This document shows positions 1 to 64,000 of a stretch of 64,000 nt of DNA, in pieces. The notes under the pieces were generated by a model. The model saw nothing but the letters and a program-made list of their open reading frames with translations, ran no database searches and was not told the origin of the DNA. Position 1 is the first letter of the stretch. Each line of letters starts with the position of its first letter. Origin of the DNA: Branchinecta lynchi (taxonomy: Eukaryota > Arthropoda > Branchiopoda > Anostraca > Branchinectidae); contig JAKZAP010000020.1 in NCBI GenBank assembly GCA_023053575.1, positions 14,627,998 to 14,691,997 of the forward strand. Reading direction: 5' to 3'. The translations under genes were made by a program, and so were the position numbers.

Positions 1-2324
1 TGTTGTTAATAAGGGACTGAGGCTTAAATTTTCTTCCCTTAATAACCCCGTTCCACGTTTCCGGTAGGGCGTACTCGCCTGTATCTCGGTTAATGCCTGC
101 TCGGTTTTTCTTTATCTCAACGGCTTCTCGAATGGTTTGATGGAGTCCGGTGCACGTTGCAAGAATTTGGGCTTTTTCAAAATATACTGAATGGGATGGA
201 TTTTCGAAAATATGTTCTGCAAGTGCAGATTTGAAAGTATAGTTATGACGGTGTCCGTTGGAGAGGGCGTGGTCAATTTCTTGCTCATGCTCTGCAAGTC
301 GTTTTCCGAAAGTTCTCTCTGTCCTTCCTACGTAACGCTTTCCGCAATCACAAGGTATTGAATAAATGCCTCTTTGGTACTGATTTGGGACTTTATCTTT
401 TCCGGAGTTTAGGTAAGACAGCAAAGTATTTTGGGTTCTGTGAAAGACTTGGATGTTGTATTTTTTCAGACTTTTCGACAATTTTTCGGTTACTCCGCGG
501 ACGTACGGAAGGTAAACGCGGGCATTTTTTTCTTCTGCCTCACCGTTACTAGCAGAACTTACAGGATCTTTGGGGGATGAATGCAGCTTCAGTCGTCTTC
601 TGATGATCTGTTCAACCAGTTGAACGGGGTATTTGTTTCCAAACAGGACGTCCCGAATGTGGCAAAGTTCGTCATCTAGGAGATTTGTGTCGCAAATTTT
701 GATGGCTCGGTCAACTAGTGAGATAACTACTCCGCGTTTCACATATTCTGGCTGGTAAGAATCATATGGAAGGTATCGGTCGTTGTGGGTGGGTTTCCTG
801 TAGACTGAGCAGACAAAACTTCCTTCACTGTTAGCAATCAAGACATCTAGGTACGGCAGCTTCTGTGCATCATTTTCAAATTCAATCGTAAACTGGATAG
901 TCGGTTGAATTGAGTTTAAAGTGTCAACGAAACTCACAATGTCTGTTTTTTGGCCTTCCCATGCTGTGAAACCATCATCAACGTAACGTTTGTAGAAACT
1001 TGGAACCATCGGCGCGATACTGAAAGCGATTTCTTCAATTTTCCTCCGTTAATTCGGCGAGTCTCTGCGAAATAGAGCTCCCCATCGCTGCTCCTTCATG
1101 CTGCCAGTAGAATTGCCCCATGTAGATGAAATATGTTGATTCCCAAACAAGTTTAAAACAATCTAGTATTTGGCTTACAGTTAGGGGGGTTTTGTCTGCC
1201 AGTTCGGGATATTTCTCTAGTGCTTCTTTTAGGGCATCCAGGGTGAAATCTTTCCTGAGACTGGTGAACAGGGATACAGCATCAATGCTTGCTTTTTGCG
1301 TTTCTTTGGTGACAGGGTATTTTCTTAACTCTTGGACAAAATCAATTGAATTTTTGATGTAATGCGGCCCTGAATCTAGGAGTGGCCTTATTAACGAAGC
1401 TAGAAATCTGTCTAATTTCTTAGTTGGGGCTCGAACGTTTGCTACTATTGGGCGAAGGGGTCTACCTGTTTTGTGCACTTTAACTACTCCATAAAAACGC
1501 GGTGCTACCGGCCCGGTTACTTTTAGGAACTGTTTCTGGGATTTGGAAATAGGGAGACTTTCTACGAGGTTTCTTACTTTTTTGTCAATGGATGGGGTTG
1601 GATCACTTGGTATTGGGGTGTACACATCTTTGTCTGCTAGGAGGTTTCGAATTTTCGCGTCGTTCTGGTCAAGGACTACAATGGCGTTACCTTTGTCAGC
1701 TTTTGTGGTGATGAGAGATCCGTCTTTCCTTAGGCTCTTCAGGGCTTGCAATTCTTCTTTCGGGAGGTTCGGTTCTGGAGGGATGTTGATTCGGGACTGT
1801 AGCAAGTGGGCTGCATCTACTCTTGCTTTTTCAAAATCATCTACTTTTGCATCTTCGTGGAAAAGACCTGTCTCAAAACTTGCTACAAATTCTTCTACTG
1901 GTGGTTCACGGGGCGCGATGTTGAATTTACATCCATGGGACAATGCATTAATTTGTGTTGGAGATAAAGTTTTGGAGCTAAAATTTAGTACGGAAGGTCC
2001 AGGGAGAACTTTCGGACAGTAAGCCTGGGTTTTACTGTAGTTTTTGTTTTGTAGGCGAGAATATTTTTTCCGCAGCTTTTCGCGGTGTTCCCAACAGGAA
2101 TTTTCAAATCTAGCAGAGATTACTTTTTCGATTTTTGGCTTGTCATGATCATCAATATTTTCCATGAGGGTTTCTTTGAGATGGTCGAATTCGCGTGATG
2201 TCATCGCCCATTTTGACCTTAAACCGGCAATCGTGTCTTTAAGGAGAATCTGCGAAATACGTTGCTCCACTTTCTTCTTGTTCCTAGAGTCCGGGTGTCC
2301 AATGTTGTGAAGCATTATAAACAA
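1..2324 (-). pseudogene. Penelope-like retroelement, RT plus GIY-YIG, one frameshift
   Basis: Encodes a Penelope-type reverse transcriptase joined to a C-terminal GIY-YIG endonuclease. Reading leftward from an ATG at 2324 there is an N-terminal region, then ADKGNAIVV, YGVVKVHK, RPIV, SIDAVSLFTS (motif A aspartate) and AAMGSSIS. The frame closes at 1035 just after AELTEEN. One extra A in the A-run near 1036-1040 explains this: without it the frame continues as EEIEEIAFSIAP, reaches YVDD (motif C, about 980) and stays open to base 1. The continuation contains RGIYSIPCDCGKRYVGRT (about 370-320), the GIY-YIG signature with a Cys pair. The 3' end lies outside the window. Seen: motifs and frameshift. 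Known: this RT/GIY-YIG pairing defines EN-positive Penelope-like elements. Inferred: a recently inactivated copy, or an assembly error in a homopolymer. Confidence 0.95.
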
Positions 2325-2339
2325 GAGGATTATAAACTG

Positions 2340-3058
2340 AAAAAAAAAAGTTTCGAGAAACTACATTAAAGACAACCTCGATGGCAACACAAGATTATAA
2401 TTAGTGATCCACTAACAGCAGTGGAGAAACAAATAGAAACTTATAGCCAAAATATTGGTCACGACTGGAAAACCCTCTTGCTTTAGTTGTATGGTAGACG
2501 TTCTACTGTGTATTTTGTAAGTTATTCTCTTTCGTGTTTTCATTTCTTTTTCTCTTTTCCCTTATTATCTATACCCTCTTTATGCCTCGTGTTTATTTTG
2601 ATGGGTCATAAATAAAATCATCATCAAAGTGCAACATCAATTTGAAAGTAAAAAGACAAAACACTTTGTGTAAATTATCTGTAGCGTTTCTTTGACCGTT
2701 TTGTGGAGCTGACGATTGGAAGAAAAAACTTTTTCTGACATTATTGGAAGAAGTTTGAGTAGCGTATATTTAAGACGAAACGTTGTTCGACGAATTTTCG
2801 TTCAGTAATGAGGTCGTAAGAAAACGCTTGTCTTGATTCCAACTCTTATCTGTAAATCGTGATACCAGAGACCTTTTCCTTCCACAAAAATGAGCGGCTA
2901 ACATCTTTGCTCACCACATGGATATGATTCGGCGGCGTCAGGATTCTTAATTTCTTTCCATGAGCATAAAGAATCGTGATTAAAGAGTTATTATTATTAA
3001 GAGTTATATATACAAATTATGTCTGTTCTTGCTTGAGATTTGTTGCTATGCAGCAGAA
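2340..3058. other. No recognised gene
   Basis: AT-rich sequence upstream of the Penelope ORF start. Probably 5' sequence of that element plus flanking DNA. I found no hammerhead core, long open frame or terminal repeat here. Confidence 0.4.
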
Positions 3059-3059
3059 T

Positions 3060-3345
3060 GTTTCGTATGTTCCTGAAGGAACAAGACCAAAGTTTCTATG
3101 GGATCCCAAAAATCTAATATTTGATCCAGACAATTAGGTCTTGTCTTCGCCAGCCGGTCTTTGCCGGGCTAATCATCAGAGAAAACCAAGTTCAGATATA
3201 CCTCTATAAGCCATATCTATTTTTACCATACTGACCGAAACTTCCTGCTTTACTTCTGCCAAATTTCCGGTTTCGACCGAATTCCGAGCGAACTAATTCT
3301 CCAGCAAAAAAAGAAAATTAAAAAACGAATTCAGTGTATATCCTT
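3060..3345 (+). repeat. GGGATCCC-ended repeat (family R1), truncated copy
   Basis: Begins with the family end AACAAGACCAAAG..GGGATCCCAAAAAT and runs through the AACTTGGTTTTCTC- and CCGGAATCCGG-type segments. The same order is seen at 8432-9495 and, inverted, at 49208-50302. It stops before the internal tandem units. No coding capacity seen. Confidence 0.6.
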
Positions 3346-3556
3346 GTCTCTAAAGAAAATATTTTTTTTTTATTTTTTTATTTTTTTATTTATGACCCGC
3401 TTTTGCGTAACAGCGGAGTATGAATAAAATATAAAAGTAAAATATACATATTAAAACACTTAAACAAAACTATGTAACTAAACACGACAACATTCTTTTC
3501 ATATAAATAAAAAACACACTAAATAGACTTTTATTTTGTACACAGTGACAAGCACA

Positions 3557-3883
3557 TTAATCGGGTTCAGGAATGAAAAACAGGCTAATAATTTCATGGG
3601 CTGAGAGGGCAGGATGTTTGTGGAGGGAAAATAGATTTGAATGCGAACGAAGAAGTGTATTAATACTATCCTGAACATTAAAATTCGAAACCAATTTACG
3701 ATTACGAAAAGATTGTGGAAGATACATCAGAAATTTACAATACTTAAAAAAACAACTTCTCAAATTTTTAACATCTTTTTTCCTTAGGATATGGTAAACT
3801 CCGGAACAATTGTGGATATATGGGCCGCAAAAAGCACTATACAACCTTCCGAGCGCCTTGCGTGAAAATATAATCAACTTCAA
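3557..3883 (-). pseudogene. Possible LINE C-terminal fragment
   Basis: A 108-codon frame with a segment (RSCFFKYCKFLMYLP) resembling the basic C-terminal tail of non-LTR retrotransposon polymerases. A related but frame-broken sequence lies at about 54600-54730 (minus), where NFNV and the following region align. No RT catalytic motif is included. Followed on its 3' side by AT-rich sequence like a LINE 3' UTR. The assignment rests on style and recurrence, so it is tentative. Confidence 0.35.
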
Positions 3884-4336
3884 ATAAAACTTTTGCTTTT
3901 GCGACGAACTAGTTGTTCGGCGAGAAAATGGTTTTCACCGCCGTGTTCAGAATGTCTTCTTACCTCTAAATCTACCATTTAGTCAACTTCAAATAAATCT
4001 TTTACTTTTAACAATTTTTTCCGGTTTTTGACGGATTCCGGACGAACTACTTGTCCGGCGAGGAAACGGTTTTCGCCATCGTGTTCAGCGTGTCTTCTTA
4101 CGCCATAATCGACCATCACATTAGCTGTTTAAAAATATTTTGTTTGCTCCTTATTCAGACCCCCTCCCCCACCCCTAAATTTAGGGCTACAGAGCCTGTC
4201 TACGAAGAATCCTCACTTCAGGTTTCATCAAAATATCCCATTCCCTTCGAGAGTTATCGTGCTAACAGTCGGACAGACGGACAACTTTTGCGATGTCATT
4301 GGTATTCACTTACCTTTTGGGATCGCAAAAACAGGC
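3878..4336 (+). repeat. R1 family repeat, 3' part
   Basis: Holds units with the pattern AACTTTTRCTTTT, TTTCCGG, GGATTCCGG, ACTTGTCCGGCGAG, TTCAGYGTGTCTTCTTAC, then the family end: CATCAAAATATCYCATTCCCTTCGAG, GACGGACAACTTTTGCGATGTCAT and a TTTTGGGATC boundary. The 99-codon frame across it is incidental, because its sequence follows the repeat consensus in other copies. Confidence 0.7.
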
Positions 4337-4634
4337 TGTGGATTTTCTAAACTAAGGTAATGGGAGGCAAAGATTCAACAGGAAAACGGATTCTTACAAA
4401 GATTAAAAATAACTATTCATGCTTTGCTGGCACACAATCTTGATGCATGGTTTATAAACCGAGTTGAAAACATATTAAGAGTAATAACGCTATACAGAAA
4501 ATAATACGAATTTACTTTGGAAAGAACATCGCTGGCTACAGAAAATCAAATCGAAATAAACGATTAAACAGACCAAATAATGAACAACTAGAAATGAAAA
4601 ATGTAGTGATTGGAAATCTTAATAATCCCTATTA

Positions 4635-5008
4635 CACTGTCAGAAGTTTCGTAAATTAGTGTATAATACTTTCAAGAATAACACATTTTCACTTAAAAAT
4701 AAAGTGTTATGACCAATTAAGTTTACACTATTTCATGCCTAGATCTCCAACAACAACTTTAATCGGTAAAAATACTAACGGGAACGAAAAAAAACATAAG
4801 AGATACCATATATCCCAAAGTGTTATCTGTTGAAACCGCGCATCCTTCTGTTGTCGTTATGTAACTGCTGACAATGTAGTATTTTACCTATTGAAGGTGT
4901 TGTTGGAGATCTAGGCACGAAATAGCTGGTCATAACACTTTATTTCTAAGTGAAAGGTGTTATTCTTGAAAGTGTTCTGCGCAGTCTGTTATGAAACTTC
5001 TGACAGTG
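4635..5008. mobile_element. Tc1/mariner-type foldback MITE (family T1)
   Basis: Long inverted repeats start CACTGTCAGAAGTTTC and end GAAACTTCTGACAGTG, flanked on both sides by TA, as expected for a TA target duplication. The arms stay complementary well inside (GTGTTATGACC and GGTCATAACAC; CCTAGATCTCCAACA and TGTTGGAGATCTAGG). No ORF. Other copies: 17343-17612 and the ends of 26639-28597. Superfamily is inferred from TA plus inverted repeats. Confidence 0.75.
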
Positions 5009-5091
5009 TACTTCCTGTCTTTCCAAATAAAAACAATTGTCTTATTTTAATCATAAGTTTTAGGCATATGTATTCTTTGGATCCTGGTTTG

Positions 5092-5284
5092 CAGGCCCGT
5101 ATCCAGGAATTTATGTCGGGGGGGGGGGTTGCCTTTCGGTTTTTTTTTGCCTGAGGGTCGGACAAAACAGTACACAACATACATACATCAGAGGGAAAAG
5201 CCTATAAAAATTATTATTTTTGTATTTTCGGGGGGAGGGGGGGGGGGGTCATACCCCCCCCCCCCCCCCCTGGATACGGCTTTG
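5092..5284. mobile_element. hAT-type MITE with poly-G/C tracts (family H1)
   Basis: A 193-bp element with ends CAGGCCCGTATCCAGG and CCTGGATACGGCTTTG. Flanks are CTGGTTTG and CTGGTGTG, a 7/8 match to an 8-bp duplication. Inside are long G runs, a conserved block TTTTGTCCGAC..CAGGC-like, TAGGCTTTTCCCTC-like sequence, and a C run. Related copies at 6922, 10151, 14220, 22733, 29523 and 39396. The overlapping open frames are incidental. Confidence 0.75.
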
Positions 5285-5499
5285 CTGGTGTGTTTATCTT
5301 TTTCCTTTTTTTTCGTGTGGAAAGTTTGGCATGGCGTGTGTAAGTATGACGGAATTGAATGATTCTTTCTTTTTCTTTTTATGTGTGAGTATTACAAAGG
5401 AACGACTTCTTTATATTATTACGTATAGTCAGTGTATAAAACGGGACCGAGCTAACGAATTCGTATCCCTGCCGCCCGCCCCCCCCCCCCCCCCCGTGA

Positions 5500-5796
5500 T
5501 CGATTAGCTTGTTCCACCCTTAATAGTAACTATTAGTTACTATTTCCGTATAGCCTCACCAAAAGTTACTACGCTCCAAGCTTCTGGAAATAGTAACTAA
5601 TAGTAACTATTTGCTTACCACGCTCGGGAGCGTAGTAACTACGGATCTCTGTAACGTGATTGGTCGGATTCCCCCGTGGCATGATATTCTGCTGGAAAAT
5701 AGAAAAATCGTTCCAGCCTTGACGGCAAGCCAGAATTCGTGACGTCATGCGTAGTAACTACGGTACGTAGGATGGAACACGCTCATATATTGGTTA
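5500..5796 (+). mobile_element. MITE with GTTCCACCC ends (family M1)
   Basis: About 300 bp with terminal GCTTGTTCCACCC and GGATGGAACACGC, internal AGTAACTAATAGTAACTA palindromes, and GTGACGTCATGC near the 3' end. A second copy lies in opposite orientation at 19315-19608 with the same order of blocks, which defines the limits. No clear target duplication, so superfamily is left open. Confidence 0.7.
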
Positions 5797-6921
5797 GGTT
5801 AGGTTATTCTTTATTTTACACAAAATAACATTAAACAACTTGTAACAAAAAAACATAAGAACTAAACAATACATCTTCAGATAGACCAGTCACCCGAGAA
5901 CCTGGGCGTCCATGTTTTCCTGGTGGTGACCACTAAATGCACAGTACCGATCACAGAACGTTGTCAGCAGTGGAATCAACCTCCAACGACAAACAAACCA
6001 AAACAACTCAACAAAAATAACTTTCTCTCCTCCACCTGGGCAAAAAAAAAAATGTATCTATTAATTTAATCTAAAACAAACTACTAATTCAATATATTTG
6101 CTAGAAATCATACTTACCATACATTTATGTTATGAAGTGTTTTTGAAACTAAAGAACCTAACCTGAATAGCAAACAGTTAAAAATCTTTGAAATGCTACC
6201 CAGCCTGCTAAGCGCACCGTATATGCGTGGGACTTTCCACCTCTGGTGCCTTGGACAAGGACACCATGAGCCGATAGCATGTCCAAAGTCATATACATCC
6301 TCTTCATTCATGCATAAGATCAGCATAAACAGCTATTATTCACTAACCCATGGTTATCAATATTATAAAACTGACGAGCCGCCTATTTGTTAGAGCTAAT
6401 TCGTTTATCTATGGCAAATCCTATTACTTTTTTCTTGATGGGGATTATTAACGGGACTAACATTTATTGGCAACACGTCTTTTGTTTTGGCTCACCTGTG
6501 TTTAGGAAGGTGTAACAAATCCTAAACAAACTCTGAGCTGTCGCTGACACGGAAAAGTGACACTCACACTTAGATAGGGCCTCGACATAATCCGTTTATT
6601 ATTCATACTCACCTATTTTTGTGTGCATATGTTTTTGCTTTGTATTGCCTAGCCTATTAGTTAGCTTTTGCTATCGCGGCAATTTTTCATGAAACCTTAA
6701 AACCAACTCTACTTTGTAAATCGTGATACTACCAACCTTTTTATTTAAGCGGGGGGGGGGGGGGTCATACAGACTGAGAAAACCTCGCATACATTGATCT
6801 TGTTAAGATTGCTACTCGCATGAGGTGCCACCCGGATGCGTTCGGTGAAGCCAGGATTATTAATTTCCTTCCTTGAGCGCTATGAATCCAGTGCGCGGAT
6901 GGTGTCCCTTATGGTTGTAAA
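5797..6921. other. No recognised gene; AT-rich intergenic or intron DNA
   Basis: Includes GGTTAGGTTAGGTTATTC at about 5795 followed by AT-rich DNA, which may be a retroelement 3' end. At 6750-6765 there is an isolated G run. The short open frames here show no recognisable domain. Confidence 0.3.
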
Positions 6922-7118
6922 CAAGGCAGTATCCAGGGGGGGGGTAGGGGGCTGACCCCCCCCCCCCCCCCCCGAAACATACAAAAATAATCATTTTTAT
7001 AAGCTTTCCCCTCTTATCGATGTGTTTTTTGTACTTTTTTGTCCGACAAGCAGGCACACACACACCCCGAAAGGCAAACCCCCCCCCCCCCCCCCGAAAA
7101 TTCCTGGATACGGGCCTG
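6922..7118. mobile_element. hAT-type MITE, H1 family
   Basis: 197 bp, from CAAGGCAGTATCCAGG to TTCCTGGATACGGGCCTG. Flanked by GTTGTAAA and GTCGTATA (6/8, a weak duplication). Holds the C runs and the TTTTTTGTACTTTTTTGTCCGAC block seen in the other copies. Confidence 0.7.
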
Positions 7119-8431
7119 GTCGTATATGTATGTTAAACTATGGGTTTTTGATTAGGGCGTGGAAATGTGTAAATCTGGCCCTGATTACTGATGATATGTG
7201 TTGAAGAACATAGCCTAGCCTTCAAGGTGTAGGTTGGGTGCAATTTCCTTTTAAAGGAAGTTTCGTCTTCGAAACGCCTTTACAAGTCAATTCCGCTTCA
7301 CAGGCATGGTTTTTCCTCAGATCGCTTTTGCGGAAAAATAATCTGGATCGCAGGCCGAGGCCCATAGCTGATGCTGTAAATTAATCCATTACAGAGTTTT
7401 TTACTTTTGTCTAGTCCATTCCACTTTTTTAATTGCGCCAACTGTTGTTTTGGTTTTTATCTTTTTTTTATCGTTTGAACAGCTTCATCCTGCTACAATG
7501 AATCTTGAGAAAAGATCAAAAGGTAAAAGGAATGGGACTTGCAGATCATCCAAGATAATTTTTCGCGAATGACTCACATGAAGTGTTTTTTTGCATCATA
7601 ATGCAAGCAGCGTGAAATTTCGTAAGGTGTATATAACTTGCGCTTCGCTCATTTTGGCAGCTGACATACAACATCAAATCTTTAAGATCATTCAAGAACA
7701 TTGCCGCTACTTTTGGCATCAATTACCTTTTAGAAGAGCATTGCACCTTCACCTTAAGTCCATTTTGAGGATCTAAATTGGTAAAGTTCACTTCAGACAG
7801 TTTCACGCTAAGTGACAGTACTCTAAGCTGAACGAAGGCGTGATGTTGTAGATAAATCTGGAGCCGCTTTGTTTTTATTGATGTCAGCACATGCAGCCTT
7901 CGGCCCAAGTACCTTATAGCGATCGTAACGTCTGTCAGTCGGCCTCTTTTTCGCACTTCTGCTACTTCAGGTACTTTCAAAAAAACTAGAACGATGAAAC
8001 TTGGCATAGGCTACATATGAAGGACACTGATACTCAAGGAAAACCGGATCCGATCATCCGTCTGGGGGCGAAGGGAGGGTCTTGTGACACGCGTAAGTTG
8101 CGAACAGGTGATCCGATTCGAGTGAAACTTGATTGGTTGTACGAGTTCAAGTTCAGTTCTTTTTTTTAAATCATGACGCTTACTACAGATGCATTAGACA
8201 AGCACTGTTGAAAATAAACAGTTGATTCCCGTGATAAGAGCATATTGAAGCAAATAATTAGGCTTGATTCCCTTACTTACGAGGTCTGGGGAAGACCGGA
8301 GATCCACAAGACCCGATTGTCTGGATGAAGAAGTCCAATAATTATTTCCCTTTCGGAGTCCATCGAATCCTTTGGCCTCGTTCGTCGTGTACTTATTCTA
8401 TCATCCAGCCGCTTTGCTGCTATTGATGGGT
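7119..8431. other. Mixed repeat fragments, no gene
   Basis: Unresolved sequence. About 7900-8150 has segments in the style of family R3 (GATGAAACTTGGCATAGG, GATCCGATTCGAGTGAAACTT). About 8280-8390 resembles the segment at 30240-30140 in opposite orientation. I see no convincing coding region. Confidence 0.35.
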
Positions 8432-9495
8432 AACAAGACCAAAGGTTTCGATGGGATCCCAAAAATGTAATATTTACAGACAATCGGGTTTTTGTAGCGG
8501 TCCAATGGTAATCATCGGAGAAGACGAAGTTCAAATATGGATTCATCATGTGAGTTTACCCTTATAGCCTGCGTCATGTCTACTTTGACGAAAGTTCCTG
8601 CCTTACTTCTGCCAAATTTCCGGTTTCAGCCGGATTCCGGGCGAACTACTTGTCTTGCAAAAAATTGAAGTTCAGAAACAGATTCAGCGTAGCCATTCCA
8701 TCCATATCTCCATATTCAAGTTCACATAAAACTTCAACTTCTAACAAATTTTCCAATTTCAGCAGGATTCGTGGTGAAATGTGTCCAGGTATAAAATTAT
8801 TGTCATACACGAATTCAGCATGCCTTCTTACCCGTAAATTGAACACGAATTCATATAAAACTCTTACTTTTAGCAGATTTTCCGGTTATGGCCGGATTCC
8901 GGGCGATCTACTTGTCCGGCGACAAAATAATTTTCATATTCGGATTCAGCATGTTTCACTGTCCTGAAATCGAACCTCTAATCAACTTCAGATTAATCTT
9001 TTATTTTTGACAAACTTTCCGGTTTGGGCCGGATTCCGGCCGATCTACTTGTCCGATGAGAAAATCATTTTCATTTCGGATTCAGCATGTCTCCTTACCC
9101 CTAAATCGGATATCTAATCAACTTCAGATAAAACTTTTACTTTTGACAAACTTTCCGGTTTTAGCGGATTCCGGGTCAACTACTTGTCCGGCGAGGAAAT
9201 GGTTTTCATATTCGTGTTCATCATGTCGTCTTTACCCCGTAATCAACTATCTCATTAGCTTTTAAAAAATATTTGTTTCGCCCTTAATTTGAAACCCCTC
9301 CCCCTCCCCTAAATATGCAGCTATCGTTTCCATCTACGAACTCGACGTTTCCCTTGACTCAGAAGAGTCCTCACACCAAGTTTCATCAAAATATCTCATT
9401 CCCTTCGAGAATTATCGTGCTGACAGATGGACGGACTGACGGACAACTTTTGCGATGTCATAGGTATGACATCGTCATAGGAATCCCAATAAAAC
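8432..9495 (+). repeat. Near full-length R1 repeat next to exon A
   Basis: Starts AACAAGACCAAAGGTTTCG then GGGATCCCAAAAATG and ends near CATAGGAATCCCAATAAAAC. Between are about four diverged tandem units of roughly 125 bp (TTTCCGGTTTnnGCCGGATTCCGGGCGAnCTACTTGTCCG..TTCAGCATGTC), then the CATCAAAATATCTCATTCCCTTCGAG and GACGGACAACTTTTGCGATGTCAT end. No protein coding seen. It stops about 30 bp before the 3' splice site of exon A. Confidence 0.8.
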
Positions 9496-9525
9496 AGATT
9501 CATTCCTTCATGATGGTCGTTTTAG

Positions 9526-9774
9526 GTCAGACTGGCACGCCTGCCACCAGCAACAGCTTCGACTTGGAGACCAGCAGCGTTGACGAGGAGGTGCAGGTGG
9601 CCATGCAGGCTTTGCAGACTGCTCGAGCAGACTTGCAGACAATACAGGAGGAGTTGAACCAAACGGCTATGCGTCTAATGCAGAAAGAGAGGGAGATCGA
9701 AATGAACCGTGAGACTTTCGGAGAGCTCAGAGGAACGCTCGAGGCAGCACAGTTAGAGATCCGCAGATTACAAA
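9526..9774 (+). CDS. Exon A of a coiled-coil protein gene
   Basis: Acceptor GTTTTAG before 9526 and donor AAA|GTGAGT at 9775. Enters in phase 1 (GT CAG ACT) and encodes QTGTPATSNSFDLETSSVDE, then a heptad-rich coiled coil (EEVQVAMQALQTARADLQ through LEAAQLEIRRLQ), with few Gly and no Pro. Exits in phase 1, matching exon B so that the junction codon becomes ATG (Met). Codon use and composition differ clearly from the surrounding repeats. No catalytic motif, signal peptide or membrane segment. The family is not recognised; earlier exons must lie left of the window or have been missed. Confidence 0.78.
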
Positions 9775-10150
9775 GTGAGTAAAAGACTTCCCAGGTATCT
9801 GAGATATCTGAGTATTCCGCACAGTCATGCTAACACAATTTTCACAGATATCCCTTCCGCTCATTACCTACCTCCCAGTCACAACTCTCAATCCCCCTGT
9901 CTTTTCTCGTACGCCATCGATTTGTATATTTGTTTTCTTAAACGCGTATTGCCTCTACGATAGCTGCCCCTTTCTAATTCCGGAGTCTGGGGAAAAGACT
10001 TCCAGGTCTTTTTTATGTAGTGTCCCAATTCCCTCGACGAAAACAGGTAAACGAATTTAGAAGAAAAATCTTAAAGGCGAAGCCTGGGTTCAAGAGGGTG
10101 CGATAGGTGCAAAATAGACCAAAGTCTCTTGATGCCGGTATCAATCAGAG

Positions 10151-10343
10151 CAAGGCCGTATCCAGGGGGAGTTAGGGGGTTGACCCCCGCCCCCCCCCCC
10201 ACCGAAAAATATACAAACATAATCATTTTTGTAGACTTTTCCCTATGATCTATGACTTATTTGTACTTTTTTGTCCGACCCGCAGGCAACCCCCCCCCCG
10301 AAAGGCAAAAAACCCCCGAAATAAATTTCTGGATACGGGCCAG
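10151..10343. mobile_element. hAT-type MITE, H1 family
   Basis: 193 bp, CAAGGCCGTATCCAGG to TTCTGGATACGGGCCAG, between AATCAGAG and AATCAAAG (7/8). Same length as the 5092 copy. Contains C runs and TGTACTTTTTTGTCCGACCC. Confidence 0.8.
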
Positions 10344-10669
10344 AATCAAAGGCATTGAGCTTTATCTAGGTTTGTCGGCTCTACTTCATCCTCAAAAGAA
10401 TACCGGTTAAAGGAGTCATGAAGTTTGATTATTTATATTATGTCCCTACCAGTTTCAAGGTTTAGAGGGTAGGCAAGGGGTTGAAATGGGCTTCGGTGGT
10501 AAGGACGAACAACTAAGATATACTGGACCCCGCCGTAGGCTATTTTTGTCATGTGATTTCAGTATTTTTTGGTAGAAATCGTCAGTTAAATGCCTCGCCA
10601 AATAAACGGTTGATTCTTCAGAAGAGACGGCGTTATCTGCCTGTATAAAACGGTCTCCGCCACTACCCC

Positions 10670-10915
10670 CACCCGTCGATTCACCCACCCGTCAATACGC
10701 CCAAGTAGGCGAATCGACGGGTAGTTGAATCAACGGGTGGGTGAATCAAGGGTTGGGCGAATTAGTGGTTGGGCGAATCAGCGGGTGTGCGAATCGACGG
10801 ATATTTTGGGTCTTGTGACGGTTAGGCGAAATGTCCAAAAAAGTGGGGAATGTGACGTATTTTTGGGGTATTATGACGGGTGGGCGAATCGACGGACTTG
10901 GCTGGGGCAAGCCAG
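10670..10915 (+). repeat. Minisatellite, about 18-bp unit
   Basis: Repeated units of the form GGGTGGGCGAATCGACGG and variants (GTTGAATCAACGGGTGGG, GCGAATCAGCGGGTGTGC). Unit length and sequence drift, so the array is old. A short related stretch (CGTCAATACGCCC and GACGAAAAGACGGGT) occurs at about 48155-48200 inside a MITE. Confidence 0.7.
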
Positions 10916-10949
10916 CATTAGTTCTCATCTGGTCGGGGAACCGTCGTAA

Positions 10950-13360
10950 ACAGGGCACGCGCCCTTCGACTCCTGTGTAGGCTACTTGGCTGGAGCTAGT
11001 GATGTAGGATATTAAAAAATAAAAAAAGATCAACGGGATGTAGAAAAATGAAGAAGATGAACACAAAAAGGAACAAGAAGAAAAAGGTTTATTTATTTAT
11101 TTAGAAAAAGGCTGTTTATATCAGTGGGTGCTTCAGTTAGTGGAGAATTGGTTGGAGAGATGAATCAGACTAATGCAGAGAGCTCAGAGGAACGCTATAG
11201 TAATAACTGCAGTAAAAAGGCTTTCGCCTCTATTAATACCCTATAGGCTGCGGAGTCGGAGTTCCAAAGGTTCCAGAGTGAGTAAAGGAGTGTGATGGAC
11301 GGCAGACCTTGCAGGTTTGGGTCGGGGTGGGGGGGGGGGGGGGTGTTTGAGCACTGAAAATTGTTAACATCTGCTGTTGGCTTTCTTATGGGCGTCGTAT
11401 GAGCTTCCGTGTCAAAACCCATACACAGCCTTGGCAATGAGAGCTTAATTTTCTTAATTACTTGGAGTTGATCCAGACGAGCCAATTAATATATTCGACA
11501 TAGCTCTCGACATTTTGCGCCCGCAGTTTTCCGGGTTCGTTTGAGGCACTATGTATTTGAATATTGAGCCATAGCGTGTCAGCTACTGTAGCAGTAGCGA
11601 GGAATGGAGATTTGTGCCAACAGAACGCGAATCTTTTCCGTGACTCGACGCGAAAAAATAAATCGACTTTTTTGAATCGGCTCCGAGCGAATTTTTCCTT
11701 TAGCGACGTCGAATTCGCCTAGGTTTGCTTCCATGGCAAGAGTGGCTGTCTGTTGCAGGTGGGCAGGGGCGTTCCGAGCCTTTCTTCATCGGGAGGGGGG
11801 GGGGAACCTGGTAAAACCGATTTCGACCGAATTTTTTATTTCTAAAAAAAAAGCGAGCTGCCTTCAGGAAGCTAAAAATGTAAAAATTGCATAATATCCA
11901 AAATGAAGTCTAAAGAGCAAATTCCTCAAGCTGTTCCTCTTCTGTTTTGTTTCTTCCAGGGATACGCCGTCACTAGTCTTCCACCTTTGGGGGATGTCCA
12001 GTTTTGCCAATAGGACTCGAAAATCTGCCTACAAAAACGCCGCTGTCGCATAGCCATAAATTCACCAACGGCTGTACATAGGAGAAATTAAGGCGCCGCA
12101 GTCAACACATTTTTAATCCGCCTTTCTTTATGGCAACATTTAACTACTTTCCATGCAAATTCTCGCTTTTCAATTCCTTGAAAATTCCAAGCCTAAAACG
12201 CCAATTAAATGACGCACCGTTCTTCTAAATAGTGAAGACTGCAAAATGTGCCGCAGGCGAAATTCTGTGGAAACCCTGATGATCAAAGTGCCTGTTTACG
12301 ATCTCGGACTACCTATTAAATCACAGAGCTGTCTGGAAAAAAAAGAGGTCATCCAGGGTAAAGTAGATACAAAGTACATTTATTCTGAATTTACAGCAAA
12401 CAAAAATAGGCTAGTTTTCACGTCAAGACACTTGCTTATTCCTGAAGTACTGCAATCATTAGAAGTAAAAGTTATGTCATGAATGGCAACCAGGTGTAGC
12501 TACTGTAAAGTGGTAAAGAACAAGAGCTAAATAAATGCCAATTAAATTACCGATCTCAGTAACTGGGTTGAACCAAATAATGAATTCATACTACCGAAAA
12601 ACTAAAAAAAAAAAAATAAGGAACAGATAAGTGGCGGAAAAACAACCGAATTTCGTAGTGGAGTAAAACTCTTGTTAAGACCACCTGAAACAACCGAATT
12701 TTGCAGGTCTAGTAATAGATATGGACTAAAAAAAAAATCCAGTGAATAACCCAATTCGTTCACGAATCAGGACCAAATGAATCTGATTATTGACCAAATT
12801 ATGAAATGAACTGACCAAATGCAATAGAACATATACGGATTTGAGAAAAGTCCGGTGAATCACCGAGCTCGGTAGCAAATGAGACCAAATGAACATGTTA
12901 AACCACCGAGTTCACGAAGGGACGCACCGAATGTGGTGAAATTGATGTGGACAGAACAAAAGTTGGATGAATTACCAAATTCGATAAGAATGGGAACCAG
13001 TTACACGTTAGATCAACCAATTTAGAAACATGGAGACAAAAGATTTTTATAAAACGGGCATGACGGCTTCGACGCGATGCCCGTATCAACCGGAATTTTC
13101 GCCTTCGGTGAAAATTTGGCTGAATGCCCAATACGTAGGAGGGGGCGCCCCTGCAAGTGGGTGTCTTGTCCGGAAGCTGAGGTTTTTTTCCGCGACAATC
13201 CCGGACTATAGTTGTCGATAACTAATTCATTAAAGAAACAGCAAATCGACTATCTCAGATTGTACAACGCCAATCTAACGATTTTGAATCTTGAATTTCA
13301 CTCGTTGCCCGAGTCGACGATCCAAGAACTAACCTGGATTCTCAGAAAAAATGATTATTC
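10950..13360. other. No recognised gene
   Basis: Intron 1 sequence. Contains G runs at about 11325-11345 and 11795-11806, and a diffuse pattern of GACCAAATGA and ACCGAATTCG-like words at 12550-13010 suggesting a decayed repeat. The 78-codon frame at 12246-12482 has no recognisable feature and no splice context that I trust. Confidence 0.3.
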
Positions 13361-13363
13361 GTA

Positions 13364-13759
13364 AGGCGTATTTTCACCGTTCCCCGAGGACTTCTTTTAA
13401 GGAGTCCCTCCGTTTTGGTTGTCCCATGGTCTCACTCCCGTATTGTTGCGAGTCCCCACGGACGGGGAATCCTCCGATTACCATCACCATCATAAAAAAG
13501 GACTCCCTTTCAGATTCGGAGGGGAAGCAAGTTTTGCTGGCGTCGATGCAGGGTAAAATTAAATAATTAAAAACAATCATAATAAACAAAACCAAAACTA
13601 AAGTGGATCCGGACTAATTTTTCAACTTGCATTCCCCCAAAGCGTTCCCCGTGTTCTCTTTTTTTTTCCGTACGTGGAGTCCGTGTGGAGTGACTTCCTT
13701 TCTTCTCGACGTTCCCTTCGATTCTTTGTCGAGTCTTCGGGGAACGGCAGAATACGCCT
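13364..13759. mobile_element. MITE with GGCGTATTTTCACCGTTCCCC ends
   Basis: Inverted ends AGGCGTATTTTCACCGTTCC and GGAACGGCAGAATACGCCT, with further pairing of CCGAGGACT and AGTCTTCGG just inside, and TA on the left. About 396 bp with no ORF. One copy only in the window, so boundaries are approximate. Confidence 0.55.
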
Positions 13760-14219
13760 ATAGCCTGGATTAGCGGAGAAAACGCATGGTAGGAGAATCC
13801 GGATTGTGAATCGTCAGTCTAGATTTTGACGAATAACGTCTCTGATACTGTTCTCTGATTGCTCAGGTGTTGTACCAGACTAGTCTTCAACAGTAGTCTG
13901 ACCTTGTCCACCAGGCTCGAAGCTGTTTGTCCTTAAGTGATTCTCCGTCGTTCTGGCGATACAATTTCACTGTTCTAGAAGCGACTGGCAAAGCCTCTAT
14001 GCTAGGTACTGTCGGCTAGGCCCCAGGCCTCGAAGCCCTCTCAGTTTAGTCAGATTACAAGGGTAATAAGTTTGGTCTCCTGGGACTCTCCGGCCCTCCC
14101 GAAATAAACTATTTCACGTTTGTTTTGACTAACAAAAGAAAACCCATGTTACCATAAACCATACTCCCCGGGAGGAAAACTTTCGAAACCAAACCGTGTT
14201 GTTCCATATGTGGTTGGAG

Positions 14220-14370
14220 CAAGGCCGTAACCAGCGGGGCCGTAACCAACAAAAAATACAAATAAAATCATTTGTATAGGCTTTTTCCTCTGATCTATGT
14301 GTTTTTTGTACTTTTTTGTCCGACCAGCAGGCAAAAAAAAAATAAAATAAAATTCATGGATACGGAACTG
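14220..14370. mobile_element. hAT-type MITE, H1 family, perfect duplication
   Basis: 151 bp from CAAGGCCGTAACC to TTCATGGATACGGAACTG. Both flanks read GGTTGGAG, a perfect 8-bp duplication that fixes the ends. It lacks the long C/G runs of other copies, which shows those runs are dispensable. Confidence 0.85.
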
Positions 14371-14504
14371 GGTTGGAGAGACCTTTGGATGCTGAGGTAC
14401 TGCCGACATACCCAGGCTCTAGGTCCTTCTCACCAAGAAATTGTAATACTGATTTGTAGTAGAAAATACGTCTCGCCTTGATTGTGACCCGACCCGAATC
14501 AGTA

Positions 14505-14900
14505 GTTGTATTTTTCGGAGATACCATGGTATCTGATACCAAGGTCTAACGGCGTTTTTGCAGTTACCGTGCTATATTGCAAGATACCGAGGTGTCCGAT
14601 ATTCAGATACCACGGTCCGACCGTGGTAACTGACTGTGGTATCTGAAAAGTCATCTCACTTTCATCATCACCAACAATAGAGCCTAGGATTTTGTCAAAT
14701 TGGTGGGAAAGAAGTTTGGCACTTAGTGATGTGACTGGTCATAAGTATTTCTTTTGGGATGACTTCATATACCGCAATATCGGCAATTATCGTTTTTGAA
14801 GAGCAACCGCAGTATCAGATACCACGGTAACTGCAAAAATGACTAATTGCAGATCCAGTTACCGTGGTAACAGACACCATGGTATCTGCAGAAACGCAAC
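14505..14900. mobile_element. TA-flanked MITE with GATACCATGGTATC ends (family T2)
   Basis: Ends GTTGTATTTTTCGGAGATACC and GGTATCTGCAGAAACGCAAC lie between TA dinucleotides. The interior carries many GATACCACGGTAACTG-type palindromes and a conserved middle (AAAGTGAGAT.., GCACTTAGTGATGTGACT, TTTTTGAAGAGCAACCG). Copies at 20091, 45225, 52507 and 57920. TA flanks suggest the Tc1/mariner group. Confidence 0.75.
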
Positions 14901-15659
14901 TAATGCTATTAGACGACTCTGCATTTTCACGTCCTCAGAGCCTTCATGCTGCACACTAACTTTAGAGTACCATGTCCTGTTGGTGGAATACACCCAGTCG
15001 GATGTGCAAAATTTGGAAAATTTGGAAAAAGAAATGCCAAAAATTAAAATTTTCGCTCGGTGCATTTGCTCAAAGACAAAAGTTGTAACAGTTATCGCAG
15101 TGCTACTGAGTGAACTGTAACCGGTTGGGCAAAGGGTCTCGTCTCCCTGAAACCTTCAGTTTAATCGAAACTAGTATTTACGTTTTTTTCCTGGTTTGTA
15201 AATGTGATTATTATCCGTGAGCCTGTCTTTTCAGTAACCTATTGACATTCCTATCAAGATCTATGTTTGATGGTTGAGGCGGGTATATTAAATGTGTCTG
15301 CCCGTCAGGTGTAAGTGGAAACTTTGATTGATCCCTTCATGAAAAGTCAGGCATAAAAACTTCAGGGTAGCATTGTGTTAATGCACGTGTAGTCACGCCA
15401 TACGCATGCTCAGCGATGCCACCAAAATGTAATAGCAGTATACTGTGTCAAAATGGAACTTATACAAGGGACATTTGACCGTGGCAAAAAGAAACAACAA
15501 ATATTTTTGAAAATCTAGGAATCGAAATGAAATTGCGAATTGTTGACCAGTATGACTGTGGACTCAAATGGGAACTGTTTTGACAAATTGGAGTCGAGCA
15601 AGATCACTATTCATGTATCCCGTTACTAACTGGGGATTGTAGTGGATGAACTATGTTCA

Positions 15660-15735
15660 CAGGCCCTGCGATAGCTAATTGGTTTGAGTGTCGGTACGTT
15701 AAGCCGAATGTTGCGGGTTCAAATCTCGCTTGAGG
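15660..15735 (+). tRNA. tRNA-like sequence, possibly a SINE head
   Basis: Contains an A-box-like TAGCTAATTGG and a B-box-like GGTTCAAATCT at proper spacing. TCGGT/GCCGA can form an anticodon stem around ACGTTAA (GTT at the anticodon position), and GCGGG/CTCGC a T stem. The acceptor stem pairs poorly and position 33 is C rather than U, so a functional tRNA is unlikely. A decayed tRNA copy or tRNA-derived SINE fits better. Confidence 0.4.
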
Positions 15736-15873
15736 AGTTTTGTTTTTCAGTACACTACTTTATTGTAATAGCGGTGTTTTCCAAGAGGTTTAAGGTATTC
15801 TGGTAATTCTGTACGAAGCCCAAACCTCTCTAAATTTTTATCAGTATGCCGCCTCCCGAGTGGCGCGAGGGGA

Positions 15874-16173
15874 CAGGGTTGCCATATGTCGCACGATATT
15901 GTGAATTGTCACTCTATTTTGTTTTTTCACTTTTGTCCTACGTAGGACATAAATCACTCTATTTCAGAAAATGACAAAATGTGTAATTTTTGCAGCTGGG
16001 ATTCCGAAAAGAAGTGATTATTTCGAGTTTTTTTCAAGAAAGTGAACTTAAGATGTGTCATCAGGCGATTCCGACCAGAAGTGAATATTTCATAAAAATA
16101 AATTTCACTCCCAATTTACTCTCTATTTTGGGCCAAAAGTCACTCTCTAAATATTTTTGATCTGGCAATGCTG
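15874..16173. mobile_element. MITE with CAGGGTTGCCA ends (family H3)
   Basis: Ends CAGGGTTGCCATATGTCGCAC and TTTTTGATCTGGCAATGCTG. Holds the palindrome GTCCTACGTAGGAC and repeated CACTCT..GATTCCGACCAGAAGTGA. A second copy at 48060-48438. Flanks match weakly (6/8), consistent with an old hAT-like insertion. Confidence 0.65.
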
Positions 16174-17342
16174 CGAGTGGCACCTGCAGTTGATTAACAG
16201 GCGTCCACCCGTGAGGACGTATGGGTCTTCGTACTCTAATTACAAGTTTTTCCTGATTGAAGATGGAAATATGGAAGTTGTAGATAGATTTGTCTGATAT
16301 TTTGTCAGAAAGCATGTATGTTGCTTGTTCTAATTCCTTCTGCTACACTGTTAAGTAAAAAGTAGGATTTTCAGCGAAACATTCAGTAACGTATTTGGTT
16401 GACATTTTTAACGGCGAGACAGTAACGGTAACGTTTCAATTCTGACTGGCGATTCCAAAACGTTACACGCTATTGTTAAGTTATTCAAGTCATACTCTAC
16501 TGTAACGGTGCAAAATGTTTGTAACGTAACGGTAACGTTTGCATTATTTTTTCGAATAAAAACGTTGACGTTACCATTAGACGTTAGTAAAGCGTTGCTG
16601 TAGTGTAACGGATCGGCGCGTTTGTAGCGTAGCGGAAATGTGTTTTTTTTTTGTACATAACGTTGACGTTAGGCTACCATTGGACGTTATCATAGCATTA
16701 TTATAGCATTATTATATCAAGTACTATAGTACTTGAAAATTTGTGTTGAAAACTCCTGTGAAAATTTGTTCCAAAGAAGAGATAATGCGTTGAGAGATAA
16801 TGCGTTCAGGTCCACGGAGGTGACGAGGGGTCACGCCTCACGACTCAGTTTCAAGCCACGCCTCAGAACACTTTGTGCAACATTTTTTGTCGACAATACG
16901 TTGAGATCCGCGGAGGTGACGACGCCATACGGCTCAACGTCACACGACGCAGCAGCGCCTCACACTCACGTCTCCGCGTCAAGCCACAACTCAGCTCGTT
17001 TTGTGTGGCAATTATTTGTATCCAACTTAGCTTAAGGTGAATCTTCATCTTCCGGAATCTGGGTTCCCAGACATTTCGAAATTTTTTTTGAATTTCTTCT
17101 GCGATACTTAAAAACTCCGGAAATCAGGAAGTTCAAAAGCCCCTTTTTTCCTGATTATTTTGATATACGTGTGGACCGGTTCATATTCCAGACGCACTTC
17201 ACAGAAAACGTCAAAGAATGGTCTGGAAGGCCAGATTCCGGGAGGTACCGGACTTTAGCTGTGTCAGGAGAGGCAAACATTTTCCCCGACACCCCTATCA
17301 ATTCTTGATATAAATCGGTTTTGTCGAAAGTGTGGCTAACCA
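16174..17342. other. Decayed repeats without a gene
   Basis: 16385-16700 is rich in GTAACGGTAACGTT words, like the subterminal repeats of some hAT elements. 16775-16935 holds a diverged direct duplication (AATGCGTTCAGGTCCACGGAGGTGACGA, then AATACGTTGAGATCCGCGGAGGTGACGA). The 100-codon frame across it reads through both copies and is not convincing as a gene. Confidence 0.35.
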
Positions 17343-17612
17343 CACTGTCAGAAGTTTCATAACCGTTATGCATGAAATATTATGCATAACAAGCTTTGTT
17401 AGTAAGAGCCAAAAAAGTATCTACTGACTTTATTCTTTATCTTCATGACGTCGGAAAACTCAGCAGATACTTTTTGGCGGTTTTTCGGTTATCCTGATGG
17501 TAACGCTTAACATTTTGAAACACAACAGACAACATCCGAAGTGTTATCTGTTACGCATTGTCGGTTGAAACCGCGTATCCTAGTGTTATATGTTATGAAA
17601 CTTCTGACAGCG
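17343..17612. mobile_element. T1-family MITE
   Basis: CACTGTCAGAAGTTTCATAAC and TTATGAAACTTCTGACAGCG form the ends. The interior repeats CTACTGACTTT and CAGCAGATACTTTTTGGCGG, shared with the flanks of the insertion inside 26639-28597. The flanking dinucleotides are CA rather than TA. Confidence 0.65.
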
Positions 17613-17623
17613 CACTGAACAAG

Positions 17624-18900
17624 AGCTAGAAGCTCATCTGGTACTTGCAGGTTGTGTTAGACGGTGAAAGTGGGAATTTGTCAGTTCGTAGGTTTATTTT
17701 AATCCTTTGTCGAATGATCACGGGCCCTTCATGATAATATTATCGTTTGGTCAAACGTATTATTTTTGCAGTTTCCGGTAATGATGCGCACTTTAAAGGG
17801 CTAGGAATTCATTTGTAAGCAAAACCCTTGAGGCACAAATGATTATGGGTCCTTAGAGATCATGAAAACGTATATCTTTTTTTTCTTCCAAAGTTGGTTA
17901 TTTCTTTAACTTAGTGGTTAGGATGCGCACTTTAAAGGCGCTAGAAATTCATCTGTAAGTAAAACCCTTGAGGCAAAACTGACCATGGGTGGATCATTAA
18001 AATGTACCATTTTCTCAAAAGTATTTGTTCTACTTTGCCGTTAAGATGGTTACTTTAAGGAATTAATTTATAAGCAAAACCCTTGATGCAAAAATGATCA
18101 TGGGCCCTCAGGGGTCATGAAAATGTATAGTTTGTTCAACAGTGTTTTTTTTTTTCCACTTGGCAGTTATGATGCGCAATTTAAAGGGGCTAGTAATTTA
18201 TTTGGAAGCAAAATCCTGAATGCACAAATGACCACAGGCACTTGGAGATCATGAAAATATATTTTGATCAAAAGTATTATTTTTTGCACTTCGTGAGTAA
18301 GATACGCACTTTATCGGCGCTAGAAAAAGTCATTTGTTAGGCAACTCGTTAAAGCAGAAACGATCATGGGCCCTTGGTGATCATGAAAATATATCGTTTG
18401 GCTAAAAGTTTTTGTTTGGACTTTGCGGTTAATATGCACTTCAAGAGGTGTTCAAGATCCATCAGAACCAGGTCGTGTTCCAGAGCTATGCATGTCACGA
18501 GATTTATGCCCCCCCCCCTCCAACTCTCCTTCCCGATAGTGCCCGGATGCGATCCAGTGACATAAATTGACGCGTCTCCAAGGCTTATGCTTTTTCTTCC
18601 CACCAAGTCCGATCTCGATCACTCCATTATAAGCGTGCCTTAGGATTTTCGACACCCCCTCCCTTCGATAGTTGCCGGATCCGATCCAGAGTTAAAATGA
18701 AACATCCGAAGCATGTATTCTTCCCAATCATCAAGTTTCAGTTAGATCTGATGACCGGTTGGAAAGTTATGCTTGCCTCAAGTTTCCGGATTTTCCCTCC
18801 CTCCATCACCCCTCTGGATGGTCGGATCTGTGAAGTGACTATTTCTGAGTCATTCTTGCCAGTCTCTAATGGGCCAGCCAAGTTTCAAGTAAAAAAAATA
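17624..18900 (+). repeat. R3 long repeat with about 130-bp tandem units
   Basis: Starts AACAAGAGCTAGAAGCTCATCTGGTACTTG, the same end as at 36903. At 17783, 17932, 18045, 18171 and 18301 units restart with GATGCGCACTTTAAAGG-like sequence followed by AAAACCCTTGAGGCA..GATCATGAAAA; spacings are 113-149 bp. Then come segments with CCCCCTCC..GATCCGATCC. Short open frames here follow the repeat, not a gene. Confidence 0.65.
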
Positions 18901-18985
18901 TTTTTGAGCATGTTTGACAGTGCAAAACGAATACGTCAGCTGAATTTTATTCGAGTTACATTTCGACCCTTCTTCTGATAGCTGC
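18901..18985 (-). mobile_element. Decayed fragment of a hammerhead element
   Basis: TTTGACAGTGCAAAACGAATACGTCAGCTGAATTTTATTCGAG then TTTCGACCCTTCTTC. This matches the 3' half of the minus-strand hammerhead units (compare 63800-63865), cut off before the CTGAAGAG box. Confidence 0.6.
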
Positions 18986-19314
18986 ATGGAACTTCCGATA
19001 GCTCTATGTAACGTCAAGTATTTAGGACCAACAACAGCATCGAAATGCCTGCTGTCAATAAACAAACTATGACTCTTTTTAATGTATGTAGGAAATGGAA
19101 AGTTGCTAGTTGCGAATTTCGTCTTGTCGGAACGCCGTCCCTATTTTAAACGTCGCAACGAGAGTCTGTTGTGAAAAAATTAAGGATCCCTCGTTAGGGT
19201 CAAAATAAGTCAGTGTATTCAGTCAATCAATCAATCTGTTTATTTATTTAAAGAAATACAATTTATATTTAAATTCAAGTACAACAATACGCTTGCTTTT
19301 CAGTTGAACATTAA

Positions 19315-19608
19315 GAGCGTGTACCACCCTACTTATCGTAGTTACTATGCATGACGTCACGAATTTTGGCTTTTTGGCTTCAAGGCTGGAACGTATTTTT
19401 TCTGCTTTCGCCAGTATATCACGCCATGGGGTAATCCAGCCAATCACGTTACAGCGATCCGTAGTTACCACGCGTACTAGCTCCAGAGCATGGTAAGCAA
19501 ATAGTTACCATTCCGAGAAGGTTGGAACGGTCAGCGTAGTAACTTTTCGTGAGGTTGGAACGGAAATAGTAACTAATAGTTACTATTGTTAGAAGGGTGG
19601 AACGCAGT
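19315..19608 (-). mobile_element. MITE, M1 family, inverted copy
   Basis: GCGTGTACCACCC to GGGTGGAACGC. It shares with 5500-5796, in reverse order, GCATGACGTCACGAATTTTGGC, AATCACGTTACAG and the AGTAACTAATAGTTACTA palindrome. Diverged but collinear. Confidence 0.7.
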
Positions 19609-20090
19609 ATAAAGGAAATGCATCTCAGATAGCAATGTAAGAGCGACGACATCTTTCTATAAAGTTTTCTTTTTGTGTTGTGATGCATAACGAGAAGAAG
19701 CAACATACATGCTTAAACAGAAGCGTGGTTTCGCTTTAGTGCCGCAGAGCTTCGGCTAGGGTTTCTTCCATCGGTTATTAAAGAACCTTTGTTAGATGCC
19801 GAGATCTAATTTGTTCAACTGGCGTCTGTCTGTCTGCTGAGAAGTCGGTAGAATATCTAGTTTCGCTTTGCCTGCTCAGTTGCTAAATGAGGATTCCCAC
19901 AGTGATAGACAAAAAGTTGAAAGATTAGGAACTTTTTTGGCAGCATGCACGTTGGAGTAATTTCCCTTTTATTTGACCAGACTGCAAGCAGAACTAGCTT
20001 CAGTAACAGTTAGATCGACAAGTCAATCATTTATTATGTCAAATGCTTATAGCTTGAAAAGGCAGTGAGGGTCATAAAGAAATATTCATA

Positions 20091-20405
20091 ACATATCAGA
20101 TACCATGGTATTCGCAGATACCATGGTATCTGTTACCACGGTATCTGAATCTACAATCAGTCGTTTTTGCACCTACCGTGGTATCTGATACGTGGTTGCT
20201 CTGCAAAAACGACTATTGCCGAAATTGCAATTTTCGAAGTCATTCCAACAGAAAAACTGATATCCAGTTACGTTACCAGGTGCTAAACTTCTTTCTCACC
20301 AGTAAAAATTTGATGAAAGTGGGATGACTTTTCAGATACCACGGTCGGATCGTGGTATCTGAATATCCGTGGAATTAGATACCATGGTATCTGCAAAAAC
20401 GCAAC
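20091..20405. mobile_element. T2-family MITE
   Basis: Contains CAGATACCATGGTATC repeated at the left, GATACGTGGTTGCTCTGCAAAAACGAC, CTTCTTTCTCACCAG and ends GCAAAAACGCAAC followed by TA. The left end is worn. Confidence 0.65.
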
Positions 20406-20572
20406 TAAGGTTGAAGAAAGAAAAACAAATCCATAAATACACGAACAGTCCGAACGTGTCTTCTGTTGCTGTTCTTTCAAAACGGTGATTTCGCCTTTAA
20501 CTAAGTAGGTCCATGAATGAATGAAGGGTTTAATAGCCAATTAGCCATACAAAATACAAAATACATCCTAGG

Positions 20573-20924
20573 CAGGGGCGTCACGACTTGGGGGGGAGGG
20601 GGGACGCCCCCCTCCAATGCTTTCGGCCAGTCGGTAATGAATAACCGAGTCGGCGCGAAGCGCCGCGATTAGTTGATTTTTTTTTATTTGACAGTTGATT
20701 TTTTTCAGAGAACAGTCGGTTTTTCTGAAAATTCGTCGAATTTTCTTCAAAATAGTCGTTTTTTGAAAATCAGTCGATTTTTTTCAAAAATATAATTTTT
20801 GTTGTTGAATCAGTCGTTTTTCTGCAGAAAAGGTTGGTAAAAATTACAAGCTAGTCAGTAAATGCCTCGTCCACCCCCCCCCCCCCCCCCACACACACAC
20901 ACAATTTGGCTAGTAACGCCTCTG
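20573..20924 (+). mobile_element. hAT-type MITE with CAGGGGCGTCAC ends (family H2)
   Basis: Perfect 8-bp duplication ATCCTAGG at 20565-20572 and 20925-20932. Ends CAGGGGCGTCACGAC and GCTAGTAACGCCTCTG. The body repeats CAGTCGnTTTTTCTGAAAA about six times, and CCAGTCGGTAAT..CCGAGTCGGCGCGAAGCGCC lies near the left end. A C run and (CA)n precede the right end. Copies at 46695, 49110 and 53030. Confidence 0.9.
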
Positions 20925-21479
20925 ATCCTAGGTGTCATGTTTACTGACGATTTACGCTGGCATAGCCATGTGGATTACATAACAGGCAAAGGCTCCGCTC
21001 TCTTGAACGCTTTTAGTTACTTACGACGATTTGGACTCTCAATTGAGTCACTCGTAAGCTGTTACAAGACTTAACTCCGGCGTGTAACCGAGTACGCTTG
21101 TAGTCAATGGCATGCCTTTCTAACTATTGAGCAGAGTGACAAAATTGAGTCAATAAAAAAACGGACGTGCAAAATTATTCTTGGACCCTCGTACACTGAC
21201 TACAAAACAAGTCTTTCAAAACTAAATCTGATGACACTGAGCCAGCGAAGACATCAGCCCTTGATGAGGTTTGGGATGAATCTGTTGAATTCCGATCATC
21301 ATCGTGAAACACTTCCAAGCTTGCAAAGCAGTAGACAAGAGAAAATAACCGGGGGATCAAAACATCTCAAACACCAACTATTAGAAATGCCTCCAGCTGC
21401 TTCGTCGGATCGTTTTCTCAAGTCTTTCGTGCCGTATTTCGTGAAACATTTGAATTCGATAGAACAAAATGACTTCTAA
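20925..21479 (+). pseudogene. LINE 3'-end fragment (jockey/CR1-like)
   Basis: Starts ILGVMFTDDLRWHSHVDYI, then LLNAFSYLRRFG, YKT, an in-frame TAA at 21072-21074, EYACSQWHAFLT, IKKRTCKIILG and LNLMTLSQRRHQPLMRFG, ending at the stop after NDF. These are the thumb and C-terminal blocks of non-LTR polymerases. The same LNL.TL..RR..L..FG block recurs at 43800-44270. An H2 MITE sits in front, its ATCCTAGG duplication coinciding with the Ile-Leu-Gly codons. Confidence 0.75.
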
Positions 21480-21915
21480 TTGTAAATATTTTGTGGTATT
21501 GTTGACCTAGGCTAATTGTATATGTTGGCATTTTATAATTGTAGATATAGTTACCGATTAGTCTGATATTTTATGATTTCAGATTCAGATATTTTTTTAC
21601 TTCACCAAAAAAACACAACTACATTGTACAAAAAAACTCAACAACCACATAAAAGACAAAAGTCCTGTGGGTGGCTATATCTTCTAACCACCTTTTAACT
21701 TGAAATTATTCAATAAATAATGACATAAAAACTAATCTAATATATTTTCAAAAAAAAAGAAAAAAGAGGTAAAGAAAGAGAGAGAGAAAAAAAGAATATA
21801 GGAAAGAAAAATGATTTCCTCGTCACAACCTATCCACCGCCCCCCTTCTCACCTCCCCCCACCCCACCTCTTCACTCCCCGCCTCCCTACACCCCCTTCC
21901 AACAACCCCCGAAAT
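21480..21915. other. LINE 3' flanks, A-rich and C-rich DNA
   Basis: Non-coding tails between two convergent LINE fragments. The A-rich part (21600-21820) has AGAGAGAGAGAAA and the C-rich part has CCCCCTTCTCACC-like runs on the plus strand. Confidence 0.4.
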
Positions 21916-22299
21916 TCAACCACCTTTTTCAATTAAAAATTTCTTCAACTTTCTTTTAAACAAAATTAAGTTACCGGCCGCTCTAATACTATCCGGGAGA
22001 ACATTCCACGCTGAAACAGCGATGTTTCTAATAGCGAAACCTGACCTCGTTGAGTGTCGGATTTCATGAACCAGATTGTTAACATTTTTGGTAGCATGTT
22101 CATGGTAAAAATAATTCTGGGAAAATGTATTCCAGAAGTACTCAGGGGACAACTTATTTATATACTGAAATACAAAAACTGATAGCTGGTAGTCACGCTG
22201 TTGTCCAACAATCAGAACACCAAGCTTTTTATAACGTGCAACAGTATTTTCACACTGGTGCAGTTCACCGAGCACTCTCATTGCTTTGTTTTGCACCAT
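21916..22299 (-). pseudogene. LINE C-terminal fragment
   Basis: 127 codons: MVQNKAMRVLGEL, KKLGVLIVGQQRDYQLSVF, HEIRHSTRSGFAIRN, WNVLPDSIR, FKRKLKKFL. This follows the usual order of the non-LTR retrotransposon polymerase C-terminus (QNKA.R.L, TR, WN.LP..IR, FK..LK..L). The RT catalytic domain is absent, so it is a 5'-truncated copy. Confidence 0.8.
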
Positions 22300-22732
22300 T
22301 TGGATCCTTTTGGAATTACTTATGAAGTTACTGGCCCATACCGGATGAATTGATGACTTTTGATTTATATTTATTTATATAAGTTTATTTATATTTTATA
22401 CGTATTGTTTAAATGTAACCGACATAAGTCAATGATAAATCAAAAAGGGTTATTTTTCGTTGACGTCCTATGCTATTCGTTGTAAAAGAATATTTGGAAA
22501 ATATAATGAATTTGAATCTATCCCCCAAGACGTCTATTTTCTAATACATTCATTAAAAATGGCATACTAGATTATTTTAGCTTTACTTCTGCTGTCAAGA
22601 GAGTTGACTACTTTAAAAATTGTCACGTAAAAAGAAAAAACGTGGCAAGCCTGATAATCAGTGTAATGGTAATATTTTAGATGGGATGCACTTCTAAAAT
22701 GTAGATACTCGGGAACGAGAATAAATAGAAAT

Positions 22733-22873
22733 CAGGTCCTTATCTAGGGGGGTTGGCCCCCCTCCCCCCCCCCGAAACATACACAAATAATCATTTGTAT
22801 AGGCTTTTCCCTCTGATCTATGTCTTTCTTGAACTTTTTGGCCGACCCGCGGGTAACCCCCAATACGGGCGGG
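22733..22873. mobile_element. hAT-type MITE, H1 family, perfect duplication
   Basis: CAGGTCCTTATCTAGG to CCAATACGGGCGGG, flanked both sides by ATAGAAAT. Holds CCCGAAACATACACAAATAATC and TTTTTGGCCGACCCGCGGG as in the other copies. The right end lost part of its inverted repeat. Confidence 0.8.
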
Positions 22874-23378
22874 ATAGAAATACTACTTAACTAGAATAAT
22901 TATTATCATAAGTACGACGTGTCCTTTAAAGGACCCCTCGCACTATTTACTCTTTAACTTACAGTATTTAAAATATTTTAAGACTATGATGTGCTTTCAA
23001 CCAATAACCCACGGTTTTGGCTGTTTTAAGCCTTTACGGAGAGCCCTTGACTTGTAGCGAAAACAGGGATACAGTTTACGTAACCGGTTTTCTGATGGAA
23101 AAACTTCTCGGAGACAACCGTCAGCAGCGTGATCCACATCGAAGGTAGCAAAGCACGGCAAGTGACAAAATCAGCGGGGTTTTGTTAGAGGCGTTAAAAT
23201 GCACCGTACGAAATTAGGGTCTTAGAAATATATGGAGTGATTCTGGAAGTAGGTTGCATTTGTATTATAAGTAAGACAAGTCCTTTCAGAAAATGTCGCC
23301 TAGTACCTGAGAGAATTTGTCGCTCGAAGGGAGCCGTCAACCGCCTGACTCGCTAAATAACTTGATTTTGTTTTCTAG
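22874..23378. other. Intron sequence before exon B
   Basis: No repeat family recognised. Part of it (GTCCTTTAAAGGACC, and TGACTTGTAGCG) looks like sequence near 53820-53920. Ends in the polypyrimidine tract and acceptor TTGTTTTCTAG. Confidence 0.35.
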
Positions 23379-23532
23379 TGGAGCTACAGGAATCTCAGAC
23401 AACCCTTCTGTTCACCCAGGCGGAACTAGATGGCACTAATGCGGAATTGCGTGCCGCCAAGCGTGAGATCCGCAAGAGAGATGAACATCTGCGGAACATG
23501 AACGAAAAACTCACGGAAACAGCCCACAGCAG
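23379..23532 (+). CDS. Exon B of the coiled-coil protein gene
   Basis: Acceptor TTGATTTTGTTTTCTAG, donor AGCAG|GTATTT. Joined to exon A it continues in frame (RRLQ-MELQESQTTLLFTQAEL), then DGTNAELRAAKREIRKRDE and LRNMNEKLTETAHS, a highly charged heptad pattern without Pro or Gly breaks. Enters phase 1, leaves phase 2. Good splice sites, strong coding style and phase agreement on both sides all support it. Confidence 0.85.
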
Positions 23533-24040
23533 GTATTTACTCAGTCAATTAGAGTTAACATTGGAGCAGGAGCCGGGTTCGTTGACTGAAATCAAAACAG
23601 GGATCCCGCCTCAGAACAGGGGTCCTAACTTAAAGGACCCGTCGTCTCTGTAACGCCAGTGCCACCCACTTCCGTAACTGCATTCAGTAATTCTTAAACC
23701 CGGAGACCCAAATTTCGTATGTCACATTCTAAGCCCACTAACGACACCTCTTGCCACAATTCATATTTTCCATGCGCGTCATGCTCCGTACGGGTGTTAG
23801 CGTATCATGCCATAGATCCGTAAAACCGGTTATCTGAATTTTTTTTAGTCTTTTGCTATAGAAGTCAATGGGCCTGGGAAATACTTAAACCATCCAAAGC
23901 CGTGGATAATTTGTTAACAACATAGCCTAGTTTTACAGTATTAAAATGATTTTAAATATTGGAATTTAAACAGTAAATAGTACGAGGTTTGCTTTAAAGA
24001 AGAAGAAAACCTAAAGAACAGGGATGCTGACTTTCTCGTT

Positions 24041-24400
24041 TTTGGGATCCCAGAACGTAAGTGGAGGGATACACTCTGACATCGCAAAAGTTGTCCGTCT
24101 GTCCTTCCGTCTGTCTGTGAGCACGATAACTCTCGAAGGGAATGAGATGTTTTGATGAAACTTGATGTGAGGATTCTTTGGGTCAAGGGTAAGGTCAAGT
24201 TCGTAGATGGGCTCTGTAGCCCTACATTTAGGGGCAGGGAGGGGCTTCAAATGAAGGGACAAACAAAATATTTTTAAACAGCTAATGTGATGTCGATTAT
24301 GAAGTAAGAAGACATGCTGAACACGATGGTGAAAACCACTTTCTTGCCGGATAAATAGTTCGTCCGGAATCCGACAAAAACCGGAAAGTTGGTTAGAATT
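24041..24400 (-). repeat. R1 repeat, truncated
   Basis: TTTGGGATCCCAGAACGTAAGTGGAGGG boundary, then CATCGCAAAAGTTGTCCGTCTG, AACTCTCGAAGGGAATGAGAT and one CCGGAATCCG unit, in reverse orientation to 8432-9495. Confidence 0.75.
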
Positions 24401-24439
24401 AAAAGTTGTTTTTTTTTTATTATTATCCCGCGTAGCTTC

Positions 24440-25740
24440 TTTTTCCATTTTTCCTGTTTTAGGTTGAACTAAAACAGTGGCTACGTCTCCACCTCCAACT
24501 CAGTGACGTTAATACCAAAAATACCTAACAGTTTACCTTACTTTAACGTCACTTACACTTTCATCATAACAAATAAATTTTATTTTCACATTTTCCAAAA
24601 TCTAAAAAACAAAATACCTTAAAATTTTCAAACTTTCCCTTTTCCTATGAAACATTCTCATATAATCTAAAATACTTTATTATTTACTTTTTTCTCTAAA
24701 TCCTATACAAACCTCTTTTATCATATCCTACCTAATATTAAAAACTTTTCCATTCAAATCAATCAATTAATCTTAATATTTCAAATACTCAAGCAGCCAA
24801 ATCTGTAGGTTAAATCCAAAATAAATAACAAAAATAAAAAAACAACACAATACCTTACAATTTCTCTCTTCCTGTTTTGAGATGCCCTTCCTCCATAGGG
24901 CATCTCTCTACAGTGGAAAACAACACTTAAATCAAATAATTTAAAATAAAAACTTCCAACAAATTTCTTCATTTCTCTACAGATACTTTGCCCCAAAACC
25001 AAAAAATAAACAACCCCCTCCCTCCACTTGGAATACCTTCCCTTACAAACAAAGTGGAGAAGATATTCCAAATTTCTAACATTCATCAAAGTAATGACTG
25101 CTCGAGCACAAACCTAACCTCAAAAAAATTTCAAAATTCAAATTTTTTTCACTTCAAACCAAAAATTTTTCAATCAAATCAACATCATGTCTACTTTTTC
25201 CTTTTCTTTCTTTATTCCTTAACTATTTTCTTTTTTCCATCCATATTTCATTCAACCATTTCAAATCCATTTTCTTTTCCCACGCACTCACTCCCTCATT
25301 CACACTTGCCAAATTCCTAAACCAACCTTCAAACCTATCTTTTTGGATCCTTTTCCCTTTCTTTCGCATTTTCCAACATGCACACATAGGGACATAACCA
25401 CAAAAGACATCGCTCTTTCACGGTTTCTTCCTTTTTCAACTTCAAAATCTAATTTTAATATTCTCTTTTTCTCCTCCAAACACTCTGCTCGCACTCCCTC
25501 TCTCTCAAACAAAACAAACAACCGCTCAAAAACACCCTCGTTTCGCTCACATTCTAAAAACTCATGTGCCATTCCGTCCACTACTTCTACTCCACAGAAC
25601 TGGCTTGCGGGACTTTCCGTCCGAATGAACCTACTTACCCGGTTCCGATATGGCAAATTCCATGTATCACTGAGAACATTAATTCACGAGACTCCACTCC
25701 ACATGGTACTTCATACAGGTTTTTGAAAGCTCGGTCATAA
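24440..25740 (-). pseudogene. Purine-rich LINE 3' end, decayed
   Basis: The plus strand is almost free of G for about 1.1 kb (24520-25600), so the minus strand is A/G-rich. On the minus strand at 25656-25300 a frame has RFIRTESPASQFCGVEV then AHEFLECERN, resembling the C..CG..E...HFLLEC box at the C-terminus of non-LTR polymerases. The rest is an A/G-rich tail. The assignment rests on this box and on similar boxes at 31383 and 55220. Confidence 0.45.
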
Positions 25741-25861
25741 TTAACGTGAGGTTCGTTCCGTTTTGCTGCGAAAGTCACTTCTTCTTCTTTCTCTATTAAA
25801 TTTTGTATCCCAGCCTTTCTTTCCTCCGCCTTTATGTCATCGTTTTATTTGATATTGATTA

Positions 25862-26379
25862 GATGTTCGATTATGAAGTAAGAAGACATGCTGAACACGA
25901 TGATGAAAACCATTTTCTCGGCGGACAACTAGTTCGCGCGGAATCCGGCCAAACCGGAAATTTTTTTAAAAGCGAATGTTGATTAGATGACAGATTTAGG
26001 GCTAAGAAAAGACGCTGACTCTGTATATGACAATCAATTTTACCCGGGCATATAATTCGTCCGGAATCCGGTTGAAACCGGAAATTTTGTAAGTTCAAGT
26101 TTTATTTGAAGTTATTAGATGTTCTTTATAGGGATGAGATACGCTGAGTTCGTTTCTGAATTGTTCTTTCTTTGCTGGACAAGTAGTTTACTGGGAATTC
26201 AGCCGAAACAGGATAATTGGCAGAAGTAAAGCAGGAATTTTCGGTCAGTATCATCAAAATAGATACGGCTCATAGAGGTATATCTGAACTTGGTTGGTTG
26301 GATTTGCCGAAGACAAGATCCAATTGTCTGAATCAAATATTAGATTTTTGGGATCCCATCGAAACCTTAGGTCTTGTTC
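25862..26379 (-). repeat. R1 repeat, 5' part
   Basis: Runs from a TTAGATGTTCGATTATGAAGTAAG unit through CCGGAATCCGG units and ends GGGATCCCATCGAAACCTTAGG then TCTTGTT. Same terminal order as 28253 and 50302. Confidence 0.75.
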
Positions 26380-26777
26380 TTTCTCGTTTTATTTTACTAT
26401 TCTAGTCGTAGTTCATTAGTCAATCTGTTGACTTACCGCAACATATAGCTATTACCCATGGCCCTTTAGGGCTTTCAGTGTTATCAGTGTTAATAAATAT
26501 TTATCTGTCTATCTATCTATCTAGAGCATAAGCTGCCCGTCGAGCTTGCACACTTAACCAACCCCTTCAAGTCGTAAAACTTTCGCAGAACCACCCAAGT
26601 CGCAATAACGCATATCTTCTGATACGTACACTGTCAGAAGTTTGATAACAGATAACACAAGTATGCGCCGTTCAGTAGATAACACTTAGGATGTTAGATG
26701 ATGACTTTGCAAACTTTGCGCATTGAACGTTAGAGCCGAAATACCGCCGGAAAAAATGTCTGCTGACTTTTCCATTT

Positions 26778-28475
26778 TTATGGCACTTGCCTTCCGGCCA
26801 AGTGCCATGTACCGATCACTTTTCCGTCGGTCGGTTAGTCCGGTGTTTGCGAGTTAGGGTACTTCCAGATAAGCAAGGATGATGAAACTTGGCAGGCGTA
26901 TTACGGACCCGACCAAACTAAGTTGGAAATAGTCACTTACGCGATCCAACGATCGTGGGGGGAGGGAGGGGAGCCAAAATCCGGAATTTAGTTAATTTTC
27001 GAACGGGTTATCGGATCTTAATGAAATTTAATATTTGGAAATTCAATATTTATGACATCGCAAAAGTTGTCCGTCTGTCCGTCCATCCGTCCGTCTGTCC
27101 GTCCGTCTGTCAGCACGATAACTCTCGGAGGGAATAAGATATTTTGATGAAACTTGGTGTGAAGATTCTTTGTTTCAAGTGTAAGGTCAAGTTTCTTGAT
27201 GGGCTCTGTAACCCTACATTTAGGGGTGGGGAGGGGGTTCAAATTAGGGGTCAAACAAAATATTTTTAAACTGCTACTGTGATAGTCGGTTATGGGGTAA
27301 GAAGACATGCTGTACGAATATGCAAAACATTTTCTCCTCCGACAAGTAGTTCGTCCGGAATCCGGCAAAAACTGGAAAGTGGTTAAAAGTAAAAGTTTCA
27401 TTTTAAGTTGATTAAATGTTCGATTTAGGGGTAAGAAAACATGCTGACCACGATGGTGAAAACCATTTTCTTGCCGGACAAGTAGTTCGTCCGGAATCCG
27501 GCAAAAACCGGAAAGTTAGTTAAAAGTAAAAGTTTTATTTGAAGTTTATTAGATGTTTGAATTAGGGGTAAGAAGGCATGCTGAACACGATGATGAAAAC
27601 CATTTTCTCGCCAGACAAGTCGTTCGTCTGGAATCCGGGAAAAAACGGAAAGTTGGCTAAAATTATAAGTTTTACCTGAAGTTGATTTGATGACAGACTT
27701 AGGAGTAAGAAGGCATGCTGAACACTTATGTGAAAAGCATTCATACCCCGACAAATAGGTCGCCCAGAATCCGGCAAAAACCGGAAATTTCGTTAATAGC
27801 AAAAGTTTTATTTGAAGTTGATTAGATGACAGATTTAGGGCTAAGGAGACGCTGAGTCTGTATATGACAATCATTTTTCACCCGGACATATAATTCGTCC
27901 AGAATACGGTTGAAACCGGAAATTTGTTTGTAAGTTGAAGTTTCATTTGTAGTTGATCAGATGTCCTTTAGGACATAAAGAGATACGGTGACTTCGCTTC
28001 TTAGTTTTCTTTTGTTTGCTGGACAAATAGTTCGCTTGGAATTCGGCCGAAACCGGAAATTTGGCAGAAGTAAAGCAGGAAGTTTCGGTCAGTATCGTCA
28101 AAAGAGATATGGCTGATAGAGGTATATCTGAACTTGGTTTTCTCAGATGGTTAGCCTGGCGAAGACTGGATCTGGCGAAGACAAGACCCAGTTGCCTGGA
28201 TCAAATACTAGATTTTGGGGATCCCATCGAAACCTTGGGTCTTGTTGCTTCAAGAGTTTTGATTACAGCCGACTTTCTAGCGCCCCTAAAGTGCTTATCA
28301 TCACAGCCAAATGCATTATCAAACGATAAGTTCTTGTAGATTTCCAAGGACCCCTTATCTCATGGGTTTTGCTCACAAATAATCACAACAAACCCACGAA
28401 CTGAAGAATTCCTACTTTCATCCTCTGACCCAGCCTTGCAATTGCCATATGAGCTTCCAGCTCTTGTTTATGTGG
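26778..28475 (-). repeat. R3 repeat nested in a T1 element
   Basis: Left end ATGGCACTTGCCTTCCGGCCAAGTGCCAT forms a hairpin; right end GCCATATGAGCTTCCAGCTCTTGTTT matches the end at 36250. Between are one GATGAAACTTGGCAGGCGTAT unit and a long R1 insert. Confidence 0.65.
27051..28253 (-). repeat. R1 repeat, long copy
   Basis: Starts ATGACATCGCAAAAGTTGTCC with a stretch of CCGTCTGTCCGTC, then several tandem 120-130 bp units (GGGGTAAGAAGACATGCTG..CCGGAATCCGGCAAAAACCGGAAAG) and ends GGGATCCCATCGAAACCTTGGG. The open frames of 127 and 149 codons on the minus strand follow the tandem unit and show no recognisable domain. Confidence 0.75.
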
Positions 28476-28597
28476 TTTTTCGGCTCTTCTTGACAATACT
28501 TTTTATGCATACGTTTACAAAATCATAACAGAGAACTTATATGGTGAAACTGCGCATCCTTGTGTTATCTTATTCTGTTCTTAGATTTCTGACAGTT

Positions 28598-28863
28598 TAT
28601 GAAGTAAATCTTCTATTTTCTAATCCCCAGTAAATTGGGGCGTGGTTTGCTCCTGTCCGCATTGTGCGCCCTGTCCGCACCAGTTGCGTGGAGTTAGCCT
28701 GAATTGGTCTGACGAAACCTGTTTTTCGAAAGCTGAGTTTTTTTCAGCTTGTAATGAAGGTCTGGAAAACCCGGCCGGAAATCCTGATCGTCTGTTCGCA
28801 TCGTAAGAAAAGTCCCATCGGATACAGAGGCTCCCCCTCAAAAGAGTCCCTCGTTACTTGGGT
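28598..28863. other. Repeat flank of the hAT element
   Basis: Resembles the other flank at 32905-33240 (AAGCTGAGTTTTTTTCAGCTTG; AAGAAAAGTCCCATCGGATACAG; CTCAAAAGAGTCCCTCG). A related segment, inverted, is at 47400-47670, so the hAT element landed in an older dispersed repeat. Confidence 0.45.
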
Positions 28864-29522
28864 CTGGTCAGCAGTTTTGGGAAATACTTAAGTAAAAGTA
28901 CTTAAGTAATTACTTGAGTAAAAAATTCGAGTACTTGTACTCTACTTAAGTAAAAAGCTTCAGAAGTACTTAATACTTGTACTTAAGTAAAAATAGAAGT
29001 AATTAAGGGTACTTAAGTACTCAAGTACTTTCATAACGGTGAAAAGCTCGATTAGCATGATTTTCAGAAGCATGTTCTATCCTTTTCCCGAAACTGAATG
29101 GACTTTAGGGATCTAGTGATTCTTTTGTGAGCCTGAAGAGGCTGTTTGAAGAATAGCTAACTATGTAGCTTTTCTCTATCAGGTATGTAGCCTAGAGCTG
29201 ACAAAATCCCAATTCAGTTAAAAATTAAAACTGAAAATTGCCGCTCCGTTATATTCCTTTCCATAAATTTGTGGGAATTTCATGCTCACTAATGGAAAGA
29301 AGCTTGGGACAACTGTAACTGTTGGTGAATGTGTCACCACTTTGTCCGACAATGGCAGAGCATGCAGGAAAACTAACTTGTTAGCTTTCTTTTTCGTTCT
29401 AATAAATGGAGCTCCCTCAATTCCAAACACAATACGTCAGGTCAAAAGGACAATCAATAATCTCAGCCTTTTCTTAATCTACTCCGTTTCCTAGAAAATA
29501 GTATTCAAGTAGCATGGACCAC

Positions 29523-29690
29523 GGCCGTATCCAGGGGGATAGGGGGTTCGACCCTCGCCCCCTCCCCCGAAACATACAAATATAAACGTTTATTTATGTG
29601 CTCTAACTTCTGATCTGTGTTCTCGTTTATTGTTAGAAATGGAGTAGCCCCCCCCCCCCCGCAACAAACTACTGGGTCCGGACCTGGCCA
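29523..29690. mobile_element. H1-family MITE, worn
   Basis: ACGGCCGTATCCAGGGGG left end, CCGAAACATACAAATATAAACG, a C run and a right end ACTGGGTCCGGACCTG. Duplication not recognisable. Confidence 0.65.
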
Positions 29691-30335
29691 TTAAAGGACA
29701 CCTGAATGAGGAGTACCAAGTATCATCCCTATCTGTATGACTTCCGTTAACATTGCGTGCAGAAAACACAATCCAAATACGAAATAGTGTTTCCAAGCTA
29801 TGATTTTTGCTCCATTTTGCATCTGTCCTTTTTTCAGTACCGAACAATTTTAGAAATGAACAAATGTCTCCAATCAACCCTTCTTCTGGAATATTTTTAA
29901 CCAGTTAAGGCCAAACGTGTATCTAGAAGATATTCGAGTACGATCCGGCCAGCGCTGTACAAGATTTGAATGAATTGCGCTTTTTGTCTTTGACTCTGCA
30001 TGCACAAACCTCCAGAAACGAACATTCCTATTTTGAAAACGTCACGCTCAGGAGAAGAATGCTCTCCGTGGCCATGTCTGTAAATGCATTCTCCATGTTG
30101 TGTTCAACTATGGTTTCATTGTTCAGGTTTCCTTTAAGAACAAGACGAAAGGTTTCGGTGAGATCGCAGAGAGGAAATATTTGTGTTATTTCTTCATCCA
30201 GAAAATCGGGTAATAGACACTTCCGGTCTTTGCCAGATCGCGTAGCCTAAATGTTATTCATCTCCACTCACCCCCTTAACCAGATCCATTAGGCAATCGT
30301 TTCTCTCTTGATTGATTGGTTAATGGTCCATTTAC

Positions 30336-30544
30336 ACACTGCGTAAAATCCGAGCGTATTTTGAAATCCGAGCGTATTTTACGCACGTTTTGAGCTTGAA
30401 AAGATTTCTAGCAATATGGACGTATTTAAAAACAAAACTGACCGATTTCTCTAATACGTCCGTATTGCTAGAAATCTTTTCAGGCTCAAAACGTGCGTAA
30501 AATACGCTCGGATTTCAAAATACGCTCGGATTTTACGCAGTGTG
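30336..30544. mobile_element. Near-perfect foldback MITE, TA duplication
   Basis: 209 bp flanked by TA (30334-30335, 30545-30546). Arms of about 92 bp are almost perfectly complementary, from CACACTGCGTAAAATCCGAG to CTCGGATTTTACGCAGTGTG, with a loop of about 24 nt. Each arm also has an internal duplication of AATCCGAGCGTATTTT. High arm identity indicates recent insertion or gene conversion. Confidence 0.85.
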
Positions 30545-30596
30545 TAAACCTGCAAATTACCTGCAAATTTGCAATTGCAGGCGAATAGGATTTCTC

Positions 30597-31840
30597 CTAA
30601 TATACGCCTTCATGGGTGCTGTCTTGTTCAGGTTTCCAGTTGAATCTCCACTGTTTGCCTGACCACTCCTTGTCCAAATGTTGTTTGAAGCTATTTGTTG
30701 TTTGGCAGGTAACAGTGGAATCTGCTAGCGCGTTCCACAAGTTGATCGACCTACTTGTGAAGAAGTTCTGTGCATGCCGTGTCAGTACAGGCCTCTTCTT
30801 CAGCTTTTTTGGGTGGCCCCTGGTGGTTCCTCCTGTGTTTGGCACGAAAATGTTGGGTGGGATGTTGCTGCTCAAATTCTTGTACACAGCTATCATATCA
30901 CCACGATTTCTCCTGTAGGTCATTGTGGGGATGTTCAGGGCTTTGAGTCGTTCTGGGTATGGGGTGCTTTGCAATCCTTTGACCATTTTCGTTGCACGTC
31001 GCTGGACACCTTCGATAATGCGTTTGTCCATCTCGTATTGCGGGTATGTATGTATGTATTGTACATGGAAAGCCCAACGGGCCATGGTACAAAAATATTA
31101 TGCAAATCAAATACTAACTACAGATTCAACACACTTTCTGAATACAAAACAAAGAAAACTAACTACACAGTTAAACACTTTAAAAGAACAAAGACCTGTG
31201 TCTCAGCCCCACCTGAACAAACACTGCCAGGTTTTTAATAGTAGTAAATGATCGACCCCCCATCAGACCATTTAGCCACTCCTCATCGCCTGTCTGTCTC
31301 TGAAGCTGCTCCAACCTTAAATCATTGAGTTCCTGGCAATATGACATGAAGTGGTCCACACTCTCTTCCGGCTCCCCACACATAGGGCACGAGTAAAGAC
31401 CATCTACCGCATGCTAGTGAGACTCCAACTTCCAGCTTCGGCCTGACGAGCGACGTGTATAACTTGCTGATCACCTTAGGACTCCTACTGCTTACAGTTC
31501 GCTTGATGACTCCAAGTGCTCGATTAGCACTACTGACGACGTTTTGCGTGTGCTTGTGAAACTTGAGCTCGGCATCGATAAGCTCACCAAGGTCCCTTTC
31601 GCAGTTGCTGCTCTCGATTACTTGTCTTCCGTGGGGGGTATCCATGGTGTATTGGTTGTGGGGGTTGTTATGCCCAATATGAATGACTTTGGTCTTCTTT
31701 GCATTGAACTTAGTTAACCAAGTGTCTGCCCAGGCTGTGAGTAGGTTTAGGTCCGCTTGGATACTCCTATGGTCGGCTGGTCCGAAGAACCCACCATAAT
31801 TCAAAACGTAGGCAGGCTCTTTACCTAGAAATAAACTATC
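30597..31840 (-). pseudogene. LINE RT C-terminal half (CR1/L2-like), interrupted
   Basis: Reading leftward: IQADLNLLTAWADTWLTKFN, KVIHIG, CERDLGELIDAELKFHKH, VISKLYTSLVRPKLEVG, then a break of about 320 bp, then KRIIEGVQRRATKMVKGL, YPERLKALNI, RRNRGDMIAVYK and INLWNALADSTV. This is the region after the YxDD box of a CR1/L2/jockey-type polymerase. The break is another LINE end. 5' truncated near 31840. Confidence 0.85.
31086..31410 (-). mobile_element. Second LINE 3' end inserted in the first
   Basis: Encodes CPMCGEPEESVDHFMSYCQE and LRLEQLQ, ending VQVGLRHRSLFF and a stop at 31180, then a short 3' UTR that ends GGGCTTTCCATGTACAATAC followed by (ATAC)n. The Cys-Cys-His-Cys box matches those at 25600 and 55220. 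It splits the host LINE between LVRPKLEVG and KRIIEGVQ. Confidence 0.75.
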
Positions 31841-32166
31841 AGAGAAGTTCGGTCAGATGATGTTGTTCTTTCCAAATTTTGTCACTTTACATCAGATCCG
31901 GTCATCACCATTTACCTAGTAAGGAAAACTTCCTACCTGTTAGTTCCCATGAGTAGGAGCTGACGGATGGGTCAGTCGTCTTACTATCCCTATACCGACG
32001 CGAACAACTGGATGAACACGTTATTAGAAATTACGAAAGTTTCCGTTTTCTCCGGATTCCGGCGAATACGGCCGAACCATCAGCTTGATGGGAAAAGTAA
32101 GCTATTGGATGGATTTCTCATGTCTTTAGATAGTAAGATGATGATGCTAATATATGTCTTGCAAAG

Positions 32167-32393
32167 ACATATTCAAAGTCAGCTACGATGCTTTTGCAGC
32201 GATATTTCGGTCCTTCTTGGCAAGGGTCCTCGTCAGGAGGTCAATATGATACAGATTGACAGCCTGACAACGATTCATGCCAAGAACGACCAACATATCG
32301 CTGCCAAACGATTGTAGCTGACGTATCCGTTTTACGCATTATCTGAACGTATGTTTCAAAGTCAGTTGGGCTCAAGGAATATTTGTCTTGCAA
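32167..32393. mobile_element. Palindromic hammerhead element, 12-bp duplication
   Basis: TGTCTTGCAAAG lies on both sides (32155-32166, 32394-32405). The left arm holds a minus-strand hammerhead core (32205-32236: CTGACGAG, stem II, GAAA). The right arm is a decayed partner (CTGACAACG..CCAACATATCGC) followed by GTAGCTGACGTATCCGTTTTACG and the family end GTTGGGCTCAAGGAATATTT. The left end is shortened. Confidence 0.85.
32205..32236 (-). ncRNA. Hammerhead ribozyme core, stem I decayed
   Basis: Minus strand: CTGACGAGGACCCTTGCCAA then GAAGGACCGAAA. All conserved core bases are present. Stem II closes with one changed pair. The stem I strand upstream (GACCTC instead of GACAGC) no longer pairs well with GCTGAC, so activity is doubtful. 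Confidence 0.65.
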
Positions 32394-33287
32394 AGAATTG
32401 GACATTTTCTATCTTGATTCAAGAATTATATATACTTGATCAACTGTAAGCACCAAGAAAATCTTTTTTACCAAATTCCAATTGTCAGTAGCCAAAACAA
32501 ATGACGAGGATTCAGCATGTCTCTCACTCGTGAAACAAACCTTAGCTTGAATTTTATACTTCAAATATAGGTGTCCCGTCACTGCGTTCACGGATCCCCA
32601 AAACTTGACTTGATATATCCCCTAAAATCGGAAGTATGTGTTGTTTGGTCCTTGCTTTTTGATCAGTGATCTATTGCAAGCCTACCGTAATAAGCCTACC
32701 TAAATACTTGAGTACTTAAGTACTGAAGCACCATCTAAATACTTGAGTACCGAAGTACTGACGTACTTTTGTAAAAGTACTTATTACTTAAGTAGTTTTT
32801 TTGTAAAGTATTTAATACTTATACTTCAGTAACTATTTCCTGGAGTTCTTCGTACTTATACTTAAGTAAAAATTAGAAGTACTTCGCACAACACTGCTGG
32901 TCAGAATATTCAATTCCGTATGGAAAAGCTGAATTTTTTCCACTTGTGATGAAAATCCGACCGGAATACACTTGATGACTATCTCTCCCTTCCGATGCAG
33001 AATCTCCGGGTGCCTGCGGAAGAACGGAAGAAACGGTAACACAGCTGCGCTGACTAGGATTTGAGTCATTGAGTTTGAGTCGTTACGGACACGTTTACTT
33101 CTTCTTCCTGAGAATCACTGGCGTGTTTTGGACTTAGTCATATAGAGTATAGCTCTCTGCACCATAAGAAAAGCCCCTCGCATCCGGAAGTTGCTGACAC
33201 ACCCTCAAAAGACACCCCTCGTCCTGTGTGTCATTACATATATGGAGCTTGGGACTGTTCGCTACTTGGTCTTGTGTCTCCCCATTT

Positions 33288-36265
33288 TTTTATGGCACTT
33301 GAGCTTACTCAAGTGCCATATAGCGATTGTAATTTCTGTCCGTCAGTCGGTCTGTCGGTCCCGGTTTTGCTAGTTCGGGCACTTCCAGATAAGCTAGGAC
33401 GATGAAACTTGGCAAGCATATCAGGAACTGGACCAGATTAAATTAGAAATTGTCGCTTCCTCGATCCGACCATCTGGAGGGGAGTGGAGGGAGGGGGAAT
33501 CCGGAAAAAATAGGAAAAATGAGATATTTTTAGCTTACGAACGGGTGATCGGATCTTAATGAAACTTAATACATGGAAGGACTTCGTGTCTCAGACCCTC
33601 CATTTTAAATCCAGACCGGATCCGGTGACACTGGGGGGAGTTAGAGGGGGAAACCGGAAATCTTGGAAAACACTTAGAGTGGAGGGATCCGAATGAAACT
33701 TGGTGGAAAGTACAAGCAAAAGTCCTAGATACGTGACTGATATAACCGGAACGGATCCGCTCACTTTGGGGGAGTTGGGGGGGGGAGAAGTCCGAATTTG
33801 CAGTGATCCCGCGAGTTTCGTGCATCCTGATGTGCTGGGACGATGGAAATTGACAGGCATGTCTGGGACCCGACCAGCTTAAATAGGAAATTATCAATTC
33901 CCCGATTCGACCATCTGGGGGGGGGGGGAGTGGAGGGAGGGTGAAGCCAAAATTTGAGGTATTTTTAGCTTGCGAACAGGTGCTCGGATCTTGATGAAAA
34001 TTGATATTTAGGATGACTTCGTGTCTCAGACACCTCACTTTAAATCCGGGCCGGATCCGATGAAACTGGGGGGAGTTGGAGGAGGGAACCGGAAATTTTG
34101 AGAAACGCTAAAAGTGGAGGGATCGGGATGAAACTTGGTGGGAAAAACAAGCACAGGTCCTAGAAACGTCATTGACATATCCGGACCGGATCAGGGCACT
34201 GTGGGGGAGTTGGGGTGGGGAACCGGAAATTTTGAGAAACGCTTAAAGTGGAGGGATCGGGATGAAACTTGGTGGGAAAAACAAGCACAGGTCCTAGACA
34301 CGTCATTGACATAACCGGACCGGATCAGGGCACTGTGGGGGAGTTGGGGTGGGGGTCCGGATTTCTAGCGATCCCGCGAGTTCGGCATACTTCCTGGTGT
34401 CCGAGGGCGATGAAATTTGGCAGGTATGTCAAGGATCCGAACAGATTGACTTGAGAACAGCCGTTTCCCCGACCCGACCATCGTGGGGGGAGTGGGGTGG
34501 GGAGTCCGGAATCTAGTGGCGTGCATAACTTTTGAACGGATGATCGGATCTTGATGAAAATTGATATTTAGGATGACCTTGTGTCTCAGACACCTCACTT
34601 TAAATCCGGGTCGGATCCGATGACACTGGGGGGAGTTGGAGGAGGGAACCGGAAATTTTGAGAAACGCTTAAAGTGGAGGGATCGGGATGAAACTTGGTG
34701 GTAAAAACAAGCACAGGTCCTAGACACGTCATTGACATAACCGGACCGGATCTGATGACACTGGGGGGAGTTGGAGGAGGGAACCGGAAATTTTGAGAAA
34801 CGATTAAAGTAGAGGGATCGGGATGAAACTTGGTGGGAAAAACAAGCACAGGTCCTCGACACGTCATTGACATAACCGGACCGGATCAGGGCACTGTGGA
34901 GGAGTTGGTGTGGGGGTCCGGATTTCTAGCGATCCCGCGAGTTCGGCATACTTCCTGATGTCCTAGGGCGATGAAACTTGGCAGGTATGTCAGGGATCCG
35001 AACAGATTGACTTGAGAACAGCCGTTTCCCCGACCCGACCATCGTGGGGGGGTGGGTGGATGGGGAGTCCGGAATCTAGCGGCGTGCATAACTTTTGAAC
35101 GGGTGATCGGATTTGAATGAAATTTGTCTGGTGAGCTATCGCCTTGGACGTTCAGTGTCACGTCCGAGTTGGGTCCGATACCTGTGGGGATGGGGGGGGG
35201 GGGGGTGGAAAACTCAAGAAACTCTAAAAGCAGAGGGATTGGGACGAAACTTAATGGATGGAACAAGCATTAGGCCTAGCTGAAATTGACGGAGCCAGAT
35301 GGTTTCGGGGCTCTGTGGGGGGAGTTGGAGGGGGTTTCCTGGAATTCCGGTAGTCGTGAGTTAGAATAGTTCCAGATGTAAAACGACAACGAAACTTTGC
35401 AGGCATATTAGCGACCCGAATTATCTTGACTTAAAAACCTGACACAACATACCCCCGGAAACTTCCGTTCCTAGATCCGAGCATTTTTGGGGGAGCAAGA
35501 GAAGAGAAATATGGACTTCTACAAATTGCGAACGAGTGGTCTGATTCGAGTGAAACTTCATGGGTGATACGAATCGATGGCCTCGACATGTAAAACATGC
35601 GTTCGAACCATATGCGACCATGATTAGGGGAATTGGGGGTGGGGGGACTTTTGGCATGCACAAAAACCAAACGGATGGACCGAATGAGATGTAATTCGAC
35701 AGTGCCGAGTTTATGCGGCCTAGATTTGTTATTTGGTGTCTGGGCCGGATTCGGCCAAGGTAGGGGGGGGGGGGGGTACTGGAAACTTGCAGATAGGCTA
35801 TGCTCCAATTTCAGTCAAACTTGATGAGGGAATTAAGAGATTGGGCCCGAACCGGCTCCGACAACGTTGGTGGGAAGGGGGGGGGGGGTTACCGGAACTT
35901 TCCAAAAATGCTCAGATTCGAGTGAAACTTGGTAGATGGTATAAACGAAGATGCTTTAGGTGGTCGATTTTTTTTTATTCCGAACCAGATTCGGCCACGG
36001 TAGGTGGAAATAGAGTGAGTACCGGAAATCGTGTAGCACGTCTAGGGATCAAACAAATGGATTTATTGGGATGAAAGTTTGAACATTCATGTGCATTTGC
36101 AATCGAGACGATGCCGGAACTGCTCAGAAATGAGTGAAACTAAATATCCTATTTCTATTTCCGAACGGCCATTTTGGATGGCGGGTGTATTTTGTGACGT
36201 TTTCATCTACTTTCTTGTACAGCCTACTCGTACAAGTGCCATATGAGCTCGTAGCTCTTGTTATT
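33288..36265 (-). repeat. R3 long repeat, left copy of an inverted pair
   Basis: Left end hairpin ATGGCACTTGAGCTTACTCAAGTGCCAT; right end AAGTGCCATATGAGCTCGTAGCTCTTGTT. About 3 kb of tandem modules, each with GATCGGATCTTAATGAAACTT or GGATGAAACTTGGTGGGAA, CCGGACCGGATC, GGGGGAGTTGG and CCGGAAATTTTGAGAAACG. Modules at 34080-34300 and 34640-34860 are nearly identical. Many open frames on both strands reflect the modules and none has a recognisable domain. Confidence 0.75.
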
Positions 36266-36902
36266 TTTTTTCGCGTACAGATCCCATACCTTTTTCTGTC
36301 CCACATACCAGTTTCAGGTGGTATCCTGTTTATGTAAATACATCGCATTTGTTAAGCAATGGTCAGAAAGCACATGCTGAGTTGTTTAATTTTCGATGCA
36401 AAACATTTTGTTTGTTTGGTATTCAACCGGTTCTCACGAACGTCTCTGGCAACGATGAAATGAGATCACCCGATGTTTTATGATTGAATGCCGGTAGATT
36501 CTGTGAAAACAAGAGTGCAAGCGCCAATAACAAAGTCACTGGAAACACTACAGTATATCAAGTCAGACACTAAAATATTCTAAATTGTTAGGCAACTGAA
36601 CTCGTTTTCATAAATAGAAAACCACATACCCAAGCGCCTATGTTTCAAACTGGTAAAATATTGCCCCGTCGGATAAATTGGTACATATGTAGTAATCAAA
36701 TTTTAATTAACGAGGGCCTTCAAATGTACTATTTTTGCTTAATTAAGTAAACAAAATTTGAGCTTTAGAAAATAAACGTACATAAAAGGGTTAGCCTGAT
36801 CCTTGAAAGGCCATATATGTTACAATTATAAAACGTCAAATAAATCAAAACAAGACATCTAAACGAAATTCACTCTTTTCTTTTCTTCGTACTCTAAATA
36901 AA
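36266..36902. other. Spacer between two inverted R3 copies
   Basis: AT-rich, no recognised repeat or gene. Ends at ACAAGAGCTGTAAGCTCATATGG, the start of the next copy. Confidence 0.4.
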
Positions 36903-39063
36903 CAAGAGCTGTAAGCTCATATGGCACTTGCATGGGTTAAGATATTTTGATTGATCAAAAGTAAGTTACGACTTTGCGGTTGAGATGCGCACTCTAAGGG
37001 AGCTTTAACTTCATTTGTAATCAAAACCCTTGAGGCAAAAATGCTAATGGGCTGATGGGCATCATGAAAATGCATATATTGCTTAAAAGTATTTTTTTTA
37101 CTTTGCGGTCAAGATTGGTACTTTAAGGAATAATCGGATTTGGGAAGTAGCAATTTCTAAGCAAATGTTGTTGAATCTCCCCAGCGAAGTTTCATCGTCC
37201 TAGCACATCTGGAAGTACCTTAACTCGCGATCACCGGAATCCGAGACCCCCCACCCTCCAACTCCACCAACAATACCCGGAGCCAATCCGGTACTTTAAA
37301 TGATTAATCCAGAGCATCTGTTTGTCATTCCCACGAAGTTCGATCCAGATCACACCAGTCTAAGCGGGTCAAATATTTTCCGCCCTCCCCCCAATAATTG
37401 CCGGATCCGGTCCGGAAATGAAAAAGATCACCAGAGAAAAATGTCCTCTGTTCACTTATTAAATTCAACTCGAATCCGATCACCCGTTCCAAAGTTACGC
37501 ATGACTCAATATTCCGGATTCCCCTCCCTCAACCCCCCTCCCGAAGATTATCATATCGAGGATTTTTTTTGTTATTCCAGGTCAGTTTGACCGGGTCCCT
37601 GATATGCCTTCCAAGTTTCGTCGTGAAAAAAAAAAAAAAACAGAATTCCGGGACGCCCCCCCCCCCCCCCCCTCAAGTGTCCGGATCCAGTCGAATTGTG
37701 TAAAAGATTTACATGGATCAGGTGTTTGTTCTTCCCAGCAAGTTTCACTCCAATACCATCATTCTAACCGTTTCTCGAGATTTCCGCCCCCCCCCCCCCC
37801 AGCTCCCCCACGGTGCCCGTAGCCAATCTGATTCAGTAAATGATTTACGTAGAGCATCTGTTTGTTCTTCCCATAAAGTTCCATCCCGATCTCTCCATTC
37901 CAAGCGGGTCACGTATCCCCCCCCCCAATAGTTGCCGAATCCGGTCCGGATATGAAAAAGATTACCGGAGCAATGTCCTCTGTTCAATTCTTAAATTTCA
38001 CTCGAATCCGATCACCCATTGCAAATTTACATGACTGAAAATTCCGGATCCCCCTACCTCCACTCCCCTCACCATTATCAGATCGACAAAAACTTTATTT
38101 TGAAGTCAGTTTGCTCGGGTCCCTGATATGCCTGCCAAGTTTCATCGTGAAAATCCCCAAAACCGCCATCACCGGAATTCCGGACCCCCACCCCCCACCC
38201 ACACACACACACCTATAAGTGTACAATGGTCTAAAGGATTTATCTAGAGCAGATGCTTGTTCTTCCCAGCAAGTTTCACTCCGATCCCTCCATTCTAACC
38301 GTTTCTTGAAACTTCCAGTATCCCCCCCCCCCTAACTCCCCCCTGGCTACCGAATCCGGTCAAGACTTTAAACGGGACAACACAGACATTTCATCTATTC
38401 AGTTATTAAGTTTCATTACAATCCTATCACCCGTTCGAAAGTTACACACTTCTCAATTTCCCGGATTCCCCTGCCCTCCACTCCCCCCAAAATGGTCTGA
38501 TCGGAAAACTGATTATTTCTAAGTTTGCTTGGTCGGGTCTCTGATATGCCTGCCAAGTTTCATTGTCCTAGCTCATTTGGAAGTACCCTAACTCGAAAAA
38601 GTGTTACAAAATGCCCTAAATTTTCAAGTTTCCAGCGCCCCCCACTCCCCCGCATATGGTCGGATCATGAAACTGATTATTTCCAGGTTAGTTTGGTCAG
38701 GTCCCTGATATGCCTGCCAAGTTTCATTGTCCTAGCTCATCTGGAAGTACCTTAACTCGAAAAAGTGTGACAAAATTTTCAAGTTTCCAGCGCCCGCCAC
38801 TCCCCCGCAAATGTTCCCTAACCCAAAAACTGTGACAAAATTTTCAAGTTTCCAGCACCCCCCACTCCCCCGCAAATCGTGAAACTGATTATTTCCAGGT
38901 TAGTTTGGTCGGGCCCCTGATAATACCTGCCAAGTTTCATTGTCCTAGCACATCTGGAAGTACCCTAACTCGAAAAAGTGTGACAAAAAACTCAGACAGA
39001 CCGACAGACGGAATTGTGATCGGTATATGGCACTTGAGCCAGAGGCTGCAAGTGCCATAAAAA
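36903..39063 (+). repeat. R3 long repeat, right copy of an inverted pair
   Basis: Starts AACAAGAGCTGTAAGCTCATATGGCACTTG. Has two units of the GATGCGCACTCTAAGG type, then modules rich in CCTGCCAAGTTTCATCGTCC, TCCGGTCCGGA and C runs, and ends with the hairpin ATGGCACTTGAGCC..GGCTGCAAGTGCCAT. Exon C starts 76 bp further on. Confidence 0.75.
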
Positions 39064-39138
39064 CAACAATGTAATAATACCTCAAAAAGGATACAAAAGA
39101 CGAAGTCGAGCTCTAAATAATTGTGTCTGTATTTTCAG

Positions 39139-39267
39139 GGAAAGACTGCTCGAAGAGCTCCAAAGGACTCGTGACCTGTTGGCGCAGTGTTTATCCCGAG
39201 TTAAGCAGCTGGAACTTCTTCAGGCTATTTCAGAGGAGCAGCACGGCGATGGTCCTGGAGACGGAAG
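39139..39267 (+). CDS. Exon C of the coiled-coil protein gene
   Basis: Acceptor TGTCTGTATTTTCAG, donor GGAAG|GTAAGC (near consensus). Enters phase 2 (exon B ends AG, giving AGG) and reads RERLLEELQRTRDLLAQCLS, RVKQLELLQAISEEQ, then a Gly/Asp-rich HGDGPGDG that ends the coiled coil. Leaves phase 2. Confidence 0.85.
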
Positions 39268-39395
39268 GTAAGCAGATACGCTAGAGGCGATTCTCGTCCC
39301 AAGCATTTCGCGAATGTGGGAATGGAAGTTATTTCGACGAGATAGTGTAGATCAGCGCTTCGAGAGCCCGAAATTTCCGTATTTCCAACTCCAAC

Positions 39396-39540
39396 CAAGG
39401 CCGTAACCTGGCCTTGGTTTTTCCAAGGCTTTTCCCTCCGATCTATGTGTTTTTTGTACTTTTTCGTCTGACCAGCAGGCAAAAAAAAACGAAAGTCACC
39501 CCCCCCCCCCCCCTGAAATAAATTCCTGGATACGGGCCTG
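39396..39540. mobile_element. H1-family MITE
   Basis: CAAGGCCGTAACCTGG left end, ATTCCTGGATACGGGCCTG right end, with TTTTTTGTACTTTTTCGTC and a C run. Flanks ACTCCAAC and TTTTCAAC match weakly. Confidence 0.75.
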
Positions 39541-41550
39541 TTTTCAACCTATTTGCTCCAAAAATTCAGGTTAGGGTGGTGAGAGGTTCCTTAACATTTG
39601 CTTTGTTATTTACCGTACGTTAGTACGTTATGACAACGTATTTAATGATTTCAGTCGGAATTCAGAGGTAGGAATCAGGAGATCGGAATTTGCTGTCAGA
39701 ATCCGGAGTTTGCGGAGTTCACTCCTCCTTTCCTGTTAGTAACATTAATTTTGATTTGGAACTTTTTTTAAAAATAAAGCAAATAAAAATAAGGTTTTCT
39801 GGGTTGTAATGAATTACCGTTGACAATTTTCCGGTTCGCGATATATCCGAAAATGTGCACTAAGGCAAAGTATACAATTCCCAAGGAAATATTTTGTGTA
39901 ACTTTAGTCAGATAAAAGGATATGCGCATCTCCTAAATTTTTTGGGCGCAAACTACTCAGCAGTATTTGGTTAGTTCATATCGATGATTACAATCTGGCA
40001 AAACATATTTTGTTAAAAAAAAATAGTTCTTATCTGTATAATTCTGACCAGTCTTTTATCCCTTTATTTATGAACTGAGTGCTCAAAACATTGATACATC
40101 CAAAGCTGATTATAAGAATTGCAAAGATGTCGATTAAATCATTATTTATTTATAGACCATATCCGAACCGACTACAACAAAACAAAACAAATAGTAAATA
40201 ATAAAGAAAAAGTAATGTAATCACTCAACGTCTGTCTCGCTTGCAGCACACTAAAGCAACATAGTAAGAAAAACATAAACATTAAGCAAAGCACATCTAT
40301 TTCCTATCTATCACCAGTGCTGATTAATTGCTCATCAGCTAATTAACCTCCTGGCGAACAAGTTACGGCTCTATTGTCTTCCACCAGAGAGCAATAAATC
40401 GGTCTTAAATTTGGACCTCCTCAATGCGTATTGTTTTTACACATACTGGACCTATTAGTAGTCCTACCTTAGATGGGCATCCATTAACTTATATTGGTGG
40501 CGGCTAGAGTCTTTGTATGACGATATATGGGCTGCGATAGGAACACTTTATGGGTAGCCCCGTGTTGTTATCGTCGAATTTGGAAACTGGAGTCGGTGGT
40601 CGGTGGTGTGTTTTAGCGGTCGCTAGATAAATGAGTGGAATGTCACTTTAATGGGGTGGTACTTTCGCAGAACCAAGAACAAATAAGCAAATAGAATCTC
40701 CGTCTTTGGTCCTGTGTATCGACTATACCTCGACAAAACGGAGCAGAGCTAGAACTACTTGCTGAGCTGTGAGTTGACGCCTGTCTACTTCCCTCCAGCT
40801 TCCCTCTTATGTCGGAGTCCCCTATAGTCACACCTGGTAATACCGGAGGTAATAAGATCGTCTTAGAGCATGGTCACACTGGGCTCAAAAGCCGTCTATT
40901 CCACAAACAATTGAAAATCCCTAGGGGACGTGAGATTTTATGGTCTTTGTGGCAGCTTGGGAAAATGAGCAGACTGCAATTAGGGGTCAATTAGGGTTCC
41001 TGTAACACAATTACACTCGCTGTTTTGCTCTAATTGATCTCCTGAATTTAAAACGACAACATTCAGAATTAGTTATATCTTGTTCTTTTTCTTTTTTCTA
41101 CTTTAACAACCCAAAAGGCAAGGACATGAGCCGGTGTGACCGAGCTCTTACGGTCAAAATTGGGAAGAAAAGACGCTGAATACGTAAGATAATCGAGATG
41201 GAGAAATCCATCTCCGCCATTTTGAAACGTATCTTTGGAGTGTTTGGACCAATCACAGACCAGTGTCACTGACTTTAGCCAGGTTTGTTTACCTTTGAGT
41301 GATGATGGTGGTAATATATCTTGAATTTCTTCGTTCCATGTGTGACCAGGATGAGACGTAAGAGTGGGTAATAACAAAGTTAAAGAACCAGATTACATAC
41401 AGAAGTGACTAAATGTGGCCCGGGCATTAGCCGCTTCTCGTTGGGAGGAAAATACTGTAGCATAGTGACGTCACGATGTTGAACAACCAGTCGCATACAC
41501 AAAAGTTTTCTTCTCCGGGGCTTTATTACTATGAGCTGTTTGTAGGTAAC
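39541..41550. other. Intron 3 DNA without recognised gene
   Basis: A-rich intron DNA. The open frames at 40809-40994 (plus) and 41069-41377 (minus) have neither domains nor matching splice phases. Confidence 0.35.
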
Positions 41551-42014
41551 GAGTTGTCCATATTCCTGTTCAGCGCTTCCAAGCGGACTAGTTTCTGTTA
41601 ATCCCCCCATGCCTCACCGTCATTACTTGGATCAGACATGGCAAAATAGATCCACAGGCTAGTGAGTGGAAAACCTGTCATCTGTGTCCCAGGTAATGGA
41701 GGTTTTACATATGTTTTAGCAGCAGAAAGGGAAAGTGACCCACTACCCTATGGATTCGACTTTTCACTATGTCTACACAAGTGTTGGTTAAGACATAGTA
41801 AAAAGTCGAATCCATAGGGTAGGGGGTTACTTTCACTTTCTGCTGCTGAAACATATGCAAAACCTCCAATACCTAGGACACAGATGACAGGTTTTCCACT
41901 CACTAACCTGTGGATCTATTTTACCATGTCTGATCCAAATAATGACGGTGAGGCATGGGGGGATTAACAGAAACTAGTCCGCTAGGAAGTGCTGAACAGG
42001 AATATGGCCAATTG
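41551..42014. repeat. 464-bp palindrome
   Basis: Two arms of about 215 bp, complementary nearly throughout: CCATATTCCTGTTCAGCGC pairs with the right arm GCTGAACAGGAATATGG, and ACTACCCTATGGATTCGAC with GTCGAATCCATAGGGTAG. The centre is CTATGTCTACACAAGTGTTGGTTAAGACATAG, itself with an 8-bp stem. Flanks give no clear target duplication. Confidence 0.8.
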
Positions 42015-42212
42015 TGATGTTCCACGTAGCTCCTAACCTCCGTTCATGTGCATCGGGCTGGGGATCGGGAATCTATTGACTACGCGTGGTTGTAGTACGA
42101 TTTACAGAAATCAGGTATCTGTATTTGTTCTTTGGTAATACTGTGTAGAAATAAGAATTAGTAAGAATTATAGTTTGACTATAACTTTGGATTGGCAATT
42201 GTAAATTAAATC

Positions 42213-42302
42213 AGCTAGATTTTATTATCTAATTAAATGTAGCTGACTTATCCGTTTTGAACCGTCAAATATGAATCGCAGTCAGCTTGGACTGAAGGAA
42301 TA
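42213..42302 (+). mobile_element. Hammerhead-element fragment without the core
   Basis: GTAGCTGACTTATCCGTTTTGA then CCGTCAAATATGAATCGCAGTC and the end AGCTTGGACTGAAGGAATAT, matching the right arm and tail seen at 48820-48850 and 51470-51495. The CTGANGAG box is missing. Confidence 0.65.
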
Positions 42303-42399
42303 TCTATAGAATAATTTAAAGAGTTGAAATGGTGATTAAAGTTTTGAAGTAAAATAAAATATATACGATATATAGATACATCGATAAATGTATCGGTCA

Positions 42400-42500
42400 C
42401 ACCCTGTACGTTGAAATAATGAATGAATGATTTATTACGCACTTTCGAAGGCTTAAAGTCCAATGGGCAGATCAGACAATCATGATACCACATTACCACC
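42400..42500 (-). mobile_element. Short LINE 3' tail
   Basis: Minus strand reads GCCCATTGGACTTTAAGCC, then GTGCGTAATAAA and (TCAT)n. A unique sequence followed by a short tetranucleotide tail is the form of CR1/L2-like 3' ends. Confidence 0.4.
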
Positions 42501-43799
42501 CCCTAGAATACAATGTTACGTCGAAATCAGCAGATTCCTGGACAATATATTTTCGCTAATATATTGTTTTTGCTGACTGCAGCCATTCTCCGATTTACTA
42601 GCTTAAATATAAGCGGAGTTTCTTTTTTCCTCATCCATTCGTTATTATTGTACACTCCGGATTTGCATTATTGACAAATATTCACGTTGACGGTGTTAAC
42701 TGAGAATTCCTTGTAAGCTCTGGAATCAGCTGCAAGTAGGTCGGTTATATTTGTACATTTTTGGCAGTGTTTGGCACTAAACACCAGTCAAACTCCTTTC
42801 CCTGTGGAGATAGCCACTTAATTTCACCAATCATTCCCTTTCGTCAAGTCCCCATTGACAATTCCCTCCTTGTACTCCTCCAGTTCTTCAAATCCACACA
42901 TGATATGAATAAGACTCATTTCCCTCTGCAATTGGGAAGAAATGTTGGTGTTTATTTGTTTGGTTGATGCTTCATTATCTTGATAGACAAAAACAGCTAG
43001 AAAGGATATTTCTCATCTTTTCTTCAGTTTACACTTTCGGTTCTGAATACTGATGATTCGGGAGAAATTCAGAAGAAGAAAAAACATCTACCTTATTTTG
43101 TAGGTAAAAGGCAGGGTTGGGGGCTCCAAGTTTGGCGTAGGGTGACGGACGTTTGCATAGAACATTTCATTTGGTGATAGGCTAACGTTTGGCATTGACT
43201 ATACAATAACTGTGTGTTGTAGTTCGATGTGGCACAAAATGAATCTTTAAATTTACTTTAAATCATTTTGACAAGTAAGTAAGTAAGGACCGCAGAAAAT
43301 ATTAAACACATAAAAAGACAGTAATTTTCAATCTTCGGCCAGGAAACAGTGAATAACGTCGCTCGCTGATTGGGCCCTGTTGTCCGTGATTTTTGAAAGT
43401 GAAGAGGAAACACCCAAAAGGGTAACACTTGCGTCTTGAATTTCTAACTTCTCCGGTGTATAGTTATGACTTAATTTCGACTAGTGGAGCAGGTGCTTTG
43501 CGTACCTAAAATAGCACGATTTCATGTTTTGTATCTCCTTCTTTCGCAGAACTTAGTTTGAGAAGTTATTACGACAGCTTACTGACACGTTTGGTGAGTG
43601 TGGCTCGGCTACGGTTACTAAGAGCAAATCGTCCGTGTAGGCTATTTAGCTGATGGCAGGGTCTTTATAAAGTAGGCAAGGTGTAAAGAATCGAGACAAG
43701 AAGATACGGCCAATTTGGAGATGTACGGAGATGGTGAACACCAGTTCGGACAGGACTAATCTCTGACAAGCTACGCTACCTTACCCTTTGAAAAGTCCC
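42501..43799. other. No recognised gene or repeat family
   Basis: AT-rich intron DNA. A candidate acceptor TTCTTTCGCAG at 43547-43557 and donor GTGAGT at 43594 frame a short segment, but joined to exon C it stops after two codons. Confidence 0.35.
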
Positions 43800-44270
43800 A
43801 TACATTCAGCTCCTAAAGCAATTTAATTTAGATACCCTTTCACGCCGCCGACTTCAACTTTGTATGAAGTTCGGTACATCTATATTCCAAAACCCAGTTC
43901 ACCGTGATATACCCCTGATCTTCTCCCCTCCCGAATTCGTCTTCCTCGTCAAGCTGCCAACCCTGTGCCTCGTTTAGAACCGGTGGTAGCTTTGCGAACA
44001 AGGTATGCTCAGAGTTTCGTCCCCTCGTTTCTTCGTTTATATAACTCGGAGCGCTTTTGAACGTTATTTTTTAGGTTATTTGTATTTTATTAATCTTAGT
44101 CTAGCATGTTATTGACCATATTTATCATAAGACGTCAGTATAGATGTCGCAAAATTGTATATATTTGTAGATTGTTCTGTTATGACGTTATGTTTTGACG
44201 TAAAAACAACCCATCGGCTTGTCCGTTATCTGTTTTTTTAGATTATATTGAATTGAATTGAACCTTACTG
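43800..44270 (+). pseudogene. 5'-truncated LINE 3' end
   Basis: Encodes LLKQFNLDTLSRRRLQLCMK then FGTSIFQNPVHRDIP, with frame decay afterwards, followed by a 3' UTR and the tail (TTGAA)n at about 44253-44268. The peptide matches LNLMTLSQRR..MRFG at 21200, so both come from one LINE group. Confidence 0.7.
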
Positions 44271-44485
44271 AAGAATTACCGTACGAAATTTGTTAACAGA
44301 TTGACAACAGCCAGAAGTAATGAGAGAAAATAGGTCCTGAGAATGCGTTATACTGTCAAAAACAGCAGCTGTATAGCTGTATCTATATAATATATATGAA
44401 TATTATACTTTAATTTCGCGGGTAGCCTGCTTCATCATTTTTGTCAATATGTGATGATCTTTCGCACAACTAGCGCTTGAACGGA

Positions 44486-44508
44486 ATATATATATATATA
44501 TATATCTA
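44486..44508. repeat. (TA)n microsatellite
   Basis: About eleven TA units. Confidence 0.9.
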
Positions 44509-44675
44509 TATCATTTATTTCCCATGGAAAACAAACAGATGGAGTACAAGAGAGAAAAAGAGACAAAAAACAGAAAACGTTATATACCTACACGTGACTG
44601 ATAAACAAAACAACAAATAAATATTCTTTGAGCCCAAGCTGACTTTGAAACATTTATTCAAACAATGTTTACAAC

Positions 44676-44751
44676 GGATACGTCAGCTATGATTTTTCAT
44701 CAGCGATATTTCGGCCCTTCTTGACAAGGGTCCTCGTCAGGCTGTCAATCC
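44676..44751 (-). ncRNA. Hammerhead ribozyme, type I, left arm
   Basis: Minus strand: GGATTGACAGC (stem I), CTGACGAG, GACCCTTGTCAAGAAGGGCC (stem II), GAAA, TATCGCTGATGAAAAATCATA, GCTGACGTATCC (stem I return). Stem I pairs over about ten positions with one A-A mismatch and one bulge. Predicted cleavage follows ATA before GCTGAC. Stem III is only two sure pairs. Confidence 0.8.
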
Positions 44752-44896
44752 TCTAGATCAACTGCGGGGAAGGAATCAAACCTGTAATCAGATTTGATTC
44801 CTTCCCCGCAAACCTGAATTCCTTCAAACCTGATTACAGGTTTGAAGGAATCAAACCTGTAATCAGGTTTGATTCCTTCCCCGCAGTTGATCTAGA

Positions 44897-44972
44897 GGAT
44901 TGACAGCCTGACGAGGACCCTTGCCAAGAAGGGCCGAAATATCGCTGATAGAAAATCATAGCTGACGTATCC
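44897..44972 (+). ncRNA. Hammerhead ribozyme, type I, right arm
   Basis: Stem I GGATTGACAGC, core CTGACGAG at 44908-44915, stem II ending GGGCC, GAAA at 44936-44939, stem III region to 44960, stem I return GCTGACGTATCC. Predicted cut between 44960 and 44961. Confidence 0.82.
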
Positions 44973-45224
44973 GTTGTAAACATTGTTTGAGTAAAAACAA
45001 CAAATTCACAAAGACGGGCACACCTACTGCTTCAGCACAGAAGCCCAAGGGTGGGAAGCAACTTTATAATTATCCCAATCCAAGCTGCATTGAACCAAAA
45101 CGACATTTTTCAACTAATTCTGGAAGGCGGACGTATTCCAAGATTTTGCTTTTGATACAAGAGACTGTAATTGGTCGATAGCTTTTGCAAAGGTCTGTGT
45201 CTTTCCCTCGCTTGACTTTTAATA

Positions 45225-46184
45225 TTTGCGTTTTTGCTGATACCATGGTATCTGTTACCACGGTAACTGGATCTGCAATTAGTCGTTTTTAAAGTTACCG
45301 CGGTATCTGATATACGGTTGCTCTGCAAAAACGACAATGGCCAAAATGGCACTTTTCGAAGTCATACCAAAAGAAAAACAGATATTGAGTCACCACTAAG
45401 TGCTAAACTTCTTTCTCGCCAATCTGACAAAATTTGATGAAAGTGAGATGGCTTTTCACATACCACGACCAGTTACCACGGGGGATCGACTAAAACCAGG
45501 AAGGGAAGGGAACGCGAGAAAAGCAGGAAAGCATACTAAAACCAGGAAGGGCATACTAAAACGAGGAAGGGCATCCTAAAACCAGGAAGGCTGTCGCCAG
45601 AATTCGCAGCACTGTTCACTTCCTCTATTTAGTATTATTTGAGGGGTCGGAAACTTCTCAAATTCAAAGTTCATCGTCCCTTCCTCGTTTTAGTATGCCC
45701 TTCCTGGTTAGTCGCCTACCGTCAGAACGATAAATGAAAAGGTGAATTACAATTTTTACAGTTGCCGACCCCTCACTGAACTTAATGCCTACCTATGTCA
45801 GGATACTAAAACGAGGAAGGGATGGTGAACTTGGAATTTGAAAAGTTGCCGACCCCTCAAATAATACTAAATAGAGGAAGGGAACAGTGCTGCGAATTCT
45901 GGCGACAGCCCTCCTGGTTTTAGGATGCCCTTCCTCTTTTCAGTATACCCTTCCTGTTTTAGTATGCCTTCCTGCTTTTCTCGCGTTCCCTTCCCTTCCT
46001 GGTTTTAGTCGACCCCGTTACCACGGTCGGACCGTAGTATCTGAATATTAGATACCACGCTAACTGGCTAGACACCACGATAATTGCAAAAACGTCTTTT
46101 GACCGTGGTATCAGATACCGCGATAACTACAAAAACGACTTCAGACCGTGGTATCAGATACCATGGTATCTGCAAAAACGCAAT
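45225..46184. mobile_element. T2-family MITE split by a Mutator-type element
   Basis: TA on both sides; ends TTTGCGTTTTTGCTGATACC and GGTATCTGCAAAAACGCAAT. Without the insert and its 9-bp duplication about 415 bp remain, matching the other T2 copies in order and length. Confidence 0.85.
45481..46016. mobile_element. Mutator-type foldback element, 9-bp duplication
   Basis: Flanked by GTTACCACG (45472-45480, 46017-46025). Long inverted repeats run from GGGGATCGACTAAAACCAGG to CCTGGTTTTAGTCGACCCC and continue into GGGAAGGGAACGCGAG. Inside are repeated modules CATACTAAAACCAGGAAGGG at about 25-bp spacing, mirrored on the other arm. No transposase. The 9-bp duplication and long arms point to the Mutator group by inference. 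Second copy: 56799-57379. Confidence 0.88.
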
Positions 46185-46694
46185 TAATGACTTTGTCTGC
46201 GTACGGCACTTGTTGCATTCGGTCAGTCCTTTAACCGATTCTTTTTATAAAGTAATAAACAGACCCCAGTTTCGAGTCCCACCGCAACCTTTAATGTTGT
46301 GCGTTGTTGGACAATGAATTCGTGCATCACGGGTTGTTAACTGTACTAAATGCTTCGTTCCCCAAAAGACGGTAGGCGGTACCCCGAATAATAGCTTCAA
46401 CTCATAAGTTTGTTTTTACAATGCAATTATGACACGAACATAAACTTCATATCCTCCCGGCATGCATTGCCATATACGTGGAAGTCCATTCTCATCCTGA
46501 TTAAAATAGTGCTACATCAAAATGACTAGAAATTAGAAGGGTAACCTGTGACTGCTCTAGTAAGCTTATGACTCGCGGAATTTTGTGACAGGGAAAAGGT
46601 CCGAGAAGTTTTAACCAATCAATTAATCAATTTGATTGTAAGCCGAGTAGCACTAGGCTAGTATTTGAGGAATTAGGGAGACAGTTATGAATAG

Positions 46695-47054
46695 CAGGGG
46701 CGTCACGACGGGGGGTGGGGGTGGGGGGCCCGAATGCTGTCGGCCAGTCGGTAAAAAATAACCGAGTCGGCGCGAAGCGCCTCTATTTTTTTTGTCAAAA
46801 CGGTTGATTTTTTTCATGAAAATAATCTTTTTTTTCTGAAAATTGGTCGAGTTTTCGTCAAAGCAGTCGTTTTTTCCTAAAAATCAGTGGGTTTTTCTGA
46901 AAGTCAGGCAATTTTTTTTTTCAAAAATTGCATTTATGTTTTGGAAAACAGTCGTTTTTTCTGCAGAAAAAGTTGGTAAAAATTATCAGCCAGTCGGTAA
47001 ATGCCTCGTCTCTCCCCCCCCCCCCCCCAAACATTTAGGCTAGTAACGCCTCTG
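46695..47054 (+). mobile_element. hAT-type MITE, H2 family, perfect duplication
   Basis: ATGAATAG on both sides (46687-46694, 47055-47062). Ends CAGGGGCGTCACGACG and GCTAGTAACGCCTCTG; same internal CAGTCG..TTTTTCTGAAAA modules as 20573-20924. Confidence 0.9.
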
Positions 47055-47062
47055 ATGAATAG

Positions 47063-48059
47063 AGTTTATTTAAAAATTGAGTTTATTTAGTGGTTTAATA
47101 CTGCGAACAAGCGATCAGGATGCTCGATCGCTAGAATTCCCGTCAGGCTTTTCTTCACCATCATCATTTCCGTCCAGAAAATTTTTCGACTTTTCATCTT
47201 AATAATAAAAGTGTAAAGATTCCGGCCCGGAAACCTGGCTATCAGTCCGAGACGTAAAATCCAGGCTTCATATTCCGGATTTTTCTTCCGGGTTTCTTTT
47301 TTTTTTTTTTTTTCGTTGAGATGGAATCGGAAAGTGAAGCCAGGATCCGACTGCAAGTCCCTGGAAGCATTGGCAACCAACCCCCGACTCCGCAATCTGG
47401 AGTATCATAGAGGCAAAACGTCTGGGATACAGAATATGCAGATAGATGTTCTGTGGTAGAGGTAGAGGAAGGAGACTAATACTCTACATGACACGCCAGC
47501 GATCCTCAGGAAGAAGGAGTAAGCGTGTCCGTACGACTCAAACTCAACGACTCAAATCCTGTGTCAGTCAATCACCACGATCTTTGGATTCAGCTGTGAC
47601 ACTACTTCTGCCTTTCTTCCGCTAGATACCCGGAGAGGCCGGAGATTTTGCATCGCAAGGAGAGATATTCCAATGTATTTAGAGCTCTGTTCTTTTTTTT
47701 TAAGCTTAAGAAAATATATCTTGGTGATCATTTTCAGATAACAGGAGGAAGATAAATACGATTGTTGAACAGTGAACCATCGTGAACCACCACTTCATGT
47801 TCAGAGCTGATTGGTTCATCGTAGACAGTGTCCTCACAGTTTGTTTCATCTTCTCATCAGACTTGAAGTTGTTATTGTAGTCCGAATCACTCAAGTTTGA
47901 ATAGTTCGCGTCACTGAAGCTTTGACGGCTGATTCACGGATCAAAGATGGCAGAGCATAGTAGCCGACTTGCAGATGTATCTGACGTAGCCGTGCCATCT
48001 CTTTCTTCAAGGTGTTTAGCTGCTGCTCCATCATCCTATTCCTTCTGGGGACAAATGGA
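47063..48059. other. Dispersed repeat remnants, no gene
   Basis: 47400-47670 (minus) resembles 32990-33130 and 63410-63560 (AACTCAACGACTCAAATCCTG; GTGACACTACTTCTGCC; GAGATTTTGCATCG), so a third dispersed family exists. A T run lies at 47298-47315. Confidence 0.4.
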
Positions 48060-48438
48060 CAGCGTTGCCACATGTCGCACGATAGTGTGAATTGCCACTC
48101 TATTTTGTTTTGTCACTCTTATCCTACGTAGGACATAAAAATGGGTCGCCGTCACTACCCCAACCGTCAATACGCCCAATCCGGGTGGACGAAAAGACGG
48201 GTCCCCATAAAAATCACTCTATTCCAGAAAATGACCAAATGTATCATTTTGCAGCAGGGATTCCGACCAGAAGTGACTATTCCAAGTTTTTTCATGTAAG
48301 TAAAATTCAGATCTTTCATTTTTACAGAGGCGATTCCGACAAAAGTTGAACATTTCATGAAAATAAATTTCACTCCCAATTCACTCTCTGTTTCGGGCCA
48401 GAAGTCACTCTCTAAATATTTTTGGTGTGGCAACCCTG
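48060..48438. mobile_element. MITE, H3 family
   Basis: CAGCGTTGCCACATGTCGCAC to TTTTTGGTGTGGCAACCCTG. Compared with 15874-16173 it has about 75 extra bases (GGGTCGCCGTCACTACC..GACGGGTCCCC) resembling the 10670 minisatellite. Confidence 0.7.
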
Positions 48439-48650
48439 CCAGTGGACCCGCAAGTCCATTTGCATCTACAAGGGATCATGAGCGACAGTTATTTTTCTTT
48501 ATTTTGGTATTATTTGTTTTTATTTTTCTATCTGGTAGTATCTATTTATTTCCATAATTCTAACATTTTGAATTATGCAATTCAACATTTTGATATTTCT
48601 ATGTCAGTTCCGCTTGCTAATCACCACATTTGCAAGATGAAGGGGTGTGA

Positions 48651-48851
48651 TAAATATTCCTTCAGCCCAAGTTGACTGCGAATCATATTTGACGCAGCAA
48701 AACGGATAAGTCAGCTACATTTTATTAGAGCTAATGAACTTTTCTTTTCCAGCTTGAGCGGCTTGAGCCTGAAGAGAACCCTTGCCAAGAAGGGCCGAAA
48801 TATAGCTCTAATAAAATGTAGCTGACTTATCCGTTTTGCTCCGTCAAATAT
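48651..48851. mobile_element. Hammerhead element, CTGAAGA subtype
   Basis: Flanks GAAGGGGTGTGA and GAAGGGATGTGT (10/12). The left arm is AATATTCCTTCAGCCCAAG..GGATAAGTCAGCTACATTTTAT and the right arm mirrors it to CCGTCAAATATG. The hammerhead is present only in the right arm; the left arm skips from GAGCTAATGAAC to TTTTCCAGC. Confidence 0.8.
48760..48832 (+). ncRNA. Hammerhead ribozyme, CTGAAGAG core
   Basis: GGCTTGAGC, CTGAAGAG (48769-48776), stem II AACCCTTGCCAAGAAGGGCC, GAAA (48797-48800), then TATAGCTCTAATAAAATGTA and GCTGACTTATCC. Here stem III can form four pairs (AUAU with AUGU), better than in the CTGACGA copies. Stem I is interrupted by an internal loop. Confidence 0.75.
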
Positions 48852-49544
48852 GAAGGGATGTGTCTGATTAGTCAATATAATCTGACTAAGTCAATAAACA
48901 ATTAGGGTACGAGAATGTCTGACTTGTTACTGTAAGGTAAAGGGGGATTTAACTTTCTACTTTACCGAATAATGTTGGCCGGTATGAGGATTTTACTGAA
49001 AGAGTAGGTAGGCTACAGTTGTGTTGAGCGGTGACAGTAATCATCCGTACCGACTGGTAGGCTAATGGTTATCTCCCATTTCCTACCATATGAAGCAACT
49101 TGTTAGCAGAGGCATCAGGTATGGTGAGGGGGGGGGGGGGGGGCTCCCGATTTTATCAGACAGTCGATTTTTTGTTTAAGCACAATCAATTTGTTTAAAC
49201 ACTGTCGATTTTTGGTATCCCAAAACGTAAGTGGAGGGACACCTATGACATCGCAAAGGTTGTCTGTCTGTCCGTCTGTACGCGCTATAACTCTGGAAGG
49301 GAATGAGTTATTTTGATGAAACTTGATGAGAGGGTTCATTGGGTTAAGGGTTAGGTCAAGTTCGTAGATGGGCTCTATAGCCCTACATTTAGGGGTGGGG
49401 GTTCAGATTAAGGGACAAACAAAATATTTTTAAACAGCTAATGTGATAGTGGATTATGGTGTAAAAAGACATGCTGAGCACGATAATGAAAACCATTTTC
49501 TCGCCGGACCAGCAGTTCGTCCGGAATCCGGCAAAAAACGGAAA

Positions 49545-49706
49545 AATATTCTTTGAGCCCAAGCTGACTTTGAAACATTTATTCAAACAATGTTTGCAAC
49601 GGATACGTCAGCTATGACAACCTGACGAGGACCCTTGCCAAGAAGGGCCGAAATATCGCTGATGAAAAATCATAGCTGACGTATCCGTTGCAAACATTGT
49701 TTGAAT
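49545..49706. mobile_element. Short hammerhead element, perfect 12-bp duplication
   Basis: AAAAAACGGAAA at 49533-49544 and 49707-49718; the R1 consensus has one such block, so this is a real insertion site. Left end AATATTCTTTGAGCCCAAGC, arm up to CGTCAGCTATGA, then ACAAC and a plus-strand core, and the right arm to CATTGTTTGAAT. The left hammerhead and palindrome centre are deleted. Confidence 0.92.
49622..49683 (+). ncRNA. Hammerhead core lacking the stem I partner
   Basis: CTGACGAGGACCCTTGCCAA, GAAGGGCC, GAAA (49650-49653), TATCGCTGATG, CATAGCTGACGTATCC. The upstream strand is now ATGACAAC, so stem I is weak. Confidence 0.7.
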
Positions 49707-50452
49707 AAAAAACGGAAAGTTCGTTAAAAGTAGAAGTTTCACTTGAAGTCGATTAAATGTTCGATTTAGGGGTAAAAAGACATATTTGAACACGATGGTG
49801 AAAACCATTTTCTCGCCGAACAACTAGTTCGCCCGGAATCCGGCCAAAAGCGGAAAATTTGTTAAAAGCAAAAGTTTGATTAGATGACAGATTAAGGGGT
49901 AAGAAGAGAGGCTGATTCTGTATATGCCAATCAATTTTTAACCCGATATATAATTAGTCCGGAATCCGGTTGTAACTGGATTTTTTTTTTAAGTCAAACT
50001 TTTATTCAAAGTTGATTAGATGTTCTTTATAGGGATTTGAGTGCTGGATTTGTTTCTGAATTTTCTTTTTTCTGGACTAGTAGTTTGCTCGGAATTCCGG
50101 CGAAACCGGAAACTTGGCAGAAGTAAAGCAGGAAGTCTCGGTCAGTATCTTCAAAATAGATATGGCTTATAGAGTTATATCTGAACTTGGTTTTCTCTGA
50201 TGATTAGCCTGTGCGAAGACTGGATCTGGCGAAGATAAGACCCTAATGTCTGAATCAAATATTAGATTTTTGGGATCCCATCGACACCTTTGGTCTTGTT
50301 ACAAACGCAGTCGATTTTGCTGAAAAACAGTGTATTCTTTCTTAAAAACAGTATCTTCTTCTGAAAAACAGTAGGTGAAAATTACTATAGCCAGTCGGTA
50401 AATACCTCCCCCCCCCCCAAAAAAAAAAAGATTTCGGCTAGTAACGCCTCTA

Positions 50453-51063
50453 GCTTCTTCACAGTTTCGGATGCATCTCATCTTAATGCGAAATATGATT
50501 AACGGGTTTCATCACTTTGCTCGTGATCTCATAATTCATGAAGCAGCTCAGCTTCTAACGAGGTCTTACAATACTGATAGCTGTTTCGCAAATCACCTCC
50601 TGAAGTCTAAACAAAAGAAACATGCCTTCCAACTTTTAACACATCGTAAGACATGATATTAAACACTACCTCCCAATTACATTCGTGACTTTTGTTTTTT
50701 GGTCGTGGGAAAGCTTGCCGCCTGATCAGCTTGTCGGTCATGGAAAAAGAGGGAAGATTAAAAAGGACAAATACAACAGTCATCTGAGAGGTTTTGGCGC
50801 TTTTCAAGCAAATGTCCTGATCACATTGATATAGGCTGCAAGATCGTCTCATGCCGTCTGTGCAACAGAAACCCGTGTTTTGCCTTTACAGTTATAACTT
50901 AGCGTGCAAGGTAAGCTAAGGTATAATTTTATTCACGAATATAAATAAACGTCATGTTGCTTAAAAGTGTCAGACATGCCAGGGCTTAAGAAAACGACGC
51001 TTCATTAATTCTGGTTTGTTTGTAAAAATTATTAATACAATCCTAGCCTAACGCGTTACAAAT
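50453..51063. other. No recognised gene
   Basis: Unassigned intron DNA. Short frames at 50471-50656 and 50607-50852 lack recognisable features. Confidence 0.3.
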
Positions 51064-51300
51064 GCAATGGCTCAAGTTGGAAAAACGAACTTTGTGGGAA
51101 ACACCACAGGCAAGGGTCCTCTTCAGGCTCAAAACCGCTCAAGTTGGAAAAACGAACTTGTGGGAAACACAACCTGTGGTATTTTCCACAAGTTTGTTTT
51201 TCCAACTTGAGCGGTTTTGAGCCTGAAGAGGACCCTTGCCAAGAAGGGCTGAAATATAGCTCCAATAAAATTCAGGACTATCCATTTTGCACCATCAATA
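51064..51300. mobile_element. Rearranged hammerhead element, CTGAAGA subtype
   Basis: GGCAAGGGTCCTCTTCAGGC, GCTCAAGTTGGAAAAACGAAC, GTTTTTCCAACTTGAGCGG and GCCTGAAGAGGACCCTTGCC form an inverted repeat. The left piece GCTCAAGTTGG..CACCACAG is duplicated. Plus core at 51223-51254 reads CTGAAGAG..GGGCTGAAA, where C11.1 is U, giving a G-U pair below stem II. Stem I return is mutated (CAGGACTATCC). Confidence 0.7.
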
Positions 51301-51462
51301 TACAGCATAGATAGATAGAATAATGTATTTCAAAAGCCCACGTGCCATATACACAAACAAACAAAAACAAAAATATAACTTAAACAATCAGACTCCTTCT
51401 TAACTCTAAAGATTTATCTATGTACACCCCACTCGAGTAATAACGGTAGGGTTACTATTTAT

Positions 51463-51605
51463 ATGATTCGCAGTCAGCTTGGGCTGAAGGAATATTTATT
51501 CAAACAATGTTTAAAACGGATACGTCAGCTATTATTCTTAGTCAGCGATATTTTGGCCCTTCTTGGCAAGGGTCCTCGTCAGGCTGTCAATCCTCTGGTT
51601 CAAAC
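51463..51605. mobile_element. Hammerhead element, left arm only
   Basis: GATTCGCAGTCAGCTTGGGC and GAAGGAATATTTATTCAAACAATG precede GGATACGTCAGC. It looks like the tail of one element joined to the left arm of another. The right arm is missing. Confidence 0.65.
51518..51593 (-). ncRNA. Hammerhead with a core mutation
   Basis: Minus strand: GGATTGACAGC, CTGACGAGG, stem II, then AAAA where GAAA is expected (G12 to A), and GCTGACGTATCC. Stems are intact but G12 is the general-base position, so it should be inactive. Confidence 0.7.
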
Positions 51606-51639
51606 TCTGGTTGAACCAAAACCCTTTGGTTTCAACCAA

Positions 51640-52362
51640 ATTTCCAGTTTCAGCCGAATCCGTGATGAACCATTTGTCCAGCAAGAAAACTAAGTTCAGA
51701 TATGAATTCAGCGGACCTCCTTACGCCCTCAATGATTATTATTAGCTTATAAAACATAAATGTTTTTACCGTAAATTCGAAACCGCTCCTCTGCCTCTGA
51801 AGATAGGACTAAAGGACCCATCTACGAGCTTGACCTGTACTTTACCAGTAAATCTTCATTGAACAACATCCTCGCTTGAACAACGTATTTCCTCATTTCA
51901 ACATTATATGTCAACACCTTCGATCTTCAACTACACCACGTCTCTCCGACGTCCATAGAATAACAAATGAATGTCGTCATCCACGCGTAGATCTAAACTG
52001 GTTTGAGAGTAAAGGGATAGGGACTGCTATAGCCGAAAATTGGTCGACAAATTTTGTGTCCGGTTTTCGCCGGATTCCGGTGAACTATTTGTCCGACAAG
52101 AAAATAACTTTCATATTCTGATTCAGCATGTCTCCTTACCCCTTACTCAACTATTTCAATAGCTTTTTTGCCCCTTAATTTGAAACCCCCTCCCGCACCC
52201 CTAAATATAGGACTACAAAGCCCATTTACAAAGTCAAACTTATACTTGACCCAAAGAATCCTCACACCAAGTTTCATCAAAATATCTCATTATCGTGCTG
52301 ACAGACGGACAACTTTTGTGATGTCATAGGTATCACTCCACTTAAATTTTGGGATCCCAGAA
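51640..52362 (+). repeat. R1 repeat, 3' part
   Basis: TTTCCAGTTTCAGCCGAATCC unit, an unrelated stretch at about 51855-52030, another CCGGATTCCGG unit, and the end CATCAAAATATCTCATTATC, GACGGACAACTTTTGTGATG, TTTTGGGATCCCAG. Confidence 0.65.
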
Positions 52363-52506
52363 ATCAGAAATGAAAATAATCAAGTGTATTTACGTTAAAG
52401 ATTGAGTAGTTTGTAATTTGATTTACAGTTAAGCTTTAAAGGTCTTTAATCAATGCCTTCGCATACGTTGACACTACAGTATTATTTGGTTCCACCCAGT
52501 ACAATA

Positions 52507-52915
52507 GTTGCTTTCTGCAGATACCATGGTATCTGTTACCACGGTAAATGGATCTGCAATTATTTTGCAGTTACCGTGGTATCTGATATACGGTTGCTCT
52601 GCAAAAACGACAATTGTCGAAATTGCGCTTTTCGAAGTCAAGTCATCCCAAAAGAAAAATAGATATTCAGTCACATAGTCACATCACTAAGTGCTAAGCT
52701 TCTTTCTCACCAATCCAACAAAGTTTGATGAAAGTGAGACAACTTTTCAGACACCACGACCAGTTACCACGGTCGGACCGTAGTATCTGAATATCAGATA
52801 CCACGCTAACTGACCAGATATCACGACAACCGCAAAAACGCCTTTTGACCATGGTATGAGATACCACGGTAACTGCAAAAACGACTTTAGATCGTGGTAT
52901 GTGCAAAAACGCAAC
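52507..52915. mobile_element. T2-family MITE, complete
   Basis: TA on each side; GTTGCTTTCTGCAGATACC to GTATGTGCAAAAACGCAAC. Internal CACTAAGTGCTAAGCTTCTTTC matches the copies at 20280 and 45390. Confidence 0.8.
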
Positions 52916-53283
52916 TAATGAAACAAGTCTCTACGGCACTTATGTTGAAGGTGTCAGTAAACTGACAAGAGATCATACGCTAGTTAACTAAACTAAACAA
53001 CGCTCAAAACTTAAAGGACCCGTCGTACCTCGAGGCGCTACTAGCCAAAATGTTTGGGGGAGGGGGCAAGGTATTTACGACTGTCTGGTCATTTTTACCT
53101 ACTGTTTTTTTTTTGCAGAAGAACCGGCTGTTTGTAAGAAAAAATTAACTGTTTTAACGAAAAACCAATTGTTTTGAAGAAAAATCGACCGTTTCCAAGA
53201 AAAAAATCGAATATTCTTACGAAAAATCGCTGCGCTTTGCGCCGGCTCGTTTTTTTTTATATTTATTCAAACAATGTTTACAA

Positions 53284-53358
53284 CGGACTTCAGCTATGAT
53301 TCTTCATCAGCGATATTTCGGCCCTTCTTGGCAAGGGTCCTCGTCAGGCTGTCAATCC
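53284..53358 (-). ncRNA. Hammerhead ribozyme, left arm
   Basis: Core intact (53316-53347) with GGATTGACAGC upstream. The stem I return has lost bases (GCTGAAGTCCG instead of GCTGACGTATCCG), which shortens stem I. Confidence 0.7.
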
Positions 53359-53387
53359 TCTGGTTCAACTTCGGGGAAGGAAATTGA

Positions 53388-53463
53388 GGATTGACAGCCT
53401 GACGAGGACCCTTGCCAAGAAGGGCCGAAATATCGCTGATGAAGAATCATAGCTGACGTATCC
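53388..53463 (+). ncRNA. Hammerhead ribozyme, right arm, intact
   Basis: GGATTGACAGC, CTGACGAG (53399-53406), GACCCTTGCCAAGAAGGGCC, GAAA (53427-53430), TATCGCTGATGAAGAATCATA, GCTGACGTATCC. All core bases and both stem I strands are present. Confidence 0.82.
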
Positions 53464-53587
53464 GTTGTAAACATTGTTTGAATAAATGTTTCAAAGTCAG
53501 CTTGGGCTCAAAGAATATTTATTTTTTATAGACTGGCCGACAACACAACCCTCCCTCTCTCCCATAGGTGACGCCCCTGGTCGTACC

Positions 53588-54599
53588 TGTAATACCAATG
53601 CAACCTCCTTCCGTAACTGCATTCATTAATCCATAAACCTGGGGACCCACATTTCGTATGTTCAGCTGACGACACCTACTTGCCGGTGCACACTATTGTC
53701 CGTGTGCATTACGCTCCCGAAGAGTGTTCGTGCATCATGCTATTGGTGTGTAAAACCGTAAAAGTTTTTGCTTGAAGTCAATGGGTCATGGAAAAGGCTT
53801 AAAACAACCAAAGCCGATGATAATTTGTTGAAAGCAGAGCTTAGTTTTACAGTATTCAGATAGGTTTAAATATTGGAACATAAACAGTAAATAGTGCGAC
53901 GCATGCTTTAAAGTTTAACTGAACAGGCAACTTCTTTTTACATCTTAGATTCAAATACATTGAATTATTACAACACCTATTGGGGATTTTCATTCTGTCC
54001 ACAGTAGTCTTCAGTAGGGACGTTGGGAATGTGGACGCTTTCCCATGGTGAATCCGTCCACAATTCGCCCGCGAAAATCACTAAACTATCACTATCACTA
54101 GCTAGCACTAGTTTTTGGCACTGCAGACTGCAGACACTACTTTGTTTATTTGATACACAATTTATTTACTCGTTTGCTGCTGGTATTGTTGCCAAATGTT
54201 CCAGGCACCATAGAGATATCACAAAAACGGGAAGAGCGGCAAGCACAATGGGATAATCGATTATTTCGAAATATCAGAAAAACAAACTAACGCTTTTTCA
54301 TCGGGTTTTCAAGATTATTTAAGCGAACAAGTGATGGGTAACTAGACTGTCGTATCCTAGCCCTTTTCGGTTAAACTTTAAAAGGTTGCTTTCATCTGTG
54401 TTAGCCACATCTCGAGCCAGATCAATAAATGTATACATTTTATGTGAGATTTCCTAATGGCCACTTCCTTTTAAGGCAGTTAAGAGTTCTTTGTTATGTG
54501 CATGTATAAAGAAAATAATAAAAATATATTCGATAATTATCTTGTTAAAATTTTATTGGGGAAGACGGGAAAAGTTTTTCCAAAAAAATAACCAGAACA
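53588..54599. other. No recognised gene
   Basis: 53600-53920 is related to 23650-23960 (CCGTAACTGCATTCA; AACCTGGGGACCCACATTTCGTATG; GTCAATGGGTCATGG), a dispersed repeat of about 300 bp. 54350-54520 resembles one diverged unit of the 55680 array. Confidence 0.4.
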
Positions 54600-55560
54600 C
54601 AATGACACAAAATTTTAAGAACGCAGGAATGAAGAACTGAATAAGAATGTCCTGGATTGGTAGGGCAAGATGCTCGTGAGCGGACGAGAAGATTTTGAAG
54701 ATCTCCGAGTAAGTGTGTTGTTGCTGTTTAGAACATTGAAATTTAATTCCAGTCAGACATAATAAAATAAAAGGAATTCGCCAGGGAACTAAAATAAACC
54801 GCTGTTTAAATTTGAAAAGTCGTCAATCAGTGTCTTCACATATGTTAGCACTGTCATCCATTTAGACCCAGAACAATAATAACTTTATTGCTTTAAAAGT
54901 CCAAGGGACATAGCAACGAACAATAAGACAAAAACATCAAACAAATAACAAAATCACTGATACGCTACTAAACATCACGAAATTACTTAATTCAATTCCA
55001 AAAATTTGTTTTTGTGCCCCTTGTCAGACTGAGGGAATGGCCATACCTTTCCATGCTTACAAAGCATTCGTCGCTAATTGTACTAACTAACTCTCATCAA
55101 ACAGGCATGTACCGAATAATTCCTTTCGCAGTTCACTTAGCACAACACACTCACTTATCAGATGACTCACTCTTTCATTCATACTTCCACACATGGGGCA
55201 GAAATAAGGACTTACCTCCAGTGTCCCCTCCCTATGTACTGCCTTCTTTTCCCAAGTGGTAAACTGTAACCACTCTCAGTTCTGCAATTTATTTTAACTC
55301 TTCCTTACTTAGTTGTCGCCTTAAGAAATATACATTCACCCCATGTCTTTTACCGCCACGTATGGGCGTAGGGAATCTTAGAGGCTTCTACTATATTACC
55401 AAAGCTGTAATTCCTGATCTTTTCAAATATTACCTACCATTTTGCAACAACTACCCCGTTATTCAACATCTCCCTCACTCCACAATCTTGTAAAATCCTC
55501 CTTACTTGATTCGGCCATAAATAAGGTGACTCATCACCGAGAACTTCCAAATAAGTTGAC
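54600..55560 (-). pseudogene. Decayed LINE 3' ends
   Basis: Minus frame near 55220 reads SPYFCPMCGSMNERVSHLIS then ECVVLSELRKELF, the CPMCG..H..EC box also seen at 31383. The tail ends CCTTGGACTTTTAAAGCAAT then AAAGTTATTATTGTTC. 54600-54730 is related to 3557-3883. Confidence 0.55.
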
Positions 55561-55679
55561 TTAAGTATACGACCTAAATAACACACTTGTTATATGAAAT
55601 TTCCAAAAGGGCACTTCTATTCAAGGTAGTTAAACATATGTGTATGTATAAAGCCAATCAGCCATAGTATAAAAAGAAG

Positions 55680-56760
55680 GGTCATTAACTATGAGGCAAA
55701 AACTAAACGCGCGGTTTAAATTTTAAAGGTCATCAGTCAACGCCTTCACTTAAGTTAGTACTACCATAAATTTCAAGGCAGATCAGTAAAACATATGTAA
55801 TGTGAAAACTCTCAAGAGGCACTTCTGTTCAGTTCTGTAATGTGTGGATAAAGCTATTCGGCCATAAGAAAATGAAAAGGACATCAACCACTAAGGAACA
55901 ACCAGACATGGGTTTAAATTTTAAAGGTCATCAGTCAACGCCTTCACTTAAGTTATTACTACCATAGTTTCAAGACCGATCAGTAAAACATATGTAGTGT
56001 GAAAACTCTCAAGAGGCACTTCTGTTCAGTTCCGTAATGTGTGGATAAAGCTATTCGGCCATAAGAAAATGAAAAGGAAATCAAACACTAAGGAACAACC
56101 AGGCATGGGTTTAAATTGTAAAGGTCATCAGTCAACGCCTTCACTTAAGTTAGTACTACCATCAATTTCAAGACCGATCAGTAAAACATATGTAATGTGA
56201 AACTTCTCAAGAGGCACTTCTGTTCAGTTCTTTATTGTGTGGATAAAGCTAGTCGGCCATAAGAAAATTAAAAGGAAATCAAACACTAAGGAACAACCAG
56301 GCATGGGTTTAAATTGTAAAGGTCATCAGTCAACGCCTTCACTTAAGTTAGTACTACCATCAGTTTCATCAGTTTCAAGACCGATCAGTAAACCATATGT
56401 AATGTGAAAACTCTCAAGAGGCACTTCTGTTCAGTTCTGTAATGTGTGGATAAAGCTATTCGGCCATAAGAAAATTAAAAGGACATCAAACACTAAGGAA
56501 CAACCAGACATAGGTTTCAATGTTAAAGGTCGTCAGTCAACGCCTTCACTTAAGTTAGTACTACCATCAATTTCAAGACTGATCAGTAAAACAAATGTAA
56601 TGTGAAACTTCTCAAGAGGCACTTCTGTTCAGTTCTTTATTGTGTGGATAAAGCTAGTCGGACATAAGAAAATTAAAAGGACATCAAACACTAAGGAAAA
56701 ACCAGACATCGGTTTAAATTTTAAACCTCATCGCTCAACGCCTTCCCACAAGGGAGTGCC
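55680..56760 (+). repeat. Tandem array, about 198-bp unit
   Basis: GTCATCAGTCAACGCCTTCAC recurs at spacings of 198, 197, 198, 207 and 198 bp (reference points 55731, 55929, 56126, 56324, 56531, 56729). The 207 interval holds a 9-bp internal duplication (CATCAGTTT). Units share TGTGGATAAAGCTATTCGGC and AAGAGGCACTTCTGTTCAG, with few differences, so recent expansion is likely. No ORF spans the units. Confidence 0.9.
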
Positions 56761-56798
56761 ATTAAGATGAAGCACACACGAGTGATGCGAAATTCTTT

Positions 56799-57379
56799 GG
56801 GATCAACTATAACCAGGAAGGGAAGGGAACGCGAGAAAAGAAAAATGCATACTAAAACCAGGAAGTGCATACTAAAACGAGGAAGGGCATACTAAAACTA
56901 GGAAGGCTGTCGCCAGAATTCAAAACTGGAAAGCCGCACCGTTTCCTTCCTCTGTTTAGTTTTCTTTAAGGGGTCGGCGACTTTAAAAAAAAAATCAAAG
57001 TTCACCATCCCTTCCTCGTTTTAGTGTCCTGACATGGGTAGGCATTAAGTTCAGCGAGGGGTCGGCAACTCTAAAATTGTAATTCACAATTTCATTTCTC
57101 GTTCTGACGGTAGGGTCGGCAGCAAGGGGTCAGCAACTAAGATATTTCAAGTCCACTATTTCCTTCCTCGTTTTAGTACCTTGAAAGTACTAAAACGAGG
57201 AAGGGGTAGTGAACTTTGAATTTGAAAAGTTGTCGCCCCCTCTAAGAATACAATAGAGGAAAGGAACGGTGCGGCGAATTCTTGCAACAGCCTTCTTCGT
57301 TTTAGTATGCCCTTCCTGGTTTTAGTATGCCTTCCGGCTTTTCTCGTGTTCCCTTCTCTTGCTGGTTTTAGTCGATCCC
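56799..57379. mobile_element. Mutator-type foldback element, 9-bp duplication
   Basis: AAATTCTTT at 56790-56798 and 57380-57388. Ends GGGATCAACTATAACCAGG and CTGGTTTTAGTCGATCCC, with the same ACTAAAACGAGGAAGGG modules and GTCGGCAACT blocks as 45481-46016. It inserted directly after the 198-bp array. Confidence 0.88.
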
Positions 57380-57388
57380 AAATTCTTT

Positions 57389-57919
57389 AGGGGGCAGCTT
57401 ATAGGCATTTTGCTGTGCTCCCACAAACAATTTGTTGGTCGATTGTAGCTCAAAAATATTGTTTCCGCGGTCTTTAGTGCGGCCCACAAGTGTATTTCCG
57501 CGACCAAAGATTTTTGTGGCTCGAATTCGACATAGAACTGCCGAGGTGATTGTCGATTCTGGGGGAGATTCAAATTTCGCAGCAAAATAATAGTTGCGCT
57601 TTGATCGAAGTTTAAAGGTCTCTGAAAATACCGTTCTACCGGTCGTCAATCATAGTTTCTTTGACCTTCAAACTCGTCGACCTTCGTAAGCTAGCAAGTT
57701 CGAAGTCTGCTTGAAACGTTGAACGAACGGCGACCGGGCAAGGATCGCCGGAGTCTCATTAAACAAAGGGTGAACTTCGGCGGCGTTCGAAAACGGAAGT
57801 GAGGCAACCGGCTAAGACAACGGTGAGCAAAACTTCGATCAAAAATTCAACTAATGTCTGTAGACAAAAAACTGAGGATCCTTTTTTTCAAGCCTGAAGT
57901 TTTATTTCTTGAGATTTTA
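57389..57919. other. No recognised gene
   Basis: GC-richer than its surroundings. 57480-57600 resembles 58925-59040 (AAGATTTTTGTGGCTCGAATTC; GACATAGAACTGCCGAGGTGATT), so it belongs to a dispersed repeat. The 87- and 93-codon frames overlap each other and are not convincing. Confidence 0.35.
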
Positions 57920-58125
57920 GTTGTGTTTTGCAGATACCATGGTATCTGATACTGTGGTATAAAGTTGTTTTCGCAGTTACCGTGGTATCTGATACCGCGG
58001 TAAAAAGGCGTTTTCGCAGTTATCGTGGTATTTAGCCAGTACCATAGTAACGTATATTCAGATACCACGGTCGGACCATAGTAACTGATCATTGTAGCTG
58101 AAAAACTCATCTCACTTTCATCATC
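57920..58125. mobile_element. T2-family MITE, right side worn
   Basis: TA then GTTGTGTTTTGCAGATACC, followed by GTTACCGTGGTATCTGATACC modules and CATCTCACTTTCATCATCACC. The right inverted end is missing. Confidence 0.65.
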
Positions 58126-58149
58126 ACCAATACAAGATTCTATTTTCTA

Positions 58150-58770
58150 ATTGCACTTGCAGCTTCGCTCAAGTGCCATATACCGATCACTTTTCGGTCG
58201 GTTGGTCTGCCTGTGGTCTGTCAGTCCACTATTCTCGAGTAAGGGTACTTCAAGAAGTGCTAGCACGATGAAACTTGGCAGGCATATCAACGACCCGACC
58301 AAGTTAACTTGGAAATAGTCACTTCCCCGATCTGACCACCGTGGGGGGTGGTGGAGGGAGGGGGAATCCGGAATCTTAAGGTATGTATAACTTTGGAACG
58401 GGTGATCGGATCTTAATGAAACTTGATATGTTCTTACCTCGTGTCTCAGATATTTTCAAGTCCGGGCCGGATCCGATGAATTTGGGGGGAGTCGTAGGGG
58501 GGGGGGGGAGAGGATTCTTGTGAGTTATGGCACGCTTAGAGTGGAGTGATCAGGATGAAACTTGGTGGGAAGAACAAGTGCAAGCCGTCGGTAGATCACT
58601 GACAGAACTGGACCGGATTTTGGTACAGTGGGGGAAGTTGGAGGGTGGTTCCGGAATTCCGGTGATCCAGGTGTGCTAGGACGATGAAACTTGTCAGGCA
58701 AATCAAGCCCCAACCAGATTAACTTGGAAATATCAGTTCCCCGATCCGACCATTGGAGGGAGTATGAAGA
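58150..58770 (-). repeat. R3 repeat, truncated
   Basis: Hairpin start GCACTTGCAGCTTCGCTCAAGTGCCATATACCGATC, then GATGAAACTTGGCAGGCATATC and GGATGAAACTTGGTGGGAAG modules; stops near GGAGGGAGTATGAAG. Confidence 0.7.
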
Positions 58771-59856
58771 GCTATTTCAATCTAAGGGGCACGATACACC
58801 ATGGCACATGAAACATGACTAATTACGGATATTGAACGAAAGAAAACGGTAAATGTTACGAAACAAGGTACAAGAAAATGTAGTTACCGCATAAGTACTA
58901 CCTTCGTATCACCTAGCAGCAGGTCTGAGTGCAGATTCAAGATTTGTGTGGCTCGAAGTCGACGAACAACTAGCGAGGTAATTTCTGTTTTTTTGCTGGA
59001 AAATAAATTTAGCAGCAAAGTAAAGTGAAACAATAAAATTAACTACTTTAAAAAGCGAATAGACATAAAACTGAGGATCCTTTCTCATCAGAATAGGAAG
59101 GACGCAAGCCTGAAGCTCTATTCGTTCAGATTTTCAGTGCTTAGCCACAACTGTTCTGCGAAGAACGGCTTATGTTATGGGTTTTGATTCCGCTAAAATG
59201 AGGCATAAAAACAAGCGACTGGTTGAACCAAAATAGAAAGGAAGGAAATAAAAAAAAATGGGAACAATTACATTTAAAAAAATTTAAGTCCAACTGAAGG
59301 CCTTTTTTGAACCATTCCTGAAGACATTTTTGAACCATTGAATCATTAGAAATATTTTAATTAACGGAAGGGCTTTTTGAACCATTCCTGAAGGCCTTTT
59401 CGAATCACTGAACCGTCAGGAATATTTTGGGGGTTTCGCTCCGCCGAAATCGAAAAGTAAACAATAAAAATAAGAACAGGAGAACTGCGAAACTTACGGT
59501 ATTGAAACATCTCGTCATAATAGTGAGCAAGATCCATCTTAAATAAAATTTACCTTAAAATACTAAAAATCCCAGAAGACAGTCGGTTAATCACATCACA
59601 GCCTACCTGACTTAGCCTGATTCTGGAGATGATGCTGACAAGCAGGGCCTTATAGGATTGGTGCAGGTGACGTATCAACGGCATGGCTAGTTAGTGTCTC
59701 CATCTTTTCAGTGAATTAGGGAACGACTAATAATATAGTAACAATAATAATATAATTGCAGTTATGAGACTTTCACCTTTATAAATATTCTGTCATATTC
59801 TGTAATATTCTGTCAGGAATGCATGCCATATATTAAATTACAAAAAATATGCTAAA
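58771..59856. other. No recognised gene; short direct repeat
   Basis: 59285-59415 has a duplicated module (TTTTTTGAACCATTCCTGAAG and CTTTTTGAACCATTCCTGAAG, spaced about 100 bp). Confidence 0.35.
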
Positions 59857-60075
59857 TCACGAAATCTCTTTCACTGTTATTTCAGTTCCCTTATCCACTC
59901 CACTAACCGTTCGATCGAGTGATTTCAGGAGATAATGGTTGTTTTGCCTTCTTTTGTAGTCGGAGGCACAATGGGTTAATGCAAAAAGTTTAAAGGACCG
60001 TTCAAGCTTACGTTTAAGGCGCAGAATTTCTGAATCATACTTGCTATCCGCGAATTTCTGTGGTAAAACTTTCAT
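59857..60075 (-). pseudogene. Possible LINE RT fragment
   Basis: KYDSEILRLKRKLERSFKLF then DYKRRQNNHYLLKSL resembles the YD.EI..LKRKLR..ERKW..Y...RN.Y..L region ahead of the palm domain in CR1-like polymerases. Short and isolated. Confidence 0.4.
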
Positions 60076-61480
60076 CCCACCAGGCTTGATGTGGTAAAAA
60101 TTAATAGGAACAAGTTCTATTCTTTGTGTTAAAAGTCATACGTGACCAATCTCAGCTTGCGTTTCCATCACGTGGCTGTCAAGGAAGAAAGAGAGAAACG
60201 GATAAGGAGAGAGATATTTGTAATTATAACTGAAACTGAATGAGCTCTTTGAATGGAAGTCAATCATACTAAACTGTACAGCTAATTGCGTTTTAAAAAC
60301 TACAAGCTTTTACCTTATCTGAAGTAATTACAGCAATCCTGGTAGGCTCAAAATAAATCGAGGAATTTACATTAGTCCAACAGACACAGCAACAGATATT
60401 ATACTGAATTTGCACAGAACCGGTCAAGGCTAATCTAAAATTCCACATTTCAGGATGTTCAGTATCCCTAAAGTCATCAAAGGTTGGGTTCTCTTGGGAT
60501 TCCTTGTCAGGCTGCAGGCTCAGTGTGGTTAGTTAGCGCATACGTGGGTGGAAGAGGAGGATAAGGCTTACAAAGCGAAGTATTTTTATTGTTGTTACAA
60601 CACAAGCGTGAACAGTCCTTAACAGACTTCTTCAACGTGAAACATTAGCATATTGACTACTGCTATTTATCTAAATCAGCAAAATACACGAGGCAAATGA
60701 GACCAGTTTTGTTTTATGGTACCACTTTGAGATGTGTTGTACATCCTTAAAATGTATGCAATAGTATTGTTGTCGTGTCTAGATATCTGCTGTAATATAT
60801 AGTCTATGGAATTATCAGAAAGATAGATTAGCGGCTGTTACAGCTGTGTTAGATTGGGAGGAAGGCACTTAGCTAACTCATGTAATGCGCTCGGTTAAAT
60901 TGCTCTTAGAAGACAAAGAGAGAGAAGAAACTGAGACATTGTCTCATTTTGTAGTTTTTTCGAGCAGTGCATTTAATTGCACTTACGTCTACGTCAAATG
61001 TCCATTTTGAATCGGTTGATCTGCTCGTTCAGTTATTTTCGGACAGCAAACTGATAACCAACAGAAGCGACATAAATGTTAGTAGAAAATAGAAATCACA
61101 TGATGGACGTACTAACCTTGTCAATGATGATGTAGAATTTTAGCTCCGATCAGTACAATAATGCTCTCTGCCCCCCCCCCCGTACTGTTTACTTCAGCCA
61201 CCGTTAGGCAACATAGGTCATAGTCTGAGTCTTGTCTGAGGCTCCTTAAAGTGTTCTGGCCTGTAAGGCGAAGTGTTTGAGGGGAGACTGATAGCCTAGT
61301 GTAGGTTCAGTCTGCAAACCATAGTGTAAATTGATCACTTGTCTCCGTGATGGACCCGTGAAGTTCTGAATGAGTAGTAGGCCATTTGAACTCCCAACGC
61401 TATTGATGACGGAATGCACCTTGCAGGTTCACCATCACTGTCCGGTTACGACACCCCTCGCAGTGCACGTGGCTAAGAAT
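60076..61480. other. No recognised gene or repeat
   Basis: Possible unique intron DNA. I see no ORF of note; a C run lies at 61171-61180. Confidence 0.35.
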
Positions 61481-61483
61481 GCA

Positions 61484-62201
61484 CACAAACTCTGTCGTCG
61501 TAACAGAACTATATGCGCTAACGATTACATACATACTTTGTATTCGTAGTGCAGAAGCTGTCCGACGAACCTCTGTCGTCTTAACAGAATGTCGTAATAT
61601 GCGCTAACGATTAATATACTTTGAATTCTAGTGCAGAGGTTCTACCCGACGAAGCTCTTCGTCGTACAGAATGTCGTATTGAATGAATGAATGAATCCTA
61701 TTACTAACCCACTACTATAAAATAGAAATAGTGGAGTACATAGAGAAAAGAAAGAAACACAACTTAAATTAGAATACAAATTTACACTTCGAACAAATGG
61801 ACAAGACCGTGATGCGGAGAAAACGCGGCGACCAACAGATGCCTGTGGGGCTCGCCAAGTTTAACAGTTGTATTAGTTACTGAAAATTTATTTATAATTT
61901 TTCTATTTTCATAACAAATTGTAAAGGAGGAATTTACAGTAGCGGCTACATCCTTTTTCTTCAGCAGGGGTAAAGTCCAGAAAGGGTAAAGGACCGAGTG
62001 GTCGCAGTAAGTGGCGTAGAGCTTAGCAAGAGCTCAGTGGTTATATTTTCCGCGGTTGGCAACGATTTTGGCATATCCATATTTTGCGCTAACGATTGTA
62101 TACTTTGTATTTCTAGTGCAGAGGCTCTACTCAACGAAGCTCTATCGTTGTAACAGAATGTCGTAATATGCGCTAACCGATTGTATACTTTGTATTTCTA
62201 G
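61484..62201 (+). repeat. Tandem copies of the exon D 3' splice site and exon start
   Basis: Four copies of GCGCTAACGATT..TACTTTGTATTTCTAG followed by TGCAGAGGCTCTACCCGACGA-like sequence. AG positions: 61548-61549, 61630-61631, 62115-62116 and 62200-62201 (the one used by exon D). Spacing within each pair is 82-85 bp. The upstream copies encode SAEAV, SAEVLPDEAL and SAEALLNEAL before stops, versus SAEALSDGA in exon D. Confidence 0.8.
61678..62088 (-). mobile_element. Insertion splitting the exon-start array, LINE-tail-like
   Basis: Begins TTGAATGAATGAATGAATCC, which on the minus strand is a tetranucleotide tail after a non-coding sequence, and ends before TTGCGCTAACG. It interrupts the second repeat copy. 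No coding part included. Confidence 0.5.
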
Positions 62202-62344
62202 TGCTGAGGCTCTATCCGACGGAGCTGATGGAAACGAGCCCCCAAAAACGGATGACAGCGGGTTGTACTCCCCCGTCGTGAGCGACAAGGATGAACAAGA
62301 AGGTGGAAGCAGATCGCGGAGCAGGTCACGAGAAGCGCTATCTG
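62202..62344 (+). CDS. Exon D of the coiled-coil protein gene
   Basis: Acceptor TTTGTATTTCTAG, donor TATCTG|GTGAGA. Joined to exon C (phase 2) it reads R-SAEALSDGADGNEPPKTDD, SGLYSPVVSDKDEQEGG, SRSRSRSREALS. An acidic, probably disordered segment with a four-fold Ser-Arg run, plausible for phosphorylation. It exits in phase 1. Stop codons follow at once without splicing, so another exon lies downstream unless this donor is skipped, which would end the protein at GEN. Confidence 0.75.
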
Positions 62345-63762
62345 GTGAGAATTAGACCTGAACGTTACTTAGACTACGAAATACGCTTGATGACTAACTT
62401 CGTACTGATAAAGAGTCGCCAATTGCCAAATGAAGAGCCAGAAATGTCACCACAGCAAATGCTGTTGATTGGTTTACATAGTAATTGAGTCAGTTTTGCT
62501 GATTCATTTGGATGACGTTTTTGTTCTTCCATTGGATCACTATCATGTTGGTCCTATAGAGTGTATAGAGAGTGCATATGGAGTGGTCATATAGACCGTA
62601 GCCGCATAAAATTTTAGGGGATGGTTGCTTGTGATGAATAGTTGCCTGAAACTATCGCGCTGGATTTGTAGACTAGGATTTATCCATTTCTTTTTTTTTC
62701 TCTAGACTTTCCTGTGGACGGCAGCCATTTGCGTTTCTTAAAATGGCCTTTCTTCCGTTCTATTCCGCCGTTTGTGACTCACGGTGTTTTTTTTTTTAAC
62801 TTGGAACATTTTGGTTTGTAGGCTACTCGCAGGTACTTGTTGCTTCCTTTATGAAATTCGAACCCCATAAACCGATTATGAGCGTACACTAGGGGTCGCA
62901 GTCCAGTAGGGTCGGGCTTCACCTAACTTGGTTTGGCGCAATAGATTTTTTTATATAACTTAAAAACTAATAAATCAGATTGTAATTTTTGTGGCTATTC
63001 CTCCATCCGTTAATGACGTTAATTTTAATCTACTTTTGCCCACTTTTAACTATTCATATCACCTAACTTTTGAAAATAAACCCATATTTTATTTACTATT
63101 CTACCCCCTAATATTTGGAAATTAATTCTATATATTTATCTACTCTATATTTGGAATATTAATTATATATCTAAAGTATAAGATCGCATAGTAATAGCTC
63201 AGATAATAGTCTAAGTAAAATAAAGTCAAATTAATGCCGATCATTCTTGAATGTTTTGCCTTTTTCGCTGAGTTGTATTCGCGTGCCCTCACGGCTAGGT
63301 TGCGGCTTCTAAAGAAAGCTTTTTCATGATCCATGATCATTAATTACTGTTAATACATTTGAGTTAAGCGTAGCTATTGCGAAACTGTTTGGCGCCTTGA
63401 AAAATACTCTTGATGACTAACTCTTCTTGCCGATGCAAAATCGCCCTGTACCTAGCGGCAGAGCCGGAAGCGGTATCACAGCTACTCTCAAACATCGCCG
63501 TGATTGGTTAAATCACGATTGAGTTGTTGAGTTTGAATCGTTGGTGCTACGTTTTCTCTGTCTTCAATGAAGTTGACGTTGTAAAAACGAGCCTCTGAAC
63601 ATCCAAATTAGTCAAATAAATCTCCGAGAACAGGGCTTTTTCTTAAGGAAGAAGAAGAAGAAAACTAAAACTGTGCTGCCCTTCCCAGTTTTTCGCAGCG
63701 ACGTCCCGCGAATTTTCATGATTTTTCATGACAATCTGAAGGTAGTACGCGAAAGATTTACA
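62345..63762. other. Intron DNA after exon D
   Basis: Mostly AT-rich. 63410-63560 is related to 32990-33080 and 47510-47660 (GATGCAAAATC; CGGAAGCGGTATCACAGC; GAGTTTGAATCGTT), a dispersed repeat. GAAGAAGAAGAAGAAA at 63650. Confidence 0.4.
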
Positions 63763-64000
63763 AATATTCCTTCAGCACAAGCTGACGGCACATAATTTTT
63801 ACGGATAATGTCAAAACGGATACGTCAGCTTAATTTTATTTAGAACTATATTTCGGCCCTTCTTGGCAAGGGTCCTCTTCAGTCTCAATCCGGAGAATGG
63901 ACGTCCTGAAAAACGAACACATTAAATTCATTTTCCAGCTTGAACGGGTTGAGCCTAAAGAGGACCCTTGCCAAGAAGAGCCGAACAAATTCCGCTGACA
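63763..64000. mobile_element. Hammerhead element cut by the window end
   Basis: Left end AATATTCCTTCAGCACAAGC, GTCAAAACGGATACGTCAGC, a minus-strand hammerhead, the centre GAATGGACGTCCTGAAAAACG, then a mutated plus-strand partner (CTAAAGAG..GCCGAACAAA) reaching base 64000. Confidence 0.8.
63817..63892 (-). ncRNA. Hammerhead ribozyme, CTGAAGAG core
   Basis: Minus strand: GGATTGAGA, CTGAAGAG, GACCCTTGCCAAGAAGGGCC, GAAA, TATAGTTCTAAATAAAATTAA, GCTGACGTATCC. Core at 63851-63882 is intact. The base next to the core changed from C to A, weakening the first stem I pair. Confidence 0.7.

Follow-up and report, generated by a model that had tools for sequence, protein, structure and literature searches.

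Several described systems resemble the locus reported here. Penelope of the rotifer Adineta vaga, according to excerpts of PMC3846280, carries head-to-head inverted pLTRs, an optional tail of ~31 bp on one of them, palindromes at the junctions, and duplications of 8 to 10 bp; as excerpted, this 2013 report favors self-priming on an antisense template as the origin of inverted pLTRs and calls for further experiments. For PAc, the Poseidon Penelope-like element (PLE) of Anolis carolinensis, both target strands are cut and extended, reverse transcription starts inside the RNA, and the tail corresponds to the interval between two reverse transcription start sites; no start-site difference was seen between the strands in vitro (PMC11167929). 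Mutants of the PAc hammerhead still insert in vitro, its ribozyme showed no cleavage unless the PLE protein was present, and the 2024 report leaves later insertion steps to be validated (PMC11167929). Minimal type I hammerheads, without helix III, are known in PLE pLTRs (excerpts of PMC7761336 and PMC6155905), and metazoan retrozymes are direct tandem repeats that give circular RNAs of 170 to 400 nt (excerpts of PMC7229834).

Within the window (the whole 64-kb stretch of Branchinecta lynchi DNA that was analyzed), a 375-bp palindromic insert at 44619-44993 is bounded by exact 12-bp direct repeats. It is an ORF-less pair of head-to-head pLTRs with a 12-bp target-site duplication, and almost certainly a PLE insert. 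Its features, together with a coding fragment at the start of the window, are listed below; L073 is a coding copy of the family in the same genome.

44607..44618: left target-site duplication, AAAACAACAAAT (exact 12-bp repeat)
44619..44788, minus strand: left arm, a pLTR with tail, antisense on the plus strand (94.7% identity over 171 nt to the pLTR and ORF start of L073)
44619..44653, minus strand: PLE tail, the ATG and first ORF codons (MFQSQLGLKEY; by translation, the same residues opening the 863-aa frame of L073)
44701..44744, minus strand: minimal hammerhead motif of the left arm, predicted cut 44705^44704 (ten-arm alignment, covariation, stem I pairing)
44789..44863, no strand assigned: center in which the arms are joined, with pLTR 5'-end fragments repeated in both orientations (a 42-nt direct and several inverted repeats; centers of other inserts)
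44864..44993, plus strand: right arm, a pLTR without tail, sense (91.7% identity over 132 nt to the pLTR of L073)
44904..44947, plus strand: minimal hammerhead motif of the right arm, predicted cut 44943^44944 (fold of a 66-nt unit)
44994..45005: right target-site duplication, AAAACAACAAAT (exact 12-bp repeat)
1..2316, minus strand: coding PLE fragment of the same family, cut through by the window start and without 5' pLTR and ORF start (97.2% identity over 2,324 nt to L073)

The initial annotation of this locus had proposed a mobile palindromic insertion with one shared 12-bp duplication and near-identical inverted arms. The first of these claims is borne out: a scan of the flanks found the same exact 12-bp repeat again, a length reached by 0.17% of 3,000 random window pairs, and the alternative of two independent insertions is contradicted. 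As for the arms, complementarity is indeed high (91% over 165 nt, 44640-44804 against 44844-45008), but they are unequal in length, with 35 to 36 nt on the left having no counterpart on the right. The inner end of the left arm reads GATTACAGG on the minus strand; that of the right arm reads CAGG and so lacks the first few bases of the usual TTACAGG. Among the matches listed, nine genome copies matched insert positions 1-169 to 1-171 at 99%. The 5' end of the pLTR is itself partly palindromic, and the whole element folds as a rod (-275 kcal/mol).

Like Penelope of Adineta vaga, this family has inverted pLTRs, one tail, a pLTR and tail that run into an ORF, a junction palindrome, and short duplications (excerpts of PMC3846280). 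In those excerpts on the rotifer, however, inverted pLTRs are mostly found together with an ORF or with captured sequence, duplications are 8 to 10 bp long against most often 10 to 14 bp here, and no hammerhead is mentioned (PMC3846280). Tandem pLTR-ORF units, a hammerhead near the ORF start, and internal reverse transcription starts that define a tail are shared with PAc, whose hammerhead overlaps the ORF start and is cut 26 bp inside the ORF, whereas the cut predicted here lies 50 nt before the ATG (PMC11167929). The insert is also short and noncoding with type I hammerheads, as metazoan retrozymes are (excerpts of PMC7229834), but in place of direct tandem hammerhead repeats forming cut-to-cut units, by which retrozymes are recognized, there is an inverted pair, and most arms of this family begin elsewhere than at the cut. 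The initial annotation knew of no description of this architecture. Its parts are in print, namely inverted pLTRs with one tail (excerpts of PMC3846280) and hammerheads in PLE pLTRs (excerpts of PMC7761336 and PMC6155905), so that it is an arrangement already known for PLEs and not a new class of mobile element. In the open literature searched, no description was found of inverted pLTR pairs that lack an ORF and have a hammerhead on either side.

Assignment to PLEs was anchored by L073, which comprises a pLTR, the hammerhead motif, an ATG, and an uninterrupted 863-aa frame directly after pLTR and tail. This coding frame and the nearly identical fragment at the window start identify the arms as PLE pLTRs. 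Against P0001 the tail peptide gave a short match that is weak alone (roughly 0.1 to 0.2 after 112 comparisons); that the tail is the start of the PLE ORF is settled because L073 carries the same residues. In some genome copies the tail likewise runs on as an open frame. Part 1038-2360 of the coding fragment had 112 homologues among the matches listed, most carrying PF00078 and PF28514 and three PF01541 (GIY-YIG), while direct Pfam scans of the 863-aa frame and of the window ORFs detected no significant family. L073 shows both tandem and head-to-head arrangements, and tandem or partial-tandem copies of the family comprise L073, L053, L062, and L047. A search of the genome (575,737,328 bases, 216 contigs) with the ORF start, in which the best 40 of 728 candidates were scored, returned 42 listed matches, 34 of them identical over at least 99 nt; these identical matches point to recent activity of the PLE. 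No relatives were found in viral contigs (exact-pattern scan and PLE protein scan) or in phage DNA, the PLE N terminus retrieved only the query itself, and PDB sequences gave zero matches.

BLAST and inspection revealed nine further related pieces in the window. Two subfamilies were distinguished at N7 (C/A), at H17 (C/A), and by one compensatory pair in stem I.

Piece I, 18909..18974, plus strand: decayed family fragment without a readable tail peptide
Piece H, 32168..32383, minus strand: decayed inverted-pLTR insert with an exact 13-bp duplication
Piece A, 42231..42306, minus strand: second-subfamily tail and arm end, without hammerhead core
Piece C, 48650..48852, plus strand: second-subfamily member (GAGC/GCTC stem I), flanking repeat of 10 bp with 1 mismatch
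Piece D, 49545..49706, plus strand: 162-bp member with one hammerhead core and a broken stem I, exact 12-bp duplication AAAAAACGGAAA, empty site shown
Piece E1, 51109..51298, plus strand: partial palindrome of the second subfamily
Piece E2, 51460..51603, minus strand: pLTR arm fused directly to the tail of the other subfamily, core without G12
Piece F, 53262..53522, minus strand: second inverted-pLTR insert, both hammerhead motifs intact, flanking repeat of 12 bp with 1 mismatch
Piece G, 63762..64000, plus strand: second-subfamily inverted-pLTR insert, cut through by the window end

Every two-ended element carries 35 to 36 nt on one arm that are missing from the other. Of nine window pieces whose tails were translated, six read MFQSQLGLKEY, MIRSQLGLKEY, or MNRSQLGLKEY; that of G reads MCRQLVLKEY, that of H is frameshifted, and I has none. 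Over codons 4 to 11 of those six tails, a count that excluded G and H, all 4 variable sites (4/4) are third positions. Piece D is embedded in a dispersed repeat, and its joined flanks equal the empty site of the paralogues at 27214-27542 and 4184-3905. The fusion of arm and tail across subfamilies in E2 suggests template switching between them. Other features of the window include a dispersed repeat with an internal tandem period of ~137 bp (27294-27964, 8850-9252, 3905-4184, and 49383-49906); a tandem array at 55713-56745 with five copies of a ~198-bp unit (91% matches); minus-strand frames at 21919-22374, 30600-31097, and 31325-31852 that by eye resemble fragments of other non-LTR retrotransposons, with no significant Pfam hit; and a tRNA match at 15665-15737 just over the gathering score (34.8 versus 29 bits).

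A hammerhead-like motif in each arm, as initially annotated, was confirmed. Each arm combines CTGACGAG with GAAA and a GC-rich stem II that has a single bulged A; stems I and II are present along with the catalytic core CUGANGA...GAAA. Eight such motifs occur in the window against 0.2 expected, a number reached in none of 100 shuffles, and a looser pattern raised the count to 10; a descriptor scan requiring 4 contiguous stem I pairs found five window sites, compared with 0, 0, 1, 0, and 0 in shuffles. An alignment of ten arms (leaving out the degenerate right arm of G and left arms of H and E1) showed TAT, then C/A, then GCT/GTT downstream of GAAA. Stem III is absent, with only A15.1-U16.1 and two bases between them, and for this reason Rfam covariance models, to which the initial annotation had looked for confirmation, miss the motif: there were zero hammerhead matches in the window at gathering level or at E<=10, and none in the L073 pLTR.

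Stem I bears on the position of the cut. With gaps scored as unpaired, a 4-bp stem I formed with the GCTG directly 3' of GAAATATC accounts for 36/40 base pairs over the ten arms, against 30/40 for the distal strand; because the proximal GCTG pairs best, cuts are predicted at 44943^44944 (plus strand) and 44705^44704 (minus strand), and the originally annotated site at 44960/44961, which relies on the distal stem, was rejected. The minimum free energy structure of a 66-nt unit excised around the right motif consists of stems I and II, with pair probabilities of 0.86 to 0.87 and 0.92 to 0.98, respectively, but longer stretches that include either motif show no folding advantage over shuffles (z of -0.45 and -0.95). 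The compensatory stem I pair is C-G in 7 of the 10 arms and G-C in 3. At least one doubly changed pair also arose in 388 of 500 shuffles, no more than shuffling yields, but the pairing percentage and covariation score were reached by only 4 of 500. Between the subfamilies, the hammerhead segment has diverged less than the remainder of the arm; in five comparisons that overlap one another, Fisher p ranges from 0.00007 to 0.016. The core and four stem I pairs are intact in 6 of the 10 aligned arms (both arms of the insert at 44619..44993, both of F, and those of C and E1); G12 is absent from the core of E2, and stem I is broken in D, G, and H. The motif, a putative ribozyme, fits the minimal PLE-type hammerhead. 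Minimal type I hammerheads of PLEs are reportedly the subject of work by Cervera and de la Pena from 2014 and by Lunse et al. from 2017. The lack of helix III beside the core is shared with the minimal PLE hammerheads (excerpts of PMC7761336 and PMC6155905); unlike those reported, the motif here has a family-specific sequence and occurs in two copies of opposite orientation. An AUAU that could pair between two hammerhead copies may be a further feature shared with them.

Genome-wide copies and their flanks had been put forward as a check on the initial annotation. A likeness search across the genome returned 2,321 candidate places, of which the best 40 were scored, and 43 inverted-pLTR inserts (44619..44993 included) were assembled: 20 by likeness to the insert at 44619..44993 (itself included), 9 via the tailed arm in the same search, and 14 via the ORF start, all drawn from the best 40 of 2,321 and of 728 candidates. 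Insert ends were set by hand from BLAST hits. Left out were L005 (too complex), places already seen in another view, loci that had no inverted partner, coding copies whose outer ends lay beyond the stretch considered at that locus, and older second-subfamily pairs flanking L009, L011, L026, L038, L040, and L053. Of the 43 inserts, 33 lie between exact duplications of 10 bp or more, most commonly 12 bp (12/43), and the other 10 lack them; 0.5% of 3,000 random pairs reach 10 bp. Judged from sequence, the insert family is mobile, on the evidence of these duplications and of the empty site of piece D.

Exactly one outer end is tailed in 42 of the 43 inserts, although 29 of the 43 were found via the tailed arm or the insert at 44619..44993 itself and tail-less inserts could thus be missed. 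The ratio was 20/20 for inserts found by likeness and 9/9 for those found via the tailed arm, groups that are biased because their members were found via a tail, and 13/14 for the fairest group, found via the ORF start. Where a duplication of at least 10 bp is present, the insert is one-tailed in 33/33 cases; L055, the one exception among the 43, is tailed at both ends and lacks a real duplication. Outer ends of the short arms lie at query positions 93-98 in 36/42 inserts and at 87-103 in 41/42, the ATG starting at query 95. Inner ends inside the query were seen in only 6/42 short arms (L028, L033, L035, L036, L037, and L041). In a quartet test of 37 inserts, for which seven having an arm of <80 nt were dropped, columns grouped arms by insert in 782 cases, by left or right side in 3, and across in 7 (8 distinct columns); when sides were defined as tail or no tail, the counts were 782, 6, and 4, and for six inserts in the window they were 80, 0, and 0. 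The two arms of one insert thus share the same source variant, and a two-armed unit with separately evolving arms was rejected, since columns group arms by insert and not by side.

The inner ends offer a view of the RNA from which the arms may derive. When 148 arm copies (identity of at least 93%) were compared, the inner ends of 67 fell upstream of the ribozyme, on a single pLTR base or the one after it, at [A/G]TTACAGG. The preceding base is T in 6/6 copies that continue upstream into a preceding tandem unit. In 82 nontandem copies, the start base is A or G in 74, and G precedes it in 50 of those 74, events that are not all independent because both arms of some inserts and junction bases were counted. 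Reverse transcription to a capped RNA end can leave an extra G, and such a G is present on the left arm of the insert at 44619..44993. We infer that the PLE has a capped RNA starting at [A/G]TTACAGGTTTG in the pLTR. Starts at the predicted hammerhead cut number 2/148: one, in a 165-nt tandem locus, is clean, and the other, in L055, is not. This suggests that most of the templates read here had remained uncut at the hammerhead. In the clean case (L070, L071, and L075, all one locus), a 165-nt tandem of direct repeats, each unit opens immediately after TATC, precisely where the cut is predicted, and extends 113 nt into the PLE ORF; the locus looks like repeated use of ribozyme-cut RNA and is consistent with the predicted cut site. 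A recurrent junction between direct pLTR copies, at or near GGACAAGTGAT and 113 nt into the ORF, was observed in L033, L034, L053, L065, and L061; in the anole PLE, reverse transcription starts 111 to 118 bp into its ORF (PMC11167929).

These ends also bear on the initial annotation. Its suggestion that competition between the long hairpin and the ribozyme fold could time cleavage or circularization is not supported: 67 of the 148 inner ends lie upstream of the ribozyme and 2 at its predicted cut, and ribozyme mutants of the anole PLE insert unimpaired in vitro (PMC11167929). It also held that any transcript carries a hammerhead and the complement of one; if transcription starts at [A/G]TTACAGG, the insert's own transcript would run outward from either arm with one hammerhead and no complement, and the long hairpin would form in read-through RNA only.

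The best explanation, to which we assign a probability of about 75% for identity and mechanism jointly, is an ORF-less PLE insert made by cDNA synthesis from both cleaved target strands, primed close to the 5' end of the PLE RNA, and by joining of the two cDNAs. The PLE RNA would start, capped, at [A/G]TTACAGG in the pLTR, and the PLE enzyme would cleave the target's two strands with an offset of about 12 bp. From each 3' end so exposed, cDNA would be primed internally near the 5' end of the RNA, at the tail site for one strand and ~35 nt upstream for the other, and each cDNA would run off at or near the capped 5' end, where the two would be joined. With both start sites in the 5' portion of the RNA, only pLTR would be copied, with a hammerhead in each arm; one pLTR stops close to the ORF start codon, and the other extends ~35 nt into the ORF, which gives the tail. 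The hammerhead may process the PLE RNA. The cutting and extension of both strands and the internal starts of the anole PLE speak for this mechanism (PMC11167929). Several observations weigh against it: the two insert ends differ here, while the anole enzyme in vitro showed no start-site difference between strands (PMC11167929), L055 has two tails, 10 of the 43 inserts lack a duplication of at least 10 bp, and in the insert at 44619..44993 the center is more complex than a simple joint and the right arm does not reach the full TTACAGG. A stricter version, to which we give even odds, is an ordered two-primer reaction on RNA of the same source, in which the tail site is obligatory for one strand and the upstream site for the other, so that every complete insert is one-tailed. 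This strict one-tail rule is the most novel claim made here and departs from the in vitro anole data.

Other origins were weighed against priming from both target strands. Self-priming, in which PLE nucleic acid folds back on a palindromic end and copies itself to give head-to-head pLTRs, has been invoked for rotifer Penelope, whose junction palindromes were so interpreted (excerpts of PMC3846280), and the partly palindromic pLTR 5' end and the source variants common to both arms of one insert speak for it here too. Fold-back, however, should hold the inner point constant and duplicate the outer end, whereas the outer ends fall at two different preferred sites in 42/43 inserts (many chosen for a tailed arm), filler lies between two complete arm ends in several centers (L010, L014), and 6/42 short arms keep the outer end without the inner part, an argument that is thin because it rests on these six; we consider self-priming unlikely. 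A retrozyme or viroid-like replicon, whose rod-shaped RNA bears ribozymes in both polarities and is cut, circularized, and reverse transcribed, would account for the rod fold of the full element (-275 kcal/mol) and for the 165-nt tandem units that start exactly after the predicted cut. Yet arms at the cut (2/148, one unclean) are set against 67/148 at one upstream base or the next, the arms do not evolve as separate sides, and a coding PLE explains the same arms, which leaves the replicon a very slim prospect. The palindrome and the narrow range of duplication lengths would suit a DNA transposon of the foldback or MITE-like kind, which has long inverted repeats, but arms that are PLE pLTRs and run into the reverse transcriptase ORF in L073 contradict it and make it exceedingly improbable; a TIR transposon was rejected also because the ends are not inverted repeats of each other, the 35- to 36-nt tail being on one side only. 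Two separate insertions lying head to head by chance deserve equally little credence: some arms do stand alone, with no inverted partner (e.g., L039), but one exact 12-bp duplication outside both arms here, and shared duplications of at least 10 bp in 33/43 inserts, contradict that reading.

Up to about 2,300 candidate places in this genome (best 40 scored), with short copies whose ends can be read, are enough to test two-primer synthesis against fold-back. Specific predictions for the PLE enzyme follow from the single tail of each insert, the preference for certain outer ends, and the extra G. If the ordered two-primer reading is true, mirror-image pLTR pairs would be the direct product of both cDNAs reaching the capped 5' end of the RNA, without fold-back or ribozyme cleavage.
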